This document shows positions 1 through 50,239 of a stretch of DNA of 50,239 nucleotides, one piece after another. The stretch spans positions 1 through 50,239 of the forward strand of contig CANJXF010000030.1 of assembly GCA_947478865.1 (NCBI GenBank), in the 5' to 3' direction. This stretch comes from Verrucomicrobiales bacterium (GTDB lineage Bacteria > Verrucomicrobiota > Verrucomicrobiia > Limisphaerales > CANJXF01). The stretch's first letter is position 1, and the number at the start of each line of letters is the position of its first letter. The notes below the pieces were generated by a model. That model saw only the letters and a program-made list of their open reading frames with translations. It was not told where the DNA came from and ran no database searches. The translations under genes and the position numbers were made by a program.

Positions 1-135
1 GAACGCTCTTTTGCCTGGGCCGCCCGCTTCCGCCGATTAGCTCGAGATTATGAACGACTTCCTGCCACCTTGGCCGGCTATCACTGGCTGGCTTTTGTCA
101 CACTCATGCTCGCAAATCTCTTCCACAAAAGTTAA
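1..135 (+). pseudogene. IS5-family transposase, C-terminal end (cut by window edge)
   Basis: Reading frame 1 is open from the first base to a TAA at 133-135 and gives 44 residues with the arginine-rich segment [11 protein letters not shown] followed by a hydrophobic helix. This matches the C-terminal end of IS5/IS4-type DDE transposases, where the last catalytic Glu lies in a 'VERTFAWLxRFRRLxRDYE' block; the visible start [12 protein letters not shown] corresponds to it. The rest of the gene lies outside the window, so it cannot be told whether the copy is intact. The gene ends 10 bp before the inferred end of the element, which is normal spacing for a compact IS. Confidence 0.8.
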
Positions 136-145
136 ATACAGGCTC
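1..145 (+). mobile_element. Right end of an IS5-family insertion sequence
   Basis: The stop codon of the transposase is followed by AAATACAGGCTC and then TAG. Read from outside, the end is GAGCCTGTATTTAAC, resembling the GAGCC-starting terminal repeats of the IS1031 group of IS5, which duplicates a 3-bp TNA target; TAG at 146-148 would be that target. The other end and the matching TNA are outside the window, so the boundary is inferred. Past this point the same frame encodes the lipoyl-like half of a membrane-fusion protein, so the IS landed inside that gene. Confidence 0.6.
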
Positions 146-148
146 TAG

Positions 149-1182
149 GTGGGCTCATTCATCGGATTGACCTGCATCCCGGAGACCTGGTGGAGGCGGG
201 CCGGACTCTGCTCACGGAAATAGAGCCTACCGAACCGGAGTTGCTTGATCCTCGCACTCTAGCGCAAGCAGAGGCGCGTGTGAAAGCGTCCGAGGCGACT
301 CGGGAGCAAGCGGTCCCGCTCTTGGAGAGGGCTCGAACTGCTCATGAATTTGCGAAGACGGAAATCGAACGGGCTAAAAAGCTTTTCGCGAACGGAACAA
401 TCTCCCATCAGGAACTCGACAACGCTGAACAGAAGGAGCTCACCACGGGGGAGGAATTGAAATCCGCCCAGTTCGCGCTCCGAATCGCGGACTACGAAAT
501 GGAGCTTGCCCGAGCGGCATTATTGCGAACCCGCCCGGCGAACTCGACCGACTCCGCCTCACTCGATTTTAAGATTTTTTCTCCCATCAATGGCCATGCG
601 CTTCGCATTTTTCAGGAGAGTTCTGCTGTGGTTCCCGCTGGTGCCCGCCTGATCGAACTGGGAGATCCCAGCGACCTGGAGGTGGAGATCGATGTGCTCT
701 CTGCTGATGCGGTTAAAATCAAACCCGGAGCGAAAGTATTTCTGGAACATTGGGGTGGCGAGGCACCACTGCTCGGTCGAGTTCGAATCGTCGAGCCTTC
801 CGGGTTTCTAAAAATCTCCGCGCTCGGGGTCGAGGAGCAACGCGTCAACGTGATCGCTGATTTTGAAGGACCTCCGCAAGAAAGGAAGGGTTTAGGCGAC
901 GCCTACCGGGTTGAGGCGCGAATCGTCATTTGGGAGGCCGCCGCCGTGTTGAAGGTTCCAATTGGAGCGCTCTTCCGAGTTGATGATGAATGGGCTGTTT
1001 TCGGCTTTGTCGAGGGCAGGGCGATGCTGAGAAAAGTGACGCTGGGCCCGCGCAACGATCTGGAGTCAACAGTTCTTGCAGGACTGGCTGTCGGCGACGC
1101 GATTATCCTTTATCCAAGTGATCAGGTCGGGAACGGCAGATCGGTGAGGCCAAGAGCAAATCCAGCAAAACTGGGACTTTGA
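149..1182 (+). pseudogene. HlyD/RND-type membrane-fusion (periplasmic adaptor) protein, 5' end lost to IS insertion
   Basis: Periplasmic adaptors bridge an inner-membrane pump to an outer-membrane channel. The open frame runs upstream of the GTG at 190 right to the IS end and reads GGLIHRIDLHPGDLVEAG, the usual start of the biotinyl-lipoyl half-motif, so GTG 190 is not the native start. A charged helical hairpin follows (about 35 to 115 residues in), then the second lipoyl half (FSPINGHALRIFQ) and beta-barrel segments ending near PSDQVGNG. The signal peptide and first strands, normally about 40-70 residues, are missing. No pump or channel gene lies downstream, so the partners, if any, were upstream. 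It is probably non-functional unless expressed as a truncated protein. Confidence 0.75.
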
Positions 1183-1405
1183 ATCAGGATATAATGCATT
1201 CCAAGTTTACCACCATTGCATAGGCCAATCGGACGCTTCAGCCTCGTAACAAATCTCAGCGTGCATTTCGCCGCTGTTTCCTCGCTGGGCTATCCGCTTG
1301 ACGCTCAGACATTGCATCAACAAGGGATTTTCGCCAGAATAGCGGGAGCGGTTCTAGAAATGCTTGATTCTCGTCGCGCCATGTCCGGCATTTCCAGCAA
1401 CGTGA

Positions 1406-3352
1406 ATGAATAAAATCAAAATGAATTTGAGACAGCTTTTCCATTTTTTGGTCAGTGCGATTTCTTTCGCAGTGATCTTCGATGTTTTTGGCCAGCCTAT
1501 TCCCGTCACAATCCTGCCTGGTCATGTGCCTCGATCGGTGGCAGCGCTGCAAGCGAAGGGGCGTTTGGCTGGAAGCACGAAACTTTCCCTGGCGATTGGC
1601 TTGTCGCCGCGGAACCCCGAGGAATTGAAGAAGCTCCTGGTCGAGCTTTACGACCCGGCTAGCCCAAGCTTCCGCAGATTTCTCGCAACGTCCGATTTCA
1701 CCGAGCAATTTGGCCCCACGGAAGGGGATTACAATTCGGTCCAGGGATTTCTCCGGTCAAACGGGTTTGCCGTCGTTGGAACACACAGCAATCGCATGGT
1801 GCTGGACGTGGAGGCACCAGCGTCAGCGGTGGAACGTGCATTCCATGTCCAACTGCACACCTACTGGCATCCAACGGAGGCTCGCGAATTCTTTGCCCCT
1901 GACCGGGATCCCTCTACTCCCGCTAACCTGCCGATCGCTGATATGTGGGGCTTGAGCAATTACGGGGTTCCGAAGCCGCAATCGAGAAAGATTGATCCGC
2001 TGAAAATCAAGCCGCTGGGAGGCTCGGGGCCCAGTGGCTTCTATGCGGGTGATGATTTTCGAAGCGCTTATGCGCCCGGCAGCGCCTTGACTGGTGCCGG
2101 GCAGGCAGTGGGATTATTGGAGTTCTCCGCCTATTACCGGGCGGACATCACCAATTACCAGAACACGATTGGTCGGAGCAGCTACGTGCCTTTGACTGAC
2201 GTGGTGATCGGCCATCCGTCTCCCAGCACCGCGAACAATGCCGAGGTGGCCTTGGACATCGAGGTAGCCATCGCAATGGCTCCGGCGCTCTCCCAGATCA
2301 TTGTTTACGAGATTCGAGCGGTCAGCCCAAGTTCGATCCTGAGTCGCATGGCCAATGATAATCTGGCCAAGCAATTAAGTTCCTCATGGACGTGGAGCGG
2401 GGGACCGAGCACGACCATCGACAACATTTTGCAACAAATGGCCGCACAGGGGCAGTCCTTTTTCCAGGCTTCCGGTGACAGCGATGCCTACACCGGGAGC
2501 CAGCTTCTGGATAACTCCAGCCAAACCACCGCCCCGGTGGATAGCCCCTTCGTCACCAGCGTGGGCGGCTCAACTTTGTCGATGAGTGGCGCGGGAGGTT
2601 CCTGGTCATTTGAAACAGTTTGGAATTACAACAGCCTGGGCGGGACTCACGCCAACGTAGGTTCCGGTGGCGGAATCAGCACCTATTACTCAATTCCTTC
2701 CTGGCAAACCAACGTGAGCATGGCTGCCAACTCCGGTTCAACGATCTGGCGCAATGTCCCTGACGTGGCGCTCACCGCAGATGGAGTCTATGTCGCTTAC
2801 AATAACGGCAGTTCTGGAGGATTTGCGGGCACTAGTTGCGCAGCTCCGTTATGGGCTGGCTTTTGCGCCTTGGTAAACCAACAGGCTGTAGCTGCAACCG
2901 GGACGACCGTTGGGTTTTTGAACCCTGCGCTTTATACGATCGCGCGTGGGAGCAATTACGCCAACTGTTTTCATGATATTACGACGGGCAACAACATTGG
3001 AACGAATACTCCGGGACTCTTTAACGCTGTCTCTGGCTATGATCTTTGCACTGGCCTTGGCACGCCGAACGGAACCGCCATGATCAACGCCCTAGCGCCT
3101 TCTTTGCCCGTTTTGCTTTCCCAACCCGTAATCACTGGGGTTTCGCGAAACAGCGGGGGTGGAATTACTCTCAATTGTTCGGGTGCAACGGGATATACTT
3201 ATGTGATGCAAACAACCTCCGATCTGCTTGACCCAGGCAGTTGGCAGCCGGTGGCCACAAACACTGTGGATATTAGTGGAGGATGGGAGTTCACTGAATC
3301 GTTGATCTCTAATAGCAGCCAGAGATTCTATCGAGTCATGCTCGTGCCATGA
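1406..3352 (+). CDS. Exported sedolisin (S53, pro-kumamolisin type) serine-carboxyl protease
   Basis: A 648-residue secreted acid protease. A hydrophobic signal segment covers about residues 8-30. An inhibitory pro-domain follows (LAIGLSPRNPEELKKLL, then DFTEQFGPTEGDY, to about residue 200), and then the catalytic domain. The catalytic triad is visible: Glu280 and Asp284 in AEVALDIEVA, and Ser477 in GTSCAAPLWAG. Asp358 in ASGDSDAY is the oxyanion acid, and the late YDLCTGLGTPNG segment belongs to the calcium-binding end. The last ~75 residues form an extra beta-rich tail (SSQRFYRVMLVP at the end) of a kind often found on exported Verrucomicrobiota proteins; its role is unknown. The gene stands alone, with 220 bp of non-coding DNA upstream. 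The family is tripeptidyl-peptidase or endopeptidase; substrate unknown. Confidence 0.93.
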   Translation: MNKIKMNLRQLFHFLVSAISFAVIFDVFGQPIPVTILPGHVPRSVAALQAKGRLAGSTKLSLAIGLSPRNPEELKKLLVELYDPASPSFRRFLATSDFTEQFGPTEGDYNSVQGFLRSNGFAVVGTHSNRMVLDVEAPASAVERAFHVQLHTYWHPTEAREFFAPDRDPSTPANLPIADMWGLSNYGVPKPQSRKIDPLKIKPLGGSGPSGFYAGDDFRSAYAPGSALTGAGQAVGLLEFSAYYRADITNYQNTIGRSSYVPLTDVVIGHPSPSTANNAEVALDIEVAIAMAPALSQIIVYEIRAVSPSSILSRMANDNLAKQLSSSWTWSGGPSTTIDNILQQMAAQGQSFFQASGDSDAYTGSQLLDNSSQTTAPVDSPFVTSVGGSTLSMSGAGGSWSFETVWNYNSLGGTHANVGSGGGISTYYSIPSWQTNVSMAANSGSTIWRNVPDVALTADGVYVAYNNGSSGGFAGTSCAAPLWAGFCALVNQQAVAATGTTVGFLNPALYTIARGSNYANCFHDITTGNNIGTNTPGLFNAVSGYDLCTGLGTPNGTAMINALAPSLPVLLSQPVITGVSRNSGGGITLNCSGATGYTYVMQTTSDLLDPGSWQPVATNTVDISGGWEFTESLISNSSQRFYRVMLVP

Positions 3353-3517
3353 GCCTTACTTGGCTTCATGTTCCTCGGATTATTTCCCGTTGCGCAACTT
3401 CAACTTGCCGTCGCGCCTGATAGTTGCACAATAGGCATGGCAATGAACAACGAGATGTTAATAACAGCGAAATGATTTGCTGCGCACCGCGTTGAAGTCT
3501 CAGAACCACATTTGCGA

Positions 3518-5026
3518 ATGAAACCGTTCCCAGTGTTTATGGCTGGATTGCTCATCATCGGCACGAGTTTGAATTCGAGACTGGATGCCGCAGAACCGAC
3601 TGCGGCTTCGTCTGCCTTCACCAGCAAAGATTCGGTGGTGCTCAAGGCGCTTGACCTGATGAGCTCGGGCAAGTTTGAGCAGGCAGAAACCATCCTCGCA
3701 AAAGAGAGCAAGGCTGATTCCGAAACACTTCGTGCCCGCCGCGAACTCGTCGATGTCATCCGCCGCACGCGCTTCGAATATTCGCTCGATCCAACCGGAC
3801 TGCTTGCCAAGGTCAAAAAATCCGTTCCCGATGCCACCGCGAATGATGTTGAGCGCTGGGCGAAGGACAGCCGCGCCCGGTATCGGTTAATTGACGGCAG
3901 AAAGTTTTTCTTCCGTCGCGAGCCGCAGAATATTTTTCTCTTTTGCGAGGATGCCAAGGCGCGTCGCATCAAGGCAGGCAATGCCCCCTCAGAACCGGTA
4001 TGGAAACTCACGGATCATCTCCGCGCCATTGTTGATGAATCCGAACGCACTGGTGCCATCGAAGTTCTTCCCGTAAAACATCGAGTGATACACACCCTTA
4101 CCATCCGCAGCAACAACCCCGCTTTGAAACCGGGTTCGCTGGTGCGCGTCTGGCTGCCGTATCCGCAGGAGTATCGCCAGCAACGGACCGTAAAATTAAT
4201 CAGCGCTGCTCCAGCACCCAAATTCATCGCGCCAAATGCTCTGGACGGCAATCCCGTTGCCGAAGGCGCGCAACGCGCCGTTTACTTCGAGCAAACCGTC
4301 ACCGACCCAGCTCAGCCACTCGTTTTTCAGGAAGTCTTCGAATTCACCTCCCTCGCTTATTATCCAAAACTGGACGAGGCGCGCGTGCAACCTTTACCCG
4401 CAGATTGGAACGGCGCGTCTCTTGGCGAGCGTTTGCCTCACATCGTTTTCGCTCCCGAGATTCGTCGGCAGGTCGCCGAACTAATCGACAAGGATACCAA
4501 TGCGTTGGTCAAGGCACGCAAAATTTTCCGCTGGGTTAGCGCGAACATCCCGTGGAATGCCGAGGATGAATATTGCATCATTCCCTCGTTCGCGATTAAA
4601 GGGTTTCATGCACGCCGTGGCGACTGCGGAGTGCAGAACACTGTCTTCGTAACCATGTGCCGCATTGCTGGAATTCCAGCGAGATGGCAAAGCGGTTTTG
4701 AAACCAAGCCGGGCGAAGATTGGGGTATGCATGATTGGGCGGAAATTTATATTTCGCCTTGGGGGTGGTTGCCAGCGGACGCTTCATATGGCGTTAAAAA
4801 ATCCGATGATCCACGTATTGCCGACTTCTACTGCGGACATCAGGATAGCTACCGGATGATTGTGAATCTCGACTGGGGGCGGGAACTGTATCCACCGAAG
4901 CAATCCTTGCGCTCTGAACCAGCTGACTTCCAGCGCGGCGAAGTGGAGGTGGACGGAAAAAACCTATATTTCGACGAGTGGGACTCCAAAACAGAGGTGG
5001 ACCGCGAGCCTTTGAAAAATCGTTAG
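3518..5026 (+). CDS. Exported transglutaminase-like (papain-fold) protein
   Basis: A 502-residue protein with a short signal peptide (KPFPVFMAGLLIIGTSLN, cleavage near DAAEP). The ATG at 3518 is preferred over an in-frame TTG two codons earlier because it gives the cleaner signal peptide. The C-terminal half is a transglutaminase core with a complete Cys-His-Asp triad: Cys370 in RRGDCGVQN, His405 in GMHDWAEIY, and Asp421 in LPADASYG. Residues 30-190 are an undefined helical region and 190-300 beta-rich. Bacterial proteins of this class usually act as cysteine proteases or amide hydrolases in the periplasm, not as cross-linkers; the substrate cannot be told. It lies 165 bp after the sedolisin, so the two may form a secreted-protein pair, but there is no sign of a shared operon. 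Confidence 0.85.
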   Translation: MKPFPVFMAGLLIIGTSLNSRLDAAEPTAASSAFTSKDSVVLKALDLMSSGKFEQAETILAKESKADSETLRARRELVDVIRRTRFEYSLDPTGLLAKVKKSVPDATANDVERWAKDSRARYRLIDGRKFFFRREPQNIFLFCEDAKARRIKAGNAPSEPVWKLTDHLRAIVDESERTGAIEVLPVKHRVIHTLTIRSNNPALKPGSLVRVWLPYPQEYRQQRTVKLISAAPAPKFIAPNALDGNPVAEGAQRAVYFEQTVTDPAQPLVFQEVFEFTSLAYYPKLDEARVQPLPADWNGASLGERLPHIVFAPEIRRQVAELIDKDTNALVKARKIFRWVSANIPWNAEDEYCIIPSFAIKGFHARRGDCGVQNTVFVTMCRIAGIPARWQSGFETKPGEDWGMHDWAEIYISPWGWLPADASYGVKKSDDPRIADFYCGHQDSYRMIVNLDWGRELYPPKQSLRSEPADFQRGEVEVDGKNLYFDEWDSKTEVDREPLKNR

Positions 5027-5049
5027 AGCAGGGTATGGAGAGCCGCTGA

Positions 5050-5265
5050 ACTGTAGAAATGACCAGTGATAGCCAAGGAATGTCTGCATAGGTGCGTAAC
5101 GGTTTCGACGCCGAGGTTCAGCTTGTCTCCGATCTCTTTGTAGATAAAACTGAGCAAAGTAATTCAAGGACCTGGCGCTCACGGGGAGACAGGTTCTCGG
5201 CCGCGGTGGAGGCGGGACCCAGCGAATGGAAGTATTGCACCACTCGGTGCGGCAACCGTGGGTTC
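5050..5265 (-). pseudogene. LuxR-type response-regulator C-terminus, frameshifted remnant
   Basis: The minus strand here, read through one frame change, gives the signature of a GerE/LuxR helix-turn-helix. Frame one reads VVQYFHSLG then NLSPRERQVLELL (about 5240-5155), and a second frame gives YKEIGDKLNLGVETVTH (about 5144-5095), the recognition helix. These are the normal consecutive parts of NarL/FixJ regulators. A frameshift separates them, no receiver domain is present, and the right-hand side runs into the 3' end of the large lyase gene. It is a dead fragment of a regulator, perhaps cut when the lyase region arrived. Confidence 0.6.
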
Positions 5266-5300
5266 CTGAAGGGGGATTGCGGAGATTTCGTGGGCCTCCA

Positions 5301-8300
5301 TTAATCCGGGTAGTAGCGGGGCCACTCGCTCGCTGACGGAGGAGATTCCGGCGCAAAGCTGGTAACTCTCCGGAAGCGCTCGCCCGGCATTGGCTCCCAG
5401 TTGCGCCACGATGCGGGGTCGGTATCAGCCGTGTGCGACCTGACACTTTCTCCGTTGCTATTGAGGGCGGTGACGCAGTATTCGACAATGGCGGGATCAG
5501 TGCCACCGGTGGTTCGCCCAGGCACGGTATTGCAAGCGCGAATGCCCGCTCGGTTATCCGCATGGGAGCGGTTGGGTCCTCGATAGAGAAGATGAAATTC
5601 CTTATCCCCTTTGGATCGCGCATAGAGCCGATATTCGGTGACGCCGAGGACCTCTCCCCAGTTGATGGCGGCCGCTCCGCCCGACAATTCAACCCTCAAT
5701 CCATCAGGGGGGAAGGGAGGTCGGCTGGTCACATAGAGTGGATACTCCGGACCGGGCGCGCTGGCGTGCATCGCGTTGAGTGCGACCACGCGCACATGTA
5801 CTTTTTCCTCGTCCTTCAGTCCGCTCACTTTCAGTTCAGGCGCACTCTGCACCGTCCGCGTGGCCCAGGTTGCTCCGCCATCCTGACTCAACTCCAGCCG
5901 GTATTGGGTTGCCGCGGCGACAGGCTCAATGATGATCCGGGCACCCCCGGCGCAATTCTCCGTTCTCACGACGCGGGGAGCAATGGGTGCAGGCAGGGTG
6001 TCTGTCAGTTCCCAATGATGGCGGCCCTGTTTGAGATCGATCAAGAGGGATCCGGAATCGCGCCGTCCGGTTGCCGCCGCCCCGTCGATGTAGAAGACCG
6101 TCTTTTCCGGGAGGTCGGGCATCGCCATTCTGACCAGGGATGCTTTGGGTGCCAAGAACTCGCCGGAGGGCGCCCGGCCCTCAACGACCGAGCCTCCGAT
6201 CCCAAGCTCCGTGTCCTCGGTGGTGAAGGTAATTCCCGGGACCCCGATGCGCGTGCCGTGGAACAGGGAGAATTCGAACTTGTCTTTGGTTTTACGTATG
6301 AGGCCGGAGGTTCCGTCGAAGACGAGGCCATCCTCTGCAAAATGAACCGGCTCAGGACGGCGGAACACCAGGTCCTGGATGTCAGGCAGGCTGACGCGGC
6401 AACCAAAGGGCGTCCCTTCGGCCTTGATATCTTTGTGATGACTGACCACTGCAAGCGAATCGCCGAGCCCGTCGAACCAGACGCCGGTGGCGGAAGCATT
6501 GATTAGTTCTGTCTGCTGTGTCTCGCGATGGCCGAACGCCCCTAGAAGCAGTTTGATGGTGGGGAGTTCGTCGCCCTTGCGGACAAACCAGGTCAGCCGG
6601 TGACTGAGCGCCTGATGGGCGACGCTGTCATACAGCACAAAATACTCATGGCCGGCCAGCAACACGCTGCGACTGAGATACTCGGGCGCCGCGTATGTGG
6701 TGGGGCCCTGACGCGGCACGAGTTCAGCAAACTGGCCCGTTCCAAGATCGTATAATGGTCGGGAAAGCACGTTCATTCCGAGGGAGTGAAACTTGCCGTT
6801 CTTGTACACGCCGAACGTCGTGCAGAAGTCGGTGTCCTGGTCATCCCTATCCCCAACATCCTCGGGCGCGGTATAGCTGTAAGACTTGCCGTTGGCATAG
6901 AAATACAAGATGCCACAGCCACCCTCTCCCGCGCGGCCCCAACGATAGTTGGACCCTTCGTCGATCTGCTGGAGATGGATGGATAGTTCGTTGCGGGTCT
7001 CCACCGCGGCCCGCAGGACGATTCCGTAACCAGTGAACTTGCTGCTGCGCAGGTGTGGGTTGGTGCCGCGGTTATCCGGCGATTGATACATGATGTCCCG
7101 CGGTTCCTTGCGATCAGCCGACGCTTCGGCGTCCGGATCGGTCGGTCGGGCTGCCCACAACGCGTGTTCGGCGGCGAGGGGAGCGTAGTGTTTCAGGCAC
7201 GTGCCCAGATACCACAACGATCGGGGAGGGAAACGCTGCTCAGAATGGGCCCCCTGAGGCGGATGGACGCGCCTTGGGCCTTTGCCCGGTGCCACTACCC
7301 CCCACTCGCGCCCTTGATCCACAGCCTTCAGATTACGGAACCCCGCCTCCGATTCACCGTCGAACGGGGCGGACAATGCATTGACCAGCCAGTCAGCCAT
7401 CTCCGCCAGTTGCGGAGAGATGAAGCGCTCGCGTCCATCATACTGACGCAACAAAAAATCTGTCCGGACGGAAGGCCCCAGAAAAGCCCACACGTAGGTG
7501 CCGAGGTTCTCGGTCCATCGACCACCCCGGGCGTCCCACACATTGACTTCGGGGCGGGTGTTGAAGCGGGTGTTCAGCTGGACGCACTTTTCCCACATGT
7601 CCGCCCAAGCCGCCGCCGAGGGGTGATCGGGAAACAGGAAGGACATCGCCGGTGGCACGGCTTTGACATCGGCGAGAAAATTCGGATGCCCGCTGAGCAT
7701 GGTGACGACGGGCATGAACTCGTCGCCCGCATGAACATAGGCCAGGAACAAAAAGAGCGCTGTGATCCGCTTGCGCTGGTGGTTGGTCATCGCCGCGCTG
7801 CATTGGTTAAATCCCTCGATCCACCCGGCTACCTGCCGGCTCGGGACCGGGCTGAAGTTCACGATGCTTCTGCCCGGGATGGGGCCGTGGCCGGCCATTT
7901 GGCGCGTGCCGGACACGGGCAAGGTGCAGACAAAGGGCGAGGTCATGACGCGGCGTTCCAGTTCCGCCGGGTCTGGAGCCCATCCGTTGGAAAAGAGGGC
8001 CGGCGGACGACGCGAACCCTCGGGATAATCGAGCACCCAGTCCTTGACCCGGTTCAGATCCAGGGTGCCGTAACGATTCTGCAAGAAGAGGGTGTGCGAC
8101 GTGAAGGTAAGGGGCACCCCGTAGGAGAACCCGTCCTGCTGAACAGTCTGAAAACACTGCTCCAACTGACGCATCGCCAGCTGGTCCTTGGCATGGTCAT
8201 AAAAGGCAATACAGGTCGACCGACGGCCAGGTGCCAAGGGCCACTTCCAGAACAGCTTGCCGTCCAGATAGTGGTAGCGGACCTGCAACGTGGGTGATTC

Positions 8301-9380
8301 GACCTCGTAGGCGTATTCGTGGTCCTGCCAGGCATCGACCTTGTCGATGAATAAGCCCAAGGCATCGCCCGAATGTTGGTTCCAGAAGTTGGCAAAGGTC
8401 CCAGTGCGAAAGTTCCCCGGCGCTCGTTCGTAAACGCCCAGGGCAAAAGGTAATCGACCCTCGGTCGGCGCCAAGGGCTCCAACCTCCAGGGCGCATCAA
8501 TGGTTTCCCAAGGATAGTCGTCGTAGCTCCGGACTTCATCCGACAACGGAAACGGATGATTGGGCGCCTGACGATGCGTCACGCCCAGTTCGGACCATGT
8601 GGAAGTGAATGCGCCGCGCATTCCCGGCCGTATCCCATCCATGTCCTCCTGAAAGCGGATAAACTCCAATCCGCCCTCGCATTGAATCCTGGCGACATAG
8701 CGAGCACCTCCTTTGGTTTCGTAGCTGAGCTCGTAGGCGATGAATAAAGGCCCTTCCTCCAGCCGCCGGGTGGTGATGCGCTTGACCCGGTCATCGGCAA
8801 AACCGAGGGTTGAGGAGCCAAACCACAAACCACCGCGCGAAACCTGCATGATCGGCCCGGGCGCATCTCCGTGGATGACCTGGCTTGCGGGGATGCGGAC
8901 ACGCATCACGCCCGAATCGAGAACGATCGTCCGGCCTTCCTGATGCTCCCTAACCTGCGGTTGGCTGGTGACCGGCGCATCCGCGGCGGAGAGCACAAAC
9001 TCGCGCCGGCCGCCGCTGGGCAGATCTGAGAAGAAATTCAGCGTTGCGCTGCGAACCCCCGCCTGCTCTCGGATCACCTCTGAGAACTGAATGGGAATCC
9101 GCTCACCCGTGTCAACGCGCACCAGCGCCATTCGGCGCAGATCGACTGGATGATCGAACTCAACCGGATAGCGGAGCAACGTGCGCGGCCACCAATAGAA
9201 AGGATGTTCCAATGGATCCTGCAGCACAAAGTGAATCCGGCCGGAGCGGTCGGGCTTCGCGGCGGTGCCGCGCGAAGCCGCGTCCGCAAACGCGGCCCTG
9301 CCCACCGGTGAAATAACACCCGGCAGAGCGATAAGGCTGAGACAAAACTCTCTACGATTCAAGCGGATGGCTCCATTCAT
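5301..9380 (-). CDS. Large Tat-exported heparinase II/III-like polysaccharide lyase with two FN3 domains
   Basis: A 1359-residue protein. The N-terminus LNRREFCLSLIALPG carries a twin-arginine signal (Arg9-Arg10). Residues ~40-440 are beta-rich and include aromatic clusters (HPFYWWPRTLLRYP). Residues ~450-740 are helical, as in the alpha/alpha toroid of heparinase/alginate-lyase families. From ~765 to ~1110 a beta-sheet domain (YGIVLRAAVETRNELSIHL, YRWGRAGEGGCGILYFYANG) resembles the C-terminal domain of heparinase II/III-like lyases. Two fibronectin-III modules follow (about 1130-1215 and 1220-1320). I could not assign catalytic His/Tyr residues with certainty, so the lyase call rests on overall layout and could be a related non-lyase carbohydrate protein. 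The gene is visibly more G+C-rich than its neighbours and is flanked by broken genes, which suggests transfer. Confidence 0.65.
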   Translation of the reverse strand: MNGAIRLNRREFCLSLIALPGVISPVGRAAFADAASRGTAAKPDRSGRIHFVLQDPLEHPFYWWPRTLLRYPVEFDHPVDLRRMALVRVDTGERIPIQFSEVIREQAGVRSATLNFFSDLPSGGRREFVLSAADAPVTSQPQVREHQEGRTIVLDSGVMRVRIPASQVIHGDAPGPIMQVSRGGLWFGSSTLGFADDRVKRITTRRLEEGPLFIAYELSYETKGGARYVARIQCEGGLEFIRFQEDMDGIRPGMRGAFTSTWSELGVTHRQAPNHPFPLSDEVRSYDDYPWETIDAPWRLEPLAPTEGRLPFALGVYERAPGNFRTGTFANFWNQHSGDALGLFIDKVDAWQDHEYAYEVESPTLQVRYHYLDGKLFWKWPLAPGRRSTCIAFYDHAKDQLAMRQLEQCFQTVQQDGFSYGVPLTFTSHTLFLQNRYGTLDLNRVKDWVLDYPEGSRRPPALFSNGWAPDPAELERRVMTSPFVCTLPVSGTRQMAGHGPIPGRSIVNFSPVPSRQVAGWIEGFNQCSAAMTNHQRKRITALFLFLAYVHAGDEFMPVVTMLSGHPNFLADVKAVPPAMSFLFPDHPSAAAWADMWEKCVQLNTRFNTRPEVNVWDARGGRWTENLGTYVWAFLGPSVRTDFLLRQYDGRERFISPQLAEMADWLVNALSAPFDGESEAGFRNLKAVDQGREWGVVAPGKGPRRVHPPQGAHSEQRFPPRSLWYLGTCLKHYAPLAAEHALWAARPTDPDAEASADRKEPRDIMYQSPDNRGTNPHLRSSKFTGYGIVLRAAVETRNELSIHLQQIDEGSNYRWGRAGEGGCGILYFYANGKSYSYTAPEDVGDRDDQDTDFCTTFGVYKNGKFHSLGMNVLSRPLYDLGTGQFAELVPRQGPTTYAAPEYLSRSVLLAGHEYFVLYDSVAHQALSHRLTWFVRKGDELPTIKLLLGAFGHRETQQTELINASATGVWFDGLGDSLAVVSHHKDIKAEGTPFGCRVSLPDIQDLVFRRPEPVHFAEDGLVFDGTSGLIRKTKDKFEFSLFHGTRIGVPGITFTTEDTELGIGGSVVEGRAPSGEFLAPKASLVRMAMPDLPEKTVFYIDGAAATGRRDSGSLLIDLKQGRHHWELTDTLPAPIAPRVVRTENCAGGARIIIEPVAAATQYRLELSQDGGATWATRTVQSAPELKVSGLKDEEKVHVRVVALNAMHASAPGPEYPLYVTSRPPFPPDGLRVELSGGAAAINWGEVLGVTEYRLYARSKGDKEFHLLYRGPNRSHADNRAGIRACNTVPGRTTGGTDPAIVEYCVTALNSNGESVRSHTADTDPASWRNWEPMPGERFRRVTSFAPESPPSASEWPRYYPD

Positions 9381-9389
9381 TTATTAAAC

Positions 9390-9871
9390 CGGCTTTCCCG
9401 GACACCTGGCGGCGATCGGATGTCGGCGTTAGACCGACGAACCTTTTAGCAGCAGGCGAGCATGATAGCAACCGGAACCCGCCCCCGACGCCAGAGAGCC
9501 TGTGCGCGGCGATGGTGAACCGCGCGTTGTCAATGCCGCCGCGGATCGAGCTTGAGGCGTCCAAGAGAACGCGCGCCTCCCAATACGTCCGCTTGGAAGG
9601 TGTAGGTTTCGCCGGCGATCATCGGCCCGATTTGTTGCGCGATCCGGCCGACATAAGAAGGATCGTTGAGATCGGTTGCGAAACGCAGCATGCGATTGCC
9701 TGTTGCGCCACTGGCCAGGGTTCCTTCCGAGCCGGCCAACCTGCTGGATGCCTGAATGTCCAATCCTGAAAGATTCCTCCAGCTGGTTGGATGATGCATG
9801 CCTCCGATGGCCCTACTTGAAGCGCCGGCGCCCACGACCTCAGAGGATCCCCGAAACAGCTGTTTTTTCAC
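9390..9871 (-). pseudogene. Fragment of an exported beta-sandwich (carbohydrate-binding-like) protein
   Basis: The minus strand encodes MLRFATDLNDPSYVGRIAQQ and then GETYTFQADVLGGARS (within 9871-9530), typical of jelly-roll CBM-type domains where 'AGxTYTFxADVxG' forms a strand pair. The frame then breaks, and an overlapping frame continues with GGIDNARFTIAAHRLSG (about 9540-9480), which fits the last strand of the same fold ('xIDNVRxT'). So one domain is split by a frameshift and lacks its parent protein on both sides. It may be a relic of a third carbohydrate-active gene in this island. Confidence 0.5.
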
Positions 9872-9934
9872 ACGGTGTTTTCGCGATAAGTCGGTTGTAA
9901 GTTTCCGGCCGGACGTTTAGACTTTTGCCCCATC

Positions 9935-10015
9935 ATGACTGCGCCTCTTACCTATCCCGACATCCACTTTGTCCGGGCGGCCACCGGCTGGCTAGGAAAC
10001 TGTTGTATTCAATGA
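9935..10015 (+). pseudogene. First 26 codons of a TPR-type protein, then cut off
   Basis: ATG at 9935 opens a 26-residue frame, MTAPLTYPDIHFVRAATGWL and then a stop six residues later. The start resembles the N-terminus of small TPR proteins that are frequent in Verrucomicrobiota ('xLTYPDxHFLRAAxGWLxLGN'), recalled from family knowledge. The match stops after GWLGN, where the sequence becomes unrelated, so this is a truncated stump and not a real short peptide gene. No clear ribosome-binding site was seen. It marks a recombination edge about 95 bp before the GH116 gene. Confidence 0.4.
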
Positions 10016-10107
10016 CGAGAAACTTTCTTGCTGTGCTTAGAATCGGGGGTGAGGCTTAAGCAGGTTTAGCCACCAATACTGGCAACTTGTCTCACGACAA
10101 TCATTAA

Positions 10108-13100
10108 ATGAAACGCAAAGAAGATAATTCCGACTGCCAACCTGGAACTTGTAAGTGTTCCAGCTTGCGCTTTGACCGTCGCGATTTCATCAAATCTCTC
10201 AGCCTCAGCGCCACCGCCCTGGCGCTGCAGCCTTGGAACATGGCCATGGCCGGTCCGTTCACACGCACCGACTTCGGCAAGCTCGTTCCGGCCGAGAAAA
10301 AGCTTTCGCCCGAGTGGGTGAGGTCGCTGACGGCGCGCGGGGATAGGACTACGTACCGCGGCAGGGACCTGGCAAGCATCGGCATGCCCATTGGGGGCAT
10401 TTGCGCCGGGCAGCTCTACCTTGGTGGCGACGGCAAGCTGTGGCATTGGGACATTTTCAACCGCAAGCTCAACACCGGCGCGGAGCATTACGCGAAGCCG
10501 ATGCGGGCGTCGTCTCCTCTCGACCAGGGGTTTGCGTTGCGGGTCACGGCGGATGGCATGGCGCAGGAGCGCGCGATGGATGCCGCCCACTGGGAGAATA
10601 TTTCGTTCACTGGAGAATACCCCATCGGCTGCGTGAACTATGCCGATTCCGGATGCCCCGTGAGCGTGAGCCTCGAAGCATTTTCTCCTTTCATCCCGCT
10701 GAACGCGCAGGACTCCTCGCTGCCCGCGACGGTCTTGGAGTTTACTCTGAAGAACGTGGGCTCCCGGCCGGTCGAAGGAGAATTAGCCGGCTGGCTGGAG
10801 AACGCGGTTTGCTTGTACAGCGGTCAAAAGCGCGACGGCGTTCGCCGGAATCGCATCGTGAGGGAACCGGGTTTGCTCTCCCTGGAGTGTGGGGCGGAAG
10901 ACCTTCCAGCGGGCACGCCAAGCGAGCGCCCGGACATCGTATTTGAAGATTTCGAGAGCGAGACTTACGGCAATTGGGCCGTGACCGGCACCGCCTTTGG
11001 GAGCGGCCCGGTGGAAGTAGCCCACATGCCTGAGTATCAAGGCGACGTTGGGGCGAAAGGCAAGCGGCTCGTCAATAGCCACGCTTCCGCGCCAGGCCGC
11101 GAGATCCGGGAAAAGGACGACGCGAGCGGCCGGCTGACGAGTCGTCCGTTTGCGATCGAACGCAACTACATCACGTTCCTCATCGGCGGCGGCAATCACA
11201 AAGGCCGCACCTGCATGAACCTGTTGGTGGACGAAGTCATCGTGCTGTCGGCCACTGGCGCGGCCAATAACCATCTGGAGCCGATGAGCTGGGACGTGCG
11301 CCAGTGGGCCGGCAAGCCCGGGCAACTGGTTATCGTGGACGACCAGACCGGCGGCTGGGGGAATATCGGCGTGGATGACATCATTTTCAGTGACCGTCCA
11401 CGCCATCCGGTTGGTCCGTTGGTGAATGAGGAGGATTTCGGCACGATGGGGCTGGCGCTGCTTGATCCCCGATCGGACGACATCGCGAACACCTCCCTGC
11501 CGAAGGATGGAGCGCCAGCAGGAATTTTTTCTTCCCCCGGCATCGCGAGCGAACCAACAAAAAAGCCGTTCGGCCAGAAACTCATCGGCTTACTCACGCG
11601 CAAGTTCAAACTCGCGCCGGGTGAGTCCGTCAAAGCCACCTTCGTAATCTCATGGTATTTCCCGAACCTCCGGATGAACCGCCTACCCCCGGGCCGCTCT
11701 TACGGGACGAGATTTGAGTCGGCCGGGGCGGTGGCCGCGTTCGTGGCAAAGAATTTCGAGCGGCTCGCTTCCCAAACCCGGCTGTGGCATGACACTTGGT
11801 ATGATTCGACGCTGCCGTTCTGGTTTCTGGATCGCACGTTCCTGAACACTTCGATTCTCGCCACCTCCACCTGCCACCGGTTCGGCAATGGCCGCTTCTA
11901 CAGTTGGGAAGGCGTCGGCTGCTGCGAAGGCACGTGCGGCCACGTCTGGCATTACGCGCAGGCCATGGCCCGGATCTTCCCGGAACTGGAGAAGCAGTTG
12001 CGCGAAAAAGTGGACTTCGGTCTCGGACTTCAACCGGACGGCGCGATTCATTTTCGCGGCGAATTCAACAACATTCCAGCTATGGACGCGCAAGCGGGCA
12101 CCGTGCTGCGAGCCTTGCGCGAACACCAGATGTCCGCGGATGATTCGTTCCTCAAAACCAACTGGCCCCGCTTCAAGAAAGCGACCGAGTGGCTCATCGA
12201 GAAAGACGGCAATTGCGACGGCCTGATTGACAGCAACCAACACAACACGCTCGACACCGATTGGTACGGGCCCGTTGCATGGTTGAGCGGTCTTTACCTC
12301 GCTGCACTTCTGGCTGCCGAACAAATGGCAAATGAAATGGGAGACTTCGCGTTCGCCGCCAAGTGCCGGAAGATTTTCACCGTCGGCCAGAAGAATTTCG
12401 TGTCGCAGTTGTTCGACAACGATTACTTCATAAACAAGGTGGACTCGAAACACGTCGACGCCATCAACTCGGGCACCGGTTGCGAGATTGACCAGGTCAT
12501 GGGGCAAAGCTGGGCCTTTCAGGTTGGTTTGCCGCGTGTGATTCCGGAGAAAGAAACCCTCACAGCCCTGAAATCGTTGTGGCGCTACAATTTTTCCCCC
12601 GACGTCGGCCCGTATCGCGAAGCCTACAAAGCCGGCCGTTGGTATGCCATGCCGGGCGAAGCGGGATTGTTAATGTGTTCGTTTCCGCGCACCGACTGGG
12701 ATTATGCGCAGGCAAAGGGCAAAGGCCCGGAGTGGGCGGCGGGTTATTTCAACGAATGCATGAACGGCTTCGAGTATCAGGTCGCGAGCCACATGGTCTG
12801 GGAGGGAATGGTGACTGAGGGGCTTGCAGTGGCGCGCGCTGTTCATGACCGTTATCACGCCTCGCGCCGCAACCCGTGGAACGAAGTCGAGTGCGGCGAT
12901 CACTACGTGCGCAGCATGGCGAGTTACGGGGTCTACCTTGCGGCGTGCGGCTTCGAGTATCACGGACCAAATGGGCGCATGGGCTTCGCCCCGAAGATCA
13001 CGCCCGAGAATTTCCAGGCGGCGTTCACGGCGGCGGAGGGTTGGGGGACCTATCATCAAGAACGCTCCACCGACTCGCAATCCCACCGCCTCGAAGTGAA

Positions 13101-13302
13101 GCAGGGACAACTTCAACTCAAGACTCTGGCCGTGGAACTCCCATCCGGCGCGAGGATCGGAAACGTTGTCGCAAGGTTCGGCGGGAAACTAGTCGTCGCC
13201 AATTTGGCACAGTCCGGTTCGCGCGTGGAACTGAAGTTCGAGACGAAACTACTGCTCGAACCAAAATCGGCGCTGGAATTGAAGATTACGCTGTCGGTGT
13301 GA
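10108..13302 (+). CDS. Tat-exported GH116-type (DUF608) glycosidase with an inserted beta-sandwich domain
   Basis: A 1064-residue protein with a twin-arginine signal (FDRRDFIKSLSLSA, about residues 22-40). The first part is the GH116 N-terminal domain (IGMPIGGICAGQLYLGGDGK). Residues ~275-431 are an extra module (FEDFESETYGNWAVTGTAFG to GNIGVDDIIFSD), like the jelly-roll attached to fructan-active GH32 enzymes, inserted within the N-terminal domain. The (alpha/alpha)6 catalytic domain follows. Glu601 in FYSWEGVGCCEG is the likely nucleophile and Asp716 in HNTLDTDWYGP the likely acid/base, by alignment in my head with human GBA2 and bacterial GH116. GCEIDQVMGQSWAFQ is also characteristic. GH116 enzymes release beta-linked glucose, xylose or N-acetylglucosamine. 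The gene is G+C-rich and stands head to head with the lyase, so the pair probably degrades an exported glycan together. Confidence 0.88.
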   Translation: MKRKEDNSDCQPGTCKCSSLRFDRRDFIKSLSLSATALALQPWNMAMAGPFTRTDFGKLVPAEKKLSPEWVRSLTARGDRTTYRGRDLASIGMPIGGICAGQLYLGGDGKLWHWDIFNRKLNTGAEHYAKPMRASSPLDQGFALRVTADGMAQERAMDAAHWENISFTGEYPIGCVNYADSGCPVSVSLEAFSPFIPLNAQDSSLPATVLEFTLKNVGSRPVEGELAGWLENAVCLYSGQKRDGVRRNRIVREPGLLSLECGAEDLPAGTPSERPDIVFEDFESETYGNWAVTGTAFGSGPVEVAHMPEYQGDVGAKGKRLVNSHASAPGREIREKDDASGRLTSRPFAIERNYITFLIGGGNHKGRTCMNLLVDEVIVLSATGAANNHLEPMSWDVRQWAGKPGQLVIVDDQTGGWGNIGVDDIIFSDRPRHPVGPLVNEEDFGTMGLALLDPRSDDIANTSLPKDGAPAGIFSSPGIASEPTKKPFGQKLIGLLTRKFKLAPGESVKATFVISWYFPNLRMNRLPPGRSYGTRFESAGAVAAFVAKNFERLASQTRLWHDTWYDSTLPFWFLDRTFLNTSILATSTCHRFGNGRFYSWEGVGCCEGTCGHVWHYAQAMARIFPELEKQLREKVDFGLGLQPDGAIHFRGEFNNIPAMDAQAGTVLRALREHQMSADDSFLKTNWPRFKKATEWLIEKDGNCDGLIDSNQHNTLDTDWYGPVAWLSGLYLAALLAAEQMANEMGDFAFAAKCRKIFTVGQKNFVSQLFDNDYFINKVDSKHVDAINSGTGCEIDQVMGQSWAFQVGLPRVIPEKETLTALKSLWRYNFSPDVGPYREAYKAGRWYAMPGEAGLLMCSFPRTDWDYAQAKGKGPEWAAGYFNECMNGFEYQVASHMVWEGMVTEGLAVARAVHDRYHASRRNPWNEVECGDHYVRSMASYGVYLAACGFEYHGPNGRMGFAPKITPENFQAAFTAAEGWGTYHQERSTDSQSHRLEVKQGQLQLKTLAVELPSGARIGNVVARFGGKLVVANLAQSGSRVELKFETKLLLEPKSALELKITLSV

Positions 13303-13306
13303 TCTG

Positions 13307-13353
13307 ACCAGATCGGGTTTTCTGTAACCGATTGGTGACATTTTAAAACGGCG
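13307..13353 (+). repeat. Left copy of inverted repeat bounding the accessory unit
   Basis: It begins ACCAGATCGGGTTTTCTG and ends AAAACGGCG. The middle holds GTAACCGATTGGTGAC, an imperfect 16-bp palindrome. It is the inverse of 14811-14858 with two substitutions and one missing base. Confidence 0.8.
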
Positions 13354-13453
13354 ATTTGCGTCTCGCCATAATTGAAAAAATTGATCGCCCACACCGCTGT
13401 TGCCACACGCGCTCGCGCTTTTCTCCATTCCATCCTCAATCATCCTTGCCGCT

Positions 13454-13584
13454 CCTTGTCCCAGTTCTCGTGACTATCAGACAAACGCGCATCGGCTAAA
13501 TTGATTCTCGTTCTCGGTGAACGTGTGTGAAAATGCCGGACTTGTTATCCGGCTTTTTTTGTACCGGCCCCGTCGCCCGGCCCG
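13454..13584 (+). repeat. Direct repeat copy A with hairpin core
   Basis: Shares with copy B (14688-14813) an interrupted but clear similarity, strongest over GTGAACGTGTGTG...ACTTGTTATCCGGC, the T-run and GTACCGGCC. A third, partial copy in the other orientation is at 47903-47941. In minus-strand order it lies just past the end of the HTH gene. Confidence 0.75.
13535..13560 (+). terminator. Hairpin plus T-run (repeat A core)
   Basis: GCCGGA, loop CTTGTTA, TCCGGC, then seven T: a textbook intrinsic-terminator shape on the plus strand. It lies 233 bp beyond the GH116 stop codon and could end that transcript. The same hairpin recurs in repeat B, where no plus-strand gene precedes it, so its main role may belong to the repeat itself. 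Confidence 0.55.
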
Positions 13585-13594
13585 AGGCGATTCA

Positions 13595-13939
13595 TCACAG
13601 ACCGTTCCGTTGGAATCGTCGTTTCAACGCCAAATCAACCGCGCTCAATTTGAATCGAATATTTCTCGGACCCAGCCGAATGTAAGGTATCAACCCTTTT
13701 TCCATCCAGTTCTGCAACGTGCGCAGGCTGATGTTGCAGTGCTTTGCCGCCTCTTTTTTCATAACCCATCCTTCCGCTGGTGTGGCGGTGGCTCCAAATA
13801 AAGACCCACCAGCCGGGCCTGCGGCCCGCGCATCAATCGTTTCTTTCACCTGGCTGGTGATGATTTCAACAATCGCCCCCGCCAGATTTACAGCCGCACC
13901 GACAAGTTTTTTTGTGTCGGATTGAGTGTGCATAATCAT
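13595..13939 (-). CDS. Small MerR/excisionase-type helix-turn-helix protein
   Basis: 114 residues. The first ~45 form an amphipathic helix (KLVGAAVNLAGAIVEIITSQ) that could mediate pairing. The second half is a winged HTH of the HTH_17/excisionase class: EGWVMKKEAAKHCNISLRTL, then QNWMEKGLIPYIRLGPRNIRF, with the usual 'LxxWxxxGLIPYIRxGxR' core. Such proteins steer tyrosine integrases towards excision or repress element genes. Here it follows the 146-residue unknown gene on the same strand (85 bp gap) inside the inverted-repeat unit and next to an integrase remnant, which supports that role by context. Two starts are possible (ATG 13939 or 13933). Confidence 0.8.
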   Translation of the reverse strand: MIMHTQSDTKKLVGAAVNLAGAIVEIITSQVKETIDARAAGPAGGSLFGATATPAEGWVMKKEAAKHCNISLRTLQNWMEKGLIPYIRLGPRNIRFKLSAVDLALKRRFQRNGL

Positions 13940-14024
13940 TTTTCTGCCTTCGGCCCGTTTCTAAAATCGCCTTGCCCCGTTCCGCACCCCGTCCGCCATG
14001 CTGCTTGCCAAGGAGGTTTCCCCA

Positions 14025-14465
14025 TTACATCCCCATGTAACGCTGCTTCAGTCTCTGGATCTCCGATGCCACCGCGTGCAACGGAAACGATTCGTCTGCG
14101 GCGGATGACCAGTAATACGAAACCGTGGTCAGCCCGTTGCTCACATCCAAAAGATAGCCTGTGCACAAGGACGGCGGATGTTCCGGTTCCTCCAGCGGAT
14201 ATTCCAGCGCCCTGACCATTTGATGGATCGGCAAAAATTCGTCCGGCCGGATGATGTGATCCTGATAAACCAGTTCCTCCGCTTGCACGTCCACGTTGTG
14301 GCGCAGCACAAATTGGTCGTGATGCCGGTGGAACAGCTCGGTGCGCGAGGTCGCCCCGCCTTCCACCGATGTCGTCAAGGTCAGCCAGAGATCCTGCGGC
14401 ACCACCGCGGGCTCAAGGGGCAATTCACCGGGCACCGGTGGAAAAAGCAATGGTTGCCGTGGCAT
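14025..14465 (-). CDS. Unknown 146-residue protein of the accessory unit
   Basis: Not recognised. The start ATG at 14465 (MPRQPLLFPPVPGELPLEP) is chosen because the same initial codons recur, frameshifted, at 48186. The protein is proline-rich at its N-terminus, then mixed and acidic, with HRHHDQFVLRHNVDVQAEEL and a C-terminal part SYYWSSAADESFPLHAVASE that ends in a basic helix (IQRLKQRYMGM). No signal peptide or membrane helix was seen. Its place between repeat B and the HTH gene, and the second broken copy beside another integrase remnant, mark it as cargo or control gene of an integrative element. An in-frame GTG/ATG further upstream (14537) is less likely. Confidence 0.6.
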   Translation of the reverse strand: MPRQPLLFPPVPGELPLEPAVVPQDLWLTLTTSVEGGATSRTELFHRHHDQFVLRHNVDVQAEELVYQDHIIRPDEFLPIHQMVRALEYPLEEPEHPPSLCTGYLLDVSNGLTTVSYYWSSAADESFPLHAVASEIQRLKQRYMGM

Positions 14466-14813
14466 AAGCGCAGTGGGATTAAGTCGCCCAACCTTGCCCG
14501 ATCCATTCTCCGGAATCAACCATCTGAATTTTACCACTCGTAAACCATTTCCTGCTGCGACTCGAATCCGGCGGATTAGCCGGAAGCCGTCCTACGAATT
14601 TTTTCCGGGGCCGCAGGCGCCCTCGGCTGTCCGTTTCCGTGCCTAAATCCTCATTTCCATTTTCCTTCGCGCCCATCTCGAGAAACACCGTCCCACAGTC
14701 CTGGCGACTATCGGAAATCCGCTAATTTGAGAGTGTTCTCAGTGAACGTGTGTGTAAATTACCTGGACTTGTTATCCGGCTTTTTTTTGTACCGGCCTCA
14801 TCGCTCGGGCCGC
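14430..14813 (-). repeat. Repeat B: leader of the unknown gene, shared with 47903-48233 and partly with 13454-13584
   Basis: On the minus strand this ~380-bp stretch runs from the hairpin core through a leader to the first codons of the unknown gene. The whole stretch is alignable with the plus-strand sequence 47903-48233; only the hairpin side (14688-14813) matches repeat A. The leader contains a 69-codon open frame (14688-14479), but the second copy breaks that frame repeatedly, so it is probably not coding. A shared block in both copies reads GGCACGGAAACGGACA. Confidence 0.7.
14763..14788 (+). terminator. Hairpin plus T-run (repeat B core), imperfect stem
   Basis: CCTGGA, loop, TCCGG(C) and eight T on the plus strand. 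One base of the stem bulges compared with copy A. No plus-strand gene precedes it, so a terminator function is uncertain. Confidence 0.3.
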
Positions 14814-14858
14814 CGTTTTAAAAATGTAACCAATTGGTTACAGAAAACCCGATCTGGT
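14811..14858 (-). repeat. Right copy of inverted repeat bounding the accessory unit
   Basis: Inverse of 13307-13353. It contains GTAACCAATTGGTTAC at 14826-14841, a perfect 16-bp palindrome, which may be a protein-binding or strand-exchange site. Confidence 0.8.
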
Positions 14859-14869
14859 GCGCCTTCGTT

Positions 14870-15134
14870 TCGTATTAGACATTGATCTCGCCGCGTTCGA
14901 TGTCCAAAAGCGCCTTTTGGCTTTTTGAAAGTCTTCAGCATGTCTGATAGTAACTTCAATTTGGCGGTGGTGAACACGTCAGTTTCGAGCGAGCGGCGAT
15001 ATATCTTGCCCTTCACTTTGGCGCGTGCAAAATACGCGCCGCTTGGAGTGAATTGCATGAGTCCAGCGTGTTTGTGGAATGTTCGCCACTTTCCGTCTTT
15101 GCTGACGGTGGTTTGCGAAGTAATCTGCGAGCCT
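14870..15134 (-). pseudogene. Tyrosine integrase, N-terminal (arm/core-binding) fragment
   Basis: The minus strand reads KDGKWRTFHKHAGLMQFTPS, GAYFARAKVKGKIYRRSLET and DVFTTAKLKL, the start of integrases common in Verrucomicrobiota ('SGxYFARxKVxGKxxRxSLxTxxFxTAKLKL'). The frame has a stop (TGA, about 15137) before any sensible start. After KLKL the frame appears to shift: another frame gives KSQKALLDIERGEINV and stops at 14875. No catalytic Arg-His-Arg-Tyr domain is present. It lies between tRNA-Lys and the inverted-repeat unit and is a dead relic of the element's integrase. Confidence 0.65.
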
Positions 15135-15155
15135 CAGTTGCGTCTGTAGGCGTTT

Positions 15156-15183
15156 TTGTAGCGACAAAAGTCTGCGTTATACA
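15156..15183 (+). promoter_or_regulatory. Possible sigma-70-like promoter for tRNA-Lys
   Basis: TTGTAG, 16-bp spacer, TATACA, lying about 68 bp before the mature tRNA 5' end. A second TATACAAT sits at 15191-15198. Read by eye only. Confidence 0.3.
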
Positions 15184-15250
15184 ATGCGGGTATACAATTG
15201 GATGATGTGGGACACAAAAAGCGAATAAACGTCAATGTTTACAGTAGTGT

Positions 15251-15323
<73 letters not shown>

Positions 15324-15326
<3 letters not shown>

Positions 15327-15345
15327 CTCTTTTTTCAAAGAGTGG
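15324..15345 (+). terminator. Hairpin at the 3' end of tRNA-Lys
   Basis: CCACTCTTT, loop TTTC, AAAGAGTGG: a 9-bp perfect stem that starts in the CCA tail. There is no following T-run, so it may be a processing signal instead of a true terminator. Confidence 0.4.
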
Positions 15346-15432
15346 AACAGCTCTCTGCACGTTATCAGTCCTAAATCAAAACCTTAAACCTGTTTCTTGA
15401 GATCAGAATTTTGGGTTGGTTCCTCGGAATTC

Positions 15433-15810
15433 TCAGGATGCAACTTCCTCTTTGCTTCCACCCGAACTTTTTGCCTTGGTGTAATTATCCTCATCGGCTC
15501 CATAATAGAGCAGCGCCTTCCGCTCGGTGGATTTGTCAAGTTCACAACCAGATCCCAGGGCGGGCGCTTGCAGAACTTTCGCCTTGCTGAATGGAGACAC
15601 CACATAGGACTTCCGATCGTCCAGGCGAACACCTTTGGCGGGTATCAGATGGGTTACGTTGGACATCCCGCTCACTTGGATTCCAAGCCAAATGGGTTTT
15701 CCATCGTGGTTTTCCCAATGACAGGAGAAAAGACCGATCGGACTTCCTCGATGGTCCACCACTTCCTCGCCGATGAAGTCATCAAACGCTTCTGAATCAT
15801 ATTCGGCCAT
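15433..15810 (-). CDS. PRC-barrel domain protein
   Basis: 125 residues, cytoplasmic by composition. A PRC-barrel fold covers about residues 12-95: GEEVVDHRGSPIGLFSCHWE, PIWLGIQVSG, THLIPAKGVRL, YVVSPFSKAKVLQAP. The rest is a charged, Ser/Lys-rich tail. PRC barrels occur in RimM, photosynthetic reaction centres and stress proteins, where they bind partners; stand-alone copies have no defined function. It is often combined with DUF2382 in stress proteins, and a DUF2382 lipoprotein is found elsewhere in this window (45963-46745). It converges towards tRNA-Lys and diverges from the next gene. Confidence 0.8.
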   Translation of the reverse strand: MAEYDSEAFDDFIGEEVVDHRGSPIGLFSCHWENHDGKPIWLGIQVSGMSNVTHLIPAKGVRLDDRKSYVVSPFSKAKVLQAPALGSGCELDKSTERKALLYYGADEDNYTKAKSSGGSKEEVAS

Positions 15811-16013
15811 GGTTCAAGAATGTCCGATTCAGAGGCCGTTTCAATCAGGGCAAGTTCCAATTTCGCTTCAGTCGAAATTGGAACGATAATTCAGTCGGCT
15901 CCTGATCGATGGCTAGCGTCGTCCAAGCCTGAGGCGAGCTTTGGTTCGTCTGGGAAAATTTGCAAAAAATTTTCTCGCGAAAATCAGCCATGAGCGCATG
16001 TTCAGTCAAAGCC

Positions 16014-17948
16014 ATGAGTGACCTGGAAACCATTCAGACAGCATTGCGTCGCGCGTCCCGGCGGCTTCGCTGGCAACGCGCACTGTGGGGAATTTGCTAT
16101 GGGCTACTGGGAGGCGCTTCGATCTGGCTTCTGGCGCTGGCTTGTTACAAAGTTTTTCCGATTCCTTTTGAAATCGTTTTGGGCTCTGCCGTCCTCGCAA
16201 TTTTATCTCTGGCCATTGGTTTCATCCACGGATGGACTCGTTCGATGTCGCTTTTGGAAATGGCTCGATGGATTGATGAACGTCAGAAGTTGCAGGAGCG
16301 TCTCAGCACGGCGCTCGAAATGGCAGCCCAGCCAACCAGCGGAAATTGGAAAGATCTATTGCTCTTTGATGCTGCTGGCTATGCGCGCGCGCTTGATCCG
16401 AGGCAGTTAATTCCCACGCGCCTTCCAAAAGCCAGCCGCTGGGCGCTATTGATTCTTGCATTGAGTGCAGGCCTGGGATTTCTCCCCGAGTATCGCAGCA
16501 AAGCATTCATCAAAAAACAAAGCGAAACCGCGATCATCAAAGAGGTTGGAAAACAGATTGGTGATTTAACCGGCAAGAATCTTGCGCAGCGCCCGCCGGC
16601 TTTGGAGAAGACCAAGGACAGTTTAGAAAAGATCGAGGAATTAGGAAACCAGTTTGCCAAAACGCCGCTCACTCGCGGCGAAGCGCTAAAGGATCTGGTC
16701 AGCGCGGCGGATAAATTGAAGAGCGACATGAAGGAACTTGGGCGTAATCCCGGCCTGAAGCCGTTAGAACGTGCTGCTCGCGAGACGGCCCGTTCAGGAG
16801 GGAATGTTCCCGGTGAACTACAGAAGCAAATTGATTCCCTGCAAAAAGCGTTGGGTGAAAAAGCGAATGATCCTGACGCGGTCGACAAATTGAAGAGTGA
16901 ATTGCAGAAGGCGCAGCAGGCCGCATCGGGCATGGCGGGAAAAAATTCCGCTGACGCGGCCGCGGCCAAACAACAACTCGCGCAATCGCTGGCGAGTCTC
17001 GCCCAGCAAGCAAAGGAAATGGGTTTGCCGCTGGAAAGCCTCGATGAAGCGATCGCCGCGTTGCAGGCGAACCAGACCGATATGTTTTTGAAGGACCTCA
17101 ATGCGGCGGTCAACGACCTGGAAAAGTTGCAGCAGATGGCCAAGTCGCTGCAACAGCTTCAGCAGCAGGCTGGGTCGAAAGTGGGAAAAGATTTGGCGGA
17201 ACAATTGAAGAATGGGCAGGCCGAAGCCGCGCAGAGAACTTTGGAAGAAATGGTTGAGCAACTTAAGAAGTCGAACCTTTCTTCAGATCAGATCAGCAAG
17301 GTATTGGACGAAGTCGCGAAAGCCGTCGATCCCGCCGGAGAATACGGGAAGGTCAAAGATCTGTTGAAATCGGCCGTGGATCAGATGAAAAAGGGTGAAA
17401 AATCCGATGCGGCAGAATCTCTTGCTGATGCTGCGAAAGAGCTGGAAAAGCTGCTTCAACAAATGGGTGACGCGGAATCGTTAAAGGCAACTTTGGCAGC
17501 GTTGCAAAAAGCATCGGCATGTGTGGGCAATGGCCAAAGCTGGGCGCAATGCAAAGGTTCTGGTTCCGGCAAGGGCGGAAAACCCGGTAAAGGTGTTGGA
17601 ACTTGGGCTGATGAAAACGGCTGGCTGTATTATCCGGAAGTAACGGAGCGATGGGATAACTCCGGGGCGGTTCGTCCCGATGTTGCGCCGCGTGGTTTGA
17701 CAGATCGAGGCGAGGGCGAGTTGGCGGATACTCTCGCGCCAACCAAAATTCGCGGGCAAATGAACCCCGGGGGCTCGATGCCGAGCATAACTCTGAAGGG
17801 AGTGAGCATCAAAGGACAGAGTAAAGTCGGTTACCAGGAAGCTGTTAATGCGGCTCAAAGCGAAGCCCAGAGTGCTCTCAATCAAGACCAAGTGCCGCGA
17901 GCATATCAAGGCGCCGTGAAAAGTTATTTCGACGATATCACGAAGTAA
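16014..17948 (+). CDS. Membrane-anchored protein with long coiled-coil region
   Basis: 644 residues from ATG 16014 (MSDLETIQTALRRASRRLRW); in-frame ATGs at 15990 and 15960 are alternatives, and none has a clear ribosome-binding site. Two close membrane helices lie near residues 25-65 (GICYGLLGGASIWLLALACY and IVLGSAVLAILSLAIGF) and another near 150-170 (WALLILALSAGLGFLP). From ~175 to ~520 the protein is Gln/Lys/Glu/Ala-rich and almost continuously helical, then Gly/Lys-rich, then a less repetitive C-terminus. The layout resembles the DUF4175-type membrane proteins that sit with MoxR/vWA genes in other Verrucomicrobiota, but no such genes are here. Function unknown; possibly an envelope scaffold. 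Confidence 0.7.
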   Translation: MSDLETIQTALRRASRRLRWQRALWGICYGLLGGASIWLLALACYKVFPIPFEIVLGSAVLAILSLAIGFIHGWTRSMSLLEMARWIDERQKLQERLSTALEMAAQPTSGNWKDLLLFDAAGYARALDPRQLIPTRLPKASRWALLILALSAGLGFLPEYRSKAFIKKQSETAIIKEVGKQIGDLTGKNLAQRPPALEKTKDSLEKIEELGNQFAKTPLTRGEALKDLVSAADKLKSDMKELGRNPGLKPLERAARETARSGGNVPGELQKQIDSLQKALGEKANDPDAVDKLKSELQKAQQAASGMAGKNSADAAAAKQQLAQSLASLAQQAKEMGLPLESLDEAIAALQANQTDMFLKDLNAAVNDLEKLQQMAKSLQQLQQQAGSKVGKDLAEQLKNGQAEAAQRTLEEMVEQLKKSNLSSDQISKVLDEVAKAVDPAGEYGKVKDLLKSAVDQMKKGEKSDAAESLADAAKELEKLLQQMGDAESLKATLAALQKASACVGNGQSWAQCKGSGSGKGGKPGKGVGTWADENGWLYYPEVTERWDNSGAVRPDVAPRGLTDRGEGELADTLAPTKIRGQMNPGGSMPSITLKGVSIKGQSKVGYQEAVNAAQSEAQSALNQDQVPRAYQGAVKSYFDDITK

Positions 17949-17982
17949 TCCTTTTCGCCGCTGCAGTTCCGCAGGCTTTATT

Positions 17983-18936
17983 CTACCCGACGAATTTACT
18001 TCCGATCTGCAATGGATTTCCCGAAAGAAATTCTTGTGCGCTGAGACGGCGACCGCCTTCACGTTGCAAGGTAATCAAGCGCAGCGAACCTTTCCCGCAA
18101 GTCACCACGATGCCGGTCTTGTCAGCGGATAGAACTTTTCCCGGCTCTTCGCCAGAAATCTCCACCGGTTCAGCCTGCCAGATCTTTAGCAATCGTTTCG
18201 ATTCGCCCGTGGATTGAAAGGTGAACGCGCCGGGCCAAGGCGTAAAAGCCCGGACTTGATTCCATAATTTACGCGCGGGCTCTGACCAATTTAATTTGCC
18301 GTCCTCCTTGGAGATTTTCCGCGCATAACTGCTGCCATCGCTCGGTTGCTTTTGCGCCGCGATGGTGCCCGCCGCAAAGTTCGGGATGGTTTCGGTTAAC
18401 AACTCTGCTCCGATTAACGCGAGCCGATTATGCAATGTTTCCGCGTTGTCGGTGGGGTAAATCGGCGTGACGCTTTGCGAAAGAATATCGCCGGTGTCGA
18501 GCCCTGCATCCATTTGCATGATCGTCACCCCAGTCTGCGGCTCGTCGTCGAGAATGGCCCATTGAATCGGCGCGGCGCCGCGATATTTCGGGAGCAGCGA
18601 CGTGTGCACATTGAGGCAGCCCAGCCTTGGAATATCCAGAATTGCTTGAGGAAGAATTTGGCCGTAAGCGACCACGACGATGAGGTCAGGATGTAAGTCC
18701 CGAAGCGTGTTCACGAAATCCACAGCGCGCGCTTTCTCGGGTTGCAGAACGGGAATTTCAAAATCCACCGCAAGCATTTTTACTGGCGAAGGTTGGAGTT
18801 TTAAGTCGCGTCCTTTCGGTTTGTCGGGCTGCGTGACCACGGCGATAACGTCGCATTCGCCCCATTGCTTGAGCGCTTGCAAACTGGCGCGGGCCAATTC
18901 AGCCGTGCCCATGAAAATGATGCGAAGCTGTGCCAT
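17983..18936 (-). CDS. fmt: Methionyl-tRNA formyltransferase
   Basis: 317 residues, the usual length. It transfers a formyl group from 10-formyltetrahydrofolate to Met-tRNA(fMet). The N-terminal domain shows IIFMGTAELARASLQAL, then VVVAYGQILPQAIL, and the catalytic stretch LNVHTSLLPKYRGAAPIQWA with the conserved His and SLLP. The C-terminal OB-fold domain begins about residue 205 (SYARKISKEDGKLNW). It is the last gene of a minus-strand run that begins with metG, so charging and formylation of initiator tRNA are likely co-expressed. It converges with the coiled-coil gene with only 34 bp between the stops. Confidence 0.96.
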   Translation of the reverse strand: MAQLRIIFMGTAELARASLQALKQWGECDVIAVVTQPDKPKGRDLKLQPSPVKMLAVDFEIPVLQPEKARAVDFVNTLRDLHPDLIVVVAYGQILPQAILDIPRLGCLNVHTSLLPKYRGAAPIQWAILDDEPQTGVTIMQMDAGLDTGDILSQSVTPIYPTDNAETLHNRLALIGAELLTETIPNFAAGTIAAQKQPSDGSSYARKISKEDGKLNWSEPARKLWNQVRAFTPWPGAFTFQSTGESKRLLKIWQAEPVEISGEEPGKVLSADKTGIVVTCGKGSLRLITLQREGGRRLSAQEFLSGNPLQIGSKFVG

Positions 18937-18956
18937 AAAATTTCCTTTTAAACTGA

Positions 18957-19178
18957 CTAACGCAGCAAGCGGCGAGGAGCGGCTGCCGCAGGTTGAACCG
19001 CAGCTTTTCCGCTCGAACTTTTACGCTCTCCGAGCGACGTGCCGCAGCGGCGACAAAGATATTCGTGCAATTCTCCGGAGGGCAAAATCAACAGCAGTTT
19101 CTCCCGCACCGGCTGCGAGGTCCGGCATTTCGGGCAATAAAGTTCGCTGGCAGTGAATGAACCGAATTGTTCTCCCAT
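18957..19178 (-). CDS. Small zinc-ribbon protein
   Basis: 73 residues with two CxxC knuckles, YCPKCRTSQPV and YLCRRCGTSLGERK, separated by ~26 residues, as in small zinc ribbons. The C-terminal 25 residues are basic and Ala-rich (GKAAVQPAAAAPRRLLR), suggesting nucleic-acid contact. It starts 3 bp after the stop of the adenylate-kinase-like gene and ends 20 bp before fmt, so it is surely cotranscribed. The function is unknown; a ribosome- or RNA-associated role would fit the context but is inference. Confidence 0.75.
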   Translation of the reverse strand: MGEQFGSFTASELYCPKCRTSQPVREKLLLILPSGELHEYLCRRCGTSLGERKSSSGKAAVQPAAAAPRRLLR

Positions 19179-19181
19179 GAA

Positions 19182-19763
19182 TTACAATTTGGCGATGATT
19201 CGCAAAATGTCACGTAACACATTGATCGGCGTTTGGGTGGAATCGATCGTATGAACGAGATCTTTCCCGTAATAATCGAGGACAGATTTTGTGTCGCGCT
19301 CGTAGGTTTCGAGGCGCTCTTTGATGATTTCCAAGTTGGCGTCGTCCAGCCGATTTTCGCGGAGCGCACGTCGTTGCAGGCGCTTGATTAATTTGTTCGT
19401 GTCGGAGCAGCTCAAGTTGAACACAGCGCGAACGTCCAGCGTGTCGCTGAGGATGCGAGCCTGGTTTGGGTTACGTGGTATGCCATCCAGGATCAGCGTG
19501 TCCTGATCCGGGTTGAAGCGTCCAAGTTGCTGGAGCGCGTTGATATTTTCGCGCCAGAGGCGAATGGTTGGTTCGTCGGGAACCAGTTGCCCTTTGCTGG
19601 AATAATCGATGAAAATCTGGCCCAATTCGCTATCGATCCGCAAATTGCGAAACGCATCACCGCAGGCAAAATGGAAAAAGTGCGGGATGGTTCCGAGGAT
19701 TTTCCCCTGCGTTCCTTTGCCGGAACCAGGAGCGCCAAACAACAAAAGGGATTTATATTTCAT
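19182..19763 (-). CDS. adk: Adenylate-kinase-like nucleoside monophosphate kinase, short form
   Basis: 193 residues. The P-loop is GAPGSGKGTQGK. Other hallmarks are LDGIPRNPNQARIL (family LDGFPRTxxQA) and RLDDANLEIIKERLETYERD, where Arg-x-Asp-Asp contacts nucleotides. The NMP-site motif reads HFACGDAFRN where most enzymes have 'ISTGDMLR', so two usual residues differ. There is no long LID or zinc knuckle, and the total is about 20 residues shorter than the standard 214-residue enzyme. It may be a specialised AMP/UMP kinase. It lies between a membrane protein gene (58 bp away) and the zinc ribbon. Confidence 0.85.
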   Translation of the reverse strand: MKYKSLLLFGAPGSGKGTQGKILGTIPHFFHFACGDAFRNLRIDSELGQIFIDYSSKGQLVPDEPTIRLWRENINALQQLGRFNPDQDTLILDGIPRNPNQARILSDTLDVRAVFNLSCSDTNKLIKRLQRRALRENRLDDANLEIIKERLETYERDTKSVLDYYGKDLVHTIDSTQTPINVLRDILRIIAKL

Positions 19764-19821
19764 AAGTCTAGCCCGTCAATATTAACGCTAAAATGGTGGA
19801 TATAAATGCAATCGGGAGTTT

Positions 19822-20781
19822 TTAAACTGCATCTTTATGACGAATGATCACCTCATTAACTTCCATGAATGGAATCATTTCGTCGTGCGTGGCTTCATCT
19901 TTAAAGACTTGAAGATAAAGTTCCTCTTGGGTGACCCGAGTAATGCGTTTGCCGACAAAATTGCCGCGCGATGACTTCACTGCGAGGACTAAATCTTTTT
20001 CCGCCTCGCTGGGAATCAACCGTAGAAAACCGGCAAACTTGGTTTCAAAGAATCGACGGTTAAAACTAAATTCTCCGCGGCGAAAAATGATCGGAGCAGG
20101 GAACGCCGGGGTGACGGGTGCGGGTTCCGCTGGAAGGGCGACCGATTCTGTGGTCGTCCCGTCAGCAGCACCAGATTCTCCGGCAACCACCGATTCCTCA
20201 ACGACGGGCGCGGGAGCTTCCATCATGGTTTGTGGGTTTGGATCTCGACGCCCGGGTATGCAGATGAAAACCACAGGGCCAATCACCGGGGCAATCGCCG
20301 ACAACCCGCAAACCAGCAAGACTGGCTGATTTTTGAAAAAGGCAATTTCGTATCCGGCGTAGATATTCGCTACGTATAAAATGATGAAGATCAGCATGAA
20401 AAGAGGACTGGAAAGACCCGCGGCTAGCCCAAGTTCGCCAACAGGACGAGCGGGCGGCTGCACTGGTTTGATTACGATTTCTTTTCGCTTCGCTTCTTTT
20501 TCCAATACTTCTTCGATGAATGGTTCAACGAATGCCTTGTCCTTGGGTGATTTTGCCTCGGCGACAATTTCTTTGAGCGCGCTTTGGGTAAACTTCGCCC
20601 AGGGGGTCCGCGCCGAAACGGCCCCGTCACTTTGGCGAACAATCAGCCCCGTTTCGTTAAAAGAAATGGGTTCACCGATGAGGGTTTGACCATCGGTCAT
20701 CGGGAAATTGCCAGCGTGAACGGCGGGCAAAATCAATCCCAGTAACAATCCACAAATGACTAATAGATATCGGCTGCGCAT
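19822..20781 (-). CDS. Exported membrane protein of unknown function
   Basis: 319 residues. ATG 20781 gives a proper signal peptide (MRSRYLLVICGLLLGLILPA, cleavage near VHAG); an upstream in-frame start at 20814 would add 11 odd residues. After a soluble part (TDGQTLIGEPISFNETGLIV, resembling short SH3-like segments seen in verrucomicrobial exported proteins) there are two membrane helices near residues 125-175 (PLFMLIFIILYVANIYAG and PVLLVCGLSAIAPVIGPVVF). A Pro/Ala/Glu linker follows, and then a cytoplasmic-looking C-terminal domain (FNRRFFETKFAGFLRLIPSE). It lies in the metG-fmt run, 58 bp before the adk-like gene and 68 bp after nnr. The role is unknown. Confidence 0.75.
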   Translation of the reverse strand: MRSRYLLVICGLLLGLILPAVHAGNFPMTDGQTLIGEPISFNETGLIVRQSDGAVSARTPWAKFTQSALKEIVAEAKSPKDKAFVEPFIEEVLEKEAKRKEIVIKPVQPPARPVGELGLAAGLSSPLFMLIFIILYVANIYAGYEIAFFKNQPVLLVCGLSAIAPVIGPVVFICIPGRRDPNPQTMMEAPAPVVEESVVAGESGAADGTTTESVALPAEPAPVTPAFPAPIIFRRGEFSFNRRFFETKFAGFLRLIPSEAEKDLVLAVKSSRGNFVGKRITRVTQEELYLQVFKDEATHDEMIPFMEVNEVIIRHKDAV

Positions 20782-20849
20782 GTTGCGCTTTGGATAACAA
20801 ATGAATGCGGTCAAAGGAAGGAAAATTCCCCCGCAATTGCATTTTGAGT

Positions 20850-22289
20850 TTAAAGGTTCACGCGGGAGGAGAGTGTCACCTGGCCGAGGACTGACAGGAG
20901 ATCGTCAATCGTCCAATTCGATTTGTCGCGATACAAACGGTCGGCACAGTCGCCATGTTCCCAGACGGCGTAACGTATCGTGAGGGCGGCATCAGGCTGC
21001 CAGCGCGGTTGCGCGAGTAAGCCTGAGAGAAATCCCGAAAGCACATCGCCGCTGCCGCCTTGCGCGAGAAATGGATTGCCCGAGCTGTTAAAAAAAACTT
21101 CGCCATCGCTTCGTCCGACCAGCGTTTGATGCCCTTTTAACACCACCAAACAATTTCCGTAACGCTCAGAAAGTTTGCGCACGGCATTCACGCGATCTGA
21201 TTGAATCGCCTCGTTCGAGACCGAGAGCAGACGCGCCGCTTCACCGGGATGCGGTGTGATGACCCGGATTGCCGCGTTGAACCCGTTTCCTGATGGAAGC
21301 CAATCCAACGCGCTCGCATCTGCAATCACTGGAAGAGGACTAGTCCGCCAGAGGTCGATCAATTCTGCTCGCATATTTTCCGGCAAAGTCGGCGCCGCCA
21401 AACCGGGGCCGAAGAGAATTGCGCTCGTCGATTTTGGAAACATTTTTGCCGACTCCCACGGATGGACCATTGCGGATTGCAGTTGCGAGGCGATTGGCCC
21501 GTAAACATTTTCCGGCGTAAAGAGGCTGACCAATCCTGGCTGTGCCCGCAATGCGCCGCGCGAGGCCAGGACGGCTGCACCGTGGTACCCGCAACTGCCG
21601 CCAACGATCGCAACGTGGCCATAGGTCCCTTTATGACTCGCCACCGCTCGTGGTGAGGCGAACACTGCAAAATCTTCCGCCGTGGTCCATTGCCAGTCGC
21701 TCAGGCAGGGACAAGAATTCAGTCCGATATCCGGTGCTACTTCCAACCTTCCAACGTATGGAATGGCTCCGGCTGCGAGCAAGCCGCGCTTGGGCGCACC
21801 GAGCGTCAGAGTCAGCAACGCCCGCACTGCCGCACCACGAATAGCTCCCGAATCAGAGTCGATTCCTGATGGCACATCCACGGCGAGGATTGGAATATTT
21901 GTTGCGTTAATGGCTTCGATCAACCGTTGCCAATCCTCATGAAGATCACGGTTCAACCCGATTCCAAACAATCCGTCGATGATCAATTGCGGTCTGCACG
22001 GACCATTGCAGTCGGAGGAAAATCGTTCGAGCGTGTCACATGGCTCAATCGCATTGAGCAGAATGATCTCACGGTTGATCAAATAGGGCAGGGTGGCGCG
22101 CGCGTCGTCTCCGTTGTGACCTTTTCCAGCGAGGATAATTATGGTGTCGCCTTCTCGGGTTAGTCGCAATGCGCGTTCTGCCACCATTGATCCCACCCGT
22201 TGAATGACTTTTCGCGCGGTCTGACCAGTGGACCAGGTGGCTTCTTCCCACTCGCGCATTTGCTGAACTGAAAGAATTGGCAGCGACAT
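20850..22289 (-). CDS. nnr: Bifunctional NAD(P)H-hydrate epimerase / ADP- or ATP-dependent dehydratase
   Basis: 479 residues, the fused form (YjeF_N plus carbohydrate-kinase-like domain). It repairs hydrated NADH/NADPH: the N-terminal part epimerises the R form, the C-terminal part dehydrates. N-terminal marks: AGKGHNGDDARA (usual GNNGGDG, so Gly-Asn-Asn is altered to Gly-His-Asn) and VDVPSGIDSDSG. C-terminal marks: ASHKGTYGHVAIVGGSCGYH, VLKGHQTLVGRSDG, and NPFLAQGGSGDVLSGFLSG, the nucleotide site with catalytic Asp. It is 115 bp downstream of metG on the same strand, in the run that ends with fmt. Confidence 0.93.
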   Translation of the reverse strand: MSLPILSVQQMREWEEATWSTGQTARKVIQRVGSMVAERALRLTREGDTIIILAGKGHNGDDARATLPYLINREIILLNAIEPCDTLERFSSDCNGPCRPQLIIDGLFGIGLNRDLHEDWQRLIEAINATNIPILAVDVPSGIDSDSGAIRGAAVRALLTLTLGAPKRGLLAAGAIPYVGRLEVAPDIGLNSCPCLSDWQWTTAEDFAVFASPRAVASHKGTYGHVAIVGGSCGYHGAAVLASRGALRAQPGLVSLFTPENVYGPIASQLQSAMVHPWESAKMFPKSTSAILFGPGLAAPTLPENMRAELIDLWRTSPLPVIADASALDWLPSGNGFNAAIRVITPHPGEAARLLSVSNEAIQSDRVNAVRKLSERYGNCLVVLKGHQTLVGRSDGEVFFNSSGNPFLAQGGSGDVLSGFLSGLLAQPRWQPDAALTIRYAVWEHGDCADRLYRDKSNWTIDDLLSVLGQVTLSSRVNL

Positions 22290-22404
22290 ATTGAAAATAG
22301 TTCTGCGATCCGGAACGCTCTGCGTGACAGAACTTTTAAACGAATTCTCCGTTGTTCGCCACCGTGTTTTTCAGCAACTTTGACGCGGCATTTATGCCGT
22401 CCGC

Positions 22405-23988
22405 TTACGCCGGCTTATCTTTTCGGGGGAAGAGCGGGGCGGGTTCCCCAATTTCATGACCGGCCTGCAAGCTGCCCCAACTTGCATCCGAAAACTGATG
22501 GGGAAGTTGTTTTAATCCGAGTTGAGCGTAGATCTTTGCCGCTGTCTCCGGGAGGAACGGCGAGATCAAAACCGCGAGAACGCGACAGACCTCGCAAAGA
22601 TTGTAGAGGACTTCATCGAGTCGCGCTGCGTTGGCCGGATCTTTGGCCAGCTTGAACGGCTCGGTTTGCTGGACGTAGACATTTCCCCGAGAAACCAAGT
22701 TCCAAATGCTTTGCAGCGCGGCTTGCAATTCGTTGCCGCGCAAATTGGCGATCGTTTCCTGCACGGCTTTTTCCGCATCAGCCATGAGTTCATCAGAGCG
22801 CGTCGGGATATTTCCGTTGCGATATCGTTTGAGCATGGAGAGCGATCGGTTCACAAGATTGCCGAGTCCGTTGCCGAGTTCGGCCTGATAGCGCGATTGA
22901 AAACCGCCATCGGTCCAATTTCCGTCGGGACCAATTGCCAGTTCGCGCACGACGTAAAAACGGAATGCATCCAGCCCCCACTCGTGAATCACGGCGATCG
23001 GATCAACGCTGATGCCTGTGCTCTTGCTCATTTTTTGCCCGTCCTTTTGCCACCAGCCATGCACGAGAATTTGTTTGGGCAGCGCGAGACCCATCGCCTT
23101 GAGCATAATCGGCCAATAGACGGCGTGAAATTTTAGAATGTCTTTGCCGATGACGTGAAGATCAGCGGGCCACAATGAAAAATTTGTATTTTGACTATTC
23201 AGTTTTGAGATGGAGCTGAGCTGCTCGCCCTTGAACACGGACAAGACGGATTCGTCACCCTGCGACGCGGGTGCGCTGATGTAATTCACGAGTGCATCAA
23301 ACCAGACATAGGTGACGTAATTTGGATCAAACGGAATCGGAATTCCCCAGTTCAATCGCGACGAAGGACGGCTGATGCAAAGATCTTCGAGCGTGTTGTT
23401 TTTCAGAAAACCGAGAACCTCGTTTCGACGATATCCCGGCTGAATGAAGCCCGGTGTGGCCTCAATGTAATCGATGAGCCATTGCTGCTGTGCTTTCAGT
23501 TTAAAATAGTAATTCTCCTCCTCCAGCTCAATGACTTTGCCGTAACTCGCGTCGAAACTGCCATCCGGCAAACGATCCTTTTCGGTGAGAAACGTCTCTG
23601 CGCTCGGCGAATAAAATCCTTTATAAATCGCTTTGTAAAAATGCCCTTCCGCGTTGAGCTTGGTGAGAATCGCCTGCACCACCACTTTGTGCCGGGACTC
23701 GGTGGTGCGAACGAAATCGTCATTCGTTAGCCCGAGGGCGCAAGCGAAATTCTTCCAGGATACGGCGAGTTCGTCGCAATAAGTTTGCGGGTTTTTTCCC
23801 TCAGCAATGGCGGCTTGCTGCACTTTTTGTCCGTGTTCATCAAGGCCGGTGAGGTAAAAAACTTCTTCGCCCAGACTGCGGTGCGCTCGCGCAATGACAT
23901 CTGCAATGATTTTTTCGTAGGCATGGCCGAGATGCGGTTGGCCATTGACGTAATCGATTGCGGTTGTCAGATAAAAACGTTTGCTCAT
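22405..23988 (-). CDS. metG: Methionyl-tRNA synthetase
   Basis: 527 residues from ATG 23988 (MSKRFYLTTAIDYVNGQPHL); an upstream in-frame start at 24036 would add 16 unneeded residues. It charges tRNA(Met). Class I signatures: the HIGH-like PHLGHAYEKI near residue 17 and the KMSKS loop in DGQKMSKSTGISVD. In the connecting-peptide knuckle the usual Cys residues are replaced (FYSPSAETFLTEKDRLPDGS), so this is a zinc-free form. There is no C-terminal tRNA-binding EMAP domain. It heads the minus-strand run metG-nnr-membrane protein-adk-zinc ribbon-fmt and diverges from mgtE with 135 bp between, the likely promoter space for both. Confidence 0.96.
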   Translation of the reverse strand: MSKRFYLTTAIDYVNGQPHLGHAYEKIIADVIARAHRSLGEEVFYLTGLDEHGQKVQQAAIAEGKNPQTYCDELAVSWKNFACALGLTNDDFVRTTESRHKVVVQAILTKLNAEGHFYKAIYKGFYSPSAETFLTEKDRLPDGSFDASYGKVIELEEENYYFKLKAQQQWLIDYIEATPGFIQPGYRRNEVLGFLKNNTLEDLCISRPSSRLNWGIPIPFDPNYVTYVWFDALVNYISAPASQGDESVLSVFKGEQLSSISKLNSQNTNFSLWPADLHVIGKDILKFHAVYWPIMLKAMGLALPKQILVHGWWQKDGQKMSKSTGISVDPIAVIHEWGLDAFRFYVVRELAIGPDGNWTDGGFQSRYQAELGNGLGNLVNRSLSMLKRYRNGNIPTRSDELMADAEKAVQETIANLRGNELQAALQSIWNLVSRGNVYVQQTEPFKLAKDPANAARLDEVLYNLCEVCRVLAVLISPFLPETAAKIYAQLGLKQLPHQFSDASWGSLQAGHEIGEPAPLFPRKDKPA

Positions 23989-24123
23989 CTCGGACAAGAT
24001 TGGCGAAGCGGCGCGAAGTTGGCAACTCGGGATCAAGTGCCTTTGCTTCGGAAACCTTCAACAAATGCCTCACTGGACAATTTGTGCAATTCGCTCGTAC
24101 TGTTCATCGGCAGATGGCAACGC

Positions 24124-25440
24124 ATGGAAACTCAATCTAAAGAATCAATTGCAGAATATCGGCAGCTTCATCCCGCGGATCTCGCCGATCGCTTGCAGCG
24201 CCTGCCGGTTGAAGAAGCTCGCGATATCGTGGTTCGGCTACCGTCCTCGATTGCCGCTGCCGCCATCGCGGAGCTGGAGCACGAGCCCTCTTCGGAATTG
24301 CTTTCAACACTTTCGTCGGAACAGGTCGCCGGTTTTCTCGGACGAATGTCTTCCACCGATGCGGCAGACGTCGCGGGAGATTTGACCGACGAACAGCGGG
24401 CGGAAACTTTGGCTGATTTGCCTCCCGACCAATCCGCGCGCGTCAACGCCTTGTTGCAATACCCATCGGATACCGCCGGTGGAATCATGAGCGACCGGTT
24501 CATCTCGTTGCGAGCGGACCAGACGATTCAGCAATGTCAGGAAATGTTGCGAGGGCGCGATGACGTGCAAAGCGACGATGTCTCCTATCTCTACGTGACG
24601 GATGCGAAACAAAAGCTTCTTGGCGTCGTTTCGTTGCGAGATCTGGTTTTCAAGAAACCGGAACGACGCATCGAGGAAATTATGAATCGCGACGTCAGAT
24701 CGATTCGCGTTGATGCAGACCAGGAAGAAATTGCACGCCAGTTCGAGCATTACCACTATCTGGCTCTTCCGGTGCTCGATCATTTAGGGCGAATCGTTGG
24801 AATCGTGCGGGCCAATGATGTGATCGAAGTGGCGCAGGACGAAGCCACTGAAGACATGCAACTCATGGTCGGCCTTTCCGGCGAAGAGCGCGCGCTCACC
24901 CCATGGCATAAATCCATTCGCACCCGCTTGCCGTGGCTCTGCGTGAACCTCGCAACGGCTTTCCTCGCCGCCGCCGTCGTTGGTCTATTCGAGCAAACGA
25001 TTGCGCGCTGGACCGTGCTCGCCATCTTTCTGCCGATCGTCGCGGGTCAGGGTGGAAACTCCGGCGCTCAGACTTTGACCGTCATCATCCGCGACCTTGC
25101 GCTGGGAGAGATTTCCCGCGGAGACGGGCGCAAGGCGCTGCTCAAGGAACTCATGCTCGGCACCGCGAACGGTTTGGCCATCGGACTAGTGGTTGGTGTC
25201 ATCAGCTATTTTTGGAAAGGCCAAGCCATCCTCGGCATGGTGGTTGGGCTCGCGATGCTATTGAACATGATCGCGGCTGCGCTTTCTGGCGTGCTGATTC
25301 CGTTTGGCTTAAGAGCGGCTAAAGTCGATCCCGCGCTCGCTTCCAGCATTTTTGTGACAACCGTGACAGACGTCGCCGGATTCTTTTTCTTCCTGGGCCT
25401 GGCGACACTCGCCCTGCGCTGGTGGGGAGGAGTGATTTGA
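24124..25440 (+). CDS. mgtE: MgtE-type magnesium transporter
   Basis: 438 residues from ATG 24124 (METQSKESIAEYRQL). The cytosolic N-terminal domain (residues ~1-125: HPADLADRLQRLP, FLGRMSSTDAADV) is followed by a CBS pair (~130-255: YPSDTAGGIMSDRFI, EIMNRDVRSI) and five membrane helices. The pore motif reads IVAGQGGNSGAQTLTVIIRD, close to the family 'PxxxGxGGNxGxQ' with metal-binding acidic residues near DVAGFFFFLG. The CBS and N domains sense cellular Mg2+ and close the pore. No M-box-like riboswitch was evident in the 135-bp leader. A ClC channel gene follows after 60 bp. Confidence 0.95.
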   Translation: METQSKESIAEYRQLHPADLADRLQRLPVEEARDIVVRLPSSIAAAAIAELEHEPSSELLSTLSSEQVAGFLGRMSSTDAADVAGDLTDEQRAETLADLPPDQSARVNALLQYPSDTAGGIMSDRFISLRADQTIQQCQEMLRGRDDVQSDDVSYLYVTDAKQKLLGVVSLRDLVFKKPERRIEEIMNRDVRSIRVDADQEEIARQFEHYHYLALPVLDHLGRIVGIVRANDVIEVAQDEATEDMQLMVGLSGEERALTPWHKSIRTRLPWLCVNLATAFLAAAVVGLFEQTIARWTVLAIFLPIVAGQGGNSGAQTLTVIIRDLALGEISRGDGRKALLKELMLGTANGLAIGLVVGVISYFWKGQAILGMVVGLAMLLNMIAAALSGVLIPFGLRAAKVDPALASSIFVTTVTDVAGFFFFLGLATLALRWWGGVI

Positions 25441-25500
25441 GATTTTTCAAATTTGAATTCAACGCTGGTCAACGGCAGAAATAATTTTAGCATTTTCCCA

Positions 25501-27378
25501 ATGAACTCTTTGCGAGCAAAAACAGAACCTTACCTGCAAAAGGTCCGGGAGTTTGTCCGCCATAACCTGAAACAAATCTGGGCGATTCGTGAGAAAATAT
25601 TCTTCAGCGAGGAGGCGTTACATCTGGTTCTGGCCGGGGTTGTTGGGGTGATCGGCGGATTTACCAATTTAATTTTCTACAATTGTGTGAGACTCGTCCA
25701 GGCTGTGATTTTCGGACAGGCGCGCGATCCGGTGCGCATGGCCGAGGCGCTGCTCAATTGGCAACGGTTCTTGACCCCAGCCCTAGGCGGGTTGGTCGCC
25801 GGAGGAATTCTTTACTGGGGGCTTCGTTTGGTTGGCAAACAAGGTTCCACCAATTTTCTCGAAGTTGTCGTGGCCGGCGATGGGCGCCTGCCGTTTCGCT
25901 CCGCATTGGTCAGAGGCATTTCTTCCCTGATGAGCATTGCCACCGGTGCGTCGATCGGGCGGGAAGGGGCGATTACTCAGCTCACGGCCATGCTCGCGTC
26001 GAAGTGGGGGCAGCTCGCGCGGTGGCATCCCTATCGACTGCGTTTGCTCGTGGCCTGCGGCGCAGCTTCCGGATTGGCCGCTTCCTACAACGCGCCGATC
26101 GCTGGAGCGGTGTTCGCTGCGCAAATTGTTCTCGGCAATTTTTCAATGAATCTTTTCGCGCCGCTGGTTTTTTCCTCGGTGATTGCTTCGATGCTTTCGC
26201 GAAATTTCTTTGGGATCGCACCCTGGTATTCCATGCCGGGGTTTGAGTTCACAAGCATCGCTCAACTGCCCTGGTTCCTGTTGCTCGGCGCGCTGGCGGG
26301 AGGGCTGGCCGTGCTGTTCATGAAGCTGTTGCGATGGAGCGAGGATTTTTTTTCGCTGCTGAAAATTCCAATCTTCGCCCGACTCGCGTTGGGTGGCGCC
26401 CTGGTCGGTCTGATCGCCGTCTATTTTCCGCAGGTCTGGGGCAACGGCTATTCTGTGGCGAACGACATTCTGCACAACAACTTCGAAGCCAGATTGCTGA
26501 TCGCCATTTTCCTGGCAAAACTTGTGGCGACTGTCCTCTCGATTGGCTCCGGAGCAGTCGGTGGAGTCTTTACTCCAACGCTGTTTCTGGGCGCGGGACT
26601 GGGTGCGTTATTTGGCAAAGCGCTTAACTGGGCCGGTCTCGGGGTGGATCTGCCGATAGGCGTTTTCGCGTTGGTCGGAATGGGAAGCGTGCTTGCCGCG
26701 ACCACGCGTTCTCCGCTTCTGGCCATGATTATGGTTTTTGAATTGTCATTGAACTACTCGCTGATGCCCGCGCTCATGCTTGCCAGCGTGGTCTCAACTT
26801 TGATCGCGCGGCGTTTTCATCCCGATTCAATTTACACCGAGCCACTGCGCCAAAAAGGCGTCACTCTCGAATCGGAAACGATCCGAGCGGGAGCAGCAAC
26901 CGAAGAGACCGTGGGCGACATGATGCAAGCACCGGTGACGCCGGTCTCTGAAACCGCAACGCTTGGTGAAATTGCAAATCGTTTCCTGACCAGCGCAAAT
27001 AATTTTCTGCCGGTGGTGGACGAGAAGTATCGATTATTGGGCGTCGTTGCGTTGCACGATTTGAAAGAGTATCTCAACGCTGGCCAGGAGCTTAACGCCA
27101 TTATCGCTTACGATGTCATGCGCCCCGCACCAACGTGCCTGACCCCAAATCAACGCTTGCTCGACGCGCTGCCGGTGTTGCTGGCGAGTGAACAGCGAAA
27201 CGTTCCAGTGGTAAATACCTTCAAAGAAAACCGCCTGGTTGGATCCTTGGTTCGCGCCGAAGCGTTAGGGTTGCTTTCCGAAGCGATCGCGGCCAGTAGC
27301 GTGGCAGGGAAAACAACCGTCCCGGAGAATTCTAAAGCAACGCCAGCCAGCCCAGTAACGCCGCCACCAGCCAAATAG
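25501..27378 (+). CDS. ClC-type chloride channel/antiporter with CBS domains
   Basis: 625 residues. About ten to twelve membrane helices to residue ~445, then two CBS domains (EETVGDMMQAPVTPVSE and AYDVMRPAPTCLTPNQ) to the C-terminus. Ion-path motifs: GASIGREGAITQLT (usual GREGP; the gating Glu is present, Pro is Ala), and GSGAVGGVFTPTLFLG (GxFxP). ATG 25501 is used; an in-frame TTG at 25453 would add 16 residues. The inner 'GSGIP' site appears as GKQGSTNF, so selectivity may differ from E. coli ClcA. Its last 47 bp overlap the 3' end of the opposite-strand WecA-like gene. Confidence 0.93.
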   Translation: MNSLRAKTEPYLQKVREFVRHNLKQIWAIREKIFFSEEALHLVLAGVVGVIGGFTNLIFYNCVRLVQAVIFGQARDPVRMAEALLNWQRFLTPALGGLVAGGILYWGLRLVGKQGSTNFLEVVVAGDGRLPFRSALVRGISSLMSIATGASIGREGAITQLTAMLASKWGQLARWHPYRLRLLVACGAASGLAASYNAPIAGAVFAAQIVLGNFSMNLFAPLVFSSVIASMLSRNFFGIAPWYSMPGFEFTSIAQLPWFLLLGALAGGLAVLFMKLLRWSEDFFSLLKIPIFARLALGGALVGLIAVYFPQVWGNGYSVANDILHNNFEARLLIAIFLAKLVATVLSIGSGAVGGVFTPTLFLGAGLGALFGKALNWAGLGVDLPIGVFALVGMGSVLAATTRSPLLAMIMVFELSLNYSLMPALMLASVVSTLIARRFHPDSIYTEPLRQKGVTLESETIRAGAATEETVGDMMQAPVTPVSETATLGEIANRFLTSANNFLPVVDEKYRLLGVVALHDLKEYLNAGQELNAIIAYDVMRPAPTCLTPNQRLLDALPVLLASEQRNVPVVNTFKENRLVGSLVRAEALGLLSEAIAASSVAGKTTVPENSKATPASPVTPPPAK

Positions 27379-28306
27379 CGAGGACGGCACGCCGGGGATT
27401 GAAACCCCTTCGCACCAACTGATGCGAAAAATGGTTGTTGTCGCCGACGTAAAAGGGTTTTCCCATTCGCCAGCGCAAAATTACCACCCAGACAAGATCG
27501 GCCAGCGGAACCGCCAGAATTAGAAGGGGTCTGAGCACGGCAAAACTCCTCTGATTTTGAGGGGTATAGAAATGCGGCAGAATCGCGAGAACGGCCAATA
27601 GAAACCCAACCAGATGACTGCCAGCATCTCCGAGAAATGCGGATGCTCTGGGAAAATTTTGCGGCAAAAAACCGAGCAGCGCGCCCGACGTGACAAACGC
27701 GATGATCGCCACGAGATATTGACCGGCGGCGGCGGCGCTCAATCCAAAATACCAGGCACCGATCAGGCCCACGCCGGTGCAAAGACCGTTCATGTTGTCC
27801 ATGAAGTTGAAGGCATTGGTGACAGTTAGAATCCAGAGAATGGTGATGGCGTAACTAAACAAAATGTTGGGGACGAAGAGCGTGATTCTGACACCCGCAG
27901 CCGCAACCAGCAGTGCAATAAAGAATTGCCCGGCGAACTTTTTCTTTGCGCTTAACTCGTGTTTGTCGTCGATCCAGCCGAGGAACAACATTCCAATCGC
28001 GCCGAGAAAGATCGCAGCCAATTCGAGCCCGCGCTTCTCGAGTCCGTAACGGAGTAGCGCGAACGATTTGGCATCGGGCGAGGTGAAGAAGATGAAAACC
28101 GCGGCAGAAATTATTGGGACTGCGATGCCAGTCATGACCGCGAAGCCGCCGGAAAGCGGAACCGGAGTGTGATGAATTTTGCGCTCGCCCGGATCATCCA
28201 CGAGGCCGACACGTAAAAACTCTTTCCGCCACAGAGGCGATGTAAGCCACGTGGTGAGCAGAGCCGCTGCGAATGCGATTAAATAGACGTTAAGTGGAAA
28301 AATCAC
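27332..28306 (-). CDS. WecA/MraY-type undecaprenyl-phosphate sugar-1-phosphate transferase
   Basis: 324 residues, about ten membrane helices. It would move a sugar-1-phosphate from a UDP-sugar onto undecaprenyl phosphate, starting a surface or O-polysaccharide. Family marks: DDPGERKIHHTPVPLSGG, GWIDDKHELSAKKKFAGQ, TNAFNFMDNMNGLC (the family 'NxxNxxDGxxGL', here Met-Asp-Asn-Met-Asn), FLGDAGSHLVGF, and NNHFSHQLVRRGF, the His-rich cytosolic loop. It overlaps the glycosyltransferase gene upstream by ATGA, a sign of translational coupling. It lies downstream of the GT4 and DUF2723 genes in one minus-strand cluster. The sugar cannot be told from sequence. Confidence 0.9.
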   Translation of the reverse strand: MIFPLNVYLIAFAAALLTTWLTSPLWRKEFLRVGLVDDPGERKIHHTPVPLSGGFAVMTGIAVPIISAAVFIFFTSPDAKSFALLRYGLEKRGLELAAIFLGAIGMLFLGWIDDKHELSAKKKFAGQFFIALLVAAAGVRITLFVPNILFSYAITILWILTVTNAFNFMDNMNGLCTGVGLIGAWYFGLSAAAAGQYLVAIIAFVTSGALLGFLPQNFPRASAFLGDAGSHLVGFLLAVLAILPHFYTPQNQRSFAVLRPLLILAVPLADLVWVVILRWRMGKPFYVGDNNHFSHQLVRRGFNPRRAVLAIWLVAALLGWLALL

Positions 28307-29472
28307 GCGGATTGGATGCGTCCGGCCAGTTTAAGGTAGAGTTCGTAAATACTTTCCACCATGCGATCGACTGGAAAAAGTTCTTTCACAATTCGCTGCC
28401 CGCGATCACCTAATTTTTGTCGGAGCTCAGGGCTTTCGGCAAGCTGGATCAGTTTCTCAGCTACGGATGCAGTGTCTCCGGGTTGAATCAAAAATCCAGT
28501 TTCGCCAGTGATGCAAATTTCCCTGGCGCCGTCGCAATCGTAGGCAACGATTGGCTTTGCGGCGGCGAGCGCCTGTGGCAACGCGCGCGGCAAGCCCTCA
28601 CGAAGCGAGAGATGAACCAGCGCATCCATGATGCCGACATGACGCGGCACTTCGCCGGGGGGAACCAGTCCAGTGAAGATAAATTGTTTTTCCAAACCCA
28701 AGGTGCGCGCTTGAAACTCGAAACGCTGCCGCCACTTGCCGTCGCCGACCAAAAGAAATTTTATTTGCGGACAGCGTGCCACCAGTCCGGGCGCAATCGA
28801 GAATAGGTCGTCATGGCCTTTCAGTTCGAAAAGCCGGGCGATCTTTCCAACGACAAAATCGTTCGGCGCGATCCCCAGTTTCTGGCGCAAAGACAGGTCG
28901 TTCGATGCGGATAAAAATGGATCCAGATCGAAGCCGCTGAAAATCCGGGTGTAATGCTCGGGCTGGTCAATGTTTGCCGCGAGATACTGTTCGGTCATCG
29001 CGTTCGCCACCGAAATGAAATGGGTGGTGAATTTTGCGGTGTATTGCTCTGCGGAGCGGAAAATGAAGTTGGCTAAATTATTTTGAAACGGTCCAAAGGA
29101 AGGTCCGTGAATGGTGTGCAAGATCAACGGCACTCCCGCACGATGCGCCGCGATGCGCCCAAGGACTCCGGCTTTTCCGCTGTGGGTATGAACGATATCA
29201 GGTTTGGTGTTTTTGAAAATTCGCGTGAGGCGAGAAAGCGCTCGCCAATCTTTGGGCAGATCGACCGGACGAACCAAATCGGGAACAATCGTGAGCAGGT
29301 TGGGCATCCGGGCGAAAGCGGTTTCCAGGGAACCTTCCGGTCCGGGCGGCGTTGGACCGGAGATCAAATCCACCTGCAAATCTTTTTTGCGCTGCAAACC
29401 GAGAACGGTTGACACCGTATTTTCCTGCGCGCCGCCAACGATTAATCGAGTGATGACGTGAGTGACACGCAT
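28303..29472 (-). CDS. Family 4 (GT-B) glycosyltransferase
   Basis: 389 residues. N-terminal acceptor-side motif HTHSGKAGVLGRIAAHRAG and LHTIHGPSFGPFQNN, as in EpsF/Cap1E-like enzymes. The donor side has VGKIARLFELKGHDDL, then SLREGLPRALPQALAAAKPI with the conserved Glu-x7-Glu-type region, and ending GETGFLIQPGDT. Cytosolic face of the membrane, acting on a lipid-linked or surface glycan. It is 5 bp downstream of the DUF2723 gene and overlaps the WecA-like gene by 4 bp, so the three are probably one operon making a surface glycan. Confidence 0.93.
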   Translation of the reverse strand: MRVTHVITRLIVGGAQENTVSTVLGLQRKKDLQVDLISGPTPPGPEGSLETAFARMPNLLTIVPDLVRPVDLPKDWRALSRLTRIFKNTKPDIVHTHSGKAGVLGRIAAHRAGVPLILHTIHGPSFGPFQNNLANFIFRSAEQYTAKFTTHFISVANAMTEQYLAANIDQPEHYTRIFSGFDLDPFLSASNDLSLRQKLGIAPNDFVVGKIARLFELKGHDDLFSIAPGLVARCPQIKFLLVGDGKWRQRFEFQARTLGLEKQFIFTGLVPPGEVPRHVGIMDALVHLSLREGLPRALPQALAAAKPIVAYDCDGAREICITGETGFLIQPGDTASVAEKLIQLAESPELRQKLGDRGQRIVKELFPVDRMVESIYELYLKLAGRIQSA

Positions 29473-29477
29473 CCGGC

Positions 29478-32357
29478 TTAGCTTTTCTCGTTCTCCAAAG
29501 CTTTTAAACGCTTCTGAACTTCGATGGCCTCGGCGCCGCCAGCGGGCGCGTATTTTAGGTAGATTTTGTAGTTTTTAATGGCTGCAGCGCGGTCTTTTTT
29601 CCGCTCCGCAACCTGAGCCAGTCCGTAATAAATCTGATAAGTGTTCTTTGGCGCGACTTCAAGGAGCGCATTATAATCGCGTTTGGAATCGTCCAGCTTG
29701 CCGCTCTGGAGGTTGGCAATCGCCCGGTTGAGCAGTGCAGACTGGTTGTCCGGCTGTAGTTTCAAGAGTTGATCTAATGACGTGACCGCCTCGCTGAATT
29801 GGCCGAGTTGCATATTCAAAACCGCTTTGATGAACAGCGCACGCGTGCTTTGGGGGGAGATTTGCAACTGCTTTTGCACCGTCTTGAGCGCATTGGTGTA
29901 TTGGCGCGTGTCCAAATAGAGCTGTGTCAAAATACCGAGCCGATTTTCATCCTTTGGATTCGCCTGCACTGAGGCTGTTACGATTTTCTCCGCCGTGGGC
30001 AAATCGTTTTTTGCCAGGTGCGCCAGTGATTCAACTCGCAACAATTCGAGCTCGGCATTGGTGGTCAATACTGAAGTTTTCTGAGTGTCACGGAGTTGAT
30101 GCACCATTTTGAGCGCTTCGTCAGGCTGCTGAAGTTCAATCATGCTCTTGGCGAGGAACAGGCGGGCCTCAATGCTTTTTGGGGTGAGTTCCAGAGCGCG
30201 CGTAAATAGTTGCACCGACTGACGGAGATTTCCGCCGCGAGCGAGGATTTCTCCCAGGCGGAGGCAAAAATTAGGCTCATCGAAAGGGCCGTTCCAAGTC
30301 AGAGCTGTGGGCAAATCCGGAAACTGGCCAAGCTTTTTTTCCAATTCTTCATCTGCTTTCACGGGGCGAATTTCGCCTTTGCGAAGGTTCGCATTGAACT
30401 GCTGGTTAATGTGAGCAGCCACGTTGTCGGGGTTGAGCTTGATCGCGTCAGCGAAAGCGCGATTGGCTTCGTCGAGCCGTTTTGCTTTTTGCAGTTCCAC
30501 TCCCCAATAATCCAGCGCGCGCGAAGCGTAGCTGCCGACAGCTTTGGCTTCGGCGCTAGTGGCGAGGAACGGTGAAATTGCGGGCACAAAATCCTTCTGG
30601 AACGCCGCCCAAAACGTTTGGTTTTCAGCCAGTTTTGCGGTGGTCATTGCCGGAGCCAGCCAACTGTTGGTTGGATAGATCTTCATTTCATAAACCAACT
30701 TGTGCGGCATCGGATAAAAGCGTTCGAAATAATAACCGAAGCTCGGGTGCAGATAAAATATCTGCCGGGTTTTGCTGAGTGCATCAAGGCGCTGGATCAA
30801 CTCAATGTCGGAGACGCGATTTGTCGGGTTCGATTCCGGCCAATCCTTCGCGTTCTGTTTGTGAAGATATTTTTGATATTCCGGAAACGGAAGTGACGCG
30901 GTTTCAAGAAAGATATTATCCGACGTTTTTCCCATTTGCGTGTAAGCGGCCTTGACCAGAAGAAGTCGGGTCGGATCGTCGCTCAAAATAACGGCGTTGT
31001 TCGCTGGTAATGATTCAGCGGTTAACTTGGAAAACTGATTCAGGAGAGAGCCATTGTTGGCCTGTAGAAGCGGATAGTTCTTTCGCGCCAGCGTAATGGG
31101 AACACCGATTGCGGTAATGGCCGTGGCGATCAGGACGAGGAGGTTAATCGATTTAATTAGACTTGAGGAGCGCGCCCACTTTTGCGCTGGTTCGCGGCCA
31201 AAAACCAGCATGGCGTAACCAATAAAGTATCCAACGGTCAACGCGGTCAAATAGTAGAAGCTTAGAAATGGCAAAAGCTCGAATCCAAGAAAACGCGGGC
31301 TGAATTTGGGATCGAAAAATATCCAGAGTCCAATCGCGAGAAAACCTAGGTGCATTACCCGGAACATCAGGGCGGTGATGGTGGTGCCGACGTGACTGAG
31401 ATCACCACGGAATGAAGGCCAGCGAATGCCGATCATCACCAGCGGCAACAACGAGGTCAGCGAGATCATGAACAAATGGGACCGCAGCGAGGTTGCGTAG
31501 ACAAATGGCAGGTTGAACAAGTAGCTCTTTTGATAGCGCAGGTGATCTTTCAAAACGGACCAGAACGTTGCGCCTGGATCCGCGGAGAAAATGGCCAGCA
31601 ACGGAAAGACCAAATAGAGGAAAAGTCCGATGGCTCCAAAAACCGCGAGGCGTGAAACAAAACGGAAGTCGAAAAAGCTTTTTCCCTTGATCCAAATGAG
31701 TGCGACTAGAAACAGCGGAAAAAATCCGATCATGGCCCAGTTGTTGGTAATGCCGAGTCCGTAAACCAAGGCGAATTTCCCGATCCAGCCTTCGCGCTGG
31801 GAAATCCGATATTCCAGCAGGCAGCGGATAACGTAAGCAAACAGGAGCAAGTCGAGCATCTCACCGGTCGCGGCGATCGCGTTTTCCCAGAAAGTAAATT
31901 GCAATCCGCACACCAACACTGCGGCGAGCGGCGGCAGCCAGGCGTAGGGAACGGAATTGAAAAGGCTGCCGGATTCGCGCTGGCGTTGTTCACGGGTCCG
32001 GTCGTGCGGCAAGATTGAAACAGAACGAGCAAGCAACGCCAGGGTGAGCGCCGCGCACAATGCCGAAAAGAAATTCAGAGCGACCAGTTGCGACGTTCCT
32101 GAAAGCCATTGAAACGGGTAGGTTGCGATCGAGTGCAGCGGGGCAATCGCGCTCGGGCGCCAGGCGAGATTTCCTGGATGCCAATCCCATCCCGCGATTT
32201 TCGCAACCACTGGCAAGCTCTTGAGCGTGACCCAGTGACTTAGGGTGAAAAGATAAACCAGCAAGATTCCGCCCGCGATTATCCAAGGAAGAAATCGGGA
32301 TGCGAAGCTGGTTTGGTTTTGTTCACCAGGGAGGTTTTCCGTTTGTTCTGTCGTCAT
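29478..32357 (-). CDS. DUF2723 membrane protein with C-terminal TPR array
   Basis: 959 residues. About a dozen membrane helices over residues 20-430, beginning LPWIIAGGILLVYLFTLS and including WHPGNLAWRPSAIAPLHSI, with the pattern of DUF2723, which resembles GT-C glycosyltransferases that use lipid-linked sugars. From ~610 to the end are TPR repeats (AHINQQFNANLRKGEI, ELTPKSIEARLFLAKSMIE, LGILTQLYLDTRQYTNALKT, IYYGLAQVAERKKDRAAAIK). This pairing suggests a protein- or polymer-glycosylating enzyme with a protein-binding tail, but the activity is not proven. It is the first of the three-gene glycan cluster, 55 bp after the methyltransferase. Confidence 0.85.
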   Translation of the reverse strand: MTTEQTENLPGEQNQTSFASRFLPWIIAGGILLVYLFTLSHWVTLKSLPVVAKIAGWDWHPGNLAWRPSAIAPLHSIATYPFQWLSGTSQLVALNFFSALCAALTLALLARSVSILPHDRTREQRQRESGSLFNSVPYAWLPPLAAVLVCGLQFTFWENAIAATGEMLDLLLFAYVIRCLLEYRISQREGWIGKFALVYGLGITNNWAMIGFFPLFLVALIWIKGKSFFDFRFVSRLAVFGAIGLFLYLVFPLLAIFSADPGATFWSVLKDHLRYQKSYLFNLPFVYATSLRSHLFMISLTSLLPLVMIGIRWPSFRGDLSHVGTTITALMFRVMHLGFLAIGLWIFFDPKFSPRFLGFELLPFLSFYYLTALTVGYFIGYAMLVFGREPAQKWARSSSLIKSINLLVLIATAITAIGVPITLARKNYPLLQANNGSLLNQFSKLTAESLPANNAVILSDDPTRLLLVKAAYTQMGKTSDNIFLETASLPFPEYQKYLHKQNAKDWPESNPTNRVSDIELIQRLDALSKTRQIFYLHPSFGYYFERFYPMPHKLVYEMKIYPTNSWLAPAMTTAKLAENQTFWAAFQKDFVPAISPFLATSAEAKAVGSYASRALDYWGVELQKAKRLDEANRAFADAIKLNPDNVAAHINQQFNANLRKGEIRPVKADEELEKKLGQFPDLPTALTWNGPFDEPNFCLRLGEILARGGNLRQSVQLFTRALELTPKSIEARLFLAKSMIELQQPDEALKMVHQLRDTQKTSVLTTNAELELLRVESLAHLAKNDLPTAEKIVTASVQANPKDENRLGILTQLYLDTRQYTNALKTVQKQLQISPQSTRALFIKAVLNMQLGQFSEAVTSLDQLLKLQPDNQSALLNRAIANLQSGKLDDSKRDYNALLEVAPKNTYQIYYGLAQVAERKKDRAAAIKNYKIYLKYAPAGGAEAIEVQKRLKALENEKS

Positions 32358-32412
32358 TGCTTATTCTAGTTGAATCGATGGTCGAAATGTTGGCAAGCCT
32401 TTGCGCGGTGGT

Positions 32413-33543
32413 TCAGATCGCGCGCAAGTCAGCTACGCATTCAACGTGTTGTGTTTGCGGGAACATATCGAGCGGGACAACTTTCGCCAGTTTAAAGACA
32501 CCGTTTGCGCAGAGAACGTTCAAGTCGCGCGCCAATGTTGCGGGATGACAGGAAACGTAAATGATTTGCGATGGCCGAACTCTTTCCAGCAACTGCATGG
32601 TCTCGGGCGGGCAACCGGTTCGCGGCGGATCGAGAATAATCGTCGTGGCACCTCGATCATATCGCCCGATCAATCCGGGCAATAATTCTTCCGTGCGACC
32701 GCCTAAAAACTCTCCGTTGGCCAGGCCGCGTTTCTCCGCGTTTTTTCGCGCCGCGCTGATTGCCGGCATATCCACTTCAATTCCGACAAAGCGCTCAACA
32801 AGGTCGCCGAGCTCGACGCTGAAAAATCCAACGCCGCAATAGGTGTCGATGAGAAAGCGCGATTTGCTGTCGCGCAGTCGTTCGCGCACGGCTTCAACCA
32901 GTTTTGGCAACAGGAAAAAGTTGTTCTGAAAAAACGAATCGCGCGGCAGCTCCCATCCTTCCGGAGGAACGCGCAAAACGACTTTCAATCCACCCTTGGG
33001 CGGAGGGTTTTTGCGCACGTGCTGAATCTGCTGGTTCAAGGCGGGTTCCGCGATTTTGCATTCCTCGATGTCAACGACGAGTCGGCTTTCGGCGCGAATG
33101 AATCCGATGTTCAACCCTTGCTTAAATTTATCCCACTGGCTGCGAATCATGATCCGGTTTCGATAGCCGTAAGGCTGCGGGCAGCCGATCACGGGATCAA
33201 TCAGCGCTTCCGAAAATTTTCCGACGCGGCAAAACAGATCGACGATTTGCTTGTGTTTAATGCGAAGCTGCGCCGGGTAATCAATGTGTTGATATTGGCA
33301 TCCGCCGCAATCGCCGAAATAGCGGCACGGGGGGGTGACCCGCTCCGGCGACGGCGTGATCACCTTGAGCAATTTCGCTCTGGCGAATCGCTTTTTGACT
33401 TCGGTGACTTCGGCTTCCACGACCTCGCCGACCATGACGAACGGAATGAAAACGACAAACTCCTCTAGTCGCGCCACTCCTTCGCCGCCAAAGGCGATGT
33501 CTGAGATTGTGACTGAAATTTTGGAGCCGGGAACTAAATCCAT
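32413..33543 (-). CDS. RlmD/TrmA-type RNA (uracil-C5) methyltransferase
   Basis: 376 residues. N-terminal TRAM domain (1-60, IAFGGEGVARLEEFVVFIPF). Iron-sulfur cysteines Cys73, Cys79, Cys82 (PPCRYFGDCGGCQYQH) and Cys162 (DIEECKI). SAM-binding DTYCGVGFFSVEL (~233-245), LDPPRTGCPPE, then catalytic YVSCHPATLARDLNVL with Cys332 and DMFPQTQHVECVADL with Glu368. This is the signature of enzymes that make m5U in 23S rRNA or tRNA; which site cannot be told. It lies 55 bp before the surface-glycan cluster and may share its promoter, though the functions are unrelated. Confidence 0.95.
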   Translation of the reverse strand: MDLVPGSKISVTISDIAFGGEGVARLEEFVVFIPFVMVGEVVEAEVTEVKKRFARAKLLKVITPSPERVTPPCRYFGDCGGCQYQHIDYPAQLRIKHKQIVDLFCRVGKFSEALIDPVIGCPQPYGYRNRIMIRSQWDKFKQGLNIGFIRAESRLVVDIEECKIAEPALNQQIQHVRKNPPPKGGLKVVLRVPPEGWELPRDSFFQNNFFLLPKLVEAVRERLRDSKSRFLIDTYCGVGFFSVELGDLVERFVGIEVDMPAISAARKNAEKRGLANGEFLGGRTEELLPGLIGRYDRGATTIILDPPRTGCPPETMQLLERVRPSQIIYVSCHPATLARDLNVLCANGVFKLAKVVPLDMFPQTQHVECVADLRAI

Positions 33544-33613
33544 CAGAGGAACTTACGGGTGTGTGAGGAAGTGGAAAAGTTTTTTGTCATAATAGTAATC
33601 TAATGCAAGTGGG

Positions 33614-34075
33614 CTACTGAATGCACCAAGGCAGGTGATCAAGCATCCATTCCGAACGACGTCCGTTGATCACACGCCTTTGCATAAATTCGCCGTAGTC
33701 GGAAATAGTAATTCCAACCCATGAAACACTCAGTCTTACTGGTGGGTAGGTCTTTCCGTTTGAGTCTGTGGGTAACCAAAACCATCCGTCTTTCGTTTTG
33801 AAGTATGTGCCTTCTGGGTTCCGATGCATGGGTTTCCCGAGCTTGCCATCACTAACAAATGAAACTTTACCGTTGGCAAACTCATAATAGTAATCGCCAG
33901 TAAGAGCTATTTTATAGCTGGCAATATAACGCCCGTCTGGCGACTGCGGCTTCGTAGCAAATAGAATTGAGGAAAATGCCGCGAGCAGGATGCAAAAAAG
34001 CCAAAAGAATGCTTTCCGACGAGAAACGGGTGCGAGCGTGCCGCCAGGGTTAGACACCTCCATATTAGGCGTCAT
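33614..34075 (-). CDS. Small single-pass membrane protein, unknown
   Basis: 153 residues from ATG 34075, which overlaps the stop of the upstream gene (ATGA at 34075-34072), a sign of coupling. One membrane helix near residues 22-42 (AFFWLFCILLAAFSSILF), then an extracytoplasmic domain with aromatic-rich strands (YIASYKIALTGDYYYEFANG, KTKDGWFWLPTDSNGK). It is clearly A+T-richer than the surrounding core genes. I do not recognise the family. The next gene upstream is a pseudopilin-like protein, so an envelope role is plausible. Confidence 0.6.
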   Translation of the reverse strand: MTPNMEVSNPGGTLAPVSRRKAFFWLFCILLAAFSSILFATKPQSPDGRYIASYKIALTGDYYYEFANGKVSFVSDGKLGKPMHRNPEGTYFKTKDGWFWLPTDSNGKTYPPVRLSVSWVGITISDYGEFMQRRVINGRRSEWMLDHLPWCIQ

Positions 34076-34431
34076 GGTAGTGAATGATATGGTCCACCAA
34101 TCGAACATCTTGGATACTCACCACATTTTTCCAAAGTGTAGATTCCTCCGTTAGGGCAAATAGGTCTGTTGTTCGTCCATCTTTCACGACTGAAAGAATC
34201 TTTAAGCTCACTCATCAAATCATTCCAAGTCGGGGTATCGTTAGTGGTTTTATTTTCCGACCAAGTCCAATGGTCTTTTATTTCTCTAATTATTTTCAGA
34301 TGGATATTGCACTGCGGATAGGCTCCGCTTCCCCAAGTAGACTTCGGTTTGCGGAAGAAATGAATGCCCAAAGCCACCATAAGGACAGGCATAATCAAAA
34401 TGATTAAGCTTAATTTCCTCTGCGTTTTCAC
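34072..34431 (-). CDS. Short pseudopilin-like protein (GspG-type fragment)
   Basis: 119 residues from a GTG that overlaps the DUF3500 stop (GTGA at 34431-34428). N-terminus MKTQRKLSLIILIMPVLMVA is a basic start plus a hydrophobic helix but lacks the Gly-Phe-Thr-Leu-x-Glu prepilin-peptidase site. The rest is a typical verrucomicrobial pseudopilin end: CNIHLKIIREIKDHW, DTPTWNDLM, and CPNGGIYTLEKCGEYPRC. The missing cleavage motif means it may not enter a type II secretion pilus. A+T-rich like the next gene; the two probably arrived together. Confidence 0.65.
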   Translation of the reverse strand: MKTQRKLSLIILIMPVLMVALGIHFFRKPKSTWGSGAYPQCNIHLKIIREIKDHWTWSENKTTNDTPTWNDLMSELKDSFSRERWTNNRPICPNGGIYTLEKCGEYPRCSIGGPYHSLP

Positions 34432-35462
34432 TTCCCGTGCTTCGCCTGTTCGTAGTGTTTGCGCAAAATGTCTTCACCGAAATCGTTCTCGAAATCGCGC
34501 CAGACGGCATGAACGTGGTTCGCGTCGTTTTGCGTGTTGTCGTATTCCATCAAAAACGTCGGCCCCTGGATTCGGTAATAGTGCGGTTGTCCCCGTTCCA
34601 CTCCGCCCGCCCAAGCGAAATAAATTTTGTCCAGGCCAGCTTTTTCAATCTTTGCCAGATCGGCTTTCGCAAGCTCGTTACGATTGCGCGAGAGATAGGT
34701 GTTGATTACTTTCATCAACGCCTTCTTCTGTTCCGCGTTCATTTTCACTTGCGCCAGCCCGACAGTCTCCAGCGGCTTGACTTTGCGCAGGCTGCCAGTG
34801 ACGACTTCCTTCGGCGCATCGGCGGAAAAGATCGCGCTCTTCTTCTGCTCATCCGAAAATGATTTTACCAACCCGCGTCCAAGCTCTTCTTCTTCGCCCA
34901 AAACACGGACCCCTTTTCGCGGTCCCGATCGCACTTCACCCGGGTTGGTTCCAAAGAATGACGGAGTGGCGGCAACCTCGTTCGCGTTGGCAATGGTGAA
35001 ATTGACGGAGCAATGATGGCCTTCCACCCGCCAGCCCCATGGCTCGGTCGGACTCGGTTTTCCAAAGATGGAGAAATAATAAAGTTCAGGGTCGCGCTTT
35101 GGATTCTTGTTTTCCATATCGAACAGAACCAGTTCCAGACTCATGATCGTCGTCGCTTTTTCGTAACCGCCCGCGCTCAATCCGGTCTTGAGCAACGCGT
35201 GCGCCAGCGTTCGTTGTTCGGGCGTCATTTCCTTGATCGGAAGTCCGTTGCGCGGTTTCGGGATAAAATGCCAGTTGGCGCGCTCCTCTCCCGCCAAATC
35301 GAACATCGCCTTGGTCCGTTGCTCCGGTTGAAGCGAACTCAGGAGAGCGCTCGCGGCTTTGGACATGTCGGCCGCCGGCTTGGCGGCGAAAGCATCCCCG
35401 CTTTGTAGAAAAAATGTGACTGCGAGAATCGAGACAAACGATTTCGTTTTTAGAAATGGCAT
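34428..35462 (-). CDS. Exported DUF3500 protein
   Basis: 344 residues from ATG 35462 with a signal peptide (KTKSFVSILAVTFFLQSG, cleavage near DAFA); an in-frame upstream ATG at 35498 would add 12 residues. DUF3500 features follow: FDLAGEERANWHFIPKPRNG, LLKTGLSAGGYEKA, YYFSIFGKPSPTEPWGWRVE, GHHCSVNFTI and a final QGPTFLMEYDN plus NHVHAVWRDFENDFGEDIL. The family is common in planctomycetes and verrucomicrobia and has no proven function; conserved His and Glu suggest a hydrolase-like site. It is the first gene of a three-gene overlapping run and diverges from ymdB. Confidence 0.88.
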   Translation of the reverse strand: MPFLKTKSFVSILAVTFFLQSGDAFAAKPAADMSKAASALLSSLQPEQRTKAMFDLAGEERANWHFIPKPRNGLPIKEMTPEQRTLAHALLKTGLSAGGYEKATTIMSLELVLFDMENKNPKRDPELYYFSIFGKPSPTEPWGWRVEGHHCSVNFTIANANEVAATPSFFGTNPGEVRSGPRKGVRVLGEEEELGRGLVKSFSDEQKKSAIFSADAPKEVVTGSLRKVKPLETVGLAQVKMNAEQKKALMKVINTYLSRNRNELAKADLAKIEKAGLDKIYFAWAGGVERGQPHYYRIQGPTFLMEYDNTQNDANHVHAVWRDFENDFGEDILRKHYEQAKHGK

Positions 35463-35595
35463 GGGTGCAAGAGTCAAATCAAACACGGTCCAACGCAATG
35501 CGAAAATGTTTTGCGCATGCGATTTGGATCATCGTAGCGATTCAATTTCGATTCGAAGTTAGACAAGCGCACGGGCAATTCGGTAGTGTGCCACC

Positions 35596-36381
35596 GTGAA
35601 AATTTTGTTTATCGGAGACATCGTAGGCGAGCCGGGTCGGCAGGTCGTGCAACAGCTTTTGCCCAAGCTTAAGCGCCAGCACGAAATCGATCTGGTCATT
35701 GCCAACGGCGAGAATTCTGCGGGCGGCGCGGGCATAACGGTCAACACAGCCATGGAAATCTACGGCGCTGGCGTGGATGTCATCACCACCGGCGATCATC
35801 TGTGGGATCAAAAGGAAGTCACCGCGCTGCTGCAAAATGAGCCGCGGTTTTTGCGGCCTTTCAATTATCCGCGCGGCACGGTCGGCCAGGGCAGCATGAT
35901 CTGGCAGGTGGCAAGCATGCCGCCGGTGGCCGTGCTAAATCTGCAGGGCCGGACGTTCATGACACCGTTGGAAAATCCATTCACTTGCGCGCAAGTCGAA
36001 GTGGAAAGGCTTCGGAAAATTACCCCGATTATTTTCGTCGATATGCATGCTGAAGCCACGTCGGAGAAGATTGCCTTGGGCCGCATGCTCGACGGCAAAG
36101 TGAGCGCGGTCATCGGAACGCATACCCACGTGCAAACGGCTGACGAACAAATCTTTCCCGGCGGCACGGCTTATCTTTCCGACGCTGGTTTCACTGGTCC
36201 TCAAGCGAGCGTTCTTGGACGGGAAATCGAACCCGTCATTCGCCGCTTTCTCACCAACACCCCGCAAAAGTTTGGGGTCGCGACAGAAAACATTATGCTG
36301 AAAGGCGCGCTTGTTGAGGTGGATAATAATTCGGGGCGGGCGTTGAAAATCGAACGTGTTTCAGAAGCGATGCGTTCTTAA
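35596..36381 (+). CDS. ymdB: YmdB-type metallophosphoesterase (2',3'-cyclic nucleotide phosphodiesterase family)
   Basis: 261 residues from a GTG start (MKILFIGDIVGEPGRQVV). Binuclear-metal motifs in order: IGDIVGEPGR, IANGENSAGGAGIT, TTGDHLWDQKE, VDMHAEATSEK and IGTHTHVQTADE. These match the TIGR00282 family, studied in Bacillus as YmdB, a phosphodiesterase of 2',3'-cNMPs and cAMP that affects motility and biofilm switching. It is 17 bp before xseA, and in other bacteria it is often near rny or xse genes. The 133 bp between it and DUF3500 must hold both promoters. Confidence 0.93.
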   Translation: MKILFIGDIVGEPGRQVVQQLLPKLKRQHEIDLVIANGENSAGGAGITVNTAMEIYGAGVDVITTGDHLWDQKEVTALLQNEPRFLRPFNYPRGTVGQGSMIWQVASMPPVAVLNLQGRTFMTPLENPFTCAQVEVERLRKITPIIFVDMHAEATSEKIALGRMLDGKVSAVIGTHTHVQTADEQIFPGGTAYLSDAGFTGPQASVLGREIEPVIRRFLTNTPQKFGVATENIMLKGALVEVDNNSGRALKIERVSEAMRS

Positions 36382-36398
36382 GAGCCGCGCGAATCAAA

Positions 36399-37805
36399 AT
36401 GGGCAAGTCAACCAGTTCACAATGGGATTTTGGCGGCGAATTATTTCCGCAGGAAGCGATGCGGCAGGTCCTCTCGGTTTCTGAACTGACCGGGCAGGTT
36501 CGCCGCTTGCTGGAAAAACAAATTGGCCGGGTGTGGGTAGCGGGCGAAATCAGCAATCTGCGCGCGCAATCTTCGGGGCATCTCTACTTCACGCTCAAAG
36601 ACGCCAACGCGCAATTGAGCTGCATTCTTTTCCGAGGCGATGCTCTCGCACAGCGGGATTTTTTGGAGGATGGCCGAAAGGTTCTGCTCCAGGGCGAAAT
36701 GACCGTCTACGAACCGCGTGGCCAATATCAAATGCGCGTGGTTGCAGTGGAGCTGCAAGGCGTTGGTGCGCTGCAGTTCGCCTTCGAGAAGCTCAAACAA
36801 AAGCTGAGTGCGGAAGGATTGTTTGCGCCGGAAAGAAAGCGCCCGTTGCCGAGGTTCCCCGAAGCCATCGGCCTGGTCACCTCGCCGACGGGTGCGGCGA
36901 TTCGCGATGTCCTCCACGTGGTGCATCGACGGCATCCCGGGCTGAAAATTATTTTTTGTCCTTGCCGGGTGCAAGGTCCAGGGGCCTCAGACGAAATCGC
37001 AACTGCCATCCGGAATCTCAATCGCTGGGCGGAAAACGTCGCTGCGCCTCTCGATCTGATTCTCGTAACGCGTGGCGGCGGCAGCCTGGAAGATCTTTGG
37101 GCCTTCAATGAGGAGGCTTTGGCGCGCGCGATTTTTGAGTCAAAGGCTCCCGTTGTTTCAGCGGTGGGACATGAAATTGATTTTACGATCAGCGATTTCG
37201 TGGCGGACTTGCGCGCGGCGACTCCGAGTGCGGCAGCGGAAATTATCACCGAAGGATTTTTCTCATCCGCACGGTTCGTCGCGGAGATTCCACAATGGTT
37301 GCGGGATCGTACGGGGCAGATTCTACAGCAGAAGTGGGATGCGCTCGCCGATTCTTCCCGCCGCTTGATGCGCGAACATCCGAAACGGCGGATCAATGAC
37401 AAGTTGCAATATCTCGACGATCTCCAGACCAGCCTGGTGCGTTGCGTGAAGCACGATTTTAATAAACAGCAGGCGGCATCGGAAGGATTGCGCCGTCGAT
37501 TGTGGCGGCTGCGACCGAAACAAATCTTGCAGCAGCGTCGCGAAGTGTTGCATCTCGCCCAAAGTCGTTTGGCAGAGCAGGCGCGACATAATCTGCGACT
37601 GGCGAAACATGAGTTGGCCAATCTGGAAATGCGGCTGCGCTTGTTGTCGCCGGAGCAGGTCTTGGCGCGCGGTTATTCGATCACCACCGACACCGCGAGC
37701 GGTCGAGTCATCCGCGACTCCGCCGAGGTGCGTCCCGGCCAACAATTGAAAACGCGTGTCGCCAAGGGAGAAATCCAGAGCAGGGTGGAGAACGCGGGCT
37801 CGTAG
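36399..37805 (+). CDS. xseA: Exodeoxyribonuclease VII large subunit
   Basis: 468 residues. N-terminal OB-fold (LSVSELTGQVRRLLEKQIGR, VWVAGEISNLRAQSSGHLYF), catalytic core (IGLVTSPTGAAIRDVLHVV, LILVTRGGGSLEDLWAFNEE, PVVSAVGHEIDFTISDFVAD) and a long coiled-coil tail ending in RVIRDSAEVRPGQQLKTRVA. It degrades single-stranded DNA in both directions to short oligomers with XseB. No xseB, usually a small gene right after, was seen downstream: the next gene is a convergent transporter only 8 bp away. The xseB copy may be elsewhere. Confidence 0.96.
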   Translation: MGKSTSSQWDFGGELFPQEAMRQVLSVSELTGQVRRLLEKQIGRVWVAGEISNLRAQSSGHLYFTLKDANAQLSCILFRGDALAQRDFLEDGRKVLLQGEMTVYEPRGQYQMRVVAVELQGVGALQFAFEKLKQKLSAEGLFAPERKRPLPRFPEAIGLVTSPTGAAIRDVLHVVHRRHPGLKIIFCPCRVQGPGASDEIATAIRNLNRWAENVAAPLDLILVTRGGGSLEDLWAFNEEALARAIFESKAPVVSAVGHEIDFTISDFVADLRAATPSAAAEIITEGFFSSARFVAEIPQWLRDRTGQILQQKWDALADSSRRLMREHPKRRINDKLQYLDDLQTSLVRCVKHDFNKQQAASEGLRRRLWRLRPKQILQQRREVLHLAQSRLAEQARHNLRLAKHELANLEMRLRLLSPEQVLARGYSITTDTASGRVIRDSAEVRPGQQLKTRVAKGEIQSRVENAGS

Positions 37806-37813
37806 GGTTGCCT

Positions 37814-39502
37814 TCAAGAATCTATATCATTCCCGGCAGGTTCATGGCCGTTGGGCAGATGCAAAAGCGTTCGCGCGCGATCCAGCGATGCATCCAGGTT
37901 TTCGCAGAGGTTCGCTTCGCCTAACCGTTCCACAAAACCAGATTTATGCATCGCCATCAAAGGCTGGCTGTGGGGTCCGCTCAGCACGAGATGACGATGT
38001 TTGCGACGGAGTTTGCGCAGAAGTTCATCGAGCGCATTCAACCCCGAAGCGTCGATGGCGAAAACCTTGCCCACCCGCAGGATTAAAACTTTAGGCTGCT
38101 GCGTGGTTCGATCTAAGGCGGTTTCCAATTTATCCGCCGCACCGAAAAAGAAGGCGCCGAAGACGCGGAAGACAATCACGCCTTCGGGAACCGTTTTTCC
38201 AATCAACGAATCGTGCGCTCCTTCGGTTTCAGTGGACTCGTCAACGTGCGTAATCTGGGTCGTTTCAGAAACGCGACGAATGAAAAGAATCGCGGCAAGC
38301 ACCATCCCAACTTCCACCGCGACGGTGAGATCCACCAAAACCGTCAGCGAAAAGGTGGCGAGAAACACGACAGCGTCACTGCGCGGCCATTTCGTGAGCC
38401 GGGCGAAGTTGTGCCATTCGCCCATGTTGTAGGCGACGTAAATCAGGACTGCCGCAAGCACGGCGAGCGGAATGTTTTTAGCCAGCGGCGCAGCCAGAAG
38501 CAGGATCAAGAGCAGGGTGAACGCATGAATGATTCCAGCAACCGGCGTGCGCCCTCCGTTTTTTACATTCGTCGCGGTGCGGGCGATGGCGCCCGTCGCC
38601 GGCATTCCGCCGAATAAAGAGCTGCCGATGTTTGCCAATCCTTGCGCCATGAGTTCCTGGTTGGAATCGTGGCGGTCGTCGATCATCCCGTCGGCCACGA
38701 CGGCGCACATCAGCGATTCCATCGCGGCCAGCAGCGCGATGGTGAACGCCGGACGAATTAAATTCTGAACATCGCTAAACGAGAAGATTGGAAACTGGAG
38801 CGGCGGAAGCGCTCGGGGAATTTCACCGAAACGCGATCCGATCGTCTCGATGGGCCATTGGAAAACCGCGACCACGAAGGTCATCAGAAAAAGGGCGACC
38901 ACCGAGCCTGGAATGCGCTTCGCCAGTTTTTTCGGCCAGAAAAAAATCAACCCGAGCGAAATGATTCCCAAAACCAGAGTGGGCCAGTGAATTGAACCGA
39001 GATTCGTGGCGAGAACCCTAATTTTCTGAACGAAATCAGCCGGCAGATCTTTCATGGATAAGCCGCAAAAATCTTTTATCTGCGTGCTGAAAACGATGAC
39101 GGCAATTCCGCTGGTAAAGCCAGTGACGACGGGGTGTGGAATGAATTTGATCATCGCGCCCATTCGCGCAAAGCCCATGGCCAGCAAAATCACCCCGGCC
39201 ATAAACGTGCAGAGGATCAGATTATTCAGGCCGTATTGCACGACCACGGAATAAACAATCGCAATGAACGCGCCGGTCGGCCCGCCGATTTGCACGCGAG
39301 AACCACCGAGCGCCGAGATCAAAAACCCGGCAATGATCGCAGTGTAGATTCCGGTTTTGGGATCGACGCCGGACGCGATGCCAAACGCCATCGCGAGCGG
39401 CAAGGCGACGATGCCGACGGTCACGCCCGCAGTGAGATCGGAGAGAAAATCGTTTTTCGAATATTCCCGGAGAGTGTCGAGTAACTTGGGACGAAAAGTC
39501 AT
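37814..39502 (-). CDS. SulP-family anion transporter with STAS domain
   Basis: 562 residues. About twelve membrane helices (DLTAGVTVGIVALPLAMAFG, GFLISALGGSRVQIGGPTGAF), family signature VQIGGPTGAFIAIV and later a cytosolic STAS domain (~440-545) with VGKVFAIDASGLNALDELLR, where the Ser is the anti-sigma-type phosphosite position. It carries sulfate, bicarbonate or similar anions; the substrate cannot be told. It overlaps by 4 bp a small upstream open frame (39681) and converges with xseA. Confidence 0.92.
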   Translation of the reverse strand: MTFRPKLLDTLREYSKNDFLSDLTAGVTVGIVALPLAMAFGIASGVDPKTGIYTAIIAGFLISALGGSRVQIGGPTGAFIAIVYSVVVQYGLNNLILCTFMAGVILLAMGFARMGAMIKFIPHPVVTGFTSGIAVIVFSTQIKDFCGLSMKDLPADFVQKIRVLATNLGSIHWPTLVLGIISLGLIFFWPKKLAKRIPGSVVALFLMTFVVAVFQWPIETIGSRFGEIPRALPPLQFPIFSFSDVQNLIRPAFTIALLAAMESLMCAVVADGMIDDRHDSNQELMAQGLANIGSSLFGGMPATGAIARTATNVKNGGRTPVAGIIHAFTLLLILLLAAPLAKNIPLAVLAAVLIYVAYNMGEWHNFARLTKWPRSDAVVFLATFSLTVLVDLTVAVEVGMVLAAILFIRRVSETTQITHVDESTETEGAHDSLIGKTVPEGVIVFRVFGAFFFGAADKLETALDRTTQQPKVLILRVGKVFAIDASGLNALDELLRKLRRKHRHLVLSGPHSQPLMAMHKSGFVERLGEANLCENLDASLDRARTLLHLPNGHEPAGNDIDS

Positions 39503-39681
39503 CGCCCCTCCAAAATAACCGACGTGCGTGGCAGGGGAATGAAAATCTCCTGGGGTTTGTCTGCCGCTGGATAAAGCTTGAGCGCGATTCGGACGCTCGC
39601 CACCAGATTTCCCATATAGAATCTATTGGCCGAACGTCCTTTTTCCTCGAAAAAACTCGGGGTCATTGGTGCATAAATCAT
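39499..39681 (-). CDS. Possible small gene overlapping the SulP transporter start
   Basis: 60 codons, ending in a TGA that overlaps the transporter ATG (ATGA), with GAGGAG directly before its ATG at 39681. The protein reads MTPSFFEEKGRSANRFYMGN and ends IPLPRTSVILEGR. The ribosome-binding site is too close to this ATG, and the next ATG (39666) is a little far, so the start is unsure. It is not recognised. It may be a coupling peptide or the 3' relic of a longer gene. Confidence 0.35.
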   Translation of the reverse strand: MIYAPMTPSFFEEKGRSANRFYMGNLVASVRIALKLYPAADKPQEIFIPLPRTSVILEGR

Positions 39682-39794
39682 CTCCTCAAAGCGTTGATTT
39701 ACGTTGATCGGAATCTCTGGGCAATCAGTTTACCTGCGGGAACTACCCGTTTTGACTTTGAATCGGGAGCGGATAGCTTCAGTTGTCCAAGGAG

Positions 39795-42521
<2,727 letters not shown>

Positions 42522-42528
42522 GGGAACT

Positions 42529-43725
42529 ATGGCAATCGAATTAAAAATTCCGCAAATCGGCGAATCGATTACCGAAGTGGAAATCGGCGAGTGGCTCAAA
42601 CGCGAAGGCGATTTTGTCGCGAAAGATGAGAACGTGGTGATGATCGAATCGGAAAAAACGACGGTCGGATTGTCTGCTCCTGACGCTGGCAAAATCTCGA
42701 AAATTTTAAAACGCAAAGGAGAAGTGGCGCGAGTCGGTGAAGTTATTGGTTTAGTGGAAAGCAACGGAGCTGCTCCTGTCGAAACGAAGAAACCGAAGCG
42801 TACTGCCGAGTTGCACGCGGCAGTTCCAAGCGAACCCAAACCGCAACTGCCGACAACAACAACAGAACCCAAAGCGATACCTCAGCCCGTTGCAAAAGCG
42901 GCCGAAAAAGAATTCAGCAGTAGTGATATCGGCGGACGTTTGCGGAAAGAGCGTCCGCAACATTCCGCCGACCTTCCATCGCCTGAAGCAAAACTGCAGA
43001 GTGCAACTCGGCAGTACGTTGCCGGACGTGAAGAGGAAAACGTTCCGATGACTTTGTTGCGCCGCACGGTCGCGAAGCATTTGGTCGAAGCGCAGCAAAC
43101 GATGGCGATGTTGACCACGTTCAACGAAATCGATTTGGCAGCGGTCATCGCGTTGCGAAAAGAATTTACCGAGAAGTTCGTCGAGAAATTCGGAGTGAAG
43201 CCGGGCTTCATGTCGTTCTTCGTCAAAGCTACGATTGAGGCGCTGAAACTTGTTCCGCAGGTGAACGCGGAAATTCGCGGCAACAATATTGTTTATCATA
43301 ACTACTTCGACATCGGCGTGGCGATTGGCGGCGGAAAAGGTTTGGTCGTTCCAGTTTTGCGCAATGCCGAGCGCATGAGTTTTGCGGAAATCGAAATTGC
43401 CATTGGCGACCTCGCGAAACGCGCGAAGGAAAATAAATTGAAGCCGGACGAATTGCAGGGCGGCACTTTCACGATCAGCAACGGCGGCGTTTACGGTTCG
43501 CTGCTTTCCACGCCGATTGTGAATCCGCCACAAAGCGGAATTCTCGGGATGCACACGATTCAGGAACGTCCCGTCGCCATCGAAGGGCAGGTTGTCATCC
43601 GTCCGATGATGTATGTCGCGCTGAGTTACGATCATCGAATCGTCGATGGCCGCGAAGCCGTGACGTTTTTGAAAGCCATCAAAGAATATATCGAAAAGCC
43701 CGCGCGAATTCTTTTGGAAGTTTGA
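42529..43725 (+). CDS. sucB: Dihydrolipoyl succinyltransferase (E2) lacking a normal subunit-binding domain
   Basis: 398 residues. Lipoyl domain 1-77 with the lipoylated Lys43 in [10 protein letters not shown] Pro/Thr/Lys linker follows. The catalytic domain starts near [20 protein letters not shown] and holds [39 protein letters not shown] and catalytic [13 protein letters not shown] (His and Asp). The usual peripheral subunit-binding domain ('SPxxRRLAxExxxDxxxxxGTGxGGRxxKxDV') is reduced to its last part, [17 protein letters not shown]; about 25-30 residues before it are missing without breaking the frame. That should affect binding of E1 or E3. It is cotranscribed with sucA (7 bp gap). Confidence 0.95.
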
Positions 43726-43753
43726 CGCACTACCGCTTATTTGGGCGGCTATT

Positions 43754-44371
43754 TTATTGATAGCTCTTTACATCAAGGGACAAATCCAGATTAAGGTTAT
43801 CTCGCGCTGCGTCCAAAAGAGGAAGCTTGGTAATTGCAATTTGCTTAGAGCTCAATTTCTTCACTTGGTTCGCGATTTCTAAAGACACAATAAGGCCTTT
43901 GAATTGATTTCCAAAAATTATCCCGGGAGAATATTGTGAACGCAAAACATACCAATCTCCTAAAGGATGGTATAAATGCCGTCCACAAACTTCGCATTTA
44001 CGGTAGCTTGAAGCAGAATTTCCACGAATGATGATTTCCTTTTTTGGTCTAAAGGCTTGAAAACCTGAAATCTTGCTTCCATCTTCATTAAGAAGAGTCG
44101 ATAAAATCAAATCATTGGAAACACCAAATTCACTAAGCAACTGCAAAAGATCTTCGCGAATCACACCCATTCCAACGCCTGATATAAAGTTCAAAGACGT
44201 ATTTATTCCTTTCTGTTTGATTACAACGTGATGGATTTCTGAAGTTTTTTTAGGCGAAGCACAACCTGAACAGAGCCAAGTTCCTTTCGCTTCATCACAT
44301 GTTTTATTGCGCATTTCATATGCATCTGAAGTAGTGCTAAAAATAGCGAAAACGTAAGAGGGTTTGTTCAT
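43754..44371 (-). CDS. A+T-rich double-CxxC protein, unknown
   Basis: 205 residues. Two zinc-knuckle-like pairs: WLCSGCASPKK near residue 34 and KCEVCGRHLYHPLGDW near residue 125. Between them is a predicted mixed alpha/beta region (FISGVGMGVIREDLLQLLSE), and after the second a tail FKGLIVSLEIANQVKKL. The spacing recalls the myxobacterial double-CXXCG family, which includes SitI6-type immunity proteins, but the match is weak and by eye. The base composition (near 40% G+C) is far below its neighbours, so it is likely acquired. It has no toxin gene beside it. Confidence 0.6.
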   Translation of the reverse strand: MNKPSYVFAIFSTTSDAYEMRNKTCDEAKGTWLCSGCASPKKTSEIHHVVIKQKGINTSLNFISGVGMGVIREDLLQLLSEFGVSNDLILSTLLNEDGSKISGFQAFRPKKEIIIRGNSASSYRKCEVCGRHLYHPLGDWYVLRSQYSPGIIFGNQFKGLIVSLEIANQVKKLSSKQIAITKLPLLDAARDNLNLDLSLDVKSYQ

Positions 44372-44390
44372 GGATAGAAAATCGAACGGA

Positions 44391-45842
44391 TTACGCCGAC
44401 GCCGAAAGATTTTTCAAATCCGCGCGGACTTGTTCGTAGCTCGTGTTGTAGGCCAGAACTTCGGGATCGGGTTCGATGCCTTGTTGCTGGCAGGCGTCGC
44501 GGTAAAGGTCGGGCCACCAGTTGCGATGTTGGGTCAGGCCTTCGTCGCGCCAGCTTTTCCAGCCCATCAAAACTTTGGACCAACATTTGTCGCCGTATTC
44601 GACGCCTTCGTGCGCGTTCTTGAAATTTTTCAGATACCAGTCGCGACCGATGCGCGCGTGCAAAACTTCGTCGGCCCAGTCGTAATCCTGAAAGAGCGCG
44701 CTGAGTTTGTTGTGCGATTTGAGGCCAACTTCCCATTCGTAACGTTTGCCGTTGCGCGGCATGAGTCCTTGCTCGATGAAATACAAAACGGCGTGGCGTT
44801 CGATGGGCGTGAGTTGTGTGTTGAGGCCGAGCGACCAGGTGAAATTGATCATGACGTGGCGCGGCCAATCGACGCCGAGGCTCGCGAAACCGACTTCGCC
44901 CATCATGGCGTGGCGCGCTTCGTCCCAGAGCTGGCGGGTGAGATCGCGATAATATTCCCAAGGCTTGCCCGGCGTCTCGACGATGATGCTGGCCATCATT
45001 TCCGGCACGTCGATTTCGCGGAGGCGTTTGTAAAACATCATCAGCACCTTGGCGTCGGGCGGCATCTTTTCGTCGTAAAGCAGGACCTCGGCGTTGACGC
45101 CCATGTTGTAGGGATCGGGAAAACGTTCGTCGCGTTTGGGAACTTTGTCATAGACGAATGGTGTCGCGGAATACCGCCGAGAAATTGTTTTCGCGAGCTT
45201 GGCACGCGCCCCGTCCAGACCGCCGGCGGCGAGCAGGCAATCGTCCAGAAGTGAAAGCCAGTCTTCCGATGCGCTGCCGTTTTTTTGCCCCGCATTCTTC
45301 GTCGCGTCCGTTTTTTCCGATGAGAAATCGGAGGTGCGTCGGCCATATTCGATCATGTCGTTGACTTCGAGGAGCGCGAAACGGCAAAGCCGAACGGATG
45401 GTGCGTCCGCGAGCGGATTCGTTTCGCAAACGTGATTCTCCAAAGCCCGCTGCAGGGCAGGCAACGCCTTGTGGTAAAGGCTGGAAATCAATTCTTCGGT
45501 CGTCGATGCTGCGAGAATTTCATCGAAGAAAATTTCCAGATTTGAATCCGGAACGACTTCCAGTCCAAGTGGGGGTTCGCGCATTTCTCCGACTCTCTTG
45601 GCGAGGGCGGCAACGTGTTCGGCGCACCAATGGGCGTGCAGACTGAAGGCCATCTTCAATTCGTAAATCGGCTCAGCAGCGAGCCTCGAAATGAAAATCT
45701 GGTGCAGGCGTTTGAAAGCGTAATGGGCGCGCTTGAGTCGGGCGACGCACTCTTCGATCGAGAGCCCGGGACGGGCCGCTTCTTCCATCGTGCAAAGACC
45801 CGCGATCACAGGGAGGTTCCGGCAGCTTTGATAAGGTTTCAT
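44391..45842 (-). CDS. Ferritin-like-fold protein, unknown substrate
   Basis: About 483 residues from ATG 45842 (MKPYQSCRNLPVIAG); a TTG 39 bp upstream is in frame. It is nearly all helical, with metal-type Glu/His pairs: IYELKMAFSLHAHWCAEHVA, then after a loop-rich middle VPEMMASIIVETPGKPWEYY, RQLWDEARHAMMGEVGFASL and DWADEVLHARIGRDWYLKNF. The Glu-x-x-His spacing (DEARH, DEVLH) is that of di-iron ferritin-like proteins such as DUF455/MiaE relatives. The function is not known; a membrane- or RNA-modifying oxygenase or hydroxylase is possible. It lies 19 bp after the A+T-rich CxxC gene end-to-start on the same strand. Confidence 0.7.
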   Translation of the reverse strand: MKPYQSCRNLPVIAGLCTMEEAARPGLSIEECVARLKRAHYAFKRLHQIFISRLAAEPIYELKMAFSLHAHWCAEHVAALAKRVGEMREPPLGLEVVPDSNLEIFFDEILAASTTEELISSLYHKALPALQRALENHVCETNPLADAPSVRLCRFALLEVNDMIEYGRRTSDFSSEKTDATKNAGQKNGSASEDWLSLLDDCLLAAGGLDGARAKLAKTISRRYSATPFVYDKVPKRDERFPDPYNMGVNAEVLLYDEKMPPDAKVLMMFYKRLREIDVPEMMASIIVETPGKPWEYYRDLTRQLWDEARHAMMGEVGFASLGVDWPRHVMINFTWSLGLNTQLTPIERHAVLYFIEQGLMPRNGKRYEWEVGLKSHNKLSALFQDYDWADEVLHARIGRDWYLKNFKNAHEGVEYGDKCWSKVLMGWKSWRDEGLTQHRNWWPDLYRDACQQQGIEPDPEVLAYNTSYEQVRADLKNLSASA

Positions 45843-45908
45843 TCCGCCAACTACGAAACGGCAAAAGTCGGGGATTTGCAATAACGCGCTCTTGCTGGTT
45901 TGGGGGGC

Positions 45909-45946
45909 AAAAAAAAGCCGCCCCGTCCAAAAATGGAGCGGGGCGG
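45909..45946 (-). terminator. Strong intrinsic terminator of the DUF2382 gene
   Basis: Read on the minus strand: CCGCCCCGCTCCA, loop TTTT, TGGACGGGGCGG, then C-free run of eight T. It is a 12-bp G+C stem with a single bulge and starts about 17 bp after the stop codon at 45963. Confidence 0.9.
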
Positions 45947-45962
45947 GCAGAAGGTGTTCTAG

Positions 45963-46745
45963 CTATGGCGTTTGTTTTGGGTTGCTCTGCTCCGACTGAG
46001 AATCCTTTTGGCCCGGTTGATTTTGCGAATCCAGCGATTGCGGCCGCTGCGCACCGGAAGGTTCGTTTAATGGCTGTCCAGCGGTGTCAAAATTTCCTCG
46101 AACCTCGACGTTTTGAGCGGCGGCGCGTCGGTCAAGCTGAACGTCCTCGCGACGCACTTGCTCCTGCAGGCTCTGCTGTTGGATTTGCGTGTTCTTTCGA
46201 GCGACGACGCGACCCGATTGCACGATGCTTTTTTCAATCATCGGTTGTTCCTCGTGCAACTGTATCGTGTATGTCTCTTCCTGAAACGCCTTTCCAGCCA
46301 AACCAGAACTAGTCGTTTCGCTCGCAGACGTTCCCGGGCTGCCAGCACTCTTGGAATCGGCGCTGGCTGGGGCGTCAGTGGTTCGTTGCGCACCAGCCGG
46401 CTCACGTTCGATGACGAGCATTTCACGTCGTAGTTCCATCGGTTGCGTAACGGTATCGGTTTTTACGATTTTTCGAATTGTGACCTGCCCGGATTCGACG
46501 GTTCGCTTCCCGAAATTAAGCCGCTCCTCGTGGAGAGGAATAACGACCTGGCTCTGACTTGATGTATCGGCTTGAGCGCCGCTTCCTTCCTTGATGCTCG
46601 TTTGACTTCCGCTGCTGTAATAGGCGCCGGATTCGTAGCCGCTGGAGGCGTGTTTGCTTTCATGACTTGAGGTGTGGCACCCCGCGAAAAGCATTCCCGC
46701 TGAAAGAGCGAGCGCCGTTTGTTTGATTAGTGCAATGTTTTTCAT
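45963..46745 (-). CDS. Lipoprotein with two DUF2382 repeats
   Basis: 260 residues from ATG 46745, with CAGGAATTCATT as ribosome-binding site; a longer upstream frame is ignored. Signal peptide with lipobox LFAGC (Cys23), so it is a lipoprotein. Two copies of the DUF2382 (YsnF) motif: residues 68-115 (IPLHEERLNFGKRTVESGQV ... LRREMLVIER) and 158-207 (IQLHEEQPMIEKSIVQSGRV ... VRREDVQLDR). They align residue for residue. A Ser/Gln/Asn-rich tail follows. DUF2382 is usually cytoplasmic and stress-linked, often fused to PRC-barrel; here it is exported and doubled. A strong terminator follows. Confidence 0.88.
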   Translation of the reverse strand: MKNIALIKQTALALSAGMLFAGCHTSSHESKHASSGYESGAYYSSGSQTSIKEGSGAQADTSSQSQVVIPLHEERLNFGKRTVESGQVTIRKIVKTDTVTQPMELRREMLVIEREPAGAQRTTDAPASADSKSAGSPGTSASETTSSGLAGKAFQEETYTIQLHEEQPMIEKSIVQSGRVVARKNTQIQQQSLQEQVRREDVQLDRRAAAQNVEVRGNFDTAGQPLNEPSGAQRPQSLDSQNQPGQKDSQSEQSNPKQTP

Positions 46746-46908
46746 AATGAATTCCTGGTTAAAGTTTCTAGGATGAAAATCGTTGGGCTGCCAAGCGTGA
46801 ACAATTGGGGAAATAACTGAAGATTTGCTCTGCCAAAAAAAGGAGAAACCATTGAAGGATGCGATGACGGCGGGGTGAGGTAGCGGAAATATCCGCTCTG
46901 AAATTTCC

Positions 46909-46938
46909 TTGCCACGCCAATCAGGCAATCATTACGTT
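46909..46938 (+). promoter_or_regulatory. Possible promoter of tRNA-Thr
   Basis: TTGCCA, 18-bp spacer, TACGTT, ending 16 bp before the mature tRNA. The -10 match is poor; read by eye. Confidence 0.25.
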
Positions 46939-46954
46939 ATATTTGTCGATACAA

Positions 46955-47030
46955 GCCAGTTTAGCTCAGTTGGTAGAGCAGCTCATTCGTAATGAGCAGG
47001 TCGTCGGTTCGAGCCCGACAACTGGCTCCA
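46955..47030 (+). tRNA. tRNA-Thr (anticodon CGT)
   Basis: 76 nt with encoded CCA. Acceptor GCCAGTT pairs with AACTGGC, discriminator T. Anticodon stem CTCAT/ATGAG with loop TTCGTAA gives CGT, reading ACG threonine codons. T-arm GTCGG TTCGAGC CCGAC is perfect. An integrase remnant begins about 130 bp downstream. Confidence 0.96.
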
Positions 47031-47033
47031 TTT

Positions 47034-47055
47034 CTTTGATGTCGTAACATCAAAG
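47034..47055 (+). terminator. Hairpin just after tRNA-Thr
   Basis: CTTTGATG, loop TCGTAA, CATCAAAG: 8-bp perfect stem four bases after the CCA. There is no T-run, so it may aid 3' processing or be part of an old attachment site. Confidence 0.4.
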
Positions 47056-47156
47056 GATTGTGGGTCGAGGGTTGTGACGAACACAACGACGACGATTTTT
47101 CCCAGATTTTGCGATCCTCCGTTTGGTCTCCCGTCACAATCCGTTAACGCACTGTT

Positions 47157-47466
47157 GATGTGCGGCGGTTTCACAATTTTGCCATCGGCATGCATTGGCT
47201 GCTTTGGCCGGTGTTGCCACGTTGGGAATGGCCGGTGGTCGAGCACAAAGACAAACGGACCATCACCTTCGAGGAGTATCAGAAGATTATCGAGCGGGAA
47301 AAGAATCCGGAAATGAACGCGTATTTGCGGCTGCTCTGGAACATCGACGGCTCGCAAACGGCTGGGGCGGGCTTACGGCGGACCAGGGCTTTTGGATGAT
47401 CGGATGATTTCCTTTGATCGCAAGAAAACGAGTGTTTCGGTCGTGAAAAAAGTAGTTCCGTCCTGA
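47157..47466 (+). pseudogene. Tyrosine integrase, internal fragment with frameshifts
   Basis: Frame one reads PRWEWPVVEHKDKRTITFEE, YQKIIEREKNPEMNAYLRLL and WNIDGSQTA, which fits the middle of Verrucomicrobiota integrases ('KxxRxITxEEHxKIxxREKNPExxxYxxLLWxxGxSQTDxAxL'). After SQTA the frame changes (a second frame gives GLTADQGFWMIG), and then a third (DDRMISFDRKKTSVSV), the strand pair before the catalytic Arg-helix. At least two frameshifts and no catalytic tail: it is dead. It lies just 3' of tRNA-Thr, a usual integration point, and upstream of the third repeat copy. Confidence 0.6.
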
Positions 47467-47610
47467 AAGGCTGGAATTTGGAGCGCAGAAAATCGCAAGA
47501 ACGGCCACGCGAGGGCGAGTGCAAGGACCCGCCGGACGCGGGTTCCGGGTGTTGCCCAGCCAGCGCGGTTCGGAATGGGGGCGGAGGGAAATGCGGTCTA
47601 GGGCCGGCGC

Positions 47611-47703
47611 TCAGGAACCCTTGCGGGACGCAGGCGCAGCCTTGGGTTTTTCTTTCTTTGGTTTCTTAATTTCTTTTTTCTGACTTCGATTTCCTTTTGC
47701 CAT
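47611..47703 (-). CDS. 30-residue very basic peptide
   Basis: ATG at 47703 with a good ribosome-binding site (TTTGGAGATTATT before it). The product is MAKGNRSQKKEIKKPKKEKP and then KAAPASRKGS, rich in Lys/Arg, one third basic. Similar tiny 'MAKGxxxxxKExKKPKxx' proteins are known as conserved hypotheticals in other bacteria (recalled, not searched). It is opposite in strand to the integrase relic and the repeat on either side, and intact although its surroundings are decayed, so it may be selected. A nucleic-acid- or ribosome-binding role is only a guess. Confidence 0.6.
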   Translation of the reverse strand: MAKGNRSQKKEIKKPKKEKPKAAPASRKGS

Positions 47704-47902
47704 AATAATCTCCAAATAATGGTTGAACCTCAGTTACGCCGCTTTGCCCCCGTTTTGCAATCATAGACCCTGAATTTCATGCGGAATGAATAACGGAAAG
47801 GTTGAAGATTCGCTCGATGGAGGCGGAGGTCTGAGATATGAATTCCGACTGGCACGGTCTTGGCAGACAGCCAAGCGCGTGATCCCCATCAGGACAAAGA
47901 AT

Positions 47903-48233
47903 GCCGGATAACAAGTTCGGCTATTTTGACACACGTTCACTCAGAGCGCTCTCGGTCCAGAACTGGGGACAAGAGGTGTTTCTCGTGCCGGGTGCAAAGG
48001 TGGCGAAGGAGATTGGAAATGAAGATTGAGGCACGGAAACGGACATCTGAAGGCGGCTGTGGTTCCCGTGAAAACATTCGTGGGACGGGTTTCGTGTGAT
48101 CCGCGAATTCAAGTCGTGGCAGGAAATAGTTTGCGAGGGATGAAACTCCGGGGAATGGATTGGGCGACTTAATCCAATTGCACTTATGCCACGGCAAACC
48201 ATTGAGTTTTCCGCCGGTGCCCGGTGAACTGCC
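47903..48233 (+). repeat. Repeat C: third copy of the hairpin repeat, leader and first codons of the unknown gene
   Basis: Plus-strand match to the minus strand of 14430-14813. It starts with the hairpin core GCCGGATAACAAGTTCGGC (one stem base lost) and ACACACGTTCACT, passes GGCACGGAAACGGACA, and ends in the unknown gene's first ~25 codons. At ATG 48186 one extra A shifts the frame; correcting it gives QPLSFPPVPGELPLEPA, nearly as at 14465. After that the similarity ends. So the gene copy here is a frameshifted stump. Confidence 0.7.
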
Positions 48234-48587
48234 GCTTGAGCCCGCAAGGCAAAACCGAAGTGAAATTCTCCCAACTGGAAAACGCTAACGGATTTCAGCA
48301 AAAAAAGTGGGTCGGCAGTGGGTTCGGTTTTCTGGACATTTGCGCCAGTCTTGGCAACTCCATCACCGCTGATCGGCTTCCTTAGCTGCCTCCGAACTCC
48401 TGTCGGCCCAAAACAATCTAGGCCCAGCCACGAAAAGCGCAAGGGGTGGGCAAATAAAAAATGCGACGGAAAATGAATTTTTTTGCAACATTCGCGATGG
48501 GCTAATTCCGTGCGCGTTTCGGCGTTGAAAAAAGGTCGACCACTTTACTTCCAGGGATTATGAGCAACAGTTAAATCCGATCGGCCT
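48234..48587. other. Intergenic, nothing recognised
   Basis: No start-codon-led frame with a family match on either strand. Its first part is the edge of the accessory scar, and the last ~150 bp (A+T-rich around 48455-48490) probably hold the promoter of the kinase gene. Confidence 0.5.
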
Positions 48588-49370
48588 ATGAGTAAAAAGA
48601 CTATTGAAAAAAATGAAGCTGAAGAATTGCGTCGGGCATTGGACGAACGCACAGCTCAGTTAAGAACGGTGACGGAAGAGCTTGAGAAATTTAGCTATTC
48701 GGTTTCGCATGATCTGCGGGCACCGCTTCGGGCCATTGAAGGGTTTTCCCGAATCCTGCTTGAAGACTACAGCGGTAAACTGGACGAAGAAGGTCAGCGT
48801 TATTTAACCATTCTCGATGCGAGCAGTCGCAAAATGACGCGCCTGCTGGATGCGCTCTTGATGTTTTCACGGCTTGGCAGACAGGAGTTAAAGCCGGAGC
48901 CGTTGAACATGCGTGAGCTGGTCCAGTCCGTGTGGGAAAAACTGGATTCTCCGAGCGCCCTTCGACAGGTTGAGTTGAAACTGGGGAACCTTCCTGATGC
49001 GGTCGGCGATGCCGCGCTCGTCGGCCAAATCTGGGAGAATCTCTTGGGCAACGCGATTAAATTCACGTCGCGGAAGGACCTCGCCAGTATAGAAATTAGC
49101 GGCGAATGCCAATCCGGTCAGGCCGTTTATTGGATCAAAGACAATGGCGTCGGATTCAACATGAAAGCGGCGGATCAGCTGTTCGGCGTTTTTCAGAAGT
49201 TGCATCCCGAAGAGGAATTTGAAGGCAGCGGCATTGGGCTCGCCTTGGTGCAACGGTTGGTGCGTCGGCATTCCGGGGATATCCGGGGCGAAGCCGAGGT
49301 CGGCAAAGGCGCCACATTTTGCTTTCAATTGCCGGTCCCAAACAGTCTAGGAGAGAGGGCAGTGAAGTAG
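48588..49370 (+). CDS. Cytoplasmic sensor histidine kinase
   Basis: 260 residues, no membrane helix. A short coiled-coil lead-in (1-35) is followed by the HisKA domain with phospho-acceptor His41 in FSYSVSHDLRAPLRAIEGFS, and a HATPase domain: N-box ENLLGNAIKFT (Asn151, Asn155), G1 KDNGVGF and G2 GSGIGLAL. This H-D-L-R-A-P-L form is typical of phytochrome-like and PAS-linked kinases; here no sensor domain is present, so it may receive its signal from the regulator that follows. The response-regulator gene starts 86 bp later on the same strand, and the two likely work as a pair. Confidence 0.93.
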   Translation: MSKKTIEKNEAEELRRALDERTAQLRTVTEELEKFSYSVSHDLRAPLRAIEGFSRILLEDYSGKLDEEGQRYLTILDASSRKMTRLLDALLMFSRLGRQELKPEPLNMRELVQSVWEKLDSPSALRQVELKLGNLPDAVGDAALVGQIWENLLGNAIKFTSRKDLASIEISGECQSGQAVYWIKDNGVGFNMKAADQLFGVFQKLHPEEEFEGSGIGLALVQRLVRRHSGDIRGEAEVGKGATFCFQLPVPNSLGERAVK

Positions 49371-49456
49371 GTTCCCTTAACGCTTTCTCCTGTCCTCCCT
49401 GATTGAGGGTTCCGTGCTATTGCCGCTAATCTCTTTTCAGTGAGGAAAATGAATCC

Positions 49457-50122
49457 ATGAACCAGCCCAAAGAAACAGCGTCTGATACGCCGCCCGAAAA
49501 ATCGGCTGTATTGCAATTGCTCAATCCTCCGCCGTGTCTGCGCATCTTGCTTCTTGAAGACGTGGCGACGGACGCTGAGTTGATCGAGCGGGAACTGAAG
49601 CAAAGCGATATATTGTTCGTTTCGCGCTGCGTGCAAACCCACGACGATTTTCTCAAGGCGCTCGAGGACTTCTTGCCAGACGTCATTCTCTCTGATTTCA
49701 CGATGCCGCAATTTACCGCGATCGAAGCGCTGCAGCTTCTTCATCAGCAAGCGCGCGATGTTCCATTTATTCTCGTCACCGGATCTCAGTCTGAAGAAGT
49801 CGCCGTCGAGTGCATGAAGCTGGGGGCCGATGATTATATTCTCAAGGCAACGCTCAAGCGGCTTCCATCGGCGCTGCTGAATGCCATGCAAAAGCACCGC
49901 AATGATCGGGAGCGTTTCCGGGCGATCGTGGCGCTGCAGCGCAGCGAAGAACATTTCCGTTCGCTCATTGAAAATGCGCTCGACATTATTTTCGTGCTGA
50001 AATCGGATGGAACATTTCATTACGTCAGCCCCTCCGTTCGCGGCCTCGGCTACAAACCGGAAGAGCTGTCGGGCAAAAGCCTGCTCAGTCTGGAATGGCG
50101 CTTAGATAAGGCAGGGCGATAA
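49457..50122 (+). CDS. Response regulator receiver plus PAS domain, truncated
   Basis: 221 residues in the window. Receiver domain ~28-145: acidic pocket LLLEDVATDAEL, phospho-acceptor Asp80 in VILSDFTMPQ, VTGSQSEE and Lys130 in DDYILKATLKR. A PAS domain begins at ~165 (EEHFRSLIENALDIIFVLKS, FHYVSPSVRGLGYKPEELSG) but ends after KSLLSL with EWRLDKAGR and a stop, about where 'HPDD' would be expected. The last ~55 residues of the PAS fold and any effector (often a histidine kinase) are missing. The sequence after 50095 looks unrelated. The receiver could still work with the preceding kinase. Confidence 0.85.
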   Translation: MNQPKETASDTPPEKSAVLQLLNPPPCLRILLLEDVATDAELIERELKQSDILFVSRCVQTHDDFLKALEDFLPDVILSDFTMPQFTAIEALQLLHQQARDVPFILVTGSQSEEVAVECMKLGADDYILKATLKRLPSALLNAMQKHRNDRERFRAIVALQRSEEHFRSLIENALDIIFVLKSDGTFHYVSPSVRGLGYKPEELSGKSLLSLEWRLDKAGR

Positions 50123-50239
50123 CAAATAGTGTGCGCAAATCGCCGTTTGGCATTGTACAAATTTGGCGGGTTGTTAATCTGGTGGATGCACCAAAACACA
50201 CCGTTTCTGCCAGGGATTTCCCACCATCTTTTCGGGCGA

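Follow-up and report, generated by a model that had tools for sequence, protein, structure and literature searches.

The 1.55-kb segment between positions 13307 and 14858 of the contig studied here is probably no self-contained element, but a patch within the scar of an integrative island at a tRNA-Lys gene. The same joint reading takes the two direct repeats inside the segment, A and B, as independent members of an order-wide, dispersed and previously uncatalogued family of promoter-hairpin-terminator units of about 105–190 bp, which are probably small-RNA genes. The window, by which we mean the whole stretch of DNA analysed (50,239 nucleotides), is one entire contig (C30) of a 4.4-Mb, 114-contig assembly of a Verrucomicrobiales bacterium.

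A preliminary description, made without database searches, had proposed that the segment is either a minimal integrative element or a cassette-like unit whose repeats are its recombination sites, and the parts it listed all exist at the places given (Table 1). The terminal inverted repeats of 47/48 bp are present, and the palindrome inside them is perfect in the right arm and has two changes in the left one. Direct repeats A and B lie where they were placed, but their conserved unit measures 104–110 bp and not 125 bp. Profile matches confirm the MerR/excisionase-like gene (to both Pfam HTH_17 and the NCBIfam model "excise"), and the unknown gene of 146 residues (14025–14465, minus strand) has coding-like codon usage solely in that frame. 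Outside the right arm, the integrase N-terminus shares 61% identity with an intact protein of the phage integrase family, and the tRNA gene beyond it is indeed a tRNA-Lys, with anticodon CTT. Overlooked at that stage was a third repeat copy with the start of the unknown gene next to it, at 47892–48245.

Table 1. Features of the probable island scar and of the third repeat copy in the window
Feature	Position	Strand	Remarks and basis
Inverted repeat, left arm	13307..13353	+	carries imperfect palindrome TGTAACCGATTGGTGACA; genome BLAST
Repeat A	13456..13565	+	operator-like palindrome, -10-like box, hairpin, terminator-like hairpin; R1 109.9 bits, R2 76 bits
HTH_17/excisionase-type DNA-binding gene, 114 aa	13592..13939	-	Pfam HTH_17 E 2e-8; NCBIfam "excise" E 1.1e-7
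Orphan gene, 146 aa, without detectable relatives	14025..14465	-	codon usage; null searches
Repeat B	14690..14793	+	family of repeat A; R1 99.5 bits, R2 60.1 bits
Inverted repeat, right arm	14811..14858	-	carries perfect palindrome TGTAACCAATTGGTTACA; genome BLAST
Tyrosine integrase N-terminal fragment	14915..15103	-	61% identity to intact integrase with Phage_integrase domain
tRNA-Lys(CTT), integration landmark	15251..15326	+	same arrangement in relative G019
Third repeat copy, 5'-shortened, ~0.9 kb from tRNA-Thr	47892..47971	-	R1 67.8 bits
Truncated, frameshifted copy of orphan-gene upstream region and start	48003..48245	+	76% DNA identity, 267 aligned columns

The intact counterpart of the integrase fragment is found in the relative G019, where it likewise diverges from the 5' side of tRNA-Lys(CTT). 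In that genome (contig C549; L112, 4024–10310) the intact tyrosine integrase belongs to a tRNA-Lys island and is followed by genes for a SAVED-HNH effector, a cyclase, an E1-E2 protein and a JAB protein, which is a type II CBASS operon. The genome under study has four more integrase N-terminal fragments in the same placement, upstream of tRNA-Ser, -Arg, -Met and -Val genes. The intact G019 counterpart and these four further tRNA-side fragments indicate that integration has recurred at this locus and that the integrase fragment, the HTH gene and the orphan gene in the window are island debris. The tyrosine integrase of that island would have been cut down to its N-terminus, and beside it would remain the HTH gene of excisionase type and, as cargo, the orphan gene; we infer that other island DNA was lost. 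The proposal of a minimal integrative element is therefore right in that an integrative element once occupied this site, as the truncated integrase beside tRNA-Lys and its intact counterpart in a relative attest, but the view that the inverted repeats and repeats A and B delimit one unit finds no support. No second piece of the tRNA-Lys gene of 12 nt or more, which could mark a far-end att site, is present in the window except for a match to tRNA-Thr. A piece at 47.2–47.4 kb beside tRNA-Thr, spotted by eye as possible integrase, has no Pfam support and was not used. We note that integrase genes and fragments consistently stand on the 5' side of their tRNA genes and point away from them (window 15103–15251; L112–L119). 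At several of these loci the stretch between integrase and tRNA holds a pair of GGGATACAA-like repeats with about 14 bp between them, possibly integrase arm sites.

Searches of Pfam, NCBIfam, PHROGs, PDB, plasmids, IMG/VR and 320 same-order genomes turned up no relative of the orphan gene. One match in a Clostridia MAG (35% over 46 residues) was taken as chance, because it had been picked by short peptides from 257 Gb of genome contigs, and a single-sequence AlphaFold model has a pLDDT of 39.8 and is unusable. The third repeat copy adjoins the partial, frameshifted copy of the start and upstream region of this gene, so repeat and orphan gene have travelled together at least once.

The 48-bp inverted repeats are real, and the island reading does not account for them. 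The two arms (13307–13353 and 14811–14858) are 94% identical with an E value of 1.9e-13 in a BLAST search of the genome, far beyond chance, and their outer parts (13307–13348 and 14817–14858) are 93% complementary over 42 nt. Such long, near-perfect inverted repeats at both ends, together with an integrase reading frame that breaks a short distance outside the right arm, are features of a non-autonomous transposon-like unit that has inserted into the integrase gene and takes its transposase from elsewhere. We regard this explanation as improbable, however, since inspection of the flanking sequence found no target-site duplication outside the arms, and DNA searches found no second copy of the arm elsewhere in the same genome, in 312 other same-order genomes or in plasmids, where the matches were noise. 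A 19-mer of the arm also lacks a genuine match among viral contigs, the one seen in IMG/VR being a chance match within a gene on a Mu-like phage contig. The inverted arms with their palindromic cores, and the integrase remnants close by, could also belong to an invertible segment, in which the stretch from arm to arm is turned round by a site-specific recombinase and the expression of nearby genes changes; this is very improbable, as no recombinase gene lies inside the arms and no intact one beside them, and no outward promoter was recognised.

The one exception in the search for the arm among same-order genomes is a 22-nt match to the palindrome region in contig C478 of G263, a ParA-like/integrase-bearing contig with iteron-like repeats, which is suggestive but not enough. 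This contig has two sets of GC-rich repeats spaced about 66 bp apart (L079, 1387–1556 and 2786–3022), and the TGTAACCAATTGGTTACA palindrome known from the window's inverted repeat recurs in one of the spacers. That palindrome resembles the one in the direct repeats (TGT-n-ACC ... GGT-n-ACA), with a spacer 2 bp shorter.

Repeats A and B share 82% identity, no more than either shares with lone copies found elsewhere in this genome (79–85%); they are thus not a matched pair. In a search of the same genome contigs C47, C79 and C19 each proved to end in another copy, in addition to the third one in the window. With a covariance model built from six own-genome copies (R1), family members were detected in 43 of 196 same-order genomes, the source genome included, and a second model built from 24 sequences (R2) found the family at E<=1e-3 in 116 of 313 same-order genomes, more than one third, with one weak match among 288 other genomes of the phylum sample. 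The number of copies per genome reaches at least nine with R2, and such numbers are lower bounds because the best 11–18 candidates per genome were scored. Rfam 15 gave no match to the family at the thresholds used, and a literature search for it returned nothing relevant. In other genomes the repeat mostly occurs as a lone copy with unrelated genes on either side, and nowhere else among the sampled genomes do repeats flank the unknown gene and the HTH gene, a result that the preliminary description had itself named as counting against an element. Two genomes of one genus have a copy in common at a conserved place, and there the conservation ends at the outer edge of the palindrome; the synteny of the two (L173, 2092; L178, 2125) stops exactly at this border, like a breakpoint. 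We also note a longer variant of the repeat in G133 (L052, 12195–13020), with a different terminator, which occurs four times within 10 kb; two of its copies enclose a gene of 143 aa, and a paralogue of that gene lies behind another copy.

The left border of the repeat is sharp and is formed by an 18-bp palindrome, TGTCnCCAGnnCTGGnGACT (in a further written form, TGTCACCAGTACTGGTGACA). Of 47 copies, 45 have a TAnnnT sequence that begins at a distance of exactly 22 nt from the palindrome's end, and because this distance is fixed although the intervening sequence is poorly conserved, it has the signature of a -10 box. In the aligned copies it is followed, in this order, by a GTTGTT-like stretch, a hairpin whose loop is often GTTCTC, the sequence GTGTG-AAA, a GC-rich hairpin and a T-rich tract. 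Both hairpins have compensatory changes. In an alignment of 49 sequences 90.3% of the cells are paired, cells with double changes number 86 against 30.2 +/- 4.3 in shuffles, and sliding the partners lowers the covariation score from 0.285 to 0.088 or less; covariation is also present in a MAFFT alignment of 24 sequences that was not fitted to the model. The repeat thus has the covarying structure, the promoter-like box at a fixed position and the terminator-like end of a small structured RNA family.

On these sequence features the likeliest identity of the repeat is a multi-copy small-RNA gene with a promoter controlled from the palindrome. A putative regulator would probably bind TGTCnCCAGnnCTGGnGACT, centred near -43 from the predicted start, and RNA polymerase would use TAnnnT as its -10 box. 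The product would be a short RNA with the covarying hairpin, often with a GUUCUC loop, then a GUGUG-A stretch, and the GC-rich hairpin with the T-tract would end its transcription and complete what may be a regulatory RNA. Repeats A and B by themselves fold no better than shuffled sequence, and the first hairpin is short or altered in the copies of this genome, so these two members may be in decay. A role of the repeats as riboswitch-like 5' leaders was considered and set aside, since such a position, directly ahead of a gene that is read the same way, is found for some copies but is lacking for many.

Pairs of copies in the same orientation within 2 kb number five among the 150 listed copies, the window's pair included, against 0.13 expected (P about 2e-7), and a sixth such pair is present in G133. 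The DNA inside differs from pair to pair. This excess of close pairs around mutually unrelated segments is the main argument for a cassette-like mobile unit, in which the repeats are recombination sites (attC-like or some other single-strand hairpin site) and a recombinase gains or loses the segments between same-orientation repeats, so that A-ORF-HTH-B is one cassette; covariation of the hairpins is also expected of single-strand DNA sites. We nevertheless think this joint explanation improbable. Identity within pairs is not consistently raised, being unremarkable for A and B and 84% in G130, against 81–86% for other copies, and raised in G019 (95%); the G130 pair, moreover, looks like a tandem duplication. 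Genes lie in either orientation to the repeats, no attC core sites (RYYYAAC / GTTRRRY) were seen at the repeat ends when 49 aligned copies were inspected, and recombination has no need of promoter and terminator signatures. The repeats were rejected as integron attC sites on the grounds of the absent core sites and the mixed gene orientation. The identity of A and B, the prevalence of single copies and the end of conservation at the palindrome's edge all disfavour A and B as recombination sites of one element. As to the cassette-like behaviour that the preliminary description had proposed, most members of the family are single, but close same-orientation pairs around small unrelated genes are clearly commoner than chance, and we keep it in consideration. 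If the pairing does reflect recombination, these genomes would gather genes much as integrons do, but with no attC sites.

An insertion sequence is a frequent neighbour of the repeats. Contigs C47, C79 and C19 break within it, and its right end adjoins the repeat. About 20 right ends of this kind are present in the genome (L142–L171, contig ends), and the IS breaks many of the contigs. About half of these right ends run, after an 8-bp target duplication, directly into TGTCNCCA or a near match. In G133 (L052, 559–3339) a 2.8-kb copy of the IS has the duplication GGTGAGCT on both sides and lies flush with a repeat, and the same IS position recurs in G122, G236 and G078 (further loci of the IS include L059, L071, L040 and L041). 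The G133 copy has apparent passenger genes. From our reading of its transposase sequence the IS is putatively of the IS1595/ISXO2 type. Since right ends in this genome and several other genomes have TGTCNCCA next to the duplication, the IS prefers the motif that also starts the repeat palindrome; a literature search on IS1595 target motifs returned nothing relevant. The repeats are not part of the IS, because between its ends and the repeat there is an 8-bp target duplication, a different one in each case. An account that combines these observations, in which the repeats are an order-wide multi-copy small-RNA family with a predicted activator at the 18-bp palindrome, and paired copies serve in addition as boundaries of cargo gain and as landing pads for IS1595-type elements, seems to us rather unlikely as a whole.

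Whichever reading of the repeats is true, the apparent mini-element in the window is best filed as island debris, and the chief find is the uncatalogued order-wide repeat/RNA family. Transcription of the repeats would mean that a large, little-studied order of bacteria has a common regulatory RNA with no Rfam entry, and that the palindrome is a built-in clue to its regulator.

Among known systems, the repeats can be set beside bacterial intergenic multi-copy small-RNA families, with which they share an intergenic position, a promoter-like box of their own, conserved hairpins, an end like an intrinsic terminator and several copies per genome; they differ in having no Rfam 15 match, in the long palindrome that forms their left border and in their pairs around unrelated genes. 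Like REP/MITE-type dispersed palindromic repeats they are short, dispersed and non-coding, with hairpins and sharp borders, but they have a -10 box at a fixed distance and a T-tract, and neither terminal inverted repeats of their own nor a target duplication was recognised. Integron gene cassettes with attC sites are similar in that a short structured repeat lies beside small unrelated genes, sometimes as same-orientation pairs, and dissimilar in that the present repeat lacks attC core sites, has promoter and terminator signatures and is found with genes in mixed orientation, with no integron integrase seen in the window. The locus itself resembles tRNA-anchored integrative islands such as the CBASS-bearing one of G019 in that its integrase fragment diverges from tRNA-Lys and an excisionase-type HTH gene is nearby; unlike those islands it has a truncated integrase, no att repeat that we found and no defence genes left in the window. 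Its integrase also lies on the 5' side of the tRNA, whereas in tRNA-anchored islands the integrase is more usually on the 3' side. Finally, the insertion sequence resembles IS1595/ISXO2-type elements in its 8-bp target duplication, its short terminal inverted repeats and the passenger-like neighbour genes of one copy (L052), but it is a neighbour and not the window's own element, and it inserts next to TGTCNCCA and so strikes several of the repeat palindromes.
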